A stretch of 64,000 nt of DNA from Lysobacter sp. TY2-98 (GTDB lineage: Bacteria > Pseudomonadota > Gammaproteobacteria > Xanthomonadales > Xanthomonadaceae). The notes beneath the pieces were generated by a model. The model was not told the DNA's origin, ran no database searches, and saw only the letters and a list, made by a program, of their open reading frames with translations. The stretch's first letter is position 1; each line of letters begins with the position of its first letter. The position numbers and the translations under genes were made by a program. The stretch lies in assembly GCF_003367355.1 (NCBI RefSeq), contig NZ_CP031413.1:2746001-2810000 (forward strand), in the 5' to 3' direction. This document shows positions 1 through 64,000 of the stretch, piece by piece.

Positions 1-1575
1 GGCGCCCATGAGCAGGTTTTCGGCGCTCGCAGCGTCCTCGGGGAAATGGCTGTAGCCGACGCATGCGCTCAGCTTGCAGCGTCGTGCGGCGCCTTCCAGC
101 GGTTCGGCGAGGGCGGCATGCACGCGCGAGGCGAGGCGTTCGACTTCGAGCTCGTCGTCGCTCTCGAGCACGATCACGAACTCGTCGCCGACGGAGCGGC
201 CGATCAATGCGCGCGGGCCCGCGACGCGTTGCAGGCGCGCGGCGATCTCGCAGAGCACGCGGTCACCCGTCGCGTGGCCGAGCTCGTCGTTGACGAGTTT
301 GAATTCGTCGAGGTCGACGATCAGCACGGCGACGCGACGGTTTTCGTCCTGCGCGCGCTGCACGATCTCAGCGAGCTGTTCGAGCACGAGGTGACGATTC
401 GGCAGGCCGGTCAGCACGTCGTGCGTGGTGCGCCACTTCAGCTGCTGCGCGTGACGCTGGCGTTCGCTGGTGTCGGTCATCAGGCCGAGCACATGCGTGA
501 CCCGGCCTTCGGCATCGCGCATGGGCGTGAGTTGCAGTTCGTACCAGAACGGCATGCCGTCGCGACGCGTGCCCTGCGAGGCCACGTGCAGGTCGGTCAC
601 CGCTTCGAGCGCATCGCGCAGCAGCGCGCTTCCGGTCTGCTGCGGATCGAAGGCCTGCACGTCGTCGAACGGACGGCCCTCGATGTCCGCCATCGCGTAG
701 CCCGTGATCTGTTCGAACGCGGCGTTCGCATAGACGACCGGGTAGCCGTCGCGCATGGCGTCGGCGATGAGGATCCCGCTGGGCGACGATTCGACCGCAC
801 GCTCGAGCAGGCGCAGGCGCGTCGACAACAGGTTCTGCGGACAGCGGTCGATCATGCCGCCGACCATGCGCAGCGGTGCGCCGTGGCCGTTGCGCTGGAT
901 GTAGCCGCGATCGAGCACGTCGGTGAACGAGCCATCGCCGCGCTGGAACGCGTATTCCTCGGTCCACTGCGTGGCCGTGCCTTCGATCGCCGCCGCGAGG
1001 CTCGCACCGACGCGCGCGCGATTGTCCGGGTGCACCAGCGCCGCCCAGGCATCGATGTCGCGCGGCAGCGTCACCGAATCGAAACCAAAATTCGTCGCGA
1101 AGCTGTCGCTGAACCACAGGTCGCCGGTGGTAACGTCCCAGTCGTAGGCGGCGTCGCTCACCGCCTGCGCGATCAGGTGCACGCGTTCCTGCGCGCGTTC
1201 GACTTCGCTGACATCGCGCGCGACGACGAGGCGCGCCGGCTGGCCCTGCCAGGTCACGCGCGACGTGCGGATCTGCACGTGCATCAGCGCGCCGTCGCGA
1301 TGGCGGTGCAGCCACACGGCTTCCGGGCGCGGTGCGCCCGCGGTCGAACGGATGTAGCGCTCGATGTGCGGACGCTCGGCCTCGGGGCGCAGGTCGAGGA
1401 TGCTCATCGACCGCATCGCGACCCGGTCGTAGCCGTACATCTCGGCGGCGACGGTGTTGGCGTCGAGGATGTCCAGCGTGGACTCGTCGAAGACCCACAT
1501 CGGCACCGGGCTGGCGTCGAATGCATCGAAGTCTTCGGTCACGGCGTCCCCACGCGTCGCGGAAGCCCCGCACAT
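1..1575 (-). CDS. PAS-PAS-PAS-GGDEF sensor protein, partial (C-terminus outside window)
   Basis: Likely a cytoplasmic sensor for cyclic-di-GMP signalling. The minus-strand frame gives about 525 residues with no stop before the window edge. Three PAS-like segments are visible (roughly residues 13-125, 130-245 and 250-380), followed by a GGDEF domain starting near residue 390 (TTHDVLTGLPNRH, then DLDEFKLVNDELGH). The active-site loop reads RSVGDEF instead of RxGGDEF, so the first glycine of the signature is valine; cyclase activity may be reduced or lost. An EAL domain could follow beyond position 1. The start chosen is ATG at 1575, with AGGG about 10 bases upstream; an in-frame GTG at 1542 is the alternative. 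No membrane segment is seen in the visible part. It lies 91 bases downstream of dinB on the same strand and may be co-transcribed. Confidence 0.85.
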   Translation of the reverse strand, partial: MCGASATRGDAVTEDFDAFDASPVPMWVFDESTLDILDANTVAAEMYGYDRVAMRSMSILDLRPEAERPHIERYIRSTAGAPRPEAVWLHRHRDGALMHVQIRTSRVTWQGQPARLVVARDVSEVERAQERVHLIAQAVSDAAYDWDVTTGDLWFSDSFATNFGFDSVTLPRDIDAWAALVHPDNRARVGASLAAAIEGTATQWTEEYAFQRGDGSFTDVLDRGYIQRNGHGAPLRMVGGMIDRCPQNLLSTRLRLLERAVESSPSGILIADAMRDGYPVVYANAAFEQITGYAMADIEGRPFDDVQAFDPQQTGSALLRDALEAVTDLHVASQGTRRDGMPFWYELQLTPMRDAEGRVTHVLGLMTDTSERQRHAQQLKWRTTHDVLTGLPNRHLVLEQLAEIVQRAQDENRRVAVLIVDLDEFKLVNDELGHATGDRVLCEIAARLQRVAGPRALIGRSVGDEFVIVLESDDELEVERLASRVHAALAEPLEGAARRCKLSACVGYSHFPEDAASAENLLMGA

Positions 1576-1666
1576 TGACACGTCGCCCTGTCGCTGCGAA
1601 CCCCGCGGTTTACCAACTCCGTCGCGTTTTCAGTCGACGGGCGTGCGCGGTAAGAGCGGAACGCGG

Positions 1667-2770
1667 TCACAACGGCAAACCGTCCCCGAACAGGTCGACC
1701 TGCGGGTCGGCGACATCGAGGTTGGCCAGGCCGACGCCGATCAGGCGATAGCGGGTCGACGCGGGCAGGCTCACCCGGGTACGCAGCTCGACCGCGGTCC
1801 GCGCGAACGCCTCGGCGTCGCCCGGCATGCGCGACGGCGTGAGCGAGCGGGTGAGGATGCGAAAGTCGGAGGTCTTGAGCTTGAGCACGACGGTGCGCGG
1901 CCGACGCGGCGCGCGGTTCTCGCGTTCGTCGCGTTCGCGCTGGCGTTGCCACGCGGCCCAGGTGCGCTCGGCCATGCGCGCGATGTGCGGGGCGAGGTCG
2001 TCGAGCGGAAGGTCGGTTTCCAGCGTGTCCTCGCTGGAGATCTGCGTATGCGGGCGCTCGGGTTCGACCGGATGCTCGTCGATGCCCCAGCTGAGTTCGA
2101 ACAGGCGACGGCCCCATCGGCCGAAGCGTTCCATCAGTACGTCGCGGCCGGCGTCGCGCAGGTCGGTGACCGTCTTCAGGCCCAGCGCTTCGAGTTCGCC
2201 CTGCGTGACCTTGCCCACGCCCGGCAGTCGGCCGACCGGCAACGGGGCGAGGAAGGCTTCGACTTTCGAGGGCGGCACGACGAACAGGCCGTCGGGCTTG
2301 TTCCAGTCCGACGCGATCTTGGCGACGAACTTGTTGGGCGCGACGCCGGCGGACGCGGTGAGATGCGTCTCCTCACGAATCGCGGCGCGAATGTCCTTGG
2401 CGATGTCGGTGGCGGTCGGGAGAGCAGTGAGCGGGTTCGTGACGTCGAGGTAGGCCTCGTCCAGCGACAAGGGCTCCACCAATGGCGTGTGCCTCGCGAA
2501 GATCGCGCGGATCTGCTGCGAGACCTGCTTGTAGCGCACGAAGTCGGGGGGCACGAACACCGCGTCGGGACACAGGCGTTCCGCGCGCACTGCGGGCATC
2601 GCCGAGCGGATCCCAAACACACGCGCCTCGTAACTCGCCGCGCATACCACCGAACGCGCACCTTTCCACGCGACGACGACGGGTCGTCCGCGCAATGCCG
2701 GGTCGTCTCGCTGCTCGACGCTCGCGTAGAACGCGTCCATGTCGACATGGATGACCTTGCGGAGCGTCAT
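1667..2770 (-). CDS. dinB: DNA polymerase IV (Y-family translesion polymerase)
   Basis: Error-prone translesion DNA polymerase of the Y family, acting on damaged templates with the sliding clamp. The 367-residue protein opens with the catalytic metal motif HVDMDAFYASVEQRD and has the second acidic motif SLDEAYLDVT near residue 105. A helix-hairpin-helix segment (LPGVGKVTQGELEALGL) follows, then the little-finger domain. Length matches the family (about 350-370). Start chosen at ATG 2770 because MTLRKVIHVDMD is the usual N-terminus; an in-frame ATG-like start 14 codons upstream would add residues not seen in relatives. No SOS box was recognised upstream. The C-terminus ends VDLFGDGLPL, whose QVDLF-like peptide fits a beta-clamp binding motif. 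Confidence 0.96.
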   Translation of the reverse strand: MTLRKVIHVDMDAFYASVEQRDDPALRGRPVVVAWKGARSVVCAASYEARVFGIRSAMPAVRAERLCPDAVFVPPDFVRYKQVSQQIRAIFARHTPLVEPLSLDEAYLDVTNPLTALPTATDIAKDIRAAIREETHLTASAGVAPNKFVAKIASDWNKPDGLFVVPPSKVEAFLAPLPVGRLPGVGKVTQGELEALGLKTVTDLRDAGRDVLMERFGRWGRRLFELSWGIDEHPVEPERPHTQISSEDTLETDLPLDDLAPHIARMAERTWAAWQRQRERDERENRAPRRPRTVVLKLKTSDFRILTRSLTPSRMPGDAEAFARTAVELRTRVSLPASTRYRLIGVGLANLDVADPQVDLFGDGLPL

Positions 2771-2989
2771 CGCGCGCGGCCCCGACACATGCGCGCAACA
2801 CGACGCGCGCACCGTACGCCGCGAGCGGACGACGGGAGCGCGAGGACGATGGCGGGCGGTGCACAGGACACGTTGGAATTGTGGCGCGAGGCAGTCGCTG
2901 AACAGGCGACAACCCGGCCGGGCGTCGCGACGGATCGCTCACATGACCGCGCCCACCCTTTCGCGCACTTACCGCCGCACCGCACGCCC

Positions 2990-3307
2990 ATGCTCGATGT
3001 CACCGCCGACCGCCTGCAGCAACAGCACGCCTACCTCGAAGATGGCATCGCCCACGCAATGCGTCGCGCCGGCACCGGCCCGGACCTCGTGCTCGAGCGC
3101 CGGCTGATGGGGCAGGCGCGTCTGCTGCAGGCCATGCTCTCGGACCGCAGCGCCGCGCAGGCGGTGGCCGACGTGGCCGAGGCCGCACGCCGGGTCATGG
3201 ACACGTCGGAGCCCGAGGCGCCCTTGCAGATGCTGGCGATCGCCCGCGACAACCTGGCGCGGACGGTGCGTCGCTACGCCATGGGTCTGCCGCGCCGCGC
3301 GCACTGA
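2990..3307 (+). CDS. Small helical protein of unknown function
   Basis: A 105-residue protein I do not recognise. It is predicted to be mostly alpha-helical and charged (ADRLQQQHAYLEDGIAHAMRR, VLERRLMGQARLLQAML), with no signal peptide, membrane segment or cysteine. Codon use shows the strong G/C third-position bias of the neighbours, which supports it as a real gene. Start is ATG 2990; the ribosome-binding site is weak, and no better in-frame start was found. It is divergent from dinB and sits 81 bases before fbp on the same strand, so it may share the fbp transcript. Confidence 0.65.
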   Translation: MLDVTADRLQQQHAYLEDGIAHAMRRAGTGPDLVLERRLMGQARLLQAMLSDRSAAQAVADVAEAARRVMDTSEPEAPLQMLAIARDNLARTVRRYAMGLPRRAH

Positions 3308-3388
3308 GGCAGCGCCGCAGCCGTCGCTAACGGGCTGCGTTCCCCGCCATCGGCGACAATGGGCGTCCCGTCCGCCTGCCCGTCGCCG

Positions 3389-4426
3389 ATGAATCCGACC
3401 GCCTCGCCCGTCTCGCTGACCCGCTACCTGCTCGAGGAAGAGCGCGAGGGCCGCGTCAGCCCGAACCTGCGCCTGCTCATCGAAGTCGTGGCCCGCGCCT
3501 GCAAGTCGATCTCGATCGCGGTCGGCAAGGGCGCGCTCGGCGGCGTGCTGGGCGACGCCGGCACCGGCAACATCCAGGGCGAGGCGCAGAAGAAGCTCGA
3601 CGTGCTGTCGAACGAGATCCTGCTCGAGGCCAATGCCTGGGGCGGCCACCTCGCCGCGCTGGCGTCGGAGGAAATGGACCACGCCGTGCGCATCCCGGAC
3701 GACCAGCCGCGCGGCAAGTACCTGCTCCTGTTCGACCCCCTCGACGGCTCGTCGAACATCGACGTCAACATCTCGGTCGGCACCATCTTCTCGGTGCTGC
3801 GCTGCCCGGACGGCGTCGCGGAAGTCGGCGACGAGCATTTCCTGCAGCCGGGCACGGCGCAGGTCGCGGCGGGCTACTGCACCTACGGCCCGAGCACGAT
3901 GCTGGTGCTGACCATCGGCAACGGCACCCATTCCTTCACGCTCGACCGCGAGATCGGTTCGTTCGTGATGACCACCCGCGGCATGCGGATTCCCGAGGAG
4001 ACCAAGGAATTCGCGGTCAACATGTCGAACCAGCGCTTCTGGGAAGCGCCCATGCAGGCCTACGTCGGCGACCTGCTGGCCGGCAAGGACGGCCCGCGCG
4101 GCAAGGACTTCAACATGCGCTGGGTGGCGTCGATGGTGGCGGACGTGCACCGCATCCTGACCCGCGGCGGCATCTTCAGCTATCCGCTGGACAGCAAGTG
4201 CGCGCCGAAGGGTGGGAAATTGCGCCTGATGTACGAGGCCAACCCGATGGCGCTCCTGGTCGAACAGGCCGGGGGCGCGGCCAGCACGGGCCGCCAGCGC
4301 ATGCTCGAGGTCACCCCGACCGGCCTGCACATGCGGGTGCCGGTGTTCCTGGGCTCGAAGCAGGAAGTCGAGGCCGCGGTCCGTTACCACCACGAGCACG
4401 ACGCCCGGGCGACCGCCGCGGCCTGA
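3389..4426 (+). CDS. fbp: Fructose-1,6-bisphosphatase class 1
   Basis: Hydrolyses fructose 1,6-bisphosphate to fructose 6-phosphate and phosphate in gluconeogenesis, in the cytoplasm. The 345-residue protein has the class 1 layout: an N-terminal [10 protein letters not shown] segment, the metal-binding motif [23 protein letters not shown] (quoted in part: DPLDGSSN), and the [14 protein letters not shown] strand. The later segment [18 protein letters not shown] carries the third metal/substrate motif. Start chosen at ATG 3389 ([14 protein letters not shown]); an upstream in-frame ATG at 3359 would add ten residues outside the conserved region. It is followed by the divergently unrelated regulator gene at 4540 on the same strand, separated by a probable promoter. 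Confidence 0.97.
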
Positions 4427-4474
4427 ACGACGCGGCCTGCCGACAGCCGGTAACGTGAAGAGGGTCACAAAAGC

Positions 4475-4502
4475 TTGACCTGTCACGCCACGGGGCTACC
4501 TT
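4475..4502 (+). promoter_or_regulatory. Candidate sigma-70 promoter for the sigma-54 activator gene
   Basis: TTGACC at 4475-4480 and TACCTT at 4497-4502 are separated by 16 bases and lie about 38 bases before the regulator's start codon. The -35 box matches five of six consensus bases; the -10 box is weaker. No sigma-54-type -24/-12 element was seen here, so the activator itself is probably made from a housekeeping promoter. Confidence 0.45.
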
Positions 4503-4539
4503 GGTCGTCCGGTGCGTGGGGCGCCGACAGGAGTCGGAC

Positions 4540-6021
<1,482 letters not shown>

Positions 6022-7365
6022 TCAGAACGCGCGCGAACCGCGCAGCGAGAACACGAAGTTCGGCGCGTCCGGCGTGAGGCCGGCGGCGAGCTGGCCGTTG
6101 AGCGTCCAGCCCGACGGCAGCACGTAACTCGTGCCGAGGTTGAGCGTGGTCGCGTTGCTGGAGCTGCCCGGAATGCGCACCGACTTCGACTCCGGTGCGC
6201 GCGTATGCGTGGCCGACTGCGCCGCGCTCGCCACGCTCATGCTGATCGCCGCGCGATCGTTGAGCGCGACCGCGACGCCCCCGCTGAGGTTGAACATGTG
6301 GCCGAGGAAGACTTCCGCCGGCTGCACGCTGCCCACCACCGGCGAGATGTCGGCGAAGTCTTCCGACTTGTTCCAGGTGTAGCCGATGTTGCCGAACAGG
6401 ATCACCGGGTCGTAGGTGCGCAGCACCGAGACGTTGCCGGTCGCGCTCCACACGCCGGTGCCGGTGGGTAGCGTTTCCGGCACGTTGAGGTTGCTGTTGT
6501 TGCCGTCGGCCTGGATGACCTTGAGTCCGAACGGATCGTGGCCGGTCGGCGCGCGCACGCGCAGGCTGGCGACGACGTCGGGATGCGTCGCCGACTCCTT
6601 CACGAGCTGGTAGTACGCGGCGACGCTCGCATCGCCGATGCCGCTCGCACGCACCTTCACTTCGGTCAGCGACGTCGCGGCGCCACCTGCGCCACCGCTG
6701 ACGAAGCGCGTCTCGCGCGTCACCCACGGCAGGTCCGCTTCCAGGCTCAGGCGATCGGTGATGCCGTAGCGACCGGTAAGGTCGAACGTGCCGATCGACG
6801 CCTTGTTCTGGTCGATGTTGATCGTGCCGAGGAAGATCGCATCGAGCGCGAGGAAGCCGCTCAACGTCAATGCGCGACGGTCGTAGTAGCTGTAGCTCAT
6901 GCCCGCATCGAGCGTGAACTTGCGCTCGAACAGTGGCGCGTGTTCGCGCACGACCAGCGTCTTCTCCTGCTGGCGACGCGCCTCGTCCTCGTCGCGCTGC
7001 GTCTGCCCGACCTGCAAGGGTTGCTGTTCGCTCGGCGGTGGCGGCGTCGACTTCTCGCGCGCGATGCGCGCGGTATCGACCGGCGGCGGCACCGCGGTCT
7101 GCGGCCCACCTTCGCCCGTGAGACCACGGCCACGCAGTTGCTGCAGCTGGAGCTCTTCGACCTGCGCGCGCAGCCACGAGATCTCCGCGTCCTGCGCGTC
7201 GATCTTGGCGGTGAGGGCGCTCAGCTTGGCATCGATGTCCGAGGCCGCGGCGGGTGCCGCGCTCTGCGGATCGGCGAAGGCGAGGGGGCTGGCGAGTGCG
7301 AGGGCGAGTGCAGCGGGGAGGACACGGGCAGACAGGCGCGGCGAGCGCTTCGGGTGCGACGGCAT
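6022..7365 (-). CDS. FapF-like outer-membrane amyloid secretion pore
   Basis: Probable outer-membrane beta-barrel that exports amyloid subunits. The 447 residues start with a signal peptide (LPAALALALASPLAFA, cleavage near residue 31). A heptad-patterned coiled coil follows at about 43-78 (IDAKLSALTAKIDAQDAEIS), then a proline-rich linker. From about residue 145 the protein consists of alternating amphipathic strands and ends in phenylalanine, as outer-membrane barrels do. The order coiled coil, linker, barrel is the architecture of Pseudomonas FapF. Ribosome-binding site AAGGA lies seven bases before ATG 7365. It is the last gene of the operon, as fapF is in Pseudomonas, 25 bases after the FapE-like gene. 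An unrelated generic transporter (MetA-pathway phenol degradation-like barrel) is the main alternative reading; gene context favours FapF. Confidence 0.8.
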   Translation of the reverse strand: MPSHPKRSPRLSARVLPAALALALASPLAFADPQSAAPAAASDIDAKLSALTAKIDAQDAEISWLRAQVEELQLQQLRGRGLTGEGGPQTAVPPPVDTARIAREKSTPPPPSEQQPLQVGQTQRDEDEARRQQEKTLVVREHAPLFERKFTLDAGMSYSYYDRRALTLSGFLALDAIFLGTINIDQNKASIGTFDLTGRYGITDRLSLEADLPWVTRETRFVSGGAGGAATSLTEVKVRASGIGDASVAAYYQLVKESATHPDVVASLRVRAPTGHDPFGLKVIQADGNNSNLNVPETLPTGTGVWSATGNVSVLRTYDPVILFGNIGYTWNKSEDFADISPVVGSVQPAEVFLGHMFNLSGGVAVALNDRAAISMSVASAAQSATHTRAPESKSVRIPGSSSNATTLNLGTSYVLPSGWTLNGQLAAGLTPDAPNFVFSLRGSRAF

Positions 7366-7390
7366 TCTTCGATCCTTGATGCGGCTGCGG

Positions 7391-8158
7391 TCAGTGGCGC
7401 AGTCCGGACACGGCCGAAAGCGCCTGTTGGATGCCCAGCTGCTGCACCGCCGACGCCGGCAGGGCCGACGTCATCATCTGCAGATGCAGGGCATTACTGG
7501 CGGTGAAGCCGTCCCCGGCGATCTGCCCGATCTGCGTGATCCGGCCCGACGCGCCCGGCGTCACCTGCTGGCCGATGGTAGCGCCTGGCGCGACGAGTCC
7601 AAGCTGCACCCCGCCGCCGACGAAACTGACCTGCGCCTGCAGGGCCCCATCCTGGGCCTGCGCGCTCGACGCACCGTTGAAGCCCGACGGCGCCGCGGGG
7701 TTGCTGCCCAGCTGCACGATGGTGAGGTTGCCCATGCGATTGCCGTCGCCCGCGATCTGCGTGATCTGGCCGATGCCGTCGACGTGGATCTGCTCGCCAC
7801 CGGTGGCGATGTTGTTCGACACCGGCGCGCTGCCGTTGCCCGCGCTCGCGCTGGCATGGCTGTCGACCTGCACGTCGTAGCCGTTGCCGGTCTTCTGCAC
7901 GTACAGCGAGCCGACCGCGGTGGCGGTGCCACCCTGCGCGGTGGCGAGCTGCGAGACCAGGTCGATGCGCACGCCGACCAGCATGTCGGCGCCGTAGTAC
8001 TTGCCGGTCATCGTGCCGAGCGCGGCGTCATCGACGACTTCGACACGCAGCGGCGTGTTGTTCACCGGCGGAGAAGGTGGCAGGGCGAATGCCGGACCGG
8101 CACCCGCCACTGCCGCGAAGGCCATGAAAACAGCGTGGGGGAGAAAGCGGTGTTCCAT
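7391..8158 (-). CDS. FapE-like secreted amyloid accessory protein
   Basis: A 255-residue secreted protein with a signal peptide (about residues 1-26, ending AGAGPAFA). It has no cysteine and is rich in Gly, Ala, Gln, Asn and Thr. Two diverged repeats of the amyloid type are visible near the middle and C-terminus (ITQIAGDGNRMGN and GQIAGDGFTASN), which resemble the NxAAGxGNxxxN core of the subunit genes. Position between the C39 protease and the FapF-like pore is exactly that of fapE in Pseudomonas, whose product is an extracellular minor fibre component. Start at ATG 8158 is supported by GAGGG just upstream. The FapE assignment rests mainly on gene order and repeat traces. Confidence 0.65.
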   Translation of the reverse strand: MEHRFLPHAVFMAFAAVAGAGPAFALPPSPPVNNTPLRVEVVDDAALGTMTGKYYGADMLVGVRIDLVSQLATAQGGTATAVGSLYVQKTGNGYDVQVDSHASASAGNGSAPVSNNIATGGEQIHVDGIGQITQIAGDGNRMGNLTIVQLGSNPAAPSGFNGASSAQAQDGALQAQVSFVGGGVQLGLVAPGATIGQQVTPGASGRITQIGQIAGDGFTASNALHLQMMTSALPASAVQQLGIQQALSAVSGLRH

Positions 8159-8187
8159 GGAGCCCTCGAAATCGATTCTTTGCGACG

Positions 8188-8892
8188 TCAGAACAGGTCG
8201 GCGCGGACGAGGCCGAGTTCGACCACCGGCACCGGCATCGAGGCCTCGGTCAGCGCATCGCCGCGACGCGCAAGCGCGATCGACTGACGACCGTTGACGA
8301 GGTACGAGCGCGCATCGAGCGGCTTGTCGCCGACCACCGCGAGCACGATGCCGTTCCAACCCTTGACGAATTCCTGCTCGTTCATCACGCGATGACCGAG
8401 CGCCGGATCGGCGACGAAGACACGCCCGGCCTGGGCGCCCTTCACCACCACGAAATGCTTGTAGCCCTTGAGGTCGAGCAGCGCGATCACCGGCATCTGC
8501 AGGCGATACAACGCACCGGCATCGATGCGGAAGCCATGCGCACGGAAGCCCTCGAGGCCTTCGACGTAATGCTTCATGTCGAGCATCGAGAACCCGCTGC
8601 GCACGATCTCCTTCGGATCATTGCCGACCAGCATGCTGCGGATCATGTGCGGCTCGTCGACGTCCATGCCGTAGCCGTAGCGCAGCACGCTCGCGAGCGC
8701 CGCGGAGCCGCAGCTGAAGTCGTATTGCTGACGCACCATGTCGCGATAGCGCAGGTCGCGCAGCGTGGTCACCGGCTTGTCCAGCGGTGCACCGTCGACG
8801 ATGTTCGCCATCGACACGTTCGACCCCGCCTGCGCAGGCAGCGCGAACGCGGCGAACAGTGCGGCGGACATCAGGAGCGGAATGCGCGACAT
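8188..8892 (-). CDS. FapD-like C39 family cysteine protease, periplasmic
   Basis: A papain-like peptidase of family C39 without the ABC transporter that normally accompanies it. The 234 residues begin with a signal peptide (about 1-22, ending LPAQA). The catalytic cysteine is Cys61 in QQYDFSCGSAALAS, His146 is in GYKHFVVVKG, and Asp162 is in VFVADPALGH. Cys61 is the only cysteine in the mature protein. Stand-alone exported C39 peptidases are the hallmark of FapD, needed for Fap fibre formation in Pseudomonas. Start at ATG 8892 has GGAG five bases upstream. The gene follows the amyloid subunits after an 83-base gap holding a strong hairpin, and precedes the FapE-like gene by 29 bases. Confidence 0.85.
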   Translation of the reverse strand: MSRIPLLMSAALFAAFALPAQAGSNVSMANIVDGAPLDKPVTTLRDLRYRDMVRQQYDFSCGSAALASVLRYGYGMDVDEPHMIRSMLVGNDPKEIVRSGFSMLDMKHYVEGLEGFRAHGFRIDAGALYRLQMPVIALLDLKGYKHFVVVKGAQAGRVFVADPALGHRVMNEQEFVKGWNGIVLAVVGDKPLDARSYLVNGRQSIALARRGDALTEASMPVPVVELGLVRADLF

Positions 8893-8908
8893 GACTTCTC
8901 CGGAGAAG

Positions 8909-8940
8909 CGCGGTGGCCGGCGTGGCGTCCGGCCACCGCG
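8909..8940 (-). promoter_or_regulatory. Perfect 12-bp hairpin between amyloid subunit and protease genes
   Basis: CGCGGTGGCCGG at 8909-8920 pairs perfectly with 8929-8940 around an 8-base loop. On the operon's strand no run of T follows, so it is not a full intrinsic terminator. It ends about 17 bases before the protease start codon. A stem of this strength could protect the 3' end of the subunit messages or cause partial termination, giving more subunit than secretion machinery. Confidence 0.7.
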
Positions 8941-8975
8941 TTTACGACGTGAACGACTTGCTTGGGTGGAACGAA

Positions 8976-9743
8976 TTACGGACCGTCGACGGCCGAAGCG
9001 ATCGACAGGCCGTTGTGCTGCGCGTTGCCGACGCCCGCGGCGACGTTGACGCCGATGTTGCCCTGCGCGCCGTACAGCGCGTTGCCGCCGAGCGTGGCGT
9101 AGACGTCGAGGTCGCTGAACGACCACGTGTCGGAGTTCAGCTCGTTGCCGAGGGTGAGCTGCGCGCTGGCCGAGGTGGCGATCGCGTAGCGGCCCGAGGT
9201 GTTGACCGAACCCGTCATCGTGTTGCCCTGCGTGTTGCCCACGCCGGCCGCCACGTTCACGCCGATGTTGCCGCGCGACAGCGCGAGCGCGTTGCCGGCC
9301 ATTTCAGCGGTGTAGTTGGTGTCGATGTCGGACGTCTCGGCGTAGTTGCCTTCGACGATCTGCAGCGACGTGCCCATCGCGGTGGCGAACACCTTGCCGG
9401 CGTCGACCGACGACAGCGCGGCGTCGTTGGCCTGCTCGTTGCCGACGCCCGCCGACACGTTCACGCCGATGTTGCCCTGCGCGCCGAACAGCGCGCTGTC
9501 GCCGAACTTGGCGTAGTGGTCGCCGTCGCCGTACGAGGCGTTGAGGACGTTTTCCTGCGTCTGGTCGGCAACCGCGGCCGACTTGCTCGACACTTCGAAC
9601 GCGCCGAACGCGAGCACGAGCGCGTCGGTCTCGGCGATGTCGGCGGAGACGGTCAGGTTGTGGATTTCGGTGTCGCCGAAGGCGAACGCGGGGGAGGCGA
9701 CGGCGACGAGGCCGATGGCCAGCAGCGAATGACGAAGCTTCAT
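8976..9743 (-). CDS. Fap-type amyloid subunit, second tandem paralog (FapB/FapC-like)
   Basis: A 255-residue secreted repeat protein, probable structural subunit of an extracellular functional amyloid. Signal peptide about residues 1-21 (AVASPAFA). Three imperfect repeats start near residues 83, 151 and 221, each with the core GNIGVNVAAGVGNxQxN, separated by Ser/Thr/Asn-rich linkers of about 40 residues. A conserved block SSKSAAVADQTQEN precedes repeat 1. There is no cysteine, so the CxxC motif reported for Pseudomonas Fap subunits is absent. The C-terminus is identical in type to the paralog just upstream (IASAVDGP), which points to tandem duplication. Start ATG 9743 lies 32 bases after the paralog's stop, with AAGGACATCACC upstream. 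Confidence 0.85.
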   Translation of the reverse strand: MKLRHSLLAIGLVAVASPAFAFGDTEIHNLTVSADIAETDALVLAFGAFEVSSKSAAVADQTQENVLNASYGDGDHYAKFGDSALFGAQGNIGVNVSAGVGNEQANDAALSSVDAGKVFATAMGTSLQIVEGNYAETSDIDTNYTAEMAGNALALSRGNIGVNVAAGVGNTQGNTMTGSVNTSGRYAIATSASAQLTLGNELNSDTWSFSDLDVYATLGGNALYGAQGNIGVNVAAGVGNAQHNGLSIASAVDGP

Positions 9744-9775
9744 GGTGATGTCCTTTTTCTGGAAGTCGTAGTGGA

Positions 9776-10537
9776 TTACGGGCCGTCGACCGCGGAGGCG
9801 ATGGCGAGACCGTTGTGCTGGACGTTGCCGACGCCGGCCGCGATGTTCACGCCGATGTTGCCCTGCGCGCCGGAAAGCGCGTTGCCACCGAGAACGGCGA
9901 ACGTGTCGAGGTCGTAGTAGGTGATCAGCTCGTTGTAGCCGGCGCCCTGGTAGCTGGCCGACGACGCGATCGCATAGCGACCCGAGGTGTTGACCGAACC
10001 GGCCATCGTGTTGCCCTGCGCGTTGCCGACGCCGCCGGCGACGTTCACGCCGATGTTGCCGCGCGCATTGGCGAGCGCGTAGCCGTTCATCACGGCGCTG
10101 TAGTAGCCGTCCGTGGGCGACGCGGAACCGCCGAGGTTGCCTTCGGTCAGCTGCGCCGACGTGGCCATCGCGGTGGCGAACACTCGGCCGGCGTCGACCG
10201 ACGACAGCGCGGCGTCGTTCGCCTGCTCGTTGCCCACGCCCGCGGCGACGTTCACGCCGATGTTGCCCTGCGCGTTGCGCAGCGCGTTGCCGTTGAAGTC
10301 GGCGGCATGCGAGCCGTCGCCGATCGAGTAGTTGCTGATCGATTCCTGCGTCTGGTCGGCAACCGCAGCCGACTTGCTGGAGACGCTGATGTCGCCGTAC
10401 ACGTCGACGAAGCCGAGCGTGATCGCGTAGTCGGTGGAATCGGTGTAGTTGAAGATCGTCGCGTCGCCGTAAGCGAAGGCGGGGCTGGCGAACAGTGCGC
10501 TGACGGTCAGCGCGAGAAGCGTGCGGTGCAACTTCAT
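9776..10537 (-). CDS. Fap-type amyloid subunit, first tandem paralog (FapB/FapC-like)
   Basis: A 253-residue secreted repeat protein, paralog of the next gene. Signal peptide about residues 1-22 (ALFASPAFA). Three imperfect repeats begin near residues 84, 153 and 219 (cores GNIGVNVAAGVGNEQAN, GNIGVNVAGGVGNAQGN, GNIGVNIAAGVGNVQHN), spaced about 68 residues apart. The two linkers differ much more from the paralog than the repeats do. No cysteine is present. Three repeats with variable linkers is the architecture of FapB and FapC, of which one nucleates and one forms the fibre bulk; which paralog does which cannot be told here. Start ATG 10537 has AGGAGAGAGACATC upstream. Confidence 0.85.
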   Translation of the reverse strand: MKLHRTLLALTVSALFASPAFAYGDATIFNYTDSTDYAITLGFVDVYGDISVSSKSAAVADQTQESISNYSIGDGSHAADFNGNALRNAQGNIGVNVAAGVGNEQANDAALSSVDAGRVFATAMATSAQLTEGNLGGSASPTDGYYSAVMNGYALANARGNIGVNVAGGVGNAQGNTMAGSVNTSGRYAIASSASYQGAGYNELITYYDLDTFAVLGGNALSGAQGNIGVNIAAGVGNVQHNGLAIASAVDGP

Positions 10538-10590
10538 GATGTCTCTCTCCTTTCGACGTGGGATTTCTGTTTCTGCCTAGCTGCCGTGGG

Positions 10591-11184
10591 TTACGGCGTG
10601 CCCCCCGGCAGTTGGAGCACGATGGCGTTCGCCGACGCATTGCCGACGCCCGCGGTCTGGTTGATCTGCAGCACACCGGTCGGTGCCGCGATCGCGCCCG
10701 CATCGATGCGCGCTTCGCGCGTGCCGACCGGCGTTGAAGAGGAAGTCGTCGTCGACGCCGGCGCGGCAGTGGCCGCGAGCGCGGATTCGTCGACCGACTG
10801 CGCGAACGTGACACCGGCGGCGGTGCCGATCGCGATGAGGTTGGCCTGCGCATTCGCGTGGCCGGCGACCTGGTTGAGCCCGACCACGCCGTTCGCGTTA
10901 TCGAGCGCACTGCCACTGATCGCCGCGCGTGCATCGCGCGCGAGATCCGCGCCGGTGGTGTCGACGCTCTGTGCACCGAACGCCTGCGCGAGCGCGGTGT
11001 CGCCGACCGCGATCGCGCGCAGGTTGCTCTGCGCGTTGCCGACGCCGGCGGCGACGTTGAGGCTGGCGACACCGGAGACATCGGCCGCGGCATGGCCGTC
11101 GATGCGGCTGTCGTCGCGCGACTGGGCGAACGCGGCCGGCGCGAGTGCGGACAGCAGCAGGACGAGACCGATGCGGCGGCTCAC
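10591..11184 (-). CDS. Secreted minor amyloid-like repeat protein
   Basis: A 197-residue secreted protein with signal peptide about residues 1-20 (APAAFA). Three short, diverged copies of the amyloid motif start near residues 37, 98 and 169 (SLNVAAGVGNAQSN, GLNQVAGHANAQAN, QINQTAGVGNASAN), separated by alanine/threonine-rich linkers. No cysteine. Probably a nucleator or minor fibre component; position before the two main subunits suits a FapB-like role, but it could be an additional subunit with no Pseudomonas counterpart. Its GTG start at 11184 overlaps the stop of the preceding gene (GTGA), so translation is probably coupled. Confidence 0.75.
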   Translation of the reverse strand: MSRRIGLVLLLSALAPAAFAQSRDDSRIDGHAAADVSGVASLNVAAGVGNAQSNLRAIAVGDTALAQAFGAQSVDTTGADLARDARAAISGSALDNANGVVGLNQVAGHANAQANLIAIGTAAGVTFAQSVDESALAATAAPASTTTSSSTPVGTREARIDAGAIAAPTGVLQINQTAGVGNASANAIVLQLPGGTP

Positions 11185-11690
11185 GGGCCGACTCCGATCT
11201 TGCTCGCGCGCATCGCCGCGTTGGTCACGGTGTCGGCGATGCCGGCGGTCGCGCCGATGATCGTGCTGCCGATGGTCCCGCTCATGCCCAAGGGCGCCGC
11301 GCCCGCGCCGACCGGTGCGCCGCCGCGGAGCTCGACGGGCTCGCCGCCCACCATGCGCGGCTCACGGGCGACGCGGGCGTCGAACCCGGTCGGTGCGGTG
11401 TCGCCCAGCGCACCGTCACCGACCAGCGTGTCGAGAACCCCACCGAGCGCCTTGCCGAAGACCTGGCCCGGGAACACCGTGGCGGTGACGCGCGCGGGGT
11501 TGTCCGTGGTGCTGGGAAGACCGCGGTAGGCGATGCGCGGATTGACGTCGCGCACGATCACCATGGTCTGGTCCTGCGCCGCGTCCATGCCCGTGGGGGA
11601 GGGGGCGCCATCGCCCGCGCAGGCCGGACCCGCCGCGAGGCACGCGGTGGCGAAGGTCAGCGTCGGCAGGACGAGGCGGGGCAGGGACAC
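11181..11690 (-). CDS. Secreted first gene of the amyloid operon, possible FapA equivalent
   Basis: A 169-residue protein with a signal peptide (about residues 1-25, ending GPACAG). The mature part contains ARVTATVFPGQVFGKALGG in the middle and a glycine/alanine/threonine-rich C-terminus (GTIGSTIIGATAGIAD). I do not recognise a catalytic domain. It occupies the first place in the operon, where Pseudomonas has fapA, a periplasmic chaperone-like factor; the link is positional, not proven. GTG start at 11690 is supported by GGAG seven bases upstream and by the sigma-54 promoter ending about 30 bases before it. It overlaps the next gene by four bases. Confidence 0.7.
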   Translation of the reverse strand: MSLPRLVLPTLTFATACLAAGPACAGDGAPSPTGMDAAQDQTMVIVRDVNPRIAYRGLPSTTDNPARVTATVFPGQVFGKALGGVLDTLVGDGALGDTAPTGFDARVAREPRMVGGEPVELRGGAPVGAGAAPLGMSGTIGSTIIGATAGIADTVTNAAMRASKIGVGP

Positions 11691-11720
11691 GGGCGCACTC
11701 CGTTGGGGTATGCCCCTGAG

Positions 11721-11737
11721 AGCCAGTCCCGTGCCAA
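11721..11737 (-). promoter_or_regulatory. Sigma-54 promoter of the amyloid operon
   Basis: On the minus strand the sequence TTGGCACGGGACTGGCT matches the sigma-54 consensus YTGGCACGRNNNTTGCW at every fixed position but one (G for T in the -12 half). The invariant GG of -24 and GC of -12 are present with correct spacing. The predicted transcript start is near 11710, about 20 bases before the first gene's GTG. Confidence 0.8.
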
Positions 11738-11811
11738 CTTTTTAAGTGATTGTTCTGGAAGGTGTTTTTCCGGTGAAGACCTTGAGCCCTGCGTCGCCGT
11801 CGGGCACAAAC

Positions 11812-11827
11812 GTTTCATTCCTGAAAC
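11812..11827. promoter_or_regulatory. Candidate upstream activator site (palindrome)
   Basis: GTTTCA-TTCC-TGAAAC is a perfect 6-bp inverted repeat with a 4-base spacer. It lies about 80 bases upstream of the -24 element, the normal distance for the binding site of a sigma-54 activator with a Fis-type DNA-binding domain. Only one copy was found nearby. Confidence 0.5.
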
Positions 11828-12024
11828 ACGCGGGCGGTGGATATGCGCGACATCGGCGGCGAGCTGGCGCGGTTGCCGTAGCCCGCGCCCTCGTAGAGCG
11901 CCGCTGGGCAAGGCTTTCCGCCCGCCCGACGGCGCGACCCGGGCCGCTCAGCGGCCGTGTTTCATCCACGCAACCGCCGCCTGCGTGCGAGGATCAGCCC
12001 CCGCCCACCGCCGTCCGACCGCGC

Positions 12025-12741
12025 ATGACCGACCACGACTCCGCCGTGCCCGACTTCATCCACGTGGTCGAAAACGCCCTCGATCCGGCTTGGTGCGCGC
12101 AGGTGGTCGAGCGCTTCAGCCGCGGCAACGGGCACGAGCCCGGCCGCGTCGGCGGGGGCGTGTTCCCCGACATGAAGGACAGCCTCGACCTCGCCATCTC
12201 CACGCGCGAGGACTGGCGCGATGTCGCCAACACGCTCAACGAAGCGGTCGTCGCCGGCCTGCGCGAGTACGTGCGGCGCTGGCCGCATGCGGTGGTCGCC
12301 CCGCTGATGCTGGAGATGCAGGACGGCGACAAGCGCCATCGCCTCACCAGCGAACGCCTGCAGGCCATGGACGACGCGGCGCTGACGCCACTGCTGATGC
12401 AGCTGTTCCGTCCCGGCACGATCAACCTGCAGCGCTACACCGCCGGCCGCGGCGGCTATCCGTACTGGCACTGCGAGCTGATGCCGCGCGATCCCAGCGC
12501 GGAGACGCTGCATCGCCACCTGCTGTGGACGGTCTATCTCAACGACGGCTTCAGCGAAGGCGAAACCGAGTTCCTTTACCAGCGTCGCAAGATCGCGCCG
12601 AAGACCGGCGCGCTGTTGATCGCGCCCGCGGCGTTCACGCATACGCACCGCGGCAATCGTCCGCAGGGCGGCGACAAGATGATCGCGACCAGCTGGATTC
12701 TCTTCCAACGTGCGGAAGCGCTGTTCGGTGCGGGCGGATGA
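12025..12741 (+). CDS. 2OG-Fe(II) oxygenase family protein
   Basis: A 238-residue cytoplasmic protein with the fold signature of prolyl-hydroxylase-like 2-oxoglutarate/iron oxygenases. The iron ligands are probably His and Glu in YPYWHCELMPRD and His in TFTHTHRGNRP, with a following Arg/Lys for 2-oxoglutarate. The N-terminal FIHVVENALDPAWCAQVVERF segment is typical of this group. Start chosen at ATG 12025 (MTDHDSAVPDF); the open frame extends far upstream but only into non-conserved, regulatory sequence. Its stop overlaps the next gene's ATG (ATGA), so the two form an operon. Substrate unknown. Confidence 0.8.
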   Translation: MTDHDSAVPDFIHVVENALDPAWCAQVVERFSRGNGHEPGRVGGGVFPDMKDSLDLAISTREDWRDVANTLNEAVVAGLREYVRRWPHAVVAPLMLEMQDGDKRHRLTSERLQAMDDAALTPLLMQLFRPGTINLQRYTAGRGGYPYWHCELMPRDPSAETLHRHLLWTVYLNDGFSEGETEFLYQRRKIAPKTGALLIAPAAFTHTHRGNRPQGGDKMIATSWILFQRAEALFGAGG

Positions 12742-13067
12742 ACCTGTACGAGGTCGTGCGCTGGGGTAACGAGTCCGACGATCCGGTCACCGGCGGCGGA
12801 AACGGTCCGGATACGTGTTTCCTGGTCCGCGCGTCGTCGGTCGACGAGGCGGCGGCACTCGTCGATCGCGAACTCGCGCGAATGCCGAGCGAATTCGTCG
12901 AGCCGTGGGCGCACGTCGTGAGCCTGCTCGGCACTGAGCTATCGACGCAGAGCGATGCGCGCATCCTGCGCGGGCCGTACATCCAGCATGCGTATGGCTA
13001 CGGCTGGACGGGGTGGTCGCGCAATGCGCCGGGCGAACCGTGGGAGGACACCGGACGCCGCGGTTGA
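12738..13067 (+). CDS. Conserved-looking small protein, unknown function
   Basis: A 109-residue soluble protein that I do not assign to a family. It begins MNLYEVVRWGNESDDPVTGG and contains a helical DEAAALVDRELARMP segment and a tyrosine/tryptophan-rich end (YGYGWTGWSRN). It overlaps the upstream oxygenase by the ATGA junction, so it is translationally coupled and may act with it. One cysteine, no signal peptide or membrane segment. Confidence 0.7.
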   Translation: MNLYEVVRWGNESDDPVTGGGNGPDTCFLVRASSVDEAAALVDRELARMPSEFVEPWAHVVSLLGTELSTQSDARILRGPYIQHAYGYGWTGWSRNAPGEPWEDTGRRG

Positions 13068-13070
13068 GCG

Positions 13071-13295
13071 TCAGCTTCGTCGCGCGACGACGAAGCATGC
13101 CGCCATGACGCACGCCACTTCGACCGCAACGAAACACCAGGTCGCCGGCCCGGAATGCCCGATCGATTCGACGCCGAAGGCTGCCTCGATCCACCGCCAC
13201 AGCGGTGCGAGCAGGAAGGTCACGATGAACGCGATCGGCAGCGTGACGAGCAGTGCGGCGAACACGGGCAATACCCGCGCCGCGCGTGACGTCAC
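13071..13295 (-). CDS. Small two-helix inner-membrane protein
   Basis: A 74-residue protein with two membrane-spanning helices (about residues 9-31 and 51-69), separated by a short loop. No family recognised. Its ATG overlaps the stop of the response-regulator gene upstream, so it is the last gene of a kinase-regulator-membrane protein operon. It is convergent with the small gene ending at 13067, three bases away. Confidence 0.6.
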   Translation of the reverse strand: MTSRAARVLPVFAALLVTLPIAFIVTFLLAPLWRWIEAAFGVESIGHSGPATWCFVAVEVACVMAACFVVARRS

Positions 13296-13723
13296 GGCCG
13301 CGAGTGGTTGAGCACCAGCCAGTACAGGCCGACCTGCTTCACCGCCCAGACGAACTGTTCGAAGTCGACGGGCTTCTGGATGTAGCTGTTCACGCCGAGC
13401 GCGTAGGTGGCTTCGACGTCGAACGGTTCGGTGCTGGTCGTCAGTACGACGACGGGCAGCGAGCGCGTCGCTTCGTTGCCGCGGATCGCCTGCAGCACTT
13501 CGCGGCCATCCACTTTCGGCAGGTTGAGATCGAGCAGCACCAGCGACGGAAGATCGGCCGGATCGCGGTCGGCGAAACGTCCGCGGGCGAAGAGGTAGTC
13601 GAGTGCTTCGGCGCCGTCGCCGACGACCGCGAGCTGGTTGGCGATCTTGGCCTCGTCGAACGCGAGCCGTGTGAGCTCGACGTCGTCCGGGTTGTCCTCG
13701 ACCAGCAGGATATCTTTGTGCAT
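13292..13723 (-). CDS. Single-domain response regulator (CheY/Rcp1 type)
   Basis: A 143-residue receiver domain with no output domain. The acidic pocket is in ILLVEDNPDDVELT, the phosphoacceptor aspartate in LVLLDLNLPKVDG (about residue 65), the Thr/Ser switch in VVVLTTST and the lysine in YIQKPVDF. The long loop LDYLFARGRFADRDPADLP is typical of Rcp1-like regulators paired with PAS or phytochrome-type kinases. It starts seven bases after the stop of the kinase gene and is probably its partner. Confidence 0.93.
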   Translation of the reverse strand: MHKDILLVEDNPDDVELTRLAFDEAKIANQLAVVGDGAEALDYLFARGRFADRDPADLPSLVLLDLNLPKVDGREVLQAIRGNEATRSLPVVVLTTSTEPFDVEATYALGVNSYIQKPVDFEQFVWAVKQVGLYWLVLNHSRP

Positions 13724-13730
13724 CCGCGCC

Positions 13731-14707
13731 TCAGTCGTCGACGGCAGGCAGGTCCACGGTGAACGTACTGCCCGAACCTATGATGGATTCGGCGGCCACG
13801 TGCCCCCGTGCCGGTGCGCGATGCGTTGCGCAATGGCGAGCCCGAGCCCGTGCCCCGCACCCTGTTCCAACCCGTGCAGGCGCTGGAACGGCTGGAACAG
13901 CTTGTGAGCATACTGCATGTCGAAACCGGCCCCGTTGTCGCGGATCACCAGTCGCAGACGCTGACCGATGCGCTCGCCGTGTACGTCGATCCGTGCGTGA
14001 TCGACACCGCGTGTGAACTTCCATGCGTTGTCGAGCAACGTCTTGAGCATCTGTCGTAACAGACGCTCGTCGCCAACGGCGTGAAGGCCCGGCTGCACAT
14101 CGACCATCACTGTGCGACCCGGTTCCAGGTCGTGCAGTTCGGCCAGCGCCCATTCGCAGAGGATGGACACGTCGACTTCCGCGGGGTGCATCGGCGCGCT
14201 CGCCGCGCGCGAGAGTTCGCCCAGCGCGACAAGCAGGCCCGACATGCGCGTCGCCGCAGCGCGGATGCGCGAGAGATGCATGCGTTCGGAGGCGTCGAGT
14301 TTGTCCGAGGCGCGATCCTCGAGCAGCTTCGCGAAGCTTTCGATCGAACGCAGCGGTGCGCGCAGGTCGTGCGCGACGGTGTCGGCGAACATCTGCAGCT
14401 GGCGCTGTTCGGCGTGGTGGTCGACCGGCGTGTCGATCCACTGCGCGAGGCGCTGCGTGGCGTCGATCGTGCGCACGTGCAGGTGGCCGCTGGTATGGCC
14501 CGGCACCGTGAGCGGCGCGTCCGCGTCGAGCGTGGCGTGATCGGCGAACGTGGGATCGAGGTCCGCCAGGCGCGCGCCCGCCGCAAGATGCAGCCGGCGC
14601 GAGAACGCCGGATTCGCCGCGAGCACGCGGCCATCGGCGTCGAGAAGTGCGGTCGGTGCCGTGCAGGCCGAGAGCCAGGCCGCGCAGGCACTGGCCGTCG
14701 GATCCAT
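13731..14707 (-). pseudogene. Sensor histidine kinase with a single-base frameshift near its end
   Basis: A PAS-HisKA-HATPase kinase. The PAS segment (APTALLDADGRVLAANPAF) covers about residues 15-120, the H-box is FADTVAHDLRAPLRSIESF, the N-box LLDNAWKF, and the G-boxes RDNGAGFD and GHGLGLAI. After HRHGG the frame shifts: as read it ends at 13778 with TWPPNPS. In the next frame the expected ending continues (GHVAAESIIGSGSTFTVDLP) to a stop at 13731. Adding one C to the C5 run at 13803-13807 restores a 325-residue protein. Either this is a sequencing error in a homopolymer or a recent mutation that removes the last strand of the ATPase domain. Start chosen at ATG 14707. It is divergent from the permease gene at 14854. 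Confidence 0.8.
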
Positions 14708-14853
14708 CCGGTCGGTCTGTGGGGGAGTGGGCACGGCAGGCAGGCGCGGCGGAAAGCCGGAGTGTAGCGAGGCGCCGGTGAAGGCCGATCGCCGCCTCAC
14801 GGCGTTGACGCGGACCGGTGGCAGCATCGGCTTCCCACCGTCGCGCTCGCCGT

Positions 14854-16647
14854 ATGGATCTCCACCAGATCGCCTTCCTGCTGATCCTCGCCGGCGCGCT
14901 CTACCTGTTCGTGAGCGAGCGCCTGCGCGTGGACGTCACCGCCATGCTGACGCTGCTCGCGCTGGTGCTCACCGGCGTGCTCGATGCGAAGCAGGCGTTG
15001 TCGGGCTTCGCCAGCGAGCCCGCGATCATCGTGGCCGCGGTGTTCGTGATCTCCGGCGCGCTCGCCGCCACCGGCATCACCGAACGCCTCGGGCAGTGGA
15101 TCGGGCGCGCCGCGGGACAGGCCGAATGGCGTGCGGTGCTGGTGATCATGCCGGCGGTGGCGGCGCTGTCGTCGTTCACCCACCACGTGATGGTGACCGC
15201 GATGATGCTGCCGATCGTCACGCGCTTCGCGCGCGCACGCGGGCTGTCGCCGTCGCGGTTGTTGATGCCGATGTCGCTGGCCGCATCGCTGGGCACCACG
15301 CTCACGCTGGTCAGCGCGCCGGCGTTCCTGCTGGCCGCGGACCTGCTGGAGCGCACGCACACCGGTCGCCTCGGCATCTTTTCGATCACGCCGATCGGCC
15401 TGGCGCTGGTCGCGATCAGCATTCCGTACATGCTCGTCGCGCGCTGGATCCTGCCGCGCGGCGCGGGCGCGGCCGACGACGCGGACTGGATGGCGCTCGG
15501 CCAGTACCGCACCGAGCTCTGCGTGGTCGAAGGCGGGCGCTGGAGCACGCGGCCGCTCGCCGAACTGCGCGAGATGCTCGGCGACACCTTCCAGCTGCAC
15601 GGCTGGGTGCGCGACGGCCGCGTGCGCGACGACCTCGGCGACACCAGCCCGCTGATCGCCGGCGACATACTGCTGGCCGAAGCGTCGCCGGACGCGATCG
15701 CATCGCTGCACGACGATCCCGGCTTGCAGCTGCACGCACTCGCGCGCTTCGGCGACGAGGTCGACGGCGCGGGCGAGACGCAACTCGTGCAGGCGCTGGT
15801 CGCCCCGGCATCGGAATTCATCGGCCGCTCGCTGCGCGAACTCGACTTCGCGCGACGCTTCCACACCGTGGTCGCGGGGCTGTGGCGGCGCCACGGTGCG
15901 CATGCCGCGCGCCTGGCCGACCAGCGACTGCGCGAAGGCGACCTGCTGGTGCTGTACGGCCGCGCCTCGCGCCTGGCCGAACTCGCCGCGCACCACGGCT
16001 TCCTGATGCTGATGCCGTTCGCCGGCGAAGCGCGACGCCGCCTGCGCGCGCCGCTCGCGCTCGTCATCCTCGGCGCGACCGTGCTCGTCGCCGCGACCGA
16101 ATGGCTGCCGGCGCCGCTGGCCTTCCTGTTCGGCGCGGTCGCGATGGTGGCGACGCGCTGCGTCGACGTCGACCGTGCGTATCGCGAAATCGACGTGCGC
16201 ATCTTCGTGATGATCGCCGGCGTGATCCCGCTGGGGATCGCGATGGAATCGACCGGCACCGCGCAACTGCTCGCGCAGGCGCTGCTGCATTTCATCGCGC
16301 ACTGGCCGGCGCTGGGCGTGCTGCTGGTGATGTTCGGCGCGGCCGCGCTGCTCACGCAGATCCTCTCCGACGGCGCCACCACCGTGCTGCTCGCGCCCAT
16401 CGCCCTCAACATCGCGCAGTCGCTGCACCTGCCGGCCACGCCGTTCGTGGTGTGCACGGCGCTCGGCGCGGTCGTCGCCTTCCTGACGCCGATCGGCCAC
16501 CACGGCAACCTGCTGATCCTCGGGCCCGGCCAGTACCGCTTCGCCGACTTCCTGAAAGTCGGCGCGCCGCTCACCGCGACCATCGCGGTCGTCAGCGCAT
16601 GGATGGCGCGCTGGTTATGGCTGGGTGGTCCGTTGTGGCCGATGTGA
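14854..16647 (+). CDS. SLC13/DASS-type permease with two TrkA-C domains
   Basis: Inner-membrane transporter of the citrate/sulfate/arsenite (ion transporter superfamily) type. In its 597 residues hydrophobic helices fill about 1-200 and 400-597. Between them lie two soluble TrkA-C (RCK-C) domains: about 215-290 (LCVVEGGRWSTRPLAELR) and 300-390 (LVAPASEFIGRSLRELDFARRF). The first membrane half has the re-entrant motif SSFTHHVMVTAMMLP, and the second has LSDGATTVLLAPIAL with TPIGHHGNLLILGPG. That layout matches putative sodium/sulfate or anion symporters. Start at ATG 14854. The 3' end overlaps the convergent kinase gene by 56 bases. Substrate unknown. Confidence 0.88.
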   Translation: MDLHQIAFLLILAGALYLFVSERLRVDVTAMLTLLALVLTGVLDAKQALSGFASEPAIIVAAVFVISGALAATGITERLGQWIGRAAGQAEWRAVLVIMPAVAALSSFTHHVMVTAMMLPIVTRFARARGLSPSRLLMPMSLAASLGTTLTLVSAPAFLLAADLLERTHTGRLGIFSITPIGLALVAISIPYMLVARWILPRGAGAADDADWMALGQYRTELCVVEGGRWSTRPLAELREMLGDTFQLHGWVRDGRVRDDLGDTSPLIAGDILLAEASPDAIASLHDDPGLQLHALARFGDEVDGAGETQLVQALVAPASEFIGRSLRELDFARRFHTVVAGLWRRHGAHAARLADQRLREGDLLVLYGRASRLAELAAHHGFLMLMPFAGEARRRLRAPLALVILGATVLVAATEWLPAPLAFLFGAVAMVATRCVDVDRAYREIDVRIFVMIAGVIPLGIAMESTGTAQLLAQALLHFIAHWPALGVLLVMFGAAALLTQILSDGATTVLLAPIALNIAQSLHLPATPFVVCTALGAVVAFLTPIGHHGNLLILGPGQYRFADFLKVGAPLTATIAVVSAWMARWLWLGGPLWPM

Positions 16648-17779
16648 GCGGCGCCGCGGCGCTCGCGCGTCGCGGCATGCGCAGTTCGAAGATGGTGCCG
16701 TGTTCGCTGTCCGACGTGACGCGCAGCGTCCCGCCGTGCGCCATGGCGATCTCGCGAGCGATGTAGAGGCCGAGCCCCAGGCTCGTCGTGCGGGTTTCGG
16801 CCGCGGGCAGTTGCACGAGCGGCTTGAAGATCCGCTCGATGTCTTCCGTCGGCAGTGGTCGACCCTGATTGATCACGCGAACGACGAGGTCGCCGGCCTG
16901 GCCTTCGGCTTCGAGGCGCACCGGGAAACCGCTGGCGCCGTGCTGCGCCGCGTTGACCAGCAGGTTGGTCAACAACTGCTGCAGGCGTACCGGATCGGCA
17001 TGGCTGCGAAGATCGCCGTCGAGCTGCATGTCGAAGTGTGCGTTCGGATACGTGGCGCCGGCGTCCGCCAGTGCGGCCCGCACGACGTCGGCCAGGTCGC
17101 ATTCGACCGACGATGTCGGGATGCCCGGCCCCATCTGCACGCGTGTGTAGCCGAGCAGGTCGTCGACCATGTGGCTCATGAAGCGGGCCGATCGGGACGC
17201 GCGCTGGCCGAGTTGGCGCGTCTGTTCGGGTGAAACCCCGGTGCCGGTCAACAGCTGGCCGATCATCGCGACGGTCGCGAGCGGCGAGCGCAGATCGTGC
17301 CCGAGCACGGCGAGGAACAGGTCGCGCGCCGCGTCGGCACGTTCGGAGTACGCGACGATCGACTGCGCGAGTGCCTGGTCGATGGCTTCGTTGAACCGCA
17401 CCATCTCGTCGAGCGTGTGGTCATCCACGTGGCCGACTGTCGGCAGCCATTGGCGCAAGACGGTGGCGCGCAGCGCGCGGAATTCGGCGCTGAGCTGCAG
17501 CAACGAGAAGTCGCTGTCCTGTCGCAACGCGCCGTGGATCGCCGCGGCGGTGCGGGGGCCGCGCACGTCGTCGGAATCACCCTGCGATTTCGCGAATTGC
17601 TCGTCCTGCGACTGCGGCGACTCCAGGTCGAGCGCGACCGCATACAGGATGTCGCGCGCGTGGTCGCGCAGCGCGAGGTCCGTCATGTGCGAGTCGTCCG
17701 GCGCGTTGCGGCGCGCGAACTCTTCCCAGTCCGCGAGGATCGCGTCCATCTGCGAGTGGATGAATCGGGACAGCTGCAT
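16592..17779 (-). CDS. Cytoplasmic sensor histidine kinase with RsbRD-like N-terminus
   Basis: A 395-residue kinase without membrane segments. The first 150 residues (MQLSRFIHSQMDAILADWEEF) look like the RsbRD N-terminal helical domain. The H-box is FLAVLGHDLRSPLATVAM (about residue 175), followed by N-box LLVNAAQHG, and the ATP-lid region ends GLGLYIAREIAMAHGGTLRV. The G1 box is weak (VINQGRPLPTEDIERIF instead of DNGxG), so nucleotide binding may differ. ATG 17779 is preceded by AAGGAG at six bases, a strong site. No response regulator is adjacent. It overlaps the convergent permease gene by 56 bases. Confidence 0.88.
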   Translation of the reverse strand: MQLSRFIHSQMDAILADWEEFARRNAPDDSHMTDLALRDHARDILYAVALDLESPQSQDEQFAKSQGDSDDVRGPRTAAAIHGALRQDSDFSLLQLSAEFRALRATVLRQWLPTVGHVDDHTLDEMVRFNEAIDQALAQSIVAYSERADAARDLFLAVLGHDLRSPLATVAMIGQLLTGTGVSPEQTRQLGQRASRSARFMSHMVDDLLGYTRVQMGPGIPTSSVECDLADVVRAALADAGATYPNAHFDMQLDGDLRSHADPVRLQQLLTNLLVNAAQHGASGFPVRLEAEGQAGDLVVRVINQGRPLPTEDIERIFKPLVQLPAAETRTTSLGLGLYIAREIAMAHGGTLRVTSDSEHGTIFELRMPRRASAAAPLTSATTDHPAITSAPSMR

Positions 17780-17913
17780 CGGAAACTCCTTGCGACGACT
17801 CGGCCGGACGCGAAACGTCGTGGTGGCCGACGTCGGGAGTGCGGAGTGCGATGCGGCGGTGGGCCGCCGGTATCCACGCAGTGTAGGCGTTCGCCGGGCG
17901 GCACGCGCCGCTG

Positions 17914-19002
17914 TCAGAACAGCTCGCCCTGCGGCGTCGCTTTGCGCGGCGGCGTGAACCGGCGGGTGTCGAGGTCGGGATAGCGCGTGTAGCCCAGCCG
18001 CGCACGCGCCTTGCGAAAGCGCTGCTGCACCAGTTGCGCGAACACGCCGGTGCCGGTCATGCGCGTGCCGAACTCGGCCTGGTAATCGCGGCCGCCGCGC
18101 ATCTGCTGCACCAGGCTCATCACGTGCGCGGCGCGCTCGGGGTAATGCAGTTCGAGCCATTCGCGCCAGACGTCCTTCAACTCGTGCGGCAGGCGCAGCA
18201 GCGTGTAACCGGCTTCGCGCGCGCCGTGATCGAACGCGGCCTCGAGGATGTGCTCCATTTCCATGTCGGTGATCATCGGGATCACCGGCGCGACCATCAC
18301 GCCGACCGGCACACCGGCGTTGGCCAGCGCCTTCATCGCGCGCAACTTCGCATGCGGCGCCGACGCACGCGGCTCGAGCCTGGACGCGAGCCGGTTGTCG
18401 AGCGTCGTCACCGAGAAGTGCACGCTGACCAGGTTGTCGCGCGCCATCTGCGCGAGCAGGTCGACGTCGCGTTCGATCAGTGCGCTCTTGGTGACGAAAC
18501 TCACCGGATGCTTCGTCTCGGCGAAGAGCTCGAGCACTTGGCGAGTGATGCCGTAACGGCGTTCGATCGGCTGGTAGGCGTCGGTGTTAATGCCGAGCGC
18601 GGTCACGGTCGGCACGTAGCCCGGCTTCGCGAGTTCCTCGCGCAGGCGTTCGAGCGCGTTGGTCTTGGCGAAAAGCTTGGTTTCGAAGTCCAGCCCCGGC
18701 GACAGGTCGAGATACGCATGCGACGGACGCGCGAAGCAGTAGACGCAGCCGTGCTCGCAGCCGCGGTACGGATTCAGCGACTGCGAGAAGCCGACGTCCG
18801 GCGACTGGTTGCGCGTCAGGATCGTACGCGCGCGCTCCTCGGTGACGGTGGTGGCCGGCTTCGGCGCGTCGACGAGGTCTTCGTACACCGAGCCCCAGCC
18901 GTCGTCCGCGCCTTCGGTGGTGGTCACCTCGAAGCGGCCGGCCACGCGCGATGCCGAGCCGCGGCCCTTGATCGGCTTCTGCGGTTTGCGGGCGTCGGTC
19001 AT
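17914..19002 (-). CDS. PA0069-family radical SAM protein
   Basis: A 362-residue radical S-adenosylmethionine protein of the spore-photoproduct-lyase-like PA0069 group. The iron-sulfur motif is CEHGCVYC within SLNPYRGCEHGCVYCFARPSH. The frame TILTRNQSPDVGFSQSLNPYRGC and the later ERRYGITRQVLE and FVTKSALIERD segments are typical of the group. Substrate not known for the family. Start chosen at ATG 19002 (MTDARKPQKPIKGRG); an upstream in-frame start would add 23 residues lying in the divergent intergenic region with cardiolipin synthase. Confidence 0.9.
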   Translation of the reverse strand: MTDARKPQKPIKGRGSASRVAGRFEVTTTEGADDGWGSVYEDLVDAPKPATTVTEERARTILTRNQSPDVGFSQSLNPYRGCEHGCVYCFARPSHAYLDLSPGLDFETKLFAKTNALERLREELAKPGYVPTVTALGINTDAYQPIERRYGITRQVLELFAETKHPVSFVTKSALIERDVDLLAQMARDNLVSVHFSVTTLDNRLASRLEPRASAPHAKLRAMKALANAGVPVGVMVAPVIPMITDMEMEHILEAAFDHGAREAGYTLLRLPHELKDVWREWLELHYPERAAHVMSLVQQMRGGRDYQAEFGTRMTGTGVFAQLVQQRFRKARARLGYTRYPDLDTRRFTPPRKATPQGELF

Positions 19003-19178
19003 CCGCCGATTGTCGGTCGCGGGCGTCTCACCCGGTGGGACCGACGCGAGAGCGTCACGGCCGCTTTCCACGGAGCGGCCGTATGATCGGGCGCCCGGTG
19101 TCCGCCGCCCTCGCCGCCCACCGCGATGCCTGAATCCGCTCTCCTCTGCCGTCTGAAAAACGCGCGCGCGACGCCGCG

Positions 19179-20603
19179 ATGCTGAAGCTCGTCGACACGC
19201 TCCACGCGCTGGTGCACGCGCATCCGACGATCAGCGCGTGGCTGCTCGCCGGCTGGCTGCTGTACCTCGTCGGCCTCGGCCTGTGGATCGTGATGCAGAA
19301 GCGCGAGCCGGCGGCGACGCTGGCCTGGCTGATCAGCCTCGCCGCCCTGCCCTACGTGGGCTTCCTCGTCTATTACGTCTTCGGCCCGCAGCGCATCCGC
19401 CGCCAGCGCCTGCGTCGTGGCCGCGCCCGCGCGCGCATGCCCGATGCGCCCGAGAGCGCCAGCGCGGAATCCCGCGAACTCGCCCGGCTCGGCCTCGCGA
19501 CCACGCGCCTCCCCGCGTCGACCGCCACCGATGTGCAGTTGCTGGTCGACGGTGGCGCGACCTACGAAGCATTGCTCGACGCGATCGCCGCCGCGCAGCA
19601 CCACGTCCATCTCGAGTACTACATCTTCGAGCCCGATCGCACCGGCACACGCGTGCGCGATGCGCTCATCGCGCGCGCGCAGTCCGGCGTCACCGTCCGG
19701 CTGCTCGTGGACGCCGTGGGCTCTGCGCGCCTCAAGCACCGGTTCCTCGCGCCGCTGCTCGACGCCGGCGGCGAAGTCGCCTGGTTCCACCCGATGCTGT
19801 CGCGCTGGCGGCGTCCTTGGCTCAACATGCGCTCGCACCGCAAGATCGTCGTCGTCGACGGCACGGTCGCGTTCACTGGCGGCATCAACGTCACGGACGA
19901 GGAAGACGATCGCCTGCGCAGCGATGCATACCGCGACCTGCATCTGCGCCTCGAAGGCGAAGTCGTCGGCTACCTGCAGCAGGTGTTCGTCGAGGACTGG
20001 ATCTACGCGACCGGGCAACGTCCACCGAGCCTGCCGCGCGTGGTCGCCGAGCCGGGCCCGGTGTCGACGCAGGTGCTGGTGTCCGGACCCGATGCACCGT
20101 GGGAAGCGATCCACCGCATGCACGTGTCGGCGATCCATGCCGCGCGCGAACGCGTCTGGCTGGCGACGCCGTACTTTGTGCCCGGCGAGGCGGCGATGAT
20201 GGCGCTGACCTCCGCTGCACTCGCGGGCCTCGACGTGCGCCTGCTGGTGCCGCGCCGCAGCGACTCGCGCCTGGTCACGTTCGCCGCGCGTTCCTACTTC
20301 GACGAGTTGCTCGCCGCCGGCGCGCGCATCCACGAGTACGCGCCGCGCATGCTGCACACCAAGGCGCTGCTCTGCGACGACGAGATCGCGATCATCGGCA
20401 GCGCCAACTTCGACCACCGCAGCTTCCGTCTCAACTTCGAAGTGTCGATGCTGTTCCGCGATGCGGGTATCGCGGCGGCGCTCGCCGACATCCTGCAGCG
20501 CGACATGTGCGATGCCCCGCGCGTGCGCGTCGACCGCCATCGCTCGTTCCTGCGTGCGCGCTTGCCGGAAGCACTGGCGAGGTTGATGTCGCCCTTGTTG
20601 TAG
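19179..20603 (+). CDS. cls: Cardiolipin synthase (phospholipase D family)
   Basis: Makes cardiolipin at the inner membrane by phosphatidyl transfer. The 474-residue protein has two N-terminal membrane helices (about residues 18-38 and 46-68) and a basic stretch (RRQRLRRGRARAR). Two HKD motifs follow: SHRKIVVVDGTVAFTGGIN (about residue 223) and LHTKALLCDDEIAIIGSANFDHRSF (about 392). Length is typical for bacterial Cls (480-510). The start codon is ATG 19179, with a weak ribosome-binding site. It is divergent from the radical SAM gene. Confidence 0.94.
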   Translation: MLKLVDTLHALVHAHPTISAWLLAGWLLYLVGLGLWIVMQKREPAATLAWLISLAALPYVGFLVYYVFGPQRIRRQRLRRGRARARMPDAPESASAESRELARLGLATTRLPASTATDVQLLVDGGATYEALLDAIAAAQHHVHLEYYIFEPDRTGTRVRDALIARAQSGVTVRLLVDAVGSARLKHRFLAPLLDAGGEVAWFHPMLSRWRRPWLNMRSHRKIVVVDGTVAFTGGINVTDEEDDRLRSDAYRDLHLRLEGEVVGYLQQVFVEDWIYATGQRPPSLPRVVAEPGPVSTQVLVSGPDAPWEAIHRMHVSAIHAARERVWLATPYFVPGEAAMMALTSAALAGLDVRLLVPRRSDSRLVTFAARSYFDELLAAGARIHEYAPRMLHTKALLCDDEIAIIGSANFDHRSFRLNFEVSMLFRDAGIAAALADILQRDMCDAPRVRVDRHRSFLRARLPEALARLMSPLL

Positions 20604-21024
20604 CGCTTTGTGTTGCGCCGACGGGCGATGCACTCGACCACTGCGTCGATTGGACTACACCTGCTGATGCTCGACCCGTCTATTGCGAGGTCGTGTCGAT
20701 GTCCGGTTTTTTCGGTGCGAGACGATGCTCGTCGTCGGTCGACCTGTCGTGCGATCGCTGCGGGAGAGCCGACGCGTCGTGGGGCAATGGGTATTGGTAT
20801 GCCGTGAGCGTGTGCCGCAGCGTGAGAACACGCCGCGCTGAGGCATGCGCGCGACAGTTCGCCCAAGGCTTGCGCATTCGTGCGAGGGACATCGGCAGGA
20901 TGACGCACGAGGTGGCGCACGCGGCCATGCCTGTTCGCCCGATGGAGGGTTAGATCGCAGCCACGGGCGGCCGCGGCCGCCTGCGGACGGCGCTACACTC
21001 GCGACGGCCCACGAGGAACGTCGC
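20604..21024. other. 421-bp region without recognised gene
   Basis: Lower in G+C than its neighbours and without a reading frame of normal codon bias. TACACT at about 20993-20998, some 30 bases before the small gene at 21025, may be a -10 box. A GC-rich inverted stretch GGCGGCCGCGGCCGCC lies just before it. No terminator with a T run was found after cardiolipin synthase. Confidence 0.4.
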
Positions 21025-21288
21025 ATGTCCTGGCTCTATCTGCTGCTCGCGATCGCCGCCTTCGCCGTCGCCTTTAAGACCGGCTCGACCGCGCTGATGG
21101 TCATCGCCCTGCTCGCCGGCCTCGCCCTGCTCGTGGCCTGGCTGATGGGCGTCCTCGCCTCCCGCCTGGAAAGCCGCAGCGGCAACCCGGCGATGATCGT
21201 CGACCCGATGGAGCTGCAGCGCATGCGCGAGCAGGCGGAAGCCCGTCGCGCCGCAGCCGCGAACGGCGCGGCCCCACCGGCCGAATAG
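21025..21288 (+). CDS. Small membrane protein, unknown function
   Basis: An 87-residue protein with two closely spaced membrane helices (about residues 3-18 and 22-45) and a cytoplasmic, charged, alanine-rich helix at the end (MELQRMREQAEARRAAAA). No family recognised, though similar short proteins are common in this bacterial family. ATG 21025 is preceded by GAGGAA. Codon bias matches the neighbours. Confidence 0.7.
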   Translation: MSWLYLLLAIAAFAVAFKTGSTALMVIALLAGLALLVAWLMGVLASRLESRSGNPAMIVDPMELQRMREQAEARRAAAANGAAPPAE

Positions 21289-21542
21289 CCGCGGTCGGAT
21301 TTGCGGGGGTGTGGCGCGCACTGAAGCCGCCGCATCGAGACGTCACGGCTGCGGTGCGTCGCGGTTGTTGGCGTCGCAAGCGTTAATGTCGCCGTCGTTT
21401 CTCGCGAGGCGCGGAACAGGCGACGCGATTGCTCCGTGCTCATCGGACCGCTGCCGGCAGCGATGCAATGAGCACGCGAGCTGCCTCCGCTTCGATAGGC
21501 AGCGATGCGCACGCTGAAGACAGCAAGCGCTACGATGCCTGC

Positions 21543-22325
21543 ATGACCCTGCTCAGCGTGAACGTCAACAAGATCGCCGTGCTGCGGAACTCGCGCGGTG
21601 GGCACGAGCCCGACGTCGTGCGCGCGGCAACCACCTGCCTCGACGCCGGCGCCGCCGGCATCACCGTGCACCCACGACCCGATGCGCGCCACATCACCGC
21701 CGATGACGTGTACGCGCTGTCGGCTCTGACGCGCGCGCGCGGCGTCGAGTTCAATCTCGAGGGCAATCCCTTCGCGCCGCCGCGCAGCGGCTATCCCGGA
21801 TTTCTGGCCCTGTGCGAAGCGGTGCGCCCCGCGCAGGCAACGCTGGTACCGGACAGCGACGCACAGGTCACCTCGGACCACGGTTTTGATTTCTCGACCG
21901 ACCTCGGCGAGTTGCGCGAGCTCGTCGCTGCGCTGAAGGCGATCGGCTGCCGCGTCAGCCTTTTCGTCGATGCGGACGCCGCCGCGGCCGCGCTGCCGGC
22001 CGAGCGCGGTGTCGAACAGGCCGCCGCCGTGGGCGCCGATCGCGTCGAGCTTTACACCGGGCCCTACGCGGAAGCGTTCGCATCGGGCCGTGCGGATGAG
22101 GCGACCGCATCGGCGCGCACCACCGCGATGCGCGCGCAGGCGGTGGGTCTCGGCGTGAATGCCGGCCACGATCTCAGCCAGGCGAATCTGGCGACCTTCC
22201 TGCGCGGCGTGCCGGATGTTCTGGAAGTCTCGATCGGCCATGCGCTGATCGGCGAAGCGTTGTACGACGGGCTCGCGTCGACGGTCGCCCGCTATCTGCG
22301 CGTGATTGAAAGCGCGCGCAGCTGA
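21543..22325 (+). CDS. pdxJ: Pyridoxine 5'-phosphate synthase
   Basis: Condenses 1-deoxyxylulose 5-phosphate with 3-amino-2-oxopropyl phosphate to give pyridoxine 5'-phosphate, the last ring-forming step of the DXP-dependent vitamin B6 pathway. The 260-residue protein has the conserved N-terminus [17 protein letters not shown], the HPRPDARHI motif (about residue 44), EFNLEGNP (about 70) and the C-terminal [13 protein letters not shown] and [13 protein letters not shown]. Start chosen at ATG 21543; the open frame upstream is not conserved. It stands alone here; the usual neighbours recO and era are absent. Confidence 0.97.
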
Positions 22326-22429
22326 CGGTTTCGACGTCCCGCCCGCGCGTTCGGTCCGACGATTGCGGAGTTGATGATCCCGGCGATTGAGCGTCCGCTG
22401 TCGGCCCGACGCATCGACGAAATCGCAAA

Positions 22430-22460
22430 CAAAAAAAACGCCGCCCGAGGGCGGCGTTTT
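22430..22460 (-). terminator. Intrinsic terminator of the Ton operon
   Basis: ACGCCGCCC at 22438-22446 pairs with GGGCGGCGT at 22449-22457; on the minus strand the stem is followed by eight T. The plus-strand side has four T, so it may also stop pdxJ transcription. Confidence 0.9.
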
Positions 22461-22529
22461 CAACAAGGTAAGCGGTATTTCGTTGGGGCGATCGCGCCTT
22501 TATTCGAGTTCTGACGCGACGTACAGCAC

Positions 22530-22949
22530 TTACTGTTCGTTCTGGACGAAACCGATCTTGTCCATCTGCGCGTTCTTCGCATACGCGAGAACCTTCGCCA
22601 GCGTTTCGTACTCGGCCTGACCGTTCACGTCGATCTCCAGACGCGGCTGGTTGGTCGGGTCACGCTGCACCGTCTGCTGCATGAGGTTCTGCAGCTGGTT
22701 CAGTGCGACGGGCGCGCCGTCCCAGGACACCGTGCCCGACGCGTCGATCTTCAGCGAGACCGGCGGCGGCGGTTCACGGTCCTGCGGCGGCGGGTTGAGC
22801 GTCGGCTGCGGCAGGTTGATGTCGATCGGGTACGAGAGCGTCGGCGCCGTCACCATGAAGATGATCAGCAACACCAGCATGACGTCGACCAGCGGCGTCA
22901 CGTTGATGTCGGCCATCGGGCCGCTGCTATTGCCGGTGCTGAATGCCAT
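22530..22949 (-). CDS. exbD: ExbD-family proton channel subunit (second copy)
   Basis: Inner-membrane part of the Ton motor, which uses the proton gradient to energise outer-membrane transporters. The 139-residue protein has one membrane helix (about residues 22-41, [17 protein letters not shown]) with the proton-carrying aspartate in [11 protein letters not shown]. The rest is a periplasmic domain with a proline-rich linker ([11 protein letters not shown]). It differs from the first copy mainly in that domain ([21 protein letters not shown]). Two exbD genes in a row are characteristic of Xanthomonas relatives. Last gene of the operon, nine bases after the first copy. Confidence 0.94.
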
Positions 22950-22958
22950 GGCGGTTCC

Positions 22959-23378
22959 TTACTTTTCCTTCGTCGCGACGAAGCCGACCTTGCGCATGCC
23001 CTGCTTCTGGGCCATGTCGACCAGCTCCTTGAGGATCTGGTACTTGGTCGTCTTGTCACCGCGGACATTGAGCTGCGGCTGCGGGGTCTTCTGCGCTTCG
23101 ACCGAAAACTGGCTCTCGAGCAGACTCTTCTGGATCGGCTCGTCGTTCCAGTACACCGACCCGTCTTCCTGGACCGTCAGCGTGATCGGCGGGACCGGCG
23201 GCGGCTGATCCTCGCCATGCTTGATCAGGTTGGCCTGAGGCAGTTCCACCTTCACCTTGTGGGTCATGAGCGGCGCCGTGATCATGAAGATGATCAGCAG
23301 CACCAGCATCACGTCCACGAGGGGGGTGACGTTGATCTCGGCCATGGGGCCGCCGCTGTTGCCTGAACTGAAGGCCAT
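22959..23378 (-). CDS. exbD: ExbD-family proton channel subunit (first copy)
   Basis: Partner of ExbB and TonB in the inner membrane. The 139-residue protein has the motif [22 protein letters not shown] with the functional aspartate near residue 22, then a periplasmic domain ending MAQKQGMRKVGFVATKEK. The N-terminal 40 residues are nearly the same as in the downstream copy, showing duplication. It follows exbB by 32 bases in the operon tonB-exbB-exbD-exbD. Confidence 0.95.
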   Translation of the reverse strand: MAFSSGNSGGPMAEINVTPLVDVMLVLLIIFMITAPLMTHKVKVELPQANLIKHGEDQPPPVPPITLTVQEDGSVYWNDEPIQKSLLESQFSVEAQKTPQPQLNVRGDKTTKYQILKELVDMAQKQGMRKVGFVATKEK

Positions 23379-23410
23379 TTCCGACTCCGGTTAGTTGGTT
23401 CGACCGGTGA

Positions 23411-24184
23411 TTAGCGCTTGGTCGGGATTTCGCCGACGCGTGCGCCGGTGGCGAAGAAGTCGTGCAGATCGTGCGCGAACGTGTCGAACTTGTTGTTCGT
23501 GACGCGGTTCAGGCGATTGAAGAAGTTGTACGCCAGAACCGCCGGGATCGCGACGAACAGGCCGAGCGCGGTCATGATCAGCGCTTCGCCGACCGGACCC
23601 GCGACCGCGTCGATCGACGCCTGGCCCGAAGCACCGATGCGGATCAGCGCGCCGTAGATGCCCCACACGGTGCCGAGCAGACCGACGAACGGAGCGGTCG
23701 AACCGACGGTGGCGAGCACGGTCAGGCCGGCTTCGAGGCGCGACGACTCACGGGTGACGGCCTGGCGCAGGGCGCGGTCGACGAACTCCGAGCGGTTCAG
23801 CGACTCGACGAGGCGCGAACCTTCATGGCGCTGGTGGTGCGCGGCGGCCTGGGCGGCGTCGAGCGCGATCTTCGAGAACGGCTCGAAGCGCGGCTGCTCT
23901 TCCATGTAACGGATCGCGTCCTGCGCGTTCGGGGTTTCCCAGAACGTGCTGATCACGCGGTCGCTGGTGGCGCGCAGGCGGGTGTTCTTGATGAAGTTCA
24001 TGACGATCCAGTAGATCGACATGGCCGACATCAGCGTCAGGGTCAGGAGCACGACCCACGAGATGATGTACTGGCCCGGGTTGCCGGTCATTTCCTGGAG
24101 CAGGTGCAGCGGGCCCATCTGCGTCAGGGCAGATGCGGCGTTGCCTCCGGTGGCGGCGGCTTGGGCGAGGGTTTCCTGAAGCAT
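23411..24184 (-). CDS. exbB: ExbB/TolQ-family proton channel protein
   Basis: Pentameric inner-membrane scaffold of the Ton motor. The 257-residue protein has one membrane helix near residues 40-62, and two more at about 158-185 (VGSTAPFVGLLGTVWGIYGAL, the conserved channel helix) and 205-228 (GPVGEALIMTALGLFVAIPA). The N-terminus is extended and alanine-rich (TLAQAAATGGNAASAL), as in Xanthomonas ExbB. Lies between tonB and exbD. Confidence 0.95.
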   Translation of the reverse strand: MLQETLAQAAATGGNAASALTQMGPLHLLQEMTGNPGQYIISWVVLLTLTLMSAMSIYWIVMNFIKNTRLRATSDRVISTFWETPNAQDAIRYMEEQPRFEPFSKIALDAAQAAAHHQRHEGSRLVESLNRSEFVDRALRQAVTRESSRLEAGLTVLATVGSTAPFVGLLGTVWGIYGALIRIGASGQASIDAVAGPVGEALIMTALGLFVAIPAVLAYNFFNRLNRVTNNKFDTFAHDLHDFFATGARVGEIPTKR

Positions 24185-24256
24185 GACGCTTACCTTTGTT
24201 GAGTAGTTGAAAGGTGGTGCAAAAGGAGCGGGGGTTGAATCGGTCGGGCGGGCCGC

Positions 24257-24910
24257 TTACTGCAGCGACCACACCACCGGGACGACGGCGGTACCCGGAT
24301 CGCCGGGGCAGACCTTCCAGCGACGGACCGCGCTGACCGCGGCGCGGTCGAGGTCACGGTTGCCGGCGCTCTTGCGGACGCTGGCGTCGGTGATCGTGCC
24401 GTCACCGGTCCAGGTCACCTGAACGATCGTCGTGCCTTCGGCCTGCTCACGCAGCGCCGCCGGCGGATAGCTGGGCGTGTTCTTGCTGCAGACGCTTGCC
24501 TGGCCGTTGACCACGTTCGGCGGCGACGGCGAAGCGGCCGGGGGCGCCGGCGGCGACGGCGGCGGTGCGGGCGTCGACATCGCGTTCGCATCCTCCGTAA
24601 TGATCGGCGGCTGCTCCGGCGGCGGCGGCGTCGGCGTCGGCTGCACGATCTGCTGCTTCGGCGGATTCAGGATCAGCTGCTTCGGCGGCTCCGGCGGCGG
24701 CGGCGGCGGCGGCGGAGGCGGCGGCGGCGGCTTGATCAGGTTCACGACGGTGACCTGCTCTTCCTCCTTCTGCACCTTCGGCGCGGTCGCCGGAACGAGC
24801 AGGAGAAGAAGTGCGGCGACGTGCACGGCGATCGCGGAGGAGATACCGGCGATACGCGGCCAGTTCAACCCTTCGTTATCTCGAGTGGCGTTGGAGAGGT
24901 ATTGCGTCAT
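24257..24910 (-). CDS. tonB: TonB energy transducer
   Basis: Couples the ExbB-ExbD motor to outer-membrane receptors across the periplasm. The 217-residue protein has one N-terminal membrane helix (about residues 20-42, containing the conserved SxxxH pattern as SSAIAVHVAALL). A long proline-rich spacer includes a run of 13 prolines followed by EPPK. The C-terminal TonB domain (YPPAALREQAEGTTIVQVTW) ends VCPGDPGTAVVPVVWSLQ. Two cysteines flank this domain and may form a disulfide. First gene of the Ton operon, 72 bases before exbB. Confidence 0.95.
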   Translation of the reverse strand: MTQYLSNATRDNEGLNWPRIAGISSAIAVHVAALLLLLVPATAPKVQKEEEQVTVVNLIKPPPPPPPPPPPPPEPPKQLILNPPKQQIVQPTPTPPPPEQPPIITEDANAMSTPAPPPSPPAPPAASPSPPNVVNGQASVCSKNTPSYPPAALREQAEGTTIVQVTWTGDGTITDASVRKSAGNRDLDRAAVSAVRRWKVCPGDPGTAVVPVVWSLQ

Positions 24911-25002
24911 GCGCCATTGCTCAGGAGGGAATTCCGGACGCCATGGCGCCGCGGGCGTGGATCAGCCCAATGACGTTCTTCACGCCCGTGGGAACTGGCA
25001 AG

Positions 25003-25031
25003 CATATACCAAACAGCGGCAGCGGTTCCAA
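25003..25031 (-). promoter_or_regulatory. Sigma-70 promoter of the Ton operon
   Basis: On the minus strand TTGGAA and TATATG are separated by exactly 17 bases, about 95 bases before the tonB start. This A+T-rich patch stands out in the 158-base gap between the TPR gene and tonB. No Fur box was recognised. Confidence 0.6.
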
Positions 25032-25068
25032 GCGCTTTGTGCGCGCTTGTGACCGTTGCCGCGTTGTC

Positions 25069-26343
25069 TTACTTGCCGGACAGCGCGAGGATCTTCTTCG
25101 CGTCTTCGGGATGCTTCAGGCCCTTGTCGAGTGCCTGCTGCGCGGCCGCTTTCGCTTCGGAAATCCGTTGCTCGTTGCGCAGAACCCCGGCGAGTGCCAG
25201 ATACGCTTCGCCGTCCTTGCCGAGCGGACCGGCCTTGCGATACGAATCGATCGCCTTGTCGACTTGGTCGGAGAAGTAATACGACTGTGCGAGTGCGAGG
25301 TAGACGCTGTAGTCGGGCTTCAACACGCCCTTCGTCATGCCCTCGTTGATGACGTCGATCGTTTCCTGTTCCTTGCCCTGGATGTTCGCGTAGATCGCGA
25401 ACAGCTGGCGGTAGTCGGCATCGTCCGTCAGCTGGCCTTCCTTGCGCATCTGCTCGAGCAGCGTCGCAGCCTTGTCGTTCTGCTTGGTCTGCAGATACGA
25501 CTGCACGAGGTTGAAGCGCGCCTGCTTGTCGCCCGGATTCTTCGACGCGACGCTCTCGGCGATCTTCGCCGCTTCGGCCGCGTTACCGCTGCGGGCGAGC
25601 GAGTCGGCGAGCAGCTGGTCCCAGTCGGCATGGCCCGGAGCAGCGGCGACGGCGGGCTTCAGCGTCGCGGCAGCTTCGGCGTAACGGCCGAGGCGATACA
25701 ACGCGTTGCCGCGCAGCACCTGCGTTTCCGGCGACGTGTCATGCGTTTCCGCGATGAACTGATCCGCGCTCGCGAGCGCACCGGCGTAGTCCTTCTGCAT
25801 CATCTGCACCTGCGCACGCTGGTGCATCAGGCCGAAGTGCGTGTCGTTGTCGAGGCTGTTCTGCGTGATCGCGGTGTTGATGTACTGCAGCGCGGCCGGA
25901 TAGTCCTGCGCCTGAATCGCGACCTGCGAGGCGAGTTGCGCAGCGAAGGCCTTCTCGTACGCGTTCGATCCCGTGTCCGCGATGATCGCGTCGGCGCCCG
26001 TGCGCACCTCGGCGTTCTTGGCGTCGTTGAACGACTTCAGCAGCGCCTGCAGCTTGGGCGTGCCCTTCACCGACGCTTTGCCGACCGGCACGCTGCGCGT
26101 GGCGTTCGGATACTTGCTGCCGCCCGCGGCCGTCGCCGTCGCCGCCGTCGGGCTCGCTTTTTCCGTCTTCGCAGCCTTCAACTCACGTGCGCGACGTGCC
26201 GCCTGCGCGCGACCGGAGCTCGACTCGGCCTTGTCTTCGAGGTCGTCGCTCTGGCTCTGCGCGAACGCAGGAGCGACGGTCGCAGACATGGCGACGGCGA
26301 TCACCGCGACCAGGGCGCGGCGGCGAAGGGTGGGGGATGCCAT
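25069..26343 (-). CDS. Exported tetratricopeptide-repeat protein
   Basis: A 424-residue protein with a signal peptide (about residues 1-28, ending VAPAFAQ), a charged and Ala/Lys-rich linker to about residue 90, and then TPR-like helical pairs to the end. Examples are YPAALQYINTAITQ, YAGALASADQFIAE, YAEAAATLKPAVAAAPGH and VDKAIDSYRKAGPLG. Probably periplasmic, mediating protein contacts. It lies upstream of the Ton operon on the same strand, but the tonB promoter separates them. The same order of TPR protein before tonB is plausible for a cell-envelope role; exact function unknown. Confidence 0.85.
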   Translation of the reverse strand: MASPTLRRRALVAVIAVAMSATVAPAFAQSQSDDLEDKAESSSGRAQAARRARELKAAKTEKASPTAATATAAGGSKYPNATRSVPVGKASVKGTPKLQALLKSFNDAKNAEVRTGADAIIADTGSNAYEKAFAAQLASQVAIQAQDYPAALQYINTAITQNSLDNDTHFGLMHQRAQVQMMQKDYAGALASADQFIAETHDTSPETQVLRGNALYRLGRYAEAAATLKPAVAAAPGHADWDQLLADSLARSGNAAEAAKIAESVASKNPGDKQARFNLVQSYLQTKQNDKAATLLEQMRKEGQLTDDADYRQLFAIYANIQGKEQETIDVINEGMTKGVLKPDYSVYLALAQSYYFSDQVDKAIDSYRKAGPLGKDGEAYLALAGVLRNEQRISEAKAAAQQALDKGLKHPEDAKKILALSGK

Positions 26344-26483
26344 AGATTGACCTCGGTCCAGCCGCGACGGCGCGCGGCAAAAATGCAGCCGGAAGCGGCC
26401 ACGGGGGCGGTCAACCTAGCAGAAGTGCCGCCGGCGTTGGAACGGTGGCGTAGGGCATCCCGACCACCCCATTCGGGCAGCGG

Positions 26484-27287
26484 TCAGCCGCAGCGCGGGC
26501 GCACTCCAGCCGCTTGCGCCTGCTGGTACGCCGGCATCAGGCCGCCCGCCCGCTGGCTCAGTTCGCTCAGGCGCGCCTGGGGATTCGGGTGGGTCGACAG
26601 GAAGGTCGGCGGACGGCTGCCGTTGAGCGCGGCCATGTTCTGCCAGAGGTTCACGGCCTGACGGGGATCGAAGCCCGCCTTCGCCATCAGCTGCTGGCCG
26701 ACGACGTCTGCTTCGCTCTCCTGCGTGCGCGAGTTCGGCAGCAGGAACAGCGCCTGCGCGCCAGCCGCGCCGTATTGCGACACCGCATTCGCGGCGGTCG
26801 ACCCGTACTTGGCGCCGACCAGCGCACCGGCGATGCCGAGCGCCGCCTGCGCTTCCATCTGCTTGGTAATGCGTTCGTCGTGGTGACGGGCGATCACGTG
26901 GCCGATCTCGTGGCCGATCACGGCCGCCAGCTGATCCTGGTTCTGCGCGACCTTGAAGATGCCCGTGTACACGCCGACCTTGCCGCCTGGGAGCGCGAAG
27001 GCGTTCGGCTCGTCCTTCTGGAACAGCGCCACTTCCCAGCCGCCCTGCTGCGCGGGCAGCTGGCGCGTCAGCGCGTCGACGACGCAGCGCACGTAGGCGG
27101 TCTGCTGCGCGTTGCTGCTCTGCGGCGTTTCGGCCTTCGCCTGCGCGAACGCCTGCGCGCCGAGCTGGTTGAGCTGCTCCTGCGATACCGCGCCGACGGT
27201 CTGCTTGCGACCGGTGGGCGACGTCGTCGTGGTCGCGCAACCGGCGACCGCAAGGCTGATGGTCAACGCGAGGAAAAGCGGCTTCAT
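26484..27287 (-). CDS. M48-family zinc metalloprotease lipoprotein
   Basis: Membrane-anchored periplasmic protease of family M48 (LoiP/BepA relatives). The 267-residue precursor has a lipobox at LAVAGC (Cys17) and the zinc motif HEIGHVIARHH (about residue 125). The third zinc ligand is in QESEADVVGQQL (about 190), and the STHPNPQARL segment is typical. Probably cuts misfolded outer-membrane proteins. Start ATG 27287. It stands alone, 140 bases upstream of the TPR gene on the same strand. Confidence 0.93.
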   Translation of the reverse strand: MKPLFLALTISLAVAGCATTTTSPTGRKQTVGAVSQEQLNQLGAQAFAQAKAETPQSSNAQQTAYVRCVVDALTRQLPAQQGGWEVALFQKDEPNAFALPGGKVGVYTGIFKVAQNQDQLAAVIGHEIGHVIARHHDERITKQMEAQAALGIAGALVGAKYGSTAANAVSQYGAAGAQALFLLPNSRTQESEADVVGQQLMAKAGFDPRQAVNLWQNMAALNGSRPPTFLSTHPNPQARLSELSQRAGGLMPAYQQAQAAGVRPRCG

Positions 27288-27431
27288 TGGGACGGTCCAG
27301 CTGAATGGGGATTTCGTTTTAGGCGGCCGTAGATCAAGACGTCGTCAATCGCATCGGCGTCGGCGACGTGCTGTTCACGTCCCTCACGCGAGCTGCACGT
27401 CACGGCCGTCGCCGCAGTGCGGCCCAAAAAG

Positions 27432-27457
27432 AAAAAGCCCGGCAAACCGGGCTTTTT
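27432..27457 (-). terminator. Intrinsic terminator after gyrB
   Basis: AAAAAGCCCGG and CCGGGCTTTTT pair perfectly around a 4-base loop. On the minus strand the stem is followed by T5, C, T5. It ends about 20 bases downstream of the gyrB stop codon. Confidence 0.95.
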
Positions 27458-27478
27458 CATGTCGACCGCGTGAGCGGA

Positions 27479-31137
<3,659 letters not shown>

Positions 31138-31233
31138 TGCGTCTAGGGCTCCAGTGAGGAAGCAGGGTAGCGGGGCCAATACCGATGCAGGTGAGGGCCC
31201 GGCCATTGTCGTTTACCGCGGGTCCAAACGACG

Positions 31234-31255
31234 ACGCCCGGCCAAAGCCGGGCGT
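31234..31255 (-). terminator. Hairpin between dnaN and recF
   Basis: ACGCCCGGC and GCCGGGCGT pair perfectly around a 4-base loop. The T-rich tail on the minus strand is short and interrupted, so termination is likely only partial. Confidence 0.5.
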
Positions 31256-31259
31256 CCGA

Positions 31260-31275
31260 TGTTCCACGTGGAACA
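31260..31275. promoter_or_regulatory. parS-like centromere site 3 (dnaN-recF gap)
   Basis: Third exact copy of TGTTCCACGTGGAACA, six bases after the dnaN stop codon and next to the hairpin at 31234-31255. It is the only one of the three outside coding sequence. Confidence 0.88.
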
Positions 31276-31281
31276 GGCCGG

Positions 31282-32385
31282 TTAGAGACGCAGCGGCATG
31301 ATGACGTGGCGGCAACGCTCGTTCGAGGCCTCGCGAATCAGCGCGGACGAATTGGCGTCGCGCAGCTGCACGACGACGACTTCGTCCTTCAGCGACCCCA
31401 GCGCATCGAGCACGTAGCCAACGTTGAAGCCGACGGCCAGGTCATCGACGCGGGTCTCGCACTCGACCTCTTCCTGCGCCTCTTCCTGCTCGGGGTTGTG
31501 CGCCGACACCTTGATCTGCCCCGGCGAGACTTCCATACGGACGCCGCGGTACTTCTCGTTCGAAAGGATGGCCGCGCGCTGCAGGGCCGCCCGCAGGACG
31601 TCGCGGTCGATGCGCACTTCCTTGTCGGCGCCAATCGGAATCACCGCCTCGTAGTCCGGGAAGCGACCGTCGATGAGCTTGCTGGTAAAGGTCACGTCGT
31701 CGCGCTTCACGCGCAGGTGGCCGCGACCCATTTCCAACTCGAGGATGCGATCGCCGCCTTCCAGCAGGCGCTGCAGCTCGGTCACGCCCTTGCGCGGCAC
31801 GATGATCTGGCGCTTCGTCTGCGCGCCCGTGCCTTCCAGGCCGGATTCGCACAGAGCCAGGCGGTGGCCGTCGGTGGCGACGCAGCGCAGCGAGCTTTCG
31901 CGCAGGTCGAACAGCAGGCCGTTGAGGTAGTAGCGCACGTCCTGCTGGGCCATCGCGAACGCGGTGCGTTCGATCAGCTCCTTGAGCGCCGCTTCCGGCA
32001 CCTGCACGCGCTCGGTCGCATCGACGTCATCCAGCGACGGGAAGTCGTTCGACGGCAGGCTCGACAGGGTGAAGCGCGAGCGTCCGGCTTGGACGCTGAT
32101 GCGCTCGCCGCTCTGGCTGATCGTGATGCGGCTGCCGTCGGGCAGGGCACGCACGATCTCAAAGAGCTTTCGGGCCGGGATCGTGGTCTCGCCGTCCTGC
32201 GCGTCCTCGACGGCGACGCGGGAGACCATCTCGACCTCGAGGTCGGTACCGGTCAGGGAGAGCAGGCCGCCCTGCACCTGCACCAGCAGGTTGGCGAGCA
32301 CCGGCAGGGTCTGACGTCGCTCGACGACGTTGACGACCTGCGCGAGCGGCTTGAGAAACACTTCGCGTTGAAGGGAAAAGCGCAT
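31282..32385 (-). CDS. dnaN: DNA polymerase III beta subunit (sliding clamp)
   Basis: Ring-shaped clamp that tethers the replicative polymerase to DNA. The 367-residue protein begins MRFSLQREVFLKPLAQVVNVVERRQ and shows the three-domain clamp pattern, with TLPVLANLLVQ in domain 1 and a C-terminus ending RHVIMPLRL, as in all gammaproteobacterial DnaN. It follows dnaA after a 245-base gap that carries DnaA boxes. Confidence 0.98.
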   Translation of the reverse strand: MRFSLQREVFLKPLAQVVNVVERRQTLPVLANLLVQVQGGLLSLTGTDLEVEMVSRVAVEDAQDGETTIPARKLFEIVRALPDGSRITISQSGERISVQAGRSRFTLSSLPSNDFPSLDDVDATERVQVPEAALKELIERTAFAMAQQDVRYYLNGLLFDLRESSLRCVATDGHRLALCESGLEGTGAQTKRQIIVPRKGVTELQRLLEGGDRILELEMGRGHLRVKRDDVTFTSKLIDGRFPDYEAVIPIGADKEVRIDRDVLRAALQRAAILSNEKYRGVRMEVSPGQIKVSAHNPEQEEAQEEVECETRVDDLAVGFNVGYVLDALGSLKDEVVVVQLRDANSSALIREASNERCRHVIMPLRL

Positions 32386-32550
32386 CTGGACCCCGATCCC
32401 CGTTCCGTTTCTAAAGAGTGGATTAAATCAAAAGCATGGTGGCGGTGGAGGGCGCCGAAATCCGGTAAAACCCTCTCAAGCCTTTGAAATTTCTGGTTTT
32501 TATCGACCTAACGACCCTGTTGGAAACCGCCCTCGGGATCGTGATCAACC

Positions 32551-32559
32551 TGTGGACAA
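32551..32559 (-). promoter_or_regulatory. DnaA box
   Basis: Minus-strand TTGTCCACA, one base off TTATCCACA, in the dnaA-dnaN gap. Confidence 0.7.
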
Positions 32560-32586
32560 ACCGGCCGTCGTCGCGACCGCTCCGAA

Positions 32587-32595
32587 TTGTCCACA
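32587..32595 (+). promoter_or_regulatory. DnaA box
   Basis: Plus-strand TTGTCCACA, facing the box at 32551-32559 with 27 bases between them. Confidence 0.7.
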
Positions 32596-32630
32596 ACTTG
32601 CCCCCGGCGCGCGCACGCGCCATGCACACC

Positions 32631-33965
32631 TTACTCGCTCAGCTTGCGGATGAGCTTGTCCCAATCCTCGCGCAGCTTGCCGTCCGTCTCCATCAGCGTG
32701 CGGATCTGGCGGCAGGCGTGCAGCACGGTGGTGTGGTCGCGGCCAGCGAAGGCGTCGCCGATCTCGGGTAGCGAGTGCTCCGTGAGTTCTTTCGCCAACG
32801 CCATCGCCATCTGCCGGGGCCGTGCCAGCGAGCGCGTGCGGCGCTTGCTCAGCAGGTCCTTCATCTGCAGGCCGTAGTAGTCGGCCACGACCTTCTGGAT
32901 GTTCGGAATGCCGATCGCCTGCTGCTGGGCGCGCAGCAGGTCGCGCAGCGTCTCCTGGGCGAACTCGACGGTGATCGCGCGGCCGGTGAAGTTGGCGCGC
33001 GCGGCGAGCGTGTTGAGCGCGCCCTCGAGGTCGCGCACGTTGCTGCGCATCTTCTTGGCGAGCAGGAAGGCGACGTCCTCGGGAATCTCGACGCCGCGCT
33101 CGCGCGCCTTGCTGAGCACGATCTGCGCGCGCGTCTCGAAATCCGGCGGCTCGATCGCGACGCTGAGGCCCCAGGCCAGGCGCGACTTCAGCCGCGGCTC
33201 CAGGCCCTCGACTTCGCGCGGATAGCGGTCGCAGGTCAGGATGATCTGCTGGCGGCCGTCGAACAGCTGGTTGAAGGTGTGGAAGAACTCTTCCTGCGTG
33301 CGGTCCTTGCCGGCGAAGAACTGGATGTCGTCGATCAGCAGCGCGTCGACCTGCTGGAACTGCCGCTTGAAGGCGTCCATGGTCTTGTCCTGCAACGACT
33401 TCATCATCGCGCTGAAGAACTGCTCGCTGCGCAGGTACATCACGCGGAAGCCCGGGTTGTTCGTCCGCATCATGTTGCCGGCGGCGAACATCAGGTGGGT
33501 CTTGCCGAGGCCGGTGCCGCCGTAGAGCAGCAGCGGGTTGTGCGCGCGGTCGCCCGGCTTGAGCGCGGCCTGCATGGCGGCGGCGCGGCCGAGCTGGTTG
33601 CTGCGGCCCTCGACGAAGTTCTCGAACGTGTAATGGTTGTCGAGGTTGCCGTTGAACGGCATCGGCGCGGGCGTCGCGGCGGCTGACGCACGGCCGGACG
33701 ACGCGGGCGCCGGCGTCTCGCTCTTCGCCTTCGGCAGCGCACCGACCTCCAGCCGCACCTCGTCGGCGCCGGCGAAATAGCTCAGCAGTTCGCGGATCCG
33801 CGGCAGGTAGCGCTCGCGCACCTGGTCGACGACGAACGCGTTCGGCGCGTACAGCACGGCGCGGTCGCCCTGCAGGTCGGCCTGCAACGGCCGCAGCCAG
33901 GTGTGCACGTCCTCGGCCGGCAGTTCGGCTTCCAAGCGTTCGAGGCAGCGCGGCCAGGCATCCAT
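32631..33965 (-). CDS. dnaA: Chromosomal replication initiator DnaA
   Basis: Binds DnaA boxes and opens oriC. In its 444 residues domain I begins [23 protein letters not shown], followed by a short linker. The AAA+ domain has Walker [12 protein letters not shown] (about residue 150), Walker [15 protein letters not shown] and the arginine finger region. The DNA-binding domain IV carries the DnaA signature [15 protein letters not shown] near the end. Start chosen at ATG 33965, the usual N-terminus in this family; ATG 33968 just before it, or a TTG at 33974, are alternatives. First gene of dnaA-dnaN-recF-gyrB and divergent from rpmH. Confidence 0.97.
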
Positions 33966-34080
33966 CATCGACAAGGCAAAAAACCCGGGGAAATTCGGTG
34001 GAAACGGAGCGACGAGCCGGCGGCGCGGATGCCTCGGGCGAGGCCGCGTCCATCGGTTCGGGGGTCGGGCAGACTATCAT

Positions 34081-34089
34081 TTATCCACA
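34081..34089 (+). promoter_or_regulatory. DnaA box (perfect consensus)
   Basis: TTATCCACA in the rpmH-dnaA gap, on the dnaA promoter side; probably serves dnaA autoregulation, origin function or both. Confidence 0.8.
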
Positions 34090-34103
34090 GGGCCGGGACA
34101 GGC

Positions 34104-34112
34104 TTGTCCACA
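34104..34112 (+). promoter_or_regulatory. DnaA box
   Basis: TTGTCCACA, in the same orientation as the perfect box at 34081-34089, 14 bases beyond it. Confidence 0.65.
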
Positions 34113-34143
34113 CCGTCGCCCCGGAACACGCCCTCACATCGGC

Positions 34144-34173
34144 TTGACCCGGCTGTACGTGGCCCGCTAGACT
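34144..34173 (+). promoter_or_regulatory. Sigma-70 promoter of rpmH
   Basis: TTGACC at 34144-34149 and TAGACT at 34168-34173 with an 18-base spacer, ending about 38 bases before the rpmH start. It lies just beyond the DnaA boxes. Confidence 0.65.
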
Positions 34174-34210
34174 TCCGGGTTCACTTTTGCCGTTCTTCGC
34201 GAGTTGCCTC

Positions 34211-34351
34211 ATGGCCACCAAGCGCACCTACCAGCCCAGCAACCTCAAGCGCAAGCGCGACCACGGCTTCCGTGCGCGTATGGCGACCGCCGACGGCCGC
34301 AAGATCCTTGCCCGCCGCCGCGCCAAGGGCCGCAAGCGCCTGACGGCCTGA
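34211..34351 (+). CDS. rpmH: 50S ribosomal protein L34
   Basis: Small basic protein of the large ribosomal subunit. 46 residues, [20 protein letters not shown] at the start and [15 protein letters not shown] at the end, the universal L34 pattern. Head of the plus-strand rpmH-rnpA-yidC-mnmE cluster. Confidence 0.98.
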
Positions 34352-34439
34352 TCGGCTTCGGCCGGTCGCCTGGCGTGTTTCGCCGGGCCGCGTCCGCGCC
34401 GCGCCAGATCGCCGCGGACGCCAGCGTCGACGACGCATC

Positions 34440-34847
34440 ATGACTTCCCAGTGCTTTCCCCGATCGGCGCGCGTGCGAACGCGTGCCGATTTCGATCGTG
34501 TGTTTGGCGACGGCCGCCGCACGGGCCTGCCCGTGCTCGCGCTGCACTGGCGTCCCGACGACACGATCGCGCCTCGCCTCGGGCTTGCCGTCTCGCGCAA
34601 GGTCGATCCGCATGCGGTCGGTCGCAACCGCATCAAGCGCCAGCTGCGCGATGAATTCCGTCGCATCCGCACCTCGCTCGCCCCCGGCGACTACGTCGTG
34701 GTCGCGCGCCCCGGTGCTGCCAAGCAGTCCGGCCTTGAATTGCGCGCCGCCTTCCACGATCTCCTGCGTCGGGCCCGCGCGTTGCCGGCTCCGGCACCCG
34801 CCGGCACAATGCCGCCGCCGTCCTCCGACCCTTCCGCCGGCGCGTAA
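34440..34847 (+). CDS. rnpA: Ribonuclease P protein component
   Basis: Protein cofactor of RNase P, which trims the 5' ends of pre-tRNAs. The 135-residue protein has [11 protein letters not shown] at the start and the RNR signature as [15 protein letters not shown] (about residue 60). The tail after residue 112 is proline/alanine-rich and not conserved. It follows rpmH by 88 bases; yidD, often found next, is absent and yidC starts 30 bases later. Confidence 0.95.
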
Positions 34848-34877
34848 TCCACGCGCCCGGCCCGAGCCTGCCTGCCC

Positions 34878-36557
34878 ATGAACCAGACCCGCGCCTTCCT
34901 CCTCTTCGCCTGGCTGTTGGTGGCGTCGCTCTTGTGGATGGAATGGACGCGCGAGAAGGCCGCGCCGCCGCCGGCGACGACGTCCACGGCGACGACGTCG
35001 ACCACAGCCAGCGTGCCGACCGCGGTCGGTCCGGGTGCGGTTCCGACGGCACCGGGTACGACGCCGACCGCGAGTGCCACCCCCGCCGCGACCGCAGGCG
35101 CCGTCACCGTCCACACCGACGTGCTCAACGCCACGCTCGATGGCGGCCAGATGCTGCAGGCCGAGCTGCCGGGCTATCCCGACCTCGATGACCCCACCCG
35201 CCCGGTACGTTTGTTCTCGACCGACCCCGCGCACTACTTCGCCGCACAGAGCGGCTGGGTCGCGACCGGCGCGCCGGCACCGACGCACCTCTCGGGCTTC
35301 GTCCCCGCCGAGGCGACGCGCGCGTATTCGATGGCGCCCGGCGCGACGACGCTCGACGTGCCCTTCGTCTGGACCGGCGCGAACGGCGTGACCATTCGTC
35401 GCACCTATACGTTCACGCGCGGCAGCTACGCGGTGCGCGTGCACGACGAGGTGGTCAATGCCGGCACCGCGCCGTGGCAGGCCAGCGTCTATCGCCAGCT
35501 CAGCCGCACCATGCCGGAAGCGCCCAAGGGCGGCTTCACCTCGGGTCGCGTGTTCGCCTTCCAAGGTGCTGCGTGGTACAGCCCGCAGGACAAGTACGAG
35601 AAGCGCGCGTTCAACAAGTTCACCGATGACGGCGCGCTGTCGAAGAAGGTCACCGGTGGCTGGATCGCGTTCCTGCAGCACCACTTCTTCACTGCGTGGA
35701 TTCCGCAGCCGGGCGACGCGACCGAGTTCGCGACCATCACGCCGAACGGCATCGGCGGCACCAACTACGTGATCCGCGAAGTCGGCCCGACCGTCAACCT
35801 CGCGCCGGGTCAGAAGCTCAGCACCGACGCGCGCCTCTGGGTCGGCCCGAAGAGTGTCGAACAGATCGCGGCGGCGAAGGTGCCGGGCCTCGAGCGTGCG
35901 GTCGACTTCAGCAGCTACACCACGATGGCGACGCTCGCCGGCTGGCTGTACGCGGTGCTGGCGTGGCTGCACGGTTTCATCGGCAACTGGGGTTGGTCGA
36001 TCATCGGCCTCGTGGTGCTGATCAAGCTCGCGCTGCTTCCGCTCGCGAACGCCCAGTACCGCTCGATGGCGAAGATGCGTCGCCTGCAGCCGAAGTTGCA
36101 GCAGCTCAAGGAACGCCATGGCGAGGACCGCCAGCAGTTCCAGCAGGCGATGATGGAGCTGTACCGCAAGGAGAAGGTCAATCCGGCCGGCGGCTGCCTG
36201 CCGATCTTCGTGCAGATGCCGATCTTCCTCGCGCTGTACTGGATGCTCTCGGAGTCGGTCGAGCTGCGCCACGCGCCGTGGATGCTGTGGATCCACGACC
36301 TCACCGCGCGTGATCCTTATTTCGTGCTGCCGGTGATCAACGCGGCGGTGATGTTCGTGACGCAGAAGCTCACGCCGACCGCGGGCATGGATCCGGCGCA
36401 GGCGAAGATGATGCAGTTCATGCCGCTCGCCTTCGGCGTGATGTTCGCGTTCTTCCCCTCGGGCCTGGTGCTGTACTGGGTGACGAACGGCCTGCTCACG
36501 CTCGCGCAGCAGTGGTACTTCCTGCGCAAGTACGGCGAGCCGGCGAAGAAGAACTGA
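34878..36557 (+). CDS. yidC: Membrane protein insertase YidC
   Basis: Inserts and folds inner-membrane proteins, alone or with SecYEG. The 559-residue protein has an N-terminal membrane helix ([17 protein letters not shown]). An Ala/Thr/Pro-rich linker follows, then the large periplasmic beta domain (about residues 75-340). The conserved C-terminal membrane core starts at about 345 ([20 protein letters not shown]) and includes [20 protein letters not shown] and [16 protein letters not shown]. The end ([13 protein letters not shown]) is typical. Length fits gammaproteobacterial YidC (540-570). Confidence 0.97.
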
Positions 36558-36609
36558 CGCACCGCACGGGCCCGCCGCATGGCGGGCTCGTCGTTTGGAG
36601 ACTGTGCAC

Positions 36610-37938
36610 GTGACATCGCGCGAGACCATCGCCGCTATTGCGACTGCCGCGGGCAGTGCGGGCGTCGGCATCGTGCGCGTGTCCGGGAGCGAGGCGCGCC
36701 GCATCGGCGAGGCGATCGCGCAGCGCGTTCTGACGCCGCGTCGCGCGCACCACGCGCAGTTCCGACACGGCGACGACGTCATCGACGACGGTCTCGCGAT
36801 CTGGTTCGCAGCGCCCGCGAGCTACACCGGCGAAGACGTGGTCGAACTGCAGGCGCACGGCAGCCCGGCGGTGCTCGCGCAATTGCTCGAGGCCTGCCTC
36901 GCACTTGGCGCGCGCCCCGCGCGGCCTGGCGAATTCACCGAACGCGCGTTCCTCGAAGGCCGACTCGATCTGGCGCAGGCGGAAGCCGTCGCGGATCTGA
37001 TTGCCGCCGCGGACATCCGCGCCGCGCGCGCTGCACGCCGCGCCCTCGATGGTGACTTCTCGCGCCGCGTCGATGCGCTCGCCGACGCGCTGCTGCACGT
37101 GCGCGTGCATTGCGAAGCCGCGATCGACTTCGCGGACGAACCGATCGACACACTCGGCGGCGCCGATCTTCGACGTCGACTCGACGCGATCGAACATGAT
37201 CTCGACGCGCTGATCGCGGCCGCCGAACAGGGGCGTCGCCTGCGCGATGGCCTGCACGCGGTGATCGTCGGTCCGCCGAACGCGGGCAAGAGTTCGCTGC
37301 TCAACGCGCTCGCGGGCGTCGACCGCGCGATCGTCACCGACATCGCGGGCACCACGCGCGACGTGTTGCACGAGACCGTGCGCATCGAAGGCGTCGAGCT
37401 CACGCTGGTCGACACCGCGGGCCTTCGCGACAGCGGCGACGCGATCGAACGCGAAGGCATGCGCCGCGCACGCGGTGAACTCGAACGCGCGGATCTCGCG
37501 ATCGTTGTCGTCGATGCACGTGACGCGGCGGCAGGCGCCGGGGCGGTCGCCGATGCAATCGCGAACGTCCCGCACGTGCTGCGCATCGCCAACAAGATCG
37601 ATCTGCTCGATGGCCCCGCACCTGAAGGATTCATCGCTGCATCGGCGATGACCGGCTCCGGCCTCGACGCCGTCCGTCGCCGCCTGCACGCGCTTGCACT
37701 CGGCCCACAGGCCGATACCGTGCAGGGCGCATTCACCGCACGCACGCGGCACGTGCATGCGTTGACGCTCGCGCGCGCCGAACTGCTGGACGCCCGCATG
37801 CAGCTCGCGCACGAGCACCTCGACCTCGCGGCCGAACAGTTGCGCCGCGCCCACGATGCGCTCGGCGAGATCACCGGGCGCGTGCATGCCGACGACCTGC
37901 TCGGCCACATCTTCTCGAGCTTCTGCATCGGCAAGTAG
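36610..37938 (+). CDS. mnmE: tRNA modification GTPase MnmE
   Basis: With MnmG adds the aminomethyl or carboxymethylaminomethyl group to wobble uridine 34 of some tRNAs. The 442-residue protein has the N-terminal folate-binding domain ([48 protein letters not shown] in part). The G domain follows: GPPNAGKSS (about residue 221), [20 protein letters not shown]. The C-terminus ends FCIGK, the catalytic cysteine motif. Start chosen at GTG 36610 with GGAG nine bases upstream; TTG 36595 and GTG 36604 are less likely. Confidence 0.97.
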
Positions 37939-38027
37939 GACGGCGACGATGCGCGCGTGAACGCGCCCGTCACGGCCGCGGACGGCACGCTTTCTATACT
38001 CGTCGCACGTTCCCGACAAGTTCCTCC

Positions 38028-41936
<3,909 letters not shown>

Positions 41937-42149
41937 TCGCCGGCGATCACGTCGCGTCCGTCGGCGAACGCCCGGACGCGGTGTCGCACCACGTCGATCT
42001 TTGACGCGCCGGGGCGACCGTCCCGCGCCGCGTGCGACGGACTTCACGATCCGCGCTCGCAAGCGGCTGCGCGGCGCTTGACAAAGCCCGGCGCGCCGAG
42101 CGATCTAGGCGCGTGCGCGCGCCGCGTGCACTCCTGGGGAGTGAGACCG

Positions 42150-43211
42150 ATGAACACCGATACCTGCGTCCGGCCGATGCCGCGCGTTTCCGTCCTGCCG
42201 CGCGTGGCCCTGGTGCTGGCGCTCGGTGGCCTGCTCGCTGCATGCGGCAAGAACGACACCGCGCCGAACGCCGCCAATCCGGCTGCGTCCGCCGCCGCCC
42301 CGGCCGCCACGCCGGCGACGGTGATTTCCGACAAGGTCCAGGCGATGACCGCGGACCAGCTGCGCGACGCCGCCAGCAAGGCCTACAACGAGAACCGCCT
42401 GTACGCGCCGGCCGGCGACAACGCGATCGAGTACTACCTCGCGCTGCGCGACAAGTCGCCGAACGATCCGGCGGTGTCGAGCGCGCTCACCGACCTGCTG
42501 CCGATGGCGGTCATCGCGACCGAGCAGAGCGTCGCGCGTGACGACTTCACCGAAGCGCAGCGCCTGACCGCGCTGCTCGAAAAGGCCGACCCGAAGCACC
42601 CGGCACTGACGCGCCTCAAGACCTCGATCTCCGAGCAGCAGCAGGTCGCGCAGCAGCGCGCCGTGCAGCAGCAGCTCTCGGCCGAGGATCAGGCGAAGAA
42701 GCAGGCCGAGCTCGAGAAGCAGCGCCTCGAAGACCAGAAGAAGCAGCAGGAAGTGGCCGCCAAGCAGCTCGCCGACAAGACCAGCGCCGATCGCGTCGCC
42801 GCTGATCGTGCGGCGGCGGACAAGGCCGCTGCGGACAAGGCTGCTGCCGACAAGGCCGCCGCCGATCGCGCCGCCGCCGAGCGGGAAGCCGCGCAGCGTG
42901 CGGCTGCCGCGCAGACCGCCGCCAGCACGCCGACGCGTCCGGCCGCCGGCGGCAACTCCGAACTGCGCCCGCTGTCGACGCCCGCCCCGGCGTTCCCGCC
43001 GGAAGCACTGCGTTCGGCGCAGTCGGGTGAGGTGCAGGTCGAGTTCACCGTCGCCGCCGACGGCTCGGTTTCGGCCGCGCGTGTGGTGCGTGCGAACCCG
43101 CCGCGCGTGTTCGACCGTGCCGCCGTCGCGGCCGTGAAGCGCTGGCGCTTCCAGCCGGTGGACGCGCCGGTCACCACGCGTCGAACCATCACGTTCAACC
43201 CGGGCACCTGA
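42150..43211 (+). CDS. Lipoprotein with C-terminal TonB-like domain
   Basis: A 353-residue precursor. The signal peptide ends in the lipobox LLAAC (VLALGGLLAACGKN), so the mature protein is lipid-anchored in the envelope. The N-terminal half (about 50-170) has TPR-like helices. A long charged coiled-coil stretch follows (QQQVAQQRAVQQQL; repeated AADKAA units near 230-265). The last 85 residues are a TonB C-terminal domain (PPEALRSAQSGEVQVEFTVAADG and FDRAAVAAVKRWRFQP in part). It has a lipid anchor instead of the TonB membrane helix. Start ATG 42150 has GGGGAGTGAG upstream; TTGACA at 42078-42083 may be its -35. A terminator follows. Confidence 0.85.
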   Translation: MNTDTCVRPMPRVSVLPRVALVLALGGLLAACGKNDTAPNAANPAASAAAPAATPATVISDKVQAMTADQLRDAASKAYNENRLYAPAGDNAIEYYLALRDKSPNDPAVSSALTDLLPMAVIATEQSVARDDFTEAQRLTALLEKADPKHPALTRLKTSISEQQQVAQQRAVQQQLSAEDQAKKQAELEKQRLEDQKKQQEVAAKQLADKTSADRVAADRAAADKAAADKAAADKAAADRAAAEREAAQRAAAAQTAASTPTRPAAGGNSELRPLSTPAPAFPPEALRSAQSGEVQVEFTVAADGSVSAARVVRANPPRVFDRAAVAAVKRWRFQPVDAPVTTRRTITFNPGT

Positions 43212-43234
43212 TCGGGCCGAAAGTGACGGACGAG

Positions 43235-43265
43235 AAAAGCCCGGCTTCGGCCGGGCTTTTTCTTT
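43235..43265 (+). terminator. Intrinsic terminator after the TonB-like lipoprotein gene
   Basis: AAAAGCCCGGC and GCCGGGCTTTT pair around a TTCG tetraloop, followed by T-rich sequence, 23 bases after the stop codon. Confidence 0.95.
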
Positions 43266-43612
43266 GGTCGCTTGTGGGCGGGTGATGTCGATGGCATGAA
43301 TCCACGGCGCTAGCGAAGTCGCGTCGTGCGTGCATGCGCTGGTGCAATGTCGCTTTCGAGCGTCGAGCGTCGAGCCGTGCGGCGCAGCAGTGCCACCGCA
43401 TCGCCAATGACACGGGATGCGGGACAGCGCGTCGCCGCGATCACGTGCGGCAACTATCGATACCGGCTTCAAGTACGTCGCCATCGGAACGTGCGCGAGG
43501 GTCGCTGCGGCGGAGCGAGAGGCGCGCGACTCCGCGAACACCGTGCGTCCCGATTCCGCCGATCGCATGCGCCGCCCACAACATCGCGCGCAACACATCG
43601 CCGCACACACTC

Positions 43613-43650
43613 CCGAAAACAAGCGGGCCGACCCCCGAAGGCCGGCCCGT
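43613..43650 (-). terminator. Probable terminator of the ABC exporter operon
   Basis: CGGGCCG at 43624-43630 pairs with CGGCCCG at 43643-43649; on the minus strand the tail is CTTGTTTT. It ends the operon whose last stop codon is at 43669. Confidence 0.7.
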
Positions 43651-43668
43651 TGTCATCCGAATGGTGCG

Positions 43669-44849
43669 TCAGCCCGAGATTGCGAGGCGTTCCTGCTGGT
43701 AGCGACGCACCGCGGCGAACCAAAGCACCAGCGCGAGGCCGAAGCCGCAGGCCAGATACACCATCCACACCTGCGGATCGATGCTCTCGCCGCGCACGAT
43801 CTTCAGCAGCAACTGGTTCTGCGCGAGGAAGGGCACGGCGAACTGCCACAGCTGCGTCTTGATCGGATTCGCCATCAGCACGATCGACGGCAGCATCGGC
43901 AGCAGCATCAGCCAGGTCATGTGGCTCTGCGCCTCCTTCATGCTCTTCGCCGACGCCGCGAGGAACGTGAGCAGCGAGGTGCCGATCAGCAGCATCGGCA
44001 GCAGCGTGAACAGCATCTTCGCGATCGCCGGGAAGCTGACGTCGAGCATGCGTGCGGTCGTCGCCAGCTGCGCGCTGAGCTTGAACGACAGCAGCGTGAG
44101 CAGCATCGACAACAGACCCAGCGAACATGCCGCGAGGATCTTGCCGCTGACGATCGCACCGCGACGCGCCGGCGTGGCGAGCAACGGTTCCAGCGACTGG
44201 CGTTCGCGCTCGCCCGCGGTGGCGTCGAGGATCAGGTACGCGCCGCCGAGGAACGAACCGAGGATCAGCAGGTAAGGCAGCAGGATCGACAGCACCTGTC
44301 CCTTCTTCGCCTGTTCGCTGGCGACGTCGCGGCTGCCGACGTTCACCGCGCGCGTCACCGACGGATCGACGCCGCGCGCGAGCAGGCGCAGCGCACCCAT
44401 CTGGTCGCGATAGCCCTCGAGCGCCGCCCGCACGCGCGCCATCGGGATCTCCGCATTGCGACGCGTGCTGTCGGCGACGATCTCGACCACCGCCGGCTTG
44501 CCGGCACGCCAATCCTTCGCGTAGCCCTCGTCGATACGCAGACCGACGTCCTCGCGCTGGTCGGCGACCGATGCATCCAGGTCCTTGGCCGCCTTCTTCG
44601 CCACGATGCCCTGCGTTGCCAGGAACGCGACGAGGTTCGGCGCGCGTTCCATGCCTTCGACAGGAATCGTCAGCGTGCGATCGAGCTCGGTCTTCGCACG
44701 CTTTTCCGCAATCGAACCGGTGCCGATGATGATCAGCGGATACAGCAGCGGGCCGAGCAGCAACGCGATCGCGAGCGTGCGGCGATCGCGCGAGATGTCG
44801 CGCAGTTCCTTGCGCATCACCGACCACACGGTGGAGAACAGTCCGGTCT

Positions 44850-44853
<4 letters not shown>
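43669..44853 (-). CDS. ABC-2 type permease (NatB-like)
   Basis: Inner-membrane half of an ABC exporter. The 394-residue protein has an N-terminal MKTGLFSTVWSVMRKELRDISRDRRT segment (quoted in part: MRKELRDISRDRR) and a first membrane helix near 28-48. A large periplasmic domain (about 50-210) and five further helices (from LLPYLLILGSFLGGAYLILD to VYLACGFGLALVLWFAAV) follow. The helix-loop TAGERERQSLEPLLATPA is the ABC-2 signature. It overlaps the ATPase gene by four bases. Substrate unknown; Na+ export, as for NatAB, is only one option. Confidence 0.88.
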
Positions 44854-45596
<743 letters not shown>

Positions 45597-45602
45597 GCCG
45601 AC

Positions 45603-47108
45603 TTACGGCTCCCATCCGTTGAAGCTGGTGAACGGCGGCACGGGCGCGACCGTTTCCAGGCATTTCGTGTCGAGCGCTTTCGCGTTCGCGGTTTCGATGA
45701 ACTTGCCGATGAGCTTGGGCATGCAGCCCGTGCCCATCACGTTGTGGCCCTGGCCCTTCAGCACGACCGCCTTCGAATTCGGCAGCGATTTCGCGACGCG
45801 CTCGGCGTAGTAAGGCGGCGTCACCGGATCGAGCTCACCGGACATCAGCAGCACCGGCACGTTGCCGGTCAGCGGCTTGTTGAAATCCGCAGGACGCGTG
45901 CCGTGCGGCCAGGTGCGGCAGGCCGCGAAGAACGACTTCGCCGCATCGAGGCCGAGCGCCGTGTCCGCATCACGCGGATCCTCGGCATAGCGATCCGCAT
46001 CTTCCGCGCAGATCACCGACCACTGCATGCCGCGGTTCATGCTGCCCGCCATCGATTCACCGCCGAGCGAGGCCAGCGCCATCAACGGGCCGTAGCGCTC
46101 GTGCACGGCCTCGTCGACCACCACCGGCAAAAGCGCGGCGGCCTGCGGCACGTACGAGAACAGCTGCGTCAGGCCGACGACGGTCTGCGCGGTGAGCTTG
46201 TCGTGCTTGGCTTCGCCGGTCGCGGGGTCGCGGTATTCGACGTCGATCGGGGCTTTCGCGAGGCGCTGCTTGAGCGTCGCCAGCTGGGTACGCAGGTCTT
46301 CCGGATAACGCGCCTTGCAGGTCTTGTCGGTGTCGCAGGCCTTGGCGCGCAGTTCCAGCGTGCGTTCGAAGGTGCGCGCGAACTCGCCACCGGCGACCAC
46401 GTCGTTCGGCAGCACGCCGTCGAGCACCACCGCGCGCGTCTGCTGCGGATGGCGCATCGCGTACTGCTGCGCCACGCGCGTGCCGTACGAGACGCCGACG
46501 AGATCGACCTTCTCCGCGCCCAACGCCTTGCGCACGGTGTCGAGATCCTCGACCGCGACCGTCGTCGTGAACTGGCGGGGATCGCTCTTGAGCGCGGCGG
46601 CGCACTTGCCGGCGTACTCGGCGATCGCGTCGTCGCCGTCGCGATCCTTGTATTCGTCGAGCAACCCCTTCGGGCAGTCGAGCGGCGCGGACTGGCCGGT
46701 GCCGCGCTGGTCGACGAGGAAGACGTTGCGCGTCTTCAGCACTTCGCGCAGCGCGCCCTGCACCGCCGCGGCGTATTCACTCGCCGCCTGGCCGGGACCG
46801 CCGGCGAGGAAGAACACCGGGTCGGCTGCGGCATCGACGTTGTCGTTGGGACGCAGCCAGGCGATGCGCAGATCGATCTTGCGACCGTTCGGCTTCGACG
46901 GATCTTCCGGCACGGCGAGCGTGCCGCACATGCCGTCGAGCGTTTGCGCGGCAAGTGCGCTCGACAACGCGCAGGGCTCGAACGCGACGCGACCGACGGT
47001 GCGCTTGGCCGACTCGGCGTCCGGCCGGGCGACGGGCCCGTGCGCGGCGCCGTTGCAGCCGGCGAGCGCGAGCGTCAATGCGCTCGCGAGTATTCGGGTG
47101 CGGGACAT
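45603..47108 (-). CDS. TAP-like alpha/beta-hydrolase, lipoprotein
   Basis: Probable periplasmic proline-iminopeptidase or tripeptidyl-aminopeptidase type hydrolase. The 501-residue precursor has a lipobox at LTLALAGC. The fold motifs are PVFFLAGGPGQAASEY and VFLVDQRGTGQS. The nucleophile is the serine of GVSYGTRVAQ (about residue 205), the acid is in LMSGELDPVTPP, and the histidine is in GQGHNVMGTGC; the last two lie in a TAP-like C-terminal domain. Start chosen at ATG 47108. It stands six bases before the ABC ATPase on the same strand and is probably co-transcribed with the exporter genes. Confidence 0.9.
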   Translation of the reverse strand: MSRTRILASALTLALAGCNGAAHGPVARPDAESAKRTVGRVAFEPCALSSALAAQTLDGMCGTLAVPEDPSKPNGRKIDLRIAWLRPNDNVDAAADPVFFLAGGPGQAASEYAAAVQGALREVLKTRNVFLVDQRGTGQSAPLDCPKGLLDEYKDRDGDDAIAEYAGKCAAALKSDPRQFTTTVAVEDLDTVRKALGAEKVDLVGVSYGTRVAQQYAMRHPQQTRAVVLDGVLPNDVVAGGEFARTFERTLELRAKACDTDKTCKARYPEDLRTQLATLKQRLAKAPIDVEYRDPATGEAKHDKLTAQTVVGLTQLFSYVPQAAALLPVVVDEAVHERYGPLMALASLGGESMAGSMNRGMQWSVICAEDADRYAEDPRDADTALGLDAAKSFFAACRTWPHGTRPADFNKPLTGNVPVLLMSGELDPVTPPYYAERVAKSLPNSKAVVLKGQGHNVMGTGCMPKLIGKFIETANAKALDTKCLETVAPVPPFTSFNGWEP

Positions 47109-47148
47109 GGATTCCTTCCGGTAGGACAGCAGTGAACGACGAGGTGGA

Positions 47149-47313
47149 TCAGAGCGGCGCCGGGCAACGACGCTGCGCGCCGCCGAAGGCCGCGATGTAG
47201 AGCGCGGGAAACAGTGTGGTCGCGAACATCGGGCGGTCACCGACGATGGCGATCACCGCGCAACCGATCGCGACGACGAAAAGCGCAAGGACGCGCGGGT
47301 GCTGCGGGTTCAT
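47149..47313 (-). CDS. Small membrane protein of the XRE operon
   Basis: A 54-residue protein with two hydrophobic stretches (about 9-25 and 30-45: FATTLFPALYIAAFGGAQ). No family recognised. Its ATG overlaps the stop of the XRE regulator gene (ATGA), so it is translationally coupled to it. Confidence 0.6.
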   Translation of the reverse strand: MNPQHPRVLALFVVAIGCAVIAIVGDRPMFATTLFPALYIAAFGGAQRRCPAPL

Positions 47314-47510
47314 GCCAGGTCTCCAGGAATGAAGATGGATTCGATCGGTTCGCCGAATAGGCGGGCGATGCGGAATGCGAGCGGCAGACTGGGGTCGTAC
47401 TTGCCGGTCTCGATCGCGTTGATGGTCTGGCGCGACACCGCGAGGCGATCGGCGAGTTCGCCCTGCGACCAGCCCTGCGATTCGCGAAGCTCGCGCACGC
47501 GGCTCTCCAT
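47310..47510 (-). CDS. XRE-family transcriptional regulator
   Basis: A 66-residue protein that is just one helix-turn-helix domain: SQGELADRLAVSRQTINAIETGKYDPSLPLAFRIARLF (recognition helix around SRQTINAIE). This short form is common in bacteria next to a small membrane protein gene, and the two usually form one operon. It lies three bases after the membrane-protein gene. A palindromic operator just before that gene suggests that it represses its own operon. Confidence 0.92.
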   Translation of the reverse strand: MESRVRELRESQGWSQGELADRLAVSRQTINAIETGKYDPSLPLAFRIARLFGEPIESIFIPGDLA

Positions 47511-47513
47511 GGC

Positions 47514-48092
47514 CTAGGCGTACCGCCGCGAGATCACGGCCTTGGCGATGCCGTAGACCAGGCAGATCAGCGGGAACACCCAGATCATCGCGACCGCGGA
47601 CGGCACGTCGATGACCTTCGCGGCCTGCAGCAGGCCGGCGGTGAAATAACCCAGGGAGACGAGCGCCGTCGCGAAGCTCACCGCTTCGACTTCGATGCGT
47701 CGCTGCAGCTCGTCGGTGTCGCGGATGTAGCGGACCACCGCGCGCATCGCGAGCGCGATGAAGGGCACGGGCGCGAGCGCGACGAGCGCGCGCAGCGCGG
47801 GATCGGTCACCGACTTCAGCAGCCAGACCGAGCCCATGATGGTCGCGATGTAGCCGACCATCGGCGGCACGAACTCGCGCATGTAGCGGCGGCGCAGCGC
47901 CGGCGTGCTGGCGTCGCAGGCGTCGGGCATCTGCGAACGCAGCAGGCCGCCGAACACCAGGGCGATGCCGAGGCCGTAGAGCAGGCCGCGCACGAAGTCC
48001 GGCACGTGCGGCGCGAAGAAGCCGATCGCCACGGCGGCCGCGAGGACGGCGGCGCCAGCGGCGATGAAAAGGCGGGGCGACAAACGGGTCAT
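47514..48092 (-). CDS. Four-helix membrane protein of the XRE operon
   Basis: A 192-residue inner-membrane protein with about five hydrophobic segments (near 8-26, 33-48, 75-93, 100-118, 145-185). No enzymatic motif is visible. First gene of an operon with the XRE regulator and a small membrane protein. ATG 48092 has no strong ribosome-binding site; an operator palindrome sits four bases upstream. Confidence 0.8.
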   Translation of the reverse strand: MTRLSPRLFIAAGAAVLAAAVAIGFFAPHVPDFVRGLLYGLGIALVFGGLLRSQMPDACDASTPALRRRYMREFVPPMVGYIATIMGSVWLLKSVTDPALRALVALAPVPFIALAMRAVVRYIRDTDELQRRIEVEAVSFATALVSLGYFTAGLLQAAKVIDVPSAVAMIWVFPLICLVYGIAKAVISRRYA

Positions 48093-48096
48093 GGCG

Positions 48097-48150
48097 GCCT
48101 GTCAAACAAACTTGACAGGCACGTTAGGACCGGCGGCAGCGGCCTGTCAA
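48097..48150 (-). promoter_or_regulatory. Promoter and palindromic operator of the XRE operon
   Basis: On the minus strand TTGACA (48150-48145), an 18-base spacer and TAACGT (48126-48121) form a promoter. A perfect 9-bp inverted repeat, GCCTGTCAA at 48097-48105 and TTGACAGGC at 48112-48120 with a 6-base spacer, covers the likely transcript start. A third copy of the half-site (48142-48150) overlaps the -35 box. This is a typical repressor operator. Confidence 0.8.
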
Positions 48151-48243
48151 GCGAGCTTTACATGGCGGCCGACGGACGGCGAGCGACGGCATAAAGGTTC
48201 AGCGAGCTCATTGCGGAGGTGCGACGTGCACCGACGCGCGGCG

Positions 48244-49011
48244 CTACTTCGAGCTGACGTACTTCTCGCGACGAACCTGCTGCACCGGCAGCCCATGGCC
48301 CTTCAGCGCTTCGAAGCAGGCGTCGACCATGTTCGGATTGCCGCAGAGATAGGCGATGTCGCCGTCGGCGTTCGGCGCGAACTCGTCGAGGAACTGCTGC
48401 ACGTAACCGTGGCGCACGTCCGCATGCGCCTGCGGCGAATCGGCCGCAGGCAGCTCGCGCGAGAAGCACGGCACGAAGCGGAAGTTCGACGGATGCTTCG
48501 TCGCGAACGCACGGAACTCGTCGCCATACAGCAACTCGACCGGCGTACGCGCACCGAACAGCAGCACGACTTCGATGCCGCGGCTCGCGATCTGCTTCTC
48601 GAGCTCCGGCAGCATCGCGCGGTACGGCGTCACGCCGGTACCGGTGGCGATGAGCAGGTAGCGACGGTTCGCATCGGCCGGCATCAGGCAGAAGCGACCG
48701 AACGGGCCGCTCGCGTTCACCGCGCCGCCGATCTCCAGGCTCTCGAACAGCGCCGTCGCCGCGCCACCCGGCACGTAGCTCACCGCGATCTCCACCGCTT
48801 CGCCGGGGCCGATCGCGTGATCGTGGATCGTCGCCAGCGAATAGCTGCGCTTGGTCGCCGTGCCGTCCGCGTACTCGAAGTGCACCTGGATGAACTGGCC
48901 CGGGATGAAGTCCAGCGGCTGCCCGTCGCTGCGCACGAAGGCGTAGTGGCCGACGCTGGGCGCGAGCATGCGGCGCGAGACGAGCTGGAGCGGAAACTGG
49001 ACGATGGCCAA
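48244..49011 (-). CDS. fpr: Ferredoxin-NADP reductase
   Basis: Flavoprotein that moves electrons between NADPH and ferredoxin or flavodoxin. The 255-residue protein has the FAD motif KRSYSLATIH (RxYS, about residue 56) and the NADP motifs ATGTGVTPYRAML (about 120) and AYLCGNPNMVDACFEAL. The C-terminus ends VRREKYVSSK, close to the EKY ending of this family. Single gene, divergent from the ABC exporter at 49122; its stop is 94 bases from the XRE operon promoter. Confidence 0.94.
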   Translation of the reverse strand: MAIVQFPLQLVSRRMLAPSVGHYAFVRSDGQPLDFIPGQFIQVHFEYADGTATKRSYSLATIHDHAIGPGEAVEIAVSYVPGGAATALFESLEIGGAVNASGPFGRFCLMPADANRRYLLIATGTGVTPYRAMLPELEKQIASRGIEVVLLFGARTPVELLYGDEFRAFATKHPSNFRFVPCFSRELPAADSPQAHADVRHGYVQQFLDEFAPNADGDIAYLCGNPNMVDACFEALKGHGLPVQQVRREKYVSSK

Positions 49012-49121
49012 GGCGTGGTTCCTGTCGATGCAGGCATCGATGCGGCGGCTGGAACGCAGCGGCGCGCGGGTCGTGCACGGCGGCTGCCTATACTACCGGC
49101 ATCGCCGTTCGACCCCCTGAC

Positions 49122-50072
49122 ATGGCCGCAACCGTTTCGACCGCCGCGCTGTCCGTGCGCGAGCTGCGCAAGACCTACGACAACCGCGTCGAAGCGCTCA
49201 AGGGCGTCTCGCTGGACGTGCAGCCGGGCGACTTCTTCGCGCTGCTCGGCCCGAACGGCGCCGGCAAGTCGACGCTGATCGGCATCGTCAGCTCGCTGGT
49301 GAACCTGACCTCCGGCGCCGTGGACGTCTTCGGCATCGACCTCACGCGCGATCGCGCGGCGGCGATGCGGCAGATCGGCCTGGTGCCGCAGGAAATCAAC
49401 TTCAACATGTTCGAGAAGCCGATCGACATCCTCGTGAACTACGCCGGTTTCTACGGCGTGCCGCGCGAGGAGGCGCTCAAGCGCGCGGAGGTCGAACTGC
49501 GCCGCTCGCAGCTGTGGGAGAAGGCGAACGTCATGAGCCGCACGCTGTCGGGCGGCATGAAGCGTCGCCTGATGATCGCGCGGGCGATGATGACGCAGCC
49601 CCGGCTGCTGATCCTCGACGAACCCACCGCGGGCGTCGACATCGAGATCCGTCGCGGCATGTGGAAGACGCTGCGCGAGATCAACGCGCAGGGCACCACC
49701 ATCATCCTCACCACGCACTACCTCGAGGAAGCGGAAAGCCTGTGCCGCAACGTCGCCATCATCGATCGCGGCCTGATCGTCGCGCAGGGTTCGATGAAGG
49801 CGCTGCTGTCCAAGCTCGACGTCGAAGGTTTCGTGCTCGACATCGACGGCGTGCTGCCGGGTGCGTTGCCGCAGGTGGAGAACACCACGATGGTCGCCAC
49901 CGACGACCACACGCTCGACGTCGAGATGCCGCGCGCGATGGATCTCAATCGGGTGTTCGCTGCGCTCGACGCCAGCGGCATTCGTGTGCGCTCCATGCGC
50001 ACCAAGTCCAACCGCCTCGAAGAACTGTTCGTGCGACTCACCGGCGAGAACGCCGGCACCGCCGCGGTCTGA
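49122..50072 (+). CDS. ABC transporter ATPase (YadG-like)
   Basis: Nucleotide-binding subunit of an exporter with the permease downstream. The 316-residue protein has Walker A GPNGAGKST (about residue 45), the signature LSGGMKRRLMIARAM, Walker B LLILDEPTAGVD and the switch histidine in LTTHYLEEAE. The extra C-terminal domain (about 230-316) is usual in the YadG group. Gene order with the permease matches yadG-yadH of E. coli. Confidence 0.94.
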   Translation: MAATVSTAALSVRELRKTYDNRVEALKGVSLDVQPGDFFALLGPNGAGKSTLIGIVSSLVNLTSGAVDVFGIDLTRDRAAAMRQIGLVPQEINFNMFEKPIDILVNYAGFYGVPREEALKRAEVELRRSQLWEKANVMSRTLSGGMKRRLMIARAMMTQPRLLILDEPTAGVDIEIRRGMWKTLREINAQGTTIILTTHYLEEAESLCRNVAIIDRGLIVAQGSMKALLSKLDVEGFVLDIDGVLPGALPQVENTTMVATDDHTLDVEMPRAMDLNRVFAALDASGIRVRSMRTKSNRLEELFVRLTGENAGTAAV

Positions 50073-50104
50073 TCGTCGAACGTCACGCTTTCACGGAACC
50101 ATCG

Positions 50105-50905
50105 ATGTCCACCACGCCCGCCACCGTCCAGACGCCGCCTTCGGGCCACCTCATCGCGCTCGGCACGATCGTGCGTCGGGAGGTGCACCGCATCCTGCGC
50201 ATCTGGGGCCAGACGCTGGTGCCGCCGGCGATCACGATGACGCTGTACTTCCTGATCTTCGGCGGACTGATCGGTTCGCGCGTCGGCCAGATGGACGGCA
50301 TCAAGTACATGGACTTCATCGTGCCGGGCCTGGTGATGATGTCGATCATCCAGAACAGCTACGGCAACATCTCGTCGAGCTTCTTCGGCGCGAAGTTCGG
50401 CCGCCATGTCGAAGAGCTGCTGGTCAGCCCGATGCCGAACTGGGTGATCCTCACCGGTTATGTCGCCGGCGCCGTGCTGCGCGGGCTGATGGTGGGCGCG
50501 ATCGTGCTGATCATCGCGATGTTCTTCACCCACGTGCGCGTGCCGCACCCGTTCGTCACGTTCACCACCGTGCTGCTCGGCGCGACCATCTTCGCGCTCG
50601 CCGGCTTCGTGAACGCGGTGTACGCGAAGAAGTTCGACGACATCGCGATCGTGCCGACCTTCATCCTCACCCCGCTCACGTACCTCGGCGGCGTGTTCTA
50701 TTCGGTCAAGCTGCTGCCGACGTGGGCCGAAGCGGCGACACACCTGAATCCGATCTTCTACATGGTCAACGCGTTCCGTTACGGCCTGCTCGACCGCAGC
50801 GACGTGCCGCTCGCGGTCGCCTACGGTCTGATGCTCGCGTTCGTCGCGGTGCTGGCGTCGCTGGGCCTGTGGCTGCTCAAGCGCGGCGTCGGCCTGCGCA
50901 GTTGA
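50105..50905 (+). CDS. ABC-2 type permease (YadH-like)
   Basis: Membrane subunit of the exporter. The 266-residue protein has six membrane helices; MDFIVPGLVMMSIIQNSYGNISSSFF (in part) carries the ABC-2 pattern, and LTPLTYLGGVFYSVKLLP is the conserved fifth-helix region. Start ATG 50105, 32 bases after the ATPase gene. Substrate unknown. Confidence 0.93.
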   Translation: MSTTPATVQTPPSGHLIALGTIVRREVHRILRIWGQTLVPPAITMTLYFLIFGGLIGSRVGQMDGIKYMDFIVPGLVMMSIIQNSYGNISSSFFGAKFGRHVEELLVSPMPNWVILTGYVAGAVLRGLMVGAIVLIIAMFFTHVRVPHPFVTFTTVLLGATIFALAGFVNAVYAKKFDDIAIVPTFILTPLTYLGGVFYSVKLLPTWAEAATHLNPIFYMVNAFRYGLLDRSDVPLAVAYGLMLAFVAVLASLGLWLLKRGVGLRS

Positions 50906-50985
50906 AGATGTGACCTCCGGCCCATTGCGATGGGGATCGCAGGGGTCCACAGTCCGCGCCACCTAAGTCCGGGGAGGGACATGGA

Positions 50986-51669
50986 ATGGCCAAGCTCGTC
51001 GATATTTTCCTGCAGCCGTCGAAGGTGTTCGCCGAAGAGCGCGAGCGCCCGACGTTTCTCGTGCCGTGGTTGGTGCTCGCGGCGCTCGCCGTGGCGTTGA
51101 GCCTCGCCTACTTCATGCGCGTGGATGCCGCGTGGTACGCGGACCACATGTTCGACGCCAAGCGCGCGAGCATGACGGCGAAGGAGATGGCGCAGGCGAA
51201 AGCCATGATGCCGGGCACGCGCGTGATGGCGATCTTCGGTGCCGTGCTGGGCCCGGTCGCGGTCGCGTTGATCTTCGCGTTGATCGGCCTCTACTACTGG
51301 CTGGCCTCGAAGATCACGGGCGCAGGCCTCGGCTTCAAGCACGGCGTGAGCCTCACCGCGTGGTCGGCGATGCCGGGCGCGCTGGGCTCGGTGGTCGGAC
51401 TCGTCGGTGCGCTCACGATGACCGGACAGGCCACGATGGAGTCGCTGATGCTGACCCACGTCGATCCGTTGCTGATCGACACGACCGGTTCGCATTGGCA
51501 GAAGCTCGCCCAGAGCCTCGACCTGCTGTCGCTGTGGTCGCTGTTCCTCGCCGCACTCGGCTGGCGCACGTTCACCCGCGCGTCGTGGGGCAAGTCGATC
51601 CTGATCGCGGTGCTGCCGTATGTCGTCCTCTACGGCGTGATGGCGGCGGTCGCGGTGGCCTTCGGCTGA
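50986..51669 (+). CDS. YIP1-family membrane protein
   Basis: A 227-residue inner-membrane protein of the Yip1 type. N-terminal VDIFLQPSKVFAEERERP is the conserved motif, followed by about five membrane helices, with SLTAWSAMPGALGSVVGL in the middle. Seven bases before the MacA-like gene, so probably part of that efflux operon. Role unknown. Confidence 0.85.
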   Translation: MAKLVDIFLQPSKVFAEERERPTFLVPWLVLAALAVALSLAYFMRVDAAWYADHMFDAKRASMTAKEMAQAKAMMPGTRVMAIFGAVLGPVAVALIFALIGLYYWLASKITGAGLGFKHGVSLTAWSAMPGALGSVVGLVGALTMTGQATMESLMLTHVDPLLIDTTGSHWQKLAQSLDLLSLWSLFLAALGWRTFTRASWGKSILIAVLPYVVLYGVMAAVAVAFG

Positions 51670-51676
51670 GACGTTG

Positions 51677-52936
51677 ATGAAACCGAATACCAAGAAGGCA
51701 CTGGCCGGCGGGCTGGTGGTCGCGGTCCTCGTGCTGCCGTTCGCGCTGCGCGGCATGCGCGGTGAACACGGCACGCCGGTGCAGATGCAGCCGGCGGCGG
51801 CGCGCGCAGTGCGTCCAACCATCCTCGCCTCCGGCACGTTGGCCTACGGCACCGAGGTGAACCTCACCTCGGAAGTCGTCGCCAAGGTCGATCGCATCCT
51901 CGTCGCGGAAGGCGACACGGTGCAGAAGGGCCAGCTGCTGCTGACGCTGGATCCGAAGATCTACCGCAACGCGATCGACCGCGAATCCGCCGGGCGACGC
52001 CAGGGCACGATCGACATCTCGCGCCAGCGCGCCACGCTGCAGCTGCGCGCCGCGCAGTACGCGCGTGCGCAGAAGCTCGCGTCGCAGCAGCTGATCGATC
52101 GCAATTCGCTGGAAGAGGCACGCCTCGCCCTCGAACAGGCCCGCGCCGAGCTCGCGACCAGTACGCAGAGCCTGCAGCGCCAGCAGGCAGTGCTCGGCGA
52201 CGCCTACGAGCAGCTGTCGAAGACCGAGATCCGCGCGCCGATTTCCGGCCGCATTGTCGACCTGCCGATCAAGGTCGGTGAAACCGCGATCCCGTCGACG
52301 AACGCCCTCGCCGGCGCCAAGCTGATGAAGATCGCCGACGTCTCCGCGCTCACTGCGGAGCTCAAGGTCGACGAGGCCGACATCGGCCAGGTGTCGATCG
52401 GCCAGGCGGTCGACGTCTACCCTGCCGCGTATCCCGATACCGCGCTGCACGGCCGCGTCGACAAGATCGCGCTCGCCCCGACGGTCGAAGGCCAGGCGCG
52501 TGCGTACAAGGTGACCGTGTCGCTCACGCTGCCGGGCTCGCTCAATCCGCGTTCGGGCATGAGTGCGCGTGCGGACATCTATCTCGGCGACGGCCGTCCG
52601 CAGCTCGCGGTGCCGGTCGAAGCGGTGATGGACGACGGCGACGAACTCGCGGCCGCCGCGGCCGAAGGCGACAGCAATGCGCCGAAGCACGAAGAGGCGA
52701 AGGCGACCGTCGCCAAGACCTACGTCTGGATCGAGCGCGACGGCCGCGCGCGCAAGCAGTCGGTGAAGACCGGCGTGGCCGACGATCGCTGGCAGGTCAT
52801 CGCGTCCGGCTTGAAGTCGGGCGACAAGGTCATCGTCGGCCCGGCCAAGACGCTGCGCACGCTGCACGACGGCGATCGCGTGAGCGAGAAGAGCGCGAAG
52901 GAGCTCGAAGCCGCGAAGGACGGCGACGCGAAGTGA
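51677..52936 (+). CDS. MacA-like periplasmic adaptor (membrane fusion protein)
   Basis: Adaptor subunit of a tripartite ABC efflux or export system. The 419-residue protein has an N-terminal membrane anchor (about residues 9-26, [17 protein letters not shown]). A lipoyl-type domain ([25 protein letters not shown]) and a helical hairpin (about 105-170) come next. The beta-barrel ([11 protein letters not shown] region) and membrane-proximal domains follow. Start chosen at ATG 51677. Operon with the ATPase (stop/start overlap) and FtsX-type permease. No TolC-like gene is nearby. Confidence 0.9.
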
Positions 52937-53631
52937 TCGAGCTCGCCGGCATCGTCAAGCGCTACACGATGGGCGAAGAGACGGTGCACGCCCTGCGCGG
53001 CGTCGATCTCTCCATCGGTCGCAACGAATACGTCGCGCTGACCGGGCCGTCGGGTTCAGGCAAGTCCACGCTGATGAACCTGCTGGGCTGCCTCGACTCG
53101 CCGAGCGAAGGTCATTACATGCTCAACGGTCGCGACGTCGCCGGCATGGCCGACGACGAGCTCGCGCACGTGCGCAATCGCGAAATCGGTTTCGTATTCC
53201 AGAGCTTCCATCTGCTGCCGCGTCACAGCGTGCTGCAAAACGTCATGCAGCCGCTGGTGTATCGCGGCCTGCCGCGTGCCGAGCGCGTGCGTCGCGCCAC
53301 CGACGCGCTGACGAAGGTCGGGCTCGGCAACCGTCTCGATCATCGGCCCAACCAGCTGTCCGGCGGCCAGCGCCAGCGCGTCGCGGTGGCGCGTGCACTG
53401 GTCGGCGAGCCGTCGCTGCTGCTCGCCGACGAACCTACCGGCAATCTCGATTCGCAGACCTCCGCCGAGATCATGGCGCTGTTCGATGCGCTGCATGCGC
53501 AGGGGCAGACCGTCGTCGTCGTCACGCACGAACCCGACATCGCCGCGCACTGCCATCGCGTGCTGCGCGTGTTCGACGGCCGCATCGTCGAAGACACGAC
53601 CAACCCGCCGCGCGACAAGGCGGTGCACTGA
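52933..53631 (+). CDS. MacB/LolD-type ABC ATPase
   Basis: Nucleotide-binding protein of the efflux system. The 232-residue protein has Walker [10 protein letters not shown] (about residue 37), the signature [15 protein letters not shown], Walker [16 protein letters not shown] and the switch histidine in [10 protein letters not shown]. The motif [17 protein letters not shown] is typical for MacB and LolD. GTG start overlaps the adaptor's stop codon, and its own TGA overlaps the next ATG, so all three are translationally coupled. Confidence 0.94.
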
Positions 53632-54851
53632 TGCAGGCCTATCTCGAGGCGTTCCGCGCCGCGCTGTCGAGCCTGTCCGCGCACCGCATGCGCAGCTTCC
53701 TGACCACGCTCGGCATCCTCATCGGCACCGCCAGCGTCATTGCCGTCGTGTCGCTGGTGCAGGGCTTCTCGGCCTCGATCAGCAACCAGTTCGCGGATCT
53801 CGGCGGCAATACGCTGAGCGTGGAAGCGCAGAACGACAACGACAACTTCCGCACCGGCAAGATCAACACGCTCACCGCCGAAGACGTCGACGCCCTGCGT
53901 TATCGCGTCACCGGCATCCAGGACGTCGCGCCGACCCTGGTCGTGCCGGGCGGCCTTGCCGGCTACCGCGGCCGCAGCAGCCAGCCGCAGGTGATCGGCA
54001 CCACCGCCGCGTTCCAGCAGGTGCGCTCGCGTTTCCCGCAGGTCGGTCGCTTCCTCGTGCCGGTGGACGATGCGGGGCGTCGCCATGTCGCGGTGATCGG
54101 CACCAAGGTGCGCGAGGAACTGCACCTGCCGGCGAACCCGGTCGGCCAGTACATCAAGCTCGGCGGCGACTGGTTCAAGGTCGTCGGCATGATGGAGCCC
54201 AAGGGCGAAGTCTTCGGCTTCAGCCAGGACAACTACGTCGTGATTCCGTTCGAAGTCGCGCGCGGCATGAACGGCAACACGATCGAACCGATGATCGGCG
54301 TGTCGTTCACCGTGCGTCGCATCGAGGAACTCGACGGCGTGCGCGAACGCGCGCGGCGTGCGCTGCGCGCCAGCCGCGGGCTCAAGCCCGGAACGGACGA
54401 CGACTTCAAGATCGAAGCGGCGAGTTCGGTAAAGGATCAGCTGGCGAAGATCACGTCGACGGCCACCGCCGTGCTCGGCGGCATCGTCGGCATTTCACTG
54501 CTGGTCGGCGGCATCGGCATCATGAACATCATGCTGGTGTCGGTGACCGAGCGGACGCGCGAGATCGGCATCCTCAAGGCACTGGGCGCGACGCGCCGCG
54601 ACATCCTCGTGCAGTTCCTGCTCGAAGCCGCGCTGCTCGCACTGCTCGGCGGCGTCATCGGCATCGTGCTCGGCTACGCCGCGGGCGCGGGCATCGCGAT
54701 GATGATTCCGAACTTCCCGCCGGCGAGCGTGCCGCTGTGGGTGGTGCTGGTGGCTGCGGGTTTCTCGGCGCTGGTCGGCGTGGTGTTCGGCCTGATGCCG
54801 GCGTCGAAAGCGGCCGGTCTCGATCCGATCGAGGCGCTCCGTTACGAGTGA
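53631..54851 (+). CDS. MacB-type ABC permease (FtsX family)
   Basis: Membrane subunit of the MacAB-like system; in E. coli MacB this and the ATPase are one protein. The 406-residue protein has an N-terminal helix (LTTLGILIGTASVIAVVSLVQG), a large periplasmic domain (about 60-275) and three C-terminal helices. The segment LVSVTERTREIGILKALGATRRDI is the conserved FtsX motif. The export target may be a peptide, lipid or antibiotic. Confidence 0.94.
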   Translation: MQAYLEAFRAALSSLSAHRMRSFLTTLGILIGTASVIAVVSLVQGFSASISNQFADLGGNTLSVEAQNDNDNFRTGKINTLTAEDVDALRYRVTGIQDVAPTLVVPGGLAGYRGRSSQPQVIGTTAAFQQVRSRFPQVGRFLVPVDDAGRRHVAVIGTKVREELHLPANPVGQYIKLGGDWFKVVGMMEPKGEVFGFSQDNYVVIPFEVARGMNGNTIEPMIGVSFTVRRIEELDGVRERARRALRASRGLKPGTDDDFKIEAASSVKDQLAKITSTATAVLGGIVGISLLVGGIGIMNIMLVSVTERTREIGILKALGATRRDILVQFLLEAALLALLGGVIGIVLGYAAGAGIAMMIPNFPPASVPLWVVLVAAGFSALVGVVFGLMPASKAAGLDPIEALRYE

Positions 54852-54916
54852 TGGCGTGACGGGGCGGTTCAAATACGCCCCGCTACACTGCCGCGCCCGC
54901 CTGCAGGACGTCGCTC

Positions 54917-55279
54917 ATGCGCCGCATCACTCTCGCCGTTCCTCTGCTCGTCGCCACGTTCGCCGCGTCGGCCGCGAACCCGCCGCCGATGAGCGCGGCG
55001 CAGGTGATCCAGCTGACTGCCGCGGGCGCGGTCGCGGCCGGCAACTGCGCGAAGGGCAACATCGCCGAGCATCGCCGCAATGCGCATGAGGCGGCGAAGC
55101 AGATGCTCACCGCACAGCACAAGCTGCCCAAGGACTTCGACGCGCAGTTCGCGCGCGCCTACGACGCGGAAGCGAAGTACATGAAGGCGAAGTCCGCGAG
55201 CGAGCGCCAGGCCGTATGCGCACGACTGGAAGCGCAGGGCGTGCACTTCAACGCGACGCCGCCCAAGAAGAAGCACTGA
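54917..55279 (+). CDS. Small periplasmic protein, unknown function
   Basis: A 120-residue protein with a signal peptide (about residues 1-20, LLVATFAASAA). The mature part is helical with two cysteines (GNCAKGN and AVCARLEA) that may form a disulfide, and the end is basic (PPKKKH). No family recognised. It lies 65 bases after the efflux permease gene. Confidence 0.7.
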   Translation: MRRITLAVPLLVATFAASAANPPPMSAAQVIQLTAAGAVAAGNCAKGNIAEHRRNAHEAAKQMLTAQHKLPKDFDAQFARAYDAEAKYMKAKSASERQAVCARLEAQGVHFNATPPKKKH

Positions 55280-55515
55280 TTCCGCGCGTCTTGAATGGAA
55301 GGCTGGGTCTCGTAACGCCCGGTCTTCGCGCAGTTGCAGTCCGAGGCCCGCCGCGAAACCGGTGGGCGTCGTTCGTTATGGACGCGTATTTGCGGGAATT
55401 TCGCCGCTGAAACCGCACGTGGGTGGACGCCACCCCACGTCGTGGGCATGCGCACATCGCCCTGCACATACCGACCCGTATCCTTGGCGGCCTCGACCCT
55501 ATCCGCCGCCTCCGA

Positions 55516-56679
55516 ATGCGCCTCACGACGCTCCACGCCTGCGCCCTGCTCGTCCTCGCCACGCTCGCGCTCGGCGCCTGCAGCAAGAAGGACGACGCCA
55601 AGCCCGCCGACGCCGCGCCCGCAATGGCGGTGACCGTCGTGCCCGCGCGCGCGCAGGAGATCCCGCGCGAGATCCGCGTGTCGGGCCCCGTGGCCGCGCG
55701 CGAGGAGATGCAGCTCGGCGTCGAGGTGAGCGGCCTGCGCGTCACCGGCCTGTATGTCGACGTCGGTGATTTCGTGCGACGCGGCCAGGTGCTGCTCGAT
55801 CTCGACGCGCGCTCCCTGCAGAGCGAACTCGAACAGGCGCAGGCGAGCTATCGCGAAGCGCAGGCCGCGGCGTCACTCGCGCAGGCGAACCTGCGTCGCG
55901 CCGAACCGTTGGTGGCGCAGAAATACATTTCGGCCGGACAGGTCGACGAATTGCGCGCCGCACGTGATCAGGCGAACGCGCGCGTCGCCACCGTGCGTGC
56001 GCAGCTCGACGCCGCCAGGCTGCGGCGCAGCTACGCGGAACTGCGCGCGCCGGACGACGGCATCGTCAGCAGGCGCGCGGTGCAGCCGGGCCAGATCGTC
56101 GCATCGGGTACTGAACTGATCGGTCTGATCCGCGATGGTCGCCTTGAATGGCGCGCGGATCTCGCCGACACCGAACTGGCTGCGGTGAACGTCGGTGACG
56201 CGGTGATGGTGCGCGCGCCGGACGGCCACGACGTCGAAGGCGAAGTGCGCGCGGTGCCGCCCGGTGTCGATCCGGCCACGCGCACGGGCACGGTCTACGT
56301 CGACCTGCCGGAACCCGAAGGCCTGCGCACCGGCGCGTATCTGCCGGGACGCATCCTCGTCGGCAACGCGCAGGCGCTGGTCGTACCGGCGACGGCCATC
56401 GTGCAACGCGACGGCAACCCGTACGTGTTCACCGTCGACGCCAAGGGCGTCGCGCATCGTGTGCGTGTGCGCACGGGCACGACGTCGAATGGCGTGGTCG
56501 AGATCCTCGACGGCCTCGCGAGCAGTGCGCAGGTGGTTGACCAGGGCGCGGGCTTCCTCGGTGATGGGGACAAGGTGCGCGTCGTGCCTGCGGTCACCAC
56601 GACGTCGGCGACGCCGGTCGCGACGGCGCCATCCACCACGCCCGCGCGCGCCGCGTCGGAGTCGGACGCCGCGCCATGA
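55516..56679 (+). CDS. RND efflux periplasmic adaptor lipoprotein
   Basis: Membrane fusion protein of an RND pump. The 387-residue precursor has a lipobox LALGAC (Cys20), the lipoyl-domain halves (GVEVSGLRVTGLYVDVGDFVRRGQVLLDL in part) and a helical hairpin (about 85-145). Beta-barrel and C-terminal domains follow (VVPATAIVQRDGNPYVFTVD). Start chosen at ATG 55516. Its stop overlaps the start of the pump gene (ATGA). The tail after residue 360 is Thr/Ala/Pro-rich. Confidence 0.93.
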   Translation: MRLTTLHACALLVLATLALGACSKKDDAKPADAAPAMAVTVVPARAQEIPREIRVSGPVAAREEMQLGVEVSGLRVTGLYVDVGDFVRRGQVLLDLDARSLQSELEQAQASYREAQAAASLAQANLRRAEPLVAQKYISAGQVDELRAARDQANARVATVRAQLDAARLRRSYAELRAPDDGIVSRRAVQPGQIVASGTELIGLIRDGRLEWRADLADTELAAVNVGDAVMVRAPDGHDVEGEVRAVPPGVDPATRTGTVYVDLPEPEGLRTGAYLPGRILVGNAQALVVPATAIVQRDGNPYVFTVDAKGVAHRVRVRTGTTSNGVVEILDGLASSAQVVDQGAGFLGDGDKVRVVPAVTTTSATPVATAPSTTPARAASESDAAP

Positions 56680-59600
56680 TCAACATCTCCGCGTGGGCCA
56701 TCCGTCGGCCGCTGCCGGCGCTGATGATCTTCTTCGTGCTGTGCGTCGCCGGCCTCTGGGGCTTCTGGAAGCTGCCGGTCGCGCGCTTTCCCGATATCAC
56801 TCCACCGTTCGTCATCGTGACGGTCAGCGAGCCGGGCGCGTCACCGAGCCAGCTGGAAACGGAAGTTACGCGCAGGGTCGAGGATCAGGTGGCGACACTT
56901 ATCGGTGTCAAGCGCGTTACCTCGACCGTGGCCGAAGGCGTGAGCACCACCACGATCGAATTGCGCCTCGACGCCGACGTCAACGCGGCACTGGACGACG
57001 CGCGCGCAGCGGTAAGCCGCATTCGCGCCGATCTCCCACAGGACATTCAAGAACCGATCGTCACCAAAGTGACGATGTTCGGCGGCGCGCTGATCACCTA
57101 CGCCGTGCAGTCCGACCGCATGGGCACCGACGAGCTGTCGTGGTTCGTCGATCGCGACGTCACGCGCACGCTGTTCGGCGTGCCGGGCGTCGCGCAGGTC
57201 GCACGCCAGGGCGGTGTCGACCGCATGGTGCGCATCGATCTCGATCCCGACGCGCTCCAGGCATACGGCACCACCGCGGGCGCGGTGAACGCGCAGCTCG
57301 CGCGTTCGCAGGTGGAACGCCCGAGCGGCAAGGCGGAAGTCGGCGCGAGTCAGCAGGTACTGCGCACCATCGCGACGGTGCAGGACGCGAAGCAACTCAA
57401 GGATTTCGCCATCACGTTGCCGGACGGTCGCGGCGTGCGCCTCGGCACATTGGCGCGCATCAGTGACGCGACCGCCGACCCGACGCAGGTCGCACTGCTC
57501 GATGGCAGGCCGGTCGTCGCGTTCTCGGTGTCGCGCACGCGCGGCTCCAGCGAGCTGGAAGTCGCCGACGGTGTGAAGGCCGCGCTGGACCAGCTCGCGA
57601 AGAAGAACCCGGGCATGCGCTTCCAGATGGTGACGTCGACCGTCGGCGAAACCGAGCGTTCGTATCACTCGTCCATGGAGATGCTGGTGGAGGGCTCGCT
57701 GCTGGCGCTCGCCGTCGTCTGGCTGTTCCTGCGCGACTTCCGTGCGACCTGGATCTCCGCCATCGCGCTGCCGCTGTCGATCATCCCGACCTTCGCGGTG
57801 ATGTACTGGCTGGGCTTCTCGCTCAACATCATCACGCTGCTCGCGCTCAGCGTCGTCGTCGGCATCCTGGTCGACGATGCGATCGTCGAGATCGAGAACA
57901 TCGTGCGCCACCTGCGCATGGGCAAGACGCCGCTCGAAGCCGCACGCGAGGCGGCGGACGAGATCGGCATTGCGGTGATCGCGACGTCGATGACGCTGGC
58001 TGCGGTATTCGTACCGGTCGCGTTCATGCCGGGCATCGCCGGCAAGTTCTTCCGCGAATTCGGTTGGACTGCGGCGACGGCGGTGCTGTTCTCGCTGCTG
58101 GTGGCACGCCTGCTCACGCCGATGATCGCGGCGTACCAGCTGAAGTCGCATGGTGAAGAGGAAAAGGAAGGGCCGCTGATGCGGCGCTACCTGCATCTCG
58201 TCGACGCGGCGCTGCGGCATCGCTGGATCACGCTGGCCATCTCGACGCTGTTCTTCATCGGCTCGCTCGCGCTTGTCCCGCTGATCCCGACCACGTTCAT
58301 TCCGTTCACCGACATCGGCCGCAGCAATCTCCAGCTGGAACTGCCACCGGGTACGCGTCTCGAGCAGACCACTCGCGTTGCCGAACTCGCGCGCGCCAAG
58401 CTGCGCGCGATTCCGGAACTCAAGCAGGTCTATACGACCGTGGGCAGCGTGCTCGACGTCGGCGATCCCAACAAGACCGGCGTCGGTGAACCGCGCAAGG
58501 CCACACTCGTGCTCGACTGGGGCAATGCGAAGGATCGCGACCGCGACCAGAAAGTGCTCGAACGCGAAGCCCGTACGCAGCTGGCGGATCTCCCCGGCGT
58601 GCGCCTGTCGTACATCTCCAACGAGCCGGGCGAGAACCTGATGCTGGTGCTCGCCGGCGATGACCCGCAGCGCCTGCAGGACGCGTCGATCACGCTCGAA
58701 CGCGAACTGCATACGATCAAGGGCCTGGGCAGCATCAGCTCGTCGGCCTCGCTGCTGCGCCCCGAGATCGAGATCCGTCCCGACCCGCAACGCGCGGCCG
58801 ATCTGGGCGTGTCGACCGCCGATATCGCCGAAGCGGCACGCATCGCCACCAGCGGCGACTACACGCAGCGACTCGCCAAGTTGAACCTGCCGGAGCGGCA
58901 GATCCCGATTCGTGTCGGCTTCTCCGAACAGACGCTTCGCGATCCGGCGTTGATTGGGCAGCTGCGCGTGCCCGGTCGCAACGGCCCCGTGCCCCTCGCG
59001 GCCGTCGCCGACATCGAACCCGGCAGCGGCCCCTCGGTGATCTCGCGCTACCAGCGTCAGCGCAACGTCACGTTCACCGCCGAACTCAATGGACGCCCGC
59101 TCGGCGACGTCATGAAGGAAGTCGACCAGCTGCCGACGGTGAAGAATCCGCCGGCGGGGCTCAGCTTCATCAACACCGGCGACGCCGAAGTCTTCGTCGA
59201 ACTGTTCACTGGTTTCGCGCTCGCGATGATCGCCGGCATCGCCTGCATCTACATGGTGCTGCTGCTGCTGTTCAACCACGCACTGCAACCGCTGACCATC
59301 CTCACCGCGGTGCCGCTGTGCGCCGGCGGTGCATTCGGCGCGCTGCTGCTCACGCACAACCTGCTGTCGCTGCCGGCACTGATCGGCCTTCTGATGCTGA
59401 TCGGCATCGCCACCAAGAACTCCATCCTGCTGGTCGACTACGCGGTGATGGCCGAGGACGAACACGGCCTGACCCAGCACGACGCGCTGGTCGACGCCTG
59501 CCGCAAGCGCGCGCGACCGGTGCTGATGACGACGATCGCGATGGGCGCCGGCATGCTGCCGATCGCGCTGGGCCTGTCGGGCGATTCGAGCTTCCGTCGC

Positions 59601-59759
59601 CCGATGGCGGTGGCAGTGATCGGCGGCCTGATCACCTCGACGCTGCTGTCGCTGGTGGTGATTCCCGCCGCGTACACGGTGGTCGACGATCTGGGCGGCT
59701 GGCTGCGCCGCAAGCTGCGTCGCGGCGCGCCTGCGCACGCGGTGGCCGAGAACGGCTGA
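56676..59759 (+). CDS. RND-family efflux transporter permease
   Basis: Inner-membrane proton-driven pump. The 1027-residue protein has 12 membrane helices and two large periplasmic loops. The start ISAWAIRRPLPALMIFFVLC and the segment FPDITPPFVIVTVSEPGASPSQLE (in part) are characteristic, and VVGILVDDAIVEIENI carries the acidic residues of the proton relay (about residue 405). The C-terminal GLLMLIGIATKNSILLVDYA and RRPMAVAVIGGLITSTLLSL are family motifs. It resembles the AcrB/MexB-like (HAE1) class, close to the multidrug type. No outer-membrane factor gene is adjacent. Confidence 0.94.
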   Translation: MINISAWAIRRPLPALMIFFVLCVAGLWGFWKLPVARFPDITPPFVIVTVSEPGASPSQLETEVTRRVEDQVATLIGVKRVTSTVAEGVSTTTIELRLDADVNAALDDARAAVSRIRADLPQDIQEPIVTKVTMFGGALITYAVQSDRMGTDELSWFVDRDVTRTLFGVPGVAQVARQGGVDRMVRIDLDPDALQAYGTTAGAVNAQLARSQVERPSGKAEVGASQQVLRTIATVQDAKQLKDFAITLPDGRGVRLGTLARISDATADPTQVALLDGRPVVAFSVSRTRGSSELEVADGVKAALDQLAKKNPGMRFQMVTSTVGETERSYHSSMEMLVEGSLLALAVVWLFLRDFRATWISAIALPLSIIPTFAVMYWLGFSLNIITLLALSVVVGILVDDAIVEIENIVRHLRMGKTPLEAAREAADEIGIAVIATSMTLAAVFVPVAFMPGIAGKFFREFGWTAATAVLFSLLVARLLTPMIAAYQLKSHGEEEKEGPLMRRYLHLVDAALRHRWITLAISTLFFIGSLALVPLIPTTFIPFTDIGRSNLQLELPPGTRLEQTTRVAELARAKLRAIPELKQVYTTVGSVLDVGDPNKTGVGEPRKATLVLDWGNAKDRDRDQKVLEREARTQLADLPGVRLSYISNEPGENLMLVLAGDDPQRLQDASITLERELHTIKGLGSISSSASLLRPEIEIRPDPQRAADLGVSTADIAEAARIATSGDYTQRLAKLNLPERQIPIRVGFSEQTLRDPALIGQLRVPGRNGPVPLAAVADIEPGSGPSVISRYQRQRNVTFTAELNGRPLGDVMKEVDQLPTVKNPPAGLSFINTGDAEVFVELFTGFALAMIAGIACIYMVLLLLFNHALQPLTILTAVPLCAGGAFGALLLTHNLLSLPALIGLLMLIGIATKNSILLVDYAVMAEDEHGLTQHDALVDACRKRARPVLMTTIAMGAGMLPIALGLSGDSSFRRPMAVAVIGGLITSTLLSLVVIPAAYTVVDDLGGWLRRKLRRGAPAHAVAENG

Positions 59760-59768
59760 CGCGCGTCG

Positions 59769-60560
59769 TCAGCCCGGGAGGCGGAAGAACTCGCGCGCGA
59801 CCTGCGTCGTCATCGCGGCCACCGCCTCGACCGTCTCGCCGCGATCCCGCGCGAGTTCCTCGACGATGTGCGCGAGGAACGCCGGTTCGTTGCGACGGTC
59901 TTTCGGCGTCGGTCGCAGCGTGCGCGGCAGAAGGTAGGGCGCATCGGTTTCGATCATCAGGCGGTTCGCCGGCAGGTGCGGCACGATCTCGCGCAGATGC
60001 TGGCCGCGGCGTTCGTCGCAGAGCCAGCCGGTGATGCCGATATGCCAGTCGCGGTCGAGGTAGGCGAAGGCTTCCTGGCGCGTGCCGGTGAAGCAGTGCA
60101 CCACTGCCGGGCCGACGCGGCCCTCGAAGTTCTTCATGATCGCGACGAAGTCGTCGTGCGCGTCGCGCTGGTGCAGGAACAGCGGCTTGCCGGTGTCGAC
60201 CGCCGTCTGCAGCTGCATCTCGAATGCGCGGCGCTGCGCGGGGCGTGGCGAAAAGTCGCGGAAGTAGTCGAGGCCGCATTCGCCAACGGCCACCACTTCG
60301 TCATGCGCCAGCAGCGCGCGCATCTCGGCGTCGCACTCGGCCGTGTATTCGACCGCATGGTGCGGATGCACGCCGGCGGTCGCGAACAGTACGCTCGGAT
60401 GCGCCTGCGCGAGTTCCAGCGCCTGCGGCGAATGCTCGCGGCTCGCGCCCGTCACGACCATCTGCACGACGCCCGCGTGGCGCGCGCGTTCGAGCACCGC
60501 GTCGCGGTCGCGATCGAACGAGTCGTGGGTCAGGTTGGCGCCGATGTCGATGAGCTGCAC
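59769..60560 (-). CDS. tatD: TatD-family metal-dependent DNase
   Basis: A two-metal hydrolase of the TatD family, thought to act in DNA repair or turnover. The 263-residue protein has the metal ligands in ANLTHDSF, GVHPHHAVEY, VGECGLDYFRDFS, LFLHQRDAHDD, VVHCFTGT and ETDAPYLLPR. Start chosen at GTG 60560 (QLIDIGANLTHDSF follows), the usual N-terminus; the longer frame has no support. Convergent with the RND pump gene, nine bases away, and divergent from hrpB. Confidence 0.94.
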   Translation of the reverse strand: MQLIDIGANLTHDSFDRDRDAVLERARHAGVVQMVVTGASREHSPQALELAQAHPSVLFATAGVHPHHAVEYTAECDAEMRALLAHDEVVAVGECGLDYFRDFSPRPAQRRAFEMQLQTAVDTGKPLFLHQRDAHDDFVAIMKNFEGRVGPAVVHCFTGTRQEAFAYLDRDWHIGITGWLCDERRGQHLREIVPHLPANRLMIETDAPYLLPRTLRPTPKDRRNEPAFLAHIVEELARDRGETVEAVAAMTTQVAREFFRLPG

Positions 60561-60684
60561 GTCGGGGGCTCGCGGAAAGGCTGCATAGGATAGCGAGCGG
60601 CGCGGCAACGCCGCTGCGACGGGCCGACACGCACTCGAAACCTTGGCGTGCAGGCCTTGCGCGTCGACGCTCTATCCTTGGCGC

Positions 60685-63195
60685 GTGAATCGCCCCGCCT
60701 TTCCCATCGATCCCCTGCTACCGCGCATCCGCGAGTCGCTCGCGGCGCATCCGCGCCTGGTGCTCGAAGCGCCGCCCGGCGCCGGCAAGACCACGCAGGT
60801 GCCGCCGGCGCTGCTCGACGCGCCGTGGCTCGATGGCCGCAGGATCCTGATGCTGGAACCCCGCCGCGTCGCCGCGCGCGCCGCGGCGATGTTCATGGCG
60901 AAAAGCCGCGGCGAAGAGGTCGGCGGCACGATCGGCTATCGCATCCGCTTCGAAAACCGCGTCTCCAGCGCAACACGGATCGAGGTCGTCACCGAAGGCA
61001 TCCTGACGCGCATGATCCAGGACGATCCGATGCTCGAGGGCGTCGGCGCGATCCTGTTCGACGAATTCCACGAACGCCACATGGCCGCCGACCTCGGCCT
61101 CGCGCTCGCGCTCGATGTGCAGTCCCAACTGCGCGACGACCTGCGCATCGTAGTGATGTCGGCGACGCTCGACGGCGAGCGGTTGGCGCACTTCCTCGAT
61201 GCACCGCGCCTGTCGAGCGAAGGTCGCAGCTATCCCGTCGACGTCGCGCATTTTCCGGCGCGACGCGAGGAGAAGAGTGAGCACCAGGTGCGCCGCGCGA
61301 TCGAGCACGCCTTGGCGACGCACCCGGGCGACGTGCTGGTATTTCTGCCCGGCCAGCGCGAAATCGCGCGCGTGCAGCAGCTGGTCGAACACGTCGACGC
61401 GGAGGTGCTCACGCTGCACGGCGAGTTGCCGGTCGAACAGCAGACGCGCGTGCTGCAGCTGGCGACCGACGGCCGACGCCGTGTGGTGCTCGCGACCAAC
61501 GTCGCCGAGTCCAGCGTCACCCTGCCCGGCGTGCGTGTGGTCATCGATACCGGGCTGGCGCGCGAGCCGCGCTTCGATCCGGTCAGCGGGTTCTCGCGCC
61601 TCGACGTCGTCGCGATCGCGCAGGCGTCCGCCGATCAACGCGCCGGTCGCGCGGGACGTGTGGCGGATGGCTGGGCATATCGCCTGTGGCCACAGTCGCA
61701 GCGGTTGGAGCCACAGCGCCGCCCCGAAATCGCGCAGGTCGACCTGTCCGCACTCGCGCTGGAACTCGCGCTGTGGGGTGGCGATGACCTGCGTTTTCCC
61801 GATGCACCACCGTCGGGCACGTTCAATGCCGCTCGCGATCTATTGCGTCGTCTGGGTGCGCTCGACGGCACCGCGGTGACTTCGCTGGGCAAGCGCATGC
61901 TCGCGCTCGGCACGCATCCGCGTCTCGCCGCGATGTTGCTGGCGCCACGCGATCCTCGCGAACAGGCGATCGCCTGCGACCTCGCGGCGTTGATCGAAGC
62001 GCGCGATCCGTTGCGTGTATCACCGGGCCGGCCGCGCAGCGATGCGCTCGCCGACCGCTGGCAGGCCCTCGCGGCGTTTCGCAGCGGCCGAGTGCCCGCG
62101 GACGCGTCGCGCAGCGGACTCGCGCAGATCGACCAGGCGGCGAAGCAATGGCGACGGCGCCTGCGTCTCGAGGCCGCACCGCCATCGCACGTGGCCCCGC
62201 ATCTGCTCGGCGACGTGCTGCTGCATGCATTTCCGGACCGCATCGCGCGCCAGCATCCGACCGACGCGCTGCGCTACCAGCTCGCCACCGGCCGCACCGT
62301 GCGTCTATTCGACGAATCCCTGCTGCGCGGCGAGCCGTGGCTCGTCGTCAACGAGCTGCGCGACGAGATGCGCGATGCCCGCATCCTGCAGGCGGCGCCG
62401 CTCGATGAAGCGCGGCTCGAACGCGATTTTCCGTCGCGTTTCGTCAGTGAGGATCGCGTGGTCTGGGACGCGAACACGCGCGGGATTGCCGCGGTGCGCG
62501 AGCGCCGCTTCGATCGCATCGTGCTCGAGTCGAAGCCGCTGCCGAAGCCGGATCCCGCGCGCTATGCAGACGCACTGGTGGACGCGGTGCGCCAGCTCGG
62601 CCTCGACGCGCTGCCGTGGACCGATTCGCTGCGGCAGTGGCGCGCTCGCGTGCGGGGTATTCGCACATGGATGCCCGCGCTTGTCGACGCACTGCCCGAT
62701 CTTTCCGACGACGCATTGCTCGCGTCGCTCGACACGTGGCTGAAGCCCGTGCTCACCGGCAAGACGCGATTGGATGCATTGAGCGAGCAGGACCTCGGCG
62801 AAGCGCTGAAGTCCGCGGTCGACTGGTCGACACGCCAACGTATCGATGCACTCGCACCGGTGCGTATCGCCGTGCCGTCCGGCATGGAACGCGCGATCAC
62901 CTACGCCACGGATATCGACGGCACACCACAGTCACCGGTGCTCGCGGTGAAGCTGCAGGAACTGTTCGGCCTTGCCGATACGCCGCGCATCGCCGAAGGC
63001 CGCGTCCCGCTCACCCTGCACCTGCTGTCGCCTGCGGGCCGTCCGCTGCAGGTCACGCAGGACCTGGCCGGCTTCTGGGAACGCACCTACCCGGAAGTGA
63101 AGAAGGAAATGAAAGGCCGCTATCCGAAACATCCGTGGCCGGACGATCCCTGGACCGCGACGGCGACGCACCGGGCGAAGCCGCGCGGCACCTGA
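60685..63195 (+). CDS. hrpB: ATP-dependent RNA helicase HrpB
   Basis: DExH-box helicase of the HrpA/HrpB type. In its 836 residues motif I is APPGAGKTTQVP (about residue 30), motif II is LFDEFHERH (about 128), motif III is VMSATLD and the second RecA domain has NVAESSVTLPGV and QRAGRAGR. The C-terminus has the family's HrpB domain ending KGRYPKHPWPDDPW. Start chosen at GTG 60685 (NRPAFPIDPLLPRI follows). Role in bacteria not settled. Confidence 0.94.
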   Translation: MNRPAFPIDPLLPRIRESLAAHPRLVLEAPPGAGKTTQVPPALLDAPWLDGRRILMLEPRRVAARAAAMFMAKSRGEEVGGTIGYRIRFENRVSSATRIEVVTEGILTRMIQDDPMLEGVGAILFDEFHERHMAADLGLALALDVQSQLRDDLRIVVMSATLDGERLAHFLDAPRLSSEGRSYPVDVAHFPARREEKSEHQVRRAIEHALATHPGDVLVFLPGQREIARVQQLVEHVDAEVLTLHGELPVEQQTRVLQLATDGRRRVVLATNVAESSVTLPGVRVVIDTGLAREPRFDPVSGFSRLDVVAIAQASADQRAGRAGRVADGWAYRLWPQSQRLEPQRRPEIAQVDLSALALELALWGGDDLRFPDAPPSGTFNAARDLLRRLGALDGTAVTSLGKRMLALGTHPRLAAMLLAPRDPREQAIACDLAALIEARDPLRVSPGRPRSDALADRWQALAAFRSGRVPADASRSGLAQIDQAAKQWRRRLRLEAAPPSHVAPHLLGDVLLHAFPDRIARQHPTDALRYQLATGRTVRLFDESLLRGEPWLVVNELRDEMRDARILQAAPLDEARLERDFPSRFVSEDRVVWDANTRGIAAVRERRFDRIVLESKPLPKPDPARYADALVDAVRQLGLDALPWTDSLRQWRARVRGIRTWMPALVDALPDLSDDALLASLDTWLKPVLTGKTRLDALSEQDLGEALKSAVDWSTRQRIDALAPVRIAVPSGMERAITYATDIDGTPQSPVLAVKLQELFGLADTPRIAEGRVPLTLHLLSPAGRPLQVTQDLAGFWERTYPEVKKEMKGRYPKHPWPDDPWTATATHRAKPRGT

Positions 63196-63415
63196 GCCGC
63201 GGCGAGCCTTACGTAGCGACCGACACGTTCGATGCGGGCAGTGGCACGATTTATCCGCTGCGGTGGCGACGTGTCAGCACGAGCTTGCGCGCACGCGATG
63301 CGCGTATCGTTCGCGACGCCGAGCGGGTCGCGCAGACGCGCGTATCGTTCGCGACGCCGAGCGGGTCGCGCAGACGCGCGTTCCGACGCCGGCACGCGCG
63401 ACGTTCTCGATCAGA
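63196..63415. other. 220-bp intergenic region with a 38-bp tandem repeat
   Basis: The region between hrpB and the hydroxylase gene. It holds two perfect copies of a 38-bp unit, and a third begins. No gene is seen. Confidence 0.6.
63302..63377. repeat. Perfect tandem repeat, 38-bp unit, two copies
   Basis: Copies at 63302-63339 and 63340-63377, each containing GTATCGTTCGCGACGCCGAG. A third copy breaks down after GCG. It lies outside genes. Copy number of such repeats varies between strains and can be miscounted in assembly. Confidence 0.85.
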
Positions 63416-64000
63416 TCAGGTGTCCGCCCACATGCGGAACAGGTTCGAGCGCACCGCCGCCAGAAGTACCTCGATGCGCGCCGCGTCGCCGGGCCCGCCG
63501 CGTGACATCAGCGCGCGCGCCTCCTCGATCTGCACCAGGATGTCGCGACGTGCGCTGTCGGCGATCCAGCTCTGCAGCCAGGTGATCGCCGCGATGCGCA
63601 CGCCGCGCGTGACCGGCGCGACCTGGTGGATCGTGGTTGACGGATAGATCAGCGCGGAGCCCGCCGACAGCTTGTACGCGAGCTCCTGTTCGCCCAGCTG
63701 CATGGTGAGTTCGCCGCCGTCGTAGTCGGCGGGATCGCTGAGAAAGACCGTGCACGAGATGTCGCTGCGCATCGGCGGTGTCGACGGAAACAGCGCTTCG
63801 TCGACGTGCCAGCCGTAGGTCATGCCGGGCTCGTAGCGCACCACTGTCGTGCGCGCCATCTGCTTGGGCAGCATCAGTCGACGCGCGTCCGGATGACGGC
63901 CCAGCGCGTCGCGAACGAGTTGCGCGATGCGCTCGTTGGCGGCGTCGCCCTGCGGTGCCTGCAGGTTGCGCTTCACGCCCGACTCGGGATTGGTCATGCG
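63416..64000 (-). CDS. PKHD-type Fe(II)/2-oxoglutarate hydroxylase, partial (N-terminus outside window)
   Basis: YbiX/PiuC-type hydroxylase, often linked to iron uptake. Visible residues include the iron ligands in MTYGWHVDEALF (HxD) and TIHQVAPVTRGVRIAAITW (His, then Arg for 2-oxoglutarate). The segment GVKRNLQAP matches the region about 40 residues from the start of relatives. The ATG at 63997 is therefore internal, and the real start lies beyond position 64000. Typical length of the family is about 225, against 195 seen. No TonB-dependent receptor is in view. Confidence 0.88.
   Translation of the reverse strand, partial: RMTNPESGVKRNLQAPQGDAANERIAQLVRDALGRHPDARRLMLPKQMARTTVVRYEPGMTYGWHVDEALFPSTPPMRSDISCTVFLSDPADYDGGELTMQLGEQELAYKLSAGSALIYPSTTIHQVAPVTRGVRIAAITWLQSWIADSARRDILVQIEEARALMSRGGPGDAARIEVLLAAVRSNLFRMWADT

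Follow-up and report, generated by a model that had tools for sequence, protein, structure and literature searches.

The minus strand between positions 6022 and 11690 of the window (the whole 64,000-nucleotide stretch of Lysobacter sp. TY2-98 contig NZ_CP031413.1 that was analysed) very probably encodes a complete and intact functional amyloid operon, fapA-B-C-C'-D-E-F, under BrfA-type control, a reading to which we assign a probability of about 93%. The seven genes, each with an intact reading frame and a product whose N terminus resembles a signal peptide by eye, keep the order A-B-C-D-E-F with fapC doubled, and a single operon is predicted from their layout (Table 1). The initial annotation had likened this locus to Pseudomonas fapA-F in kind and nearly in order and had named profile matches of the pore to FapF and of the repeat proteins to FapB/C, together with predicted folds, as its check; all three models were matched, the FapF fold agreed, and the order is the same apart from the second fapC.

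Gene content of the operon

FapB, FapC, FapD, FapE and FapF all matched NCBI Fap models, at E-values between 3.5e-9 and 7.7e-98; FapE gave the poorest of these matches (NF058559, 3.5e-9 to 4.8e-9). None of the operon's matches reached the NCBIfam equivalog cut-offs, which are thresholds for naming and no defining trait of Fap; FapB reached its cut-off in 0 of the 297 genomes of the family that were searched, and 12 of 12 FapE matches in Pseudomonadaceae reached theirs. Given the library E-values together with conservation in the genus and the family, the match to Fap is more than chance. Library matches to ToxA and Phytoreo_P8 were both under the cut-off and were dismissed as chance on low-complexity sequence.

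Table 1. Positions in the window of the fap genes and of the associated regulatory and leader-like features
Feature	Position	Strand	Description
brfA-like activator	4501..6021	+	sigma-54 enhancer-binding; VpsR domain, AAA+ with GAFTGA, Fis HTH; convergent with fapF
fapF	6022..7365	-	outer-membrane pore: coiled coil, plug helix, beta barrel; 447 aa; NF058560 FapF, E 7.7e-98
fapE	7391..8158	-	fibre-associated accessory subunit, predicted FapD substrate; 255 aa; NF058559 FapE
leader-like motif in FapE	7997..8029	-	double-glycine-like C39 leader motif, residues 44-54 (DAALGTMTGK/Y); predicted cut after K53
fapD	8188..8892	-	Sec-exported stand-alone C39 cysteine protease; 234 aa; NF058616 FapD, E 1.1e-59; signal peptide by eye
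fapC2	8976..9743	-	tandem duplicate of fapC1; 255 aa; NF058558 FapC, E 1.7e-23
fapC1	9776..10537	-	amyloid subunit, three GNIGVN repeats; 253 aa; NF058558 FapC, E 1.6e-26
fapB	10591..11184	-	minor/nucleating amyloid subunit; 197 aa; NF058557 FapB, E 2e-32
fapA	11181..11690	-	predicted periplasmic chaperone; 169 aa, GTG start; own-model matches
promoter-like site	11721..11736	-	sigma-54 (-24/-12) type, upstream of fapA; TGGCACGGGACTGGCT; 11/12 consensus positions

The pore and the protease bore out what had been proposed for them, a coiled-coil plus beta-barrel protein and a stand-alone C39 enzyme. FapF matched the solved FapF structure in sequence (PDB 5o65, E 3.9e-73), and its predicted structure, consisting of a coiled coil (residues 41-79), a plug helix (121-141, partly at pLDDT below 50) and a barrel from residue 150, resembled chain 5o65_B with a TM score of 0.85 by target length and 0.58 by query length. 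The PF13557 match of this protein lay barely over the cut-off (22.6 against 22) and agrees with the COG4313-like FapF barrel described in PMC5557850. FapD matched Peptidase_C39 (E 5.8e-21) and the double-glycine protease 6mpz (E 2e-4), and it has Q55, C61, H146 and D162, each of which is kept in >95% of 51 FapD proteins and of 10 C39 proteases of a second, FapD/FapF-type system.

FapA is often missing from Fap systems elsewhere, and the window fapA had no match in the profile libraries. A model grown from it recovered the gene at the head of the fap loci of Lysobacteraceae and Burkholderiaceae, and the model without Pseudomonadaceae sequences found the gene before fapB in 8/8 Pseudomonadaceae loci, as the sole match in each (E 2.7e-7 to 6e-3 over 17495 ORFs; 7 of the 8 loci under 2e-4), and for this reason we identify the first gene as fapA. 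Inclusion of Pseudomonadaceae sequences gave E-values of 2e-10 to 1e-22 in these loci. Among eight further gammaproteobacterial loci, a FapA was found only in L202 (3.4e-10) and, weakly, in L197 (0.004). The same kind of test for FapE, with a model from the window gene that held no Pseudomonadaceae sequence, matched FapE in all eight Pseudomonadaceae loci at E 3.8e-23 or better.

The two FapC proteins are 67% identical and contain three repeats each, of which a regular expression finds 3 and 2, the sixth (GNIGVNVSAGVGN) being recognised by eye; FapC1 also matched solved FapC (PDB 9nqd, E 1.6e-15, sequence search). The FapB repeats are more divergent (AAGVGN/TAGVGN by eye, none by the regular expression), and FapE has a trace of the repeat (AGDGN). 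Tandem duplication of fapC was found in 16/22 related loci.

Two other readings of the operon were weighed. That it is a decayed or silent remnant could be argued from the FapC proteins of the window, which have no C-terminal CxxC, a motif present in 18/22 lineage I loci; we regard this as very improbable, since all frames and the catalytic residues are intact, the promoter site and activator are conserved, and the whole operon is kept in relatives. It might alternatively belong with the looser FapD/FapF-type export systems, of which Fil and this genome's second system are examples, having nothing but protease and pore in common with Fap and exporting another cargo. FapD and FapF do belong to larger families (PMC3792158), the FilB and FilC models also match operon proteins, more weakly, and a second system of this type exists in the same genome; yet the FapB, FapC and FapE models were matched, FapA is present, the window FapC matches solved FapC chains, and a FapD+FapF tree places the window inside Fap and apart from the second system at 100/100. 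We consider this reading refuted by the FapB/C, FapA and FapE matches and exceedingly improbable, and retain the complete fap operon.

Promoter and convergent activator

The sigma-54 promoter and the adjacent regulator had been missed in the initial annotation. Sites scoring at least 10 were found upstream of fapA in 25/29 Lysobacteraceae regions versus 1.6% of shuffled regions, a background that was shuffled in two-base blocks and so falls short of a full dinucleotide model (duplicate regions and two short regions were left out). Scores below 10 were obtained for the other 4/29 Lysobacteraceae regions and for 4/8 Pseudomonadaceae regions, and just 4/61 Burkholderiaceae regions scored at least 10, Paraburkholderia and Pandoraea contributing none of the four.

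At Pseudomonas fap, brfA encodes an RpoN-dependent Fis-family activator that is convergent and downstream of fapF (PMC9207406), and the assignment of an activator with VpsR domain and GAFTGA to the place of brfA is supported by PMC9207406 and PMC13101488. Domains and location of the window gene fit brfA, and we predict a BrfA-type activator. A relative 42-50% identical to it lies convergent downstream of fapF in 8/8 Pseudomonadaceae loci. Among eight fap-linked relatives scanned, the VpsR domain was over the Pfam cut-off in six, including 4/4 of the Pseudomonadaceae ones; of the lineage II activators in that set, one had no match and another was just below the cut-off. From this regulatory layout, control of Fap through c-di-GMP and RpoN would seem to predate Pseudomonas.

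By analogy with Pseudomonas work, from which chaperoning, export, fibre formation and c-di-GMP control are taken, sigma-54 RNA polymerase would transcribe the operon from the site at 11736-11721 once the adjacent BrfA/VpsR-type activator switched it on, probably at high c-di-GMP. Sec would export FapA-F, FapA would keep the subunits unfolded, and the periplasmic C39 protease FapD is predicted to remove the N-terminal leader of FapE (...LGTMTGK/YY); FapB, FapE and both FapC proteins would then reach the surface through trimeric FapF, and FapC would polymerise there into biofilm fibres.

A candidate FapD cleavage site in FapE

C39 proteases cut after double-glycine leaders with L at -7, a hydrophobic residue at -4 and G at -2; the usual residue at -1 is G, A or S, and a basic one is unusual. 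FapE agrees with this consensus at -7, -4 and -2 (L47, M50 and G52 in the window) and departs from it at -1, where all 87 non-redundant FapE sequences have K or R, so that we call the motif, of the form L-x-x-phi-x-G-[KR], double-glycine-like and no canonical member of the class. G at -2 and L or M at -7 were likewise each present in 87/87, and -4 was Q or A in 42/87. The strict motif, a pattern composed after the FapE sequences had been viewed, occurred in 80/87 FapE and in none of 86 FapA, 92 FapB, 81 FapC, 76 FapD and 80 FapF sequences. Its loose form occurred in 87/87 FapE (33.5 expected from shuffles), and it exceeded the shuffles also in FapA (55/86; 28.5 expected), FapF (34/80; 19.1 expected) and, slightly, FapB.

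The second FapD/FapF-type system of the genome (G000:C1, about 2693959-2698327) comprises a Sec-exported C39 protease, a FapF-like coiled-coil pore and a FapE-like small protein; an Asn/Gly-rich protein takes the place of FapB/C, and FapA was not found there. Both of its small proteins have canonical L-x-x-[LM]RGG leaders at the place aligned with the FapE motif, and hhalign pairs the FapE site with the canonical RGG leaders that occur next to sister C39 proteases (probability 94.6). In 26/29 FapD-type C39 loci, a leader-like motif followed the C39 gene at a distance of no more than 350 nt, compared with 39/390 random anchors; the 29, which include the window, come from 30 taken among the 47 matches listed, L229 having no C39 in the scan. 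The FapE alignment has conserved G/N/Q columns, and in the AF2 model (mean pLDDT 69.8) residues 16-42 are under 50, a short helix (44-49) and a coil (50-57) are both at about 50-60, and a beta domain begins at 58; a fold search of the PDB with this model found nothing at E <= 0.001.

From these sequence comparisons, we consider cleavage of FapE by FapD at this conserved motif fairly probable. The broader proposal stands a little better than even: FapE would be the FapD substrate through its L-x-x-phi-x-G-[KR] leader, and Fap would be one branch of a wider Pseudomonadota export class. In this class, proteins that bear C39-type leaders and are exported by Sec would be released by a periplasmic C39 protease and then leave through a FapF-type pore, Fap using G-[KR] and the non-Fap branch GG with an unrelated Asn/Gly-rich candidate fibre protein. 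The N-terminal motif of FapE may instead be a docking or export signal, with FapD cutting elsewhere, in the linker of FapF or in a different protein of the Fap set. FapF was put forward in 2017 as a possible target of FapD (PMC5557850). Further points for the docking reading are the unusual basic residue at -1, for which FapD shows no matching acidic switch (FapD and GG-type C39 proteases differ at 84, 96, 107, 131, 165, 185, 188 and 198, and the comparison found no conserved acidic residue of FapD absent from the GG type), and the excess of the loose motif in FapA and FapF. Against it stand the confinement of the strict motif to FapE, the presence of the loose one in every FapE, the alignment with RGG leaders, and the position of the site between a disordered N terminus and the beta domain (in a model of low confidence in the leader region), and we hold it to be possible but somewhat doubtful. 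For cleavage of FapE, the comparison names one residue pair as the likely target of FapD, whose substrate was reported as undetermined in 2017-2018. In favour of the leader, proteomics of Pseudomonas sp. UK4 lacks N-terminal FapE peptides (PMC5557850). A cut after K/R mimics a trypsin cut in mass spectrometry, which may explain why the site was missed.

Distribution and relationships of the operon

Operon order is conserved over Lysobacteraceae, Burkholderiaceae and Pseudomonadaceae. FapF was found in 7/8 genomes searched of the genus, the exception being an 81% complete genome, and the FapB model was matched in 81/297 genomes of the family; in Pseudomonadaceae, Fap was found in 0/56 genomes of the first genus searched and in 12/59 across the family. 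The description of the system as little known in this group does not stand for Xanthomonadales, where Fap was reported in Stenotrophomonas and Rhodanobacter in 2013 (PMC3792158), and may hold for Lysobacter itself: one literature search on Lysobacter and Xanthomonadaceae showed no dedicated paper on Fap among those listed. The claim of taxonomic novelty is weak, the kind being already known, Xanthomonadales included, and a 2025 survey counted 1602 fap clusters in GTDB v226 (PMC12822426).

With Pseudomonas fapABCDEF and brfA/RpoN, the window shares the six gene families, their order, the FapF fold, the C39 protease FapD, the sigma-54-like site and the convergent VpsR-domain activator after fapF; it differs in its duplicated fapC, in FapC without the C-terminal CxxC found in 6/8 Pseudomonadaceae loci, and in that its FapD+FapF group with Burkholderiaceae and not with Pseudomonadaceae Fap. 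Of the 80 loci kept, those of Burkholderiaceae (Pandoraea, Paraburkholderia, Ralstonia) hold the nearest FapF outside Lysobacteraceae, at 44-50% identity. They have the order of the window, fapA included, but one fapC (14 tabulated of 64 loci) and few sigma-54 sites, and their activator often lies at another place or flanks the operon on either side. Lineage II of Lysobacteraceae Fap also keeps the order, with the sigma-54 site in 6/9 and the activator downstream of fapF in 8/9 loci, whereas its FapF is only 35-36% identical to that of the window, its single fapC is longer, and it groups with Pseudomonadaceae Fap.

In the FapD+FapF tree, which covers 60 selected loci (L062 was left out for its split fapF), the window lineage groups with Burkholderiaceae and away from the family's other Fap lineage. 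An AU test, set up after the tree was viewed, rejected a single clade of the two Lysobacteraceae lineages (p 4.6e-5). With its root set by a long outgroup branch, the tree is compatible with transfer in either direction. The find assigns a biofilm amyloid of known kind to one particular Lysobacter lineage. Lysobacteraceae carry two non-sister Fap lineages, one of which groups with Burkholderiaceae, and such lineages sit uneasily with the largely vertical history of Fap proposed in 2013.

Composition of the fap operon and its pore

The minus strand from 6022 to 11690 was occupied by seven genes, all intact, and in NCBIfam searches five of the six Fap families were named in the expected gene order (FapB, two copies of FapC, FapD, FapE and FapF; E = 3.5e-9 to 7.7e-98, all matches falling below the NCBI naming cut-offs). 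Sequence searches also matched window FapC to the solved FapC 9nqd (E = 1.6e-15) and FapD to the double-glycine protease domain 6mpz (E = 2e-4). The product of the first gene had no family-library match; a model grown from it picked out the gene heading fap loci of both Lysobacteraceae and Burkholderiaceae, whose FapA proteins have in common a block like IVxRxVxPRIAYRGVP. Built without Pseudomonadaceae, the model found the gene before fapB in 8/8 Pseudomonadaceae loci as the sole match in each (E = 2.7e-7 to 5.9e-3 among 17495 ORFs, seven of the eight below 2e-4), and these proteins scored E = 2e-10 to 1e-22 once included. By these sequence matches, the first gene is FapA. The initial annotation, which had read this stretch as a complete Fap-type operon, was borne out: judged from sequence, this is a Fap operon of the ordinary kind, complete and conserved, which by extension from Pseudomonas work would form fibres.

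Features of the fap region and of the second FapD/FapF-type system (G000, genome holding the window; C1, its contig; L013 and L062, compared loci)
Feature	Position	Strand	Details
FapA	11690-11181	minus	169 residues
FapB		minus	NCBIfam E 2e-32
FapC, two copies	8976-10537	minus	NCBIfam E 1.6e-26 and 1.7e-23
FapD		minus	NCBIfam E 1.1e-59
FapE		minus	NCBIfam E 3.5e-9
FapF		minus	NCBIfam E 7.7e-98
Sigma-54 promoter-like site TGGCACGGGACTGGCT	11736-11721	minus	upstream of fapA; 11/12 consensus positions
Activator gene	4501-6021	plus (convergent)	VpsR domain, sigma-54 AAA+ with GAFTGA, Fis HTH
2OG-Fe(II) oxygenase-family gene	11746-12741	plus	beyond fapA; likewise in many lineage I loci
Response-regulator receiver protein	13292-13723	minus	beyond fapA; likewise in many lineage I loci
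Second system	G000:C1 about 2693959-2698327 (L013 5960-10328)		outside window
Second FapF	G000:C1:2697275-2698309		29%; outside window
fapF of a relative (G167)	L062 5656-6965		broken into two frames; decay or assembly error

The pore had been described as a coiled coil plus beta-barrel of FapF type, and both the sequence match to the solved FapF 5o65 (E = 3.9e-73) and a single-chain AlphaFold2 model (28 sequences, mean pLDDT 72.7) agreed with this. The model comprised a coiled coil (residues 41-79), a plug helix (121-141, pLDDT partly < 50) and a barrel. All 18 of its best PDB fold matches were FapF chains, the top two being 5o67_B (TM 0.84 by target length, 0.56 by query length) and 5o65_B (0.85 and 0.58, respectively).

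Distribution, lineages and fapC copy number

FapF was found in 7/8 genomes of the genus, and the FapB model matched in 81 of 297 family genomes (11/54 genera). The system had initially been called little described in this group; Fap in Xanthomonadales was in fact already reported (PMC3792158), and a 2025 survey counts 1602 fap clusters (PMC12822426), although our literature search returned no dedicated Lysobacter or Xanthomonadaceae Fap paper among the matches listed.

Window FapF shared 35-36% identity with three FapF of lineage II, the other Fap lineage of its own family, versus 44-50% with those of Burkholderiaceae. A FapD+FapF tree built from 60 chosen rows placed lineage I, which includes the window, beside Pandoraea/Paraburkholderia/Burkholderia; lineage II fell in a group containing Pseudomonadaceae among others (support 98/97 for each). 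A single clade of both lineages was rejected (p = 4.6e-5, for a hypothesis named after the tree was seen). The two lineages may have arisen by transfer, or by an old duplication with loss.

Tandem fapC (two to four copies) occurred in 16/22 lineage I loci; the six with a single copy included five genus mates of the window. A single fapC was present in 9/9 lineage II, 8/8 Pseudomonadaceae and all 14 Burkholderiaceae loci tabulated (of 64). The 2025 survey describes the operon as near-fixed in synteny and repeat number, and its passages covered here make no mention of tandem fapC (PMC12822426). The window FapC proteins lack any cysteine; a C-terminal CxxC was seen in a FapC of 18/22 lineage I (the window not among them), 6/8 Pseudomonadaceae, 0/9 lineage II and 0/14 Burkholderiaceae loci.

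Promoter and activator

The fapA upstream regions were scored against the sigma-54 consensus, using 90 distinct regions after duplicates and two short ones were left out. Scores of at least 10 were obtained for 25/29 Lysobacteraceae and 4/61 Burkholderiaceae regions, compared with 1.6% of shuffles; Pseudomonadaceae regions scored 9-11 (at least 10 in 4/8). A convergent activator relative lay downstream of fapF in 8/8 Pseudomonadaceae loci. VpsR exceeded the Pfam cut-off in six of eight fap-linked activator relatives scanned (4/4 Pseudomonadaceae, one Burkholderiaceae, 1/3 lineage II); one other lineage II activator fell just below that cut-off and one had no VpsR match at 0.001. Many Paraburkholderia fap operons (L086-L147) are flanked on both sides by activator relatives, yet lack a clear sigma-54 site at fapA.

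The site and the activator constitute a well-supported control unit of the window operon. In P. fluorescens PF07, an RpoN promoter serves fapA-E, which requires brfA (PMC9207406); that gene occupies the same place relative to fap as the window activator, and c-di-GMP sensing is reported for BrfA (PMC13101488). By analogy, RpoN/BrfA/c-di-GMP control would extend to the window operon.

A leader-like motif in FapE and a second export system

Among 87 non-redundant FapE (of 119; window numbering), G52 was invariant, L/M47 and K/R53 occurred in 87/87, D/E44 in 85/87 and Y/F54 in 82/87. C39 leaders usually carry L at -7, a hydrophobic residue at -4 and G at -2 and -1; with a predicted cut after K53, FapE has the same spacing (L -7, hydrophobic -4, G -2) but K/R at -1, and its -4 residue is Q or A in 42/87. 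A strict leader pattern, composed after the FapE sequences had been seen, matched 80/87 FapE and none of 86 FapA, 92 FapB, 81 FapC, 76 FapD or 80 FapF. The loose form L-x-x-phi-x-G-[KRGAS] matched 87/87 FapE versus 33.5 expected from shuffles; it also exceeded expectation in FapA (55/86; 28.5), FapF (34/80; 19.1) and FapB (48/92; 39.6), and fell below it in FapC and FapD. In the FapE model the motif sits where a disordered N terminus gives way to a beta domain; it spans a short helix (44-49) and a coil (50-57), both modelled with low confidence (pLDDT about 50-60), and a cut here would be plausible.

Elsewhere in the genome, a second operon encodes a FapD-like C39, a FapF-like pore, two small Sec proteins and an Asn/Gly-rich exported protein (302 aa), a candidate new secreted fibre or adhesin; the large Asn/Gly-rich protein was present in 8/10 related loci. 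Both small proteins carried the canonical L-x-x-[LMIY]RGG (20/20 across 10 loci in 10 family genomes; background, 14/4621 six-frame ORFs). The downstream one aligned at exactly the leader place with lineage II/Pseudomonadaceae/other FapE (hhalign probability 94.6, E = 6.8e-8; controls FapA, B, C and D, 0.8-1.6), and more weakly with lineage I/Burkholderiaceae FapE (52.6). A FapD-model survey of 349 Pseudomonadota genomes (E <= 1e-12) listed 47 matches; 30 of their loci were examined, and the scan found C39 in 29. A leader-like motif lay within 350 nt after the C39 gene in 26/29 loci versus 39/390 random anchors, reading RG[RK] or TGK in Fap-type loci and RGG in others; none was found downstream in L235, L244 or L248, and L244 has one upstream.

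In published work, FapC secretion required FapD and its catalytic Cys; that work describes the FapD substrate as unclear, N-terminal FapE peptides as missing from proteomics, and the canonical C39 sequence as absent from Fap proteins (PMC5557850, PMC6173800). A 2025 review presents the N terminus of FapE and the periplasmic region of FapF as presumed sites of FapD processing (PMC12822426). The papers listed in our literature searches, which covered work outside subscription, named no cleavage site. The FapE leader is a precise, testable proposal for where FapD may act.
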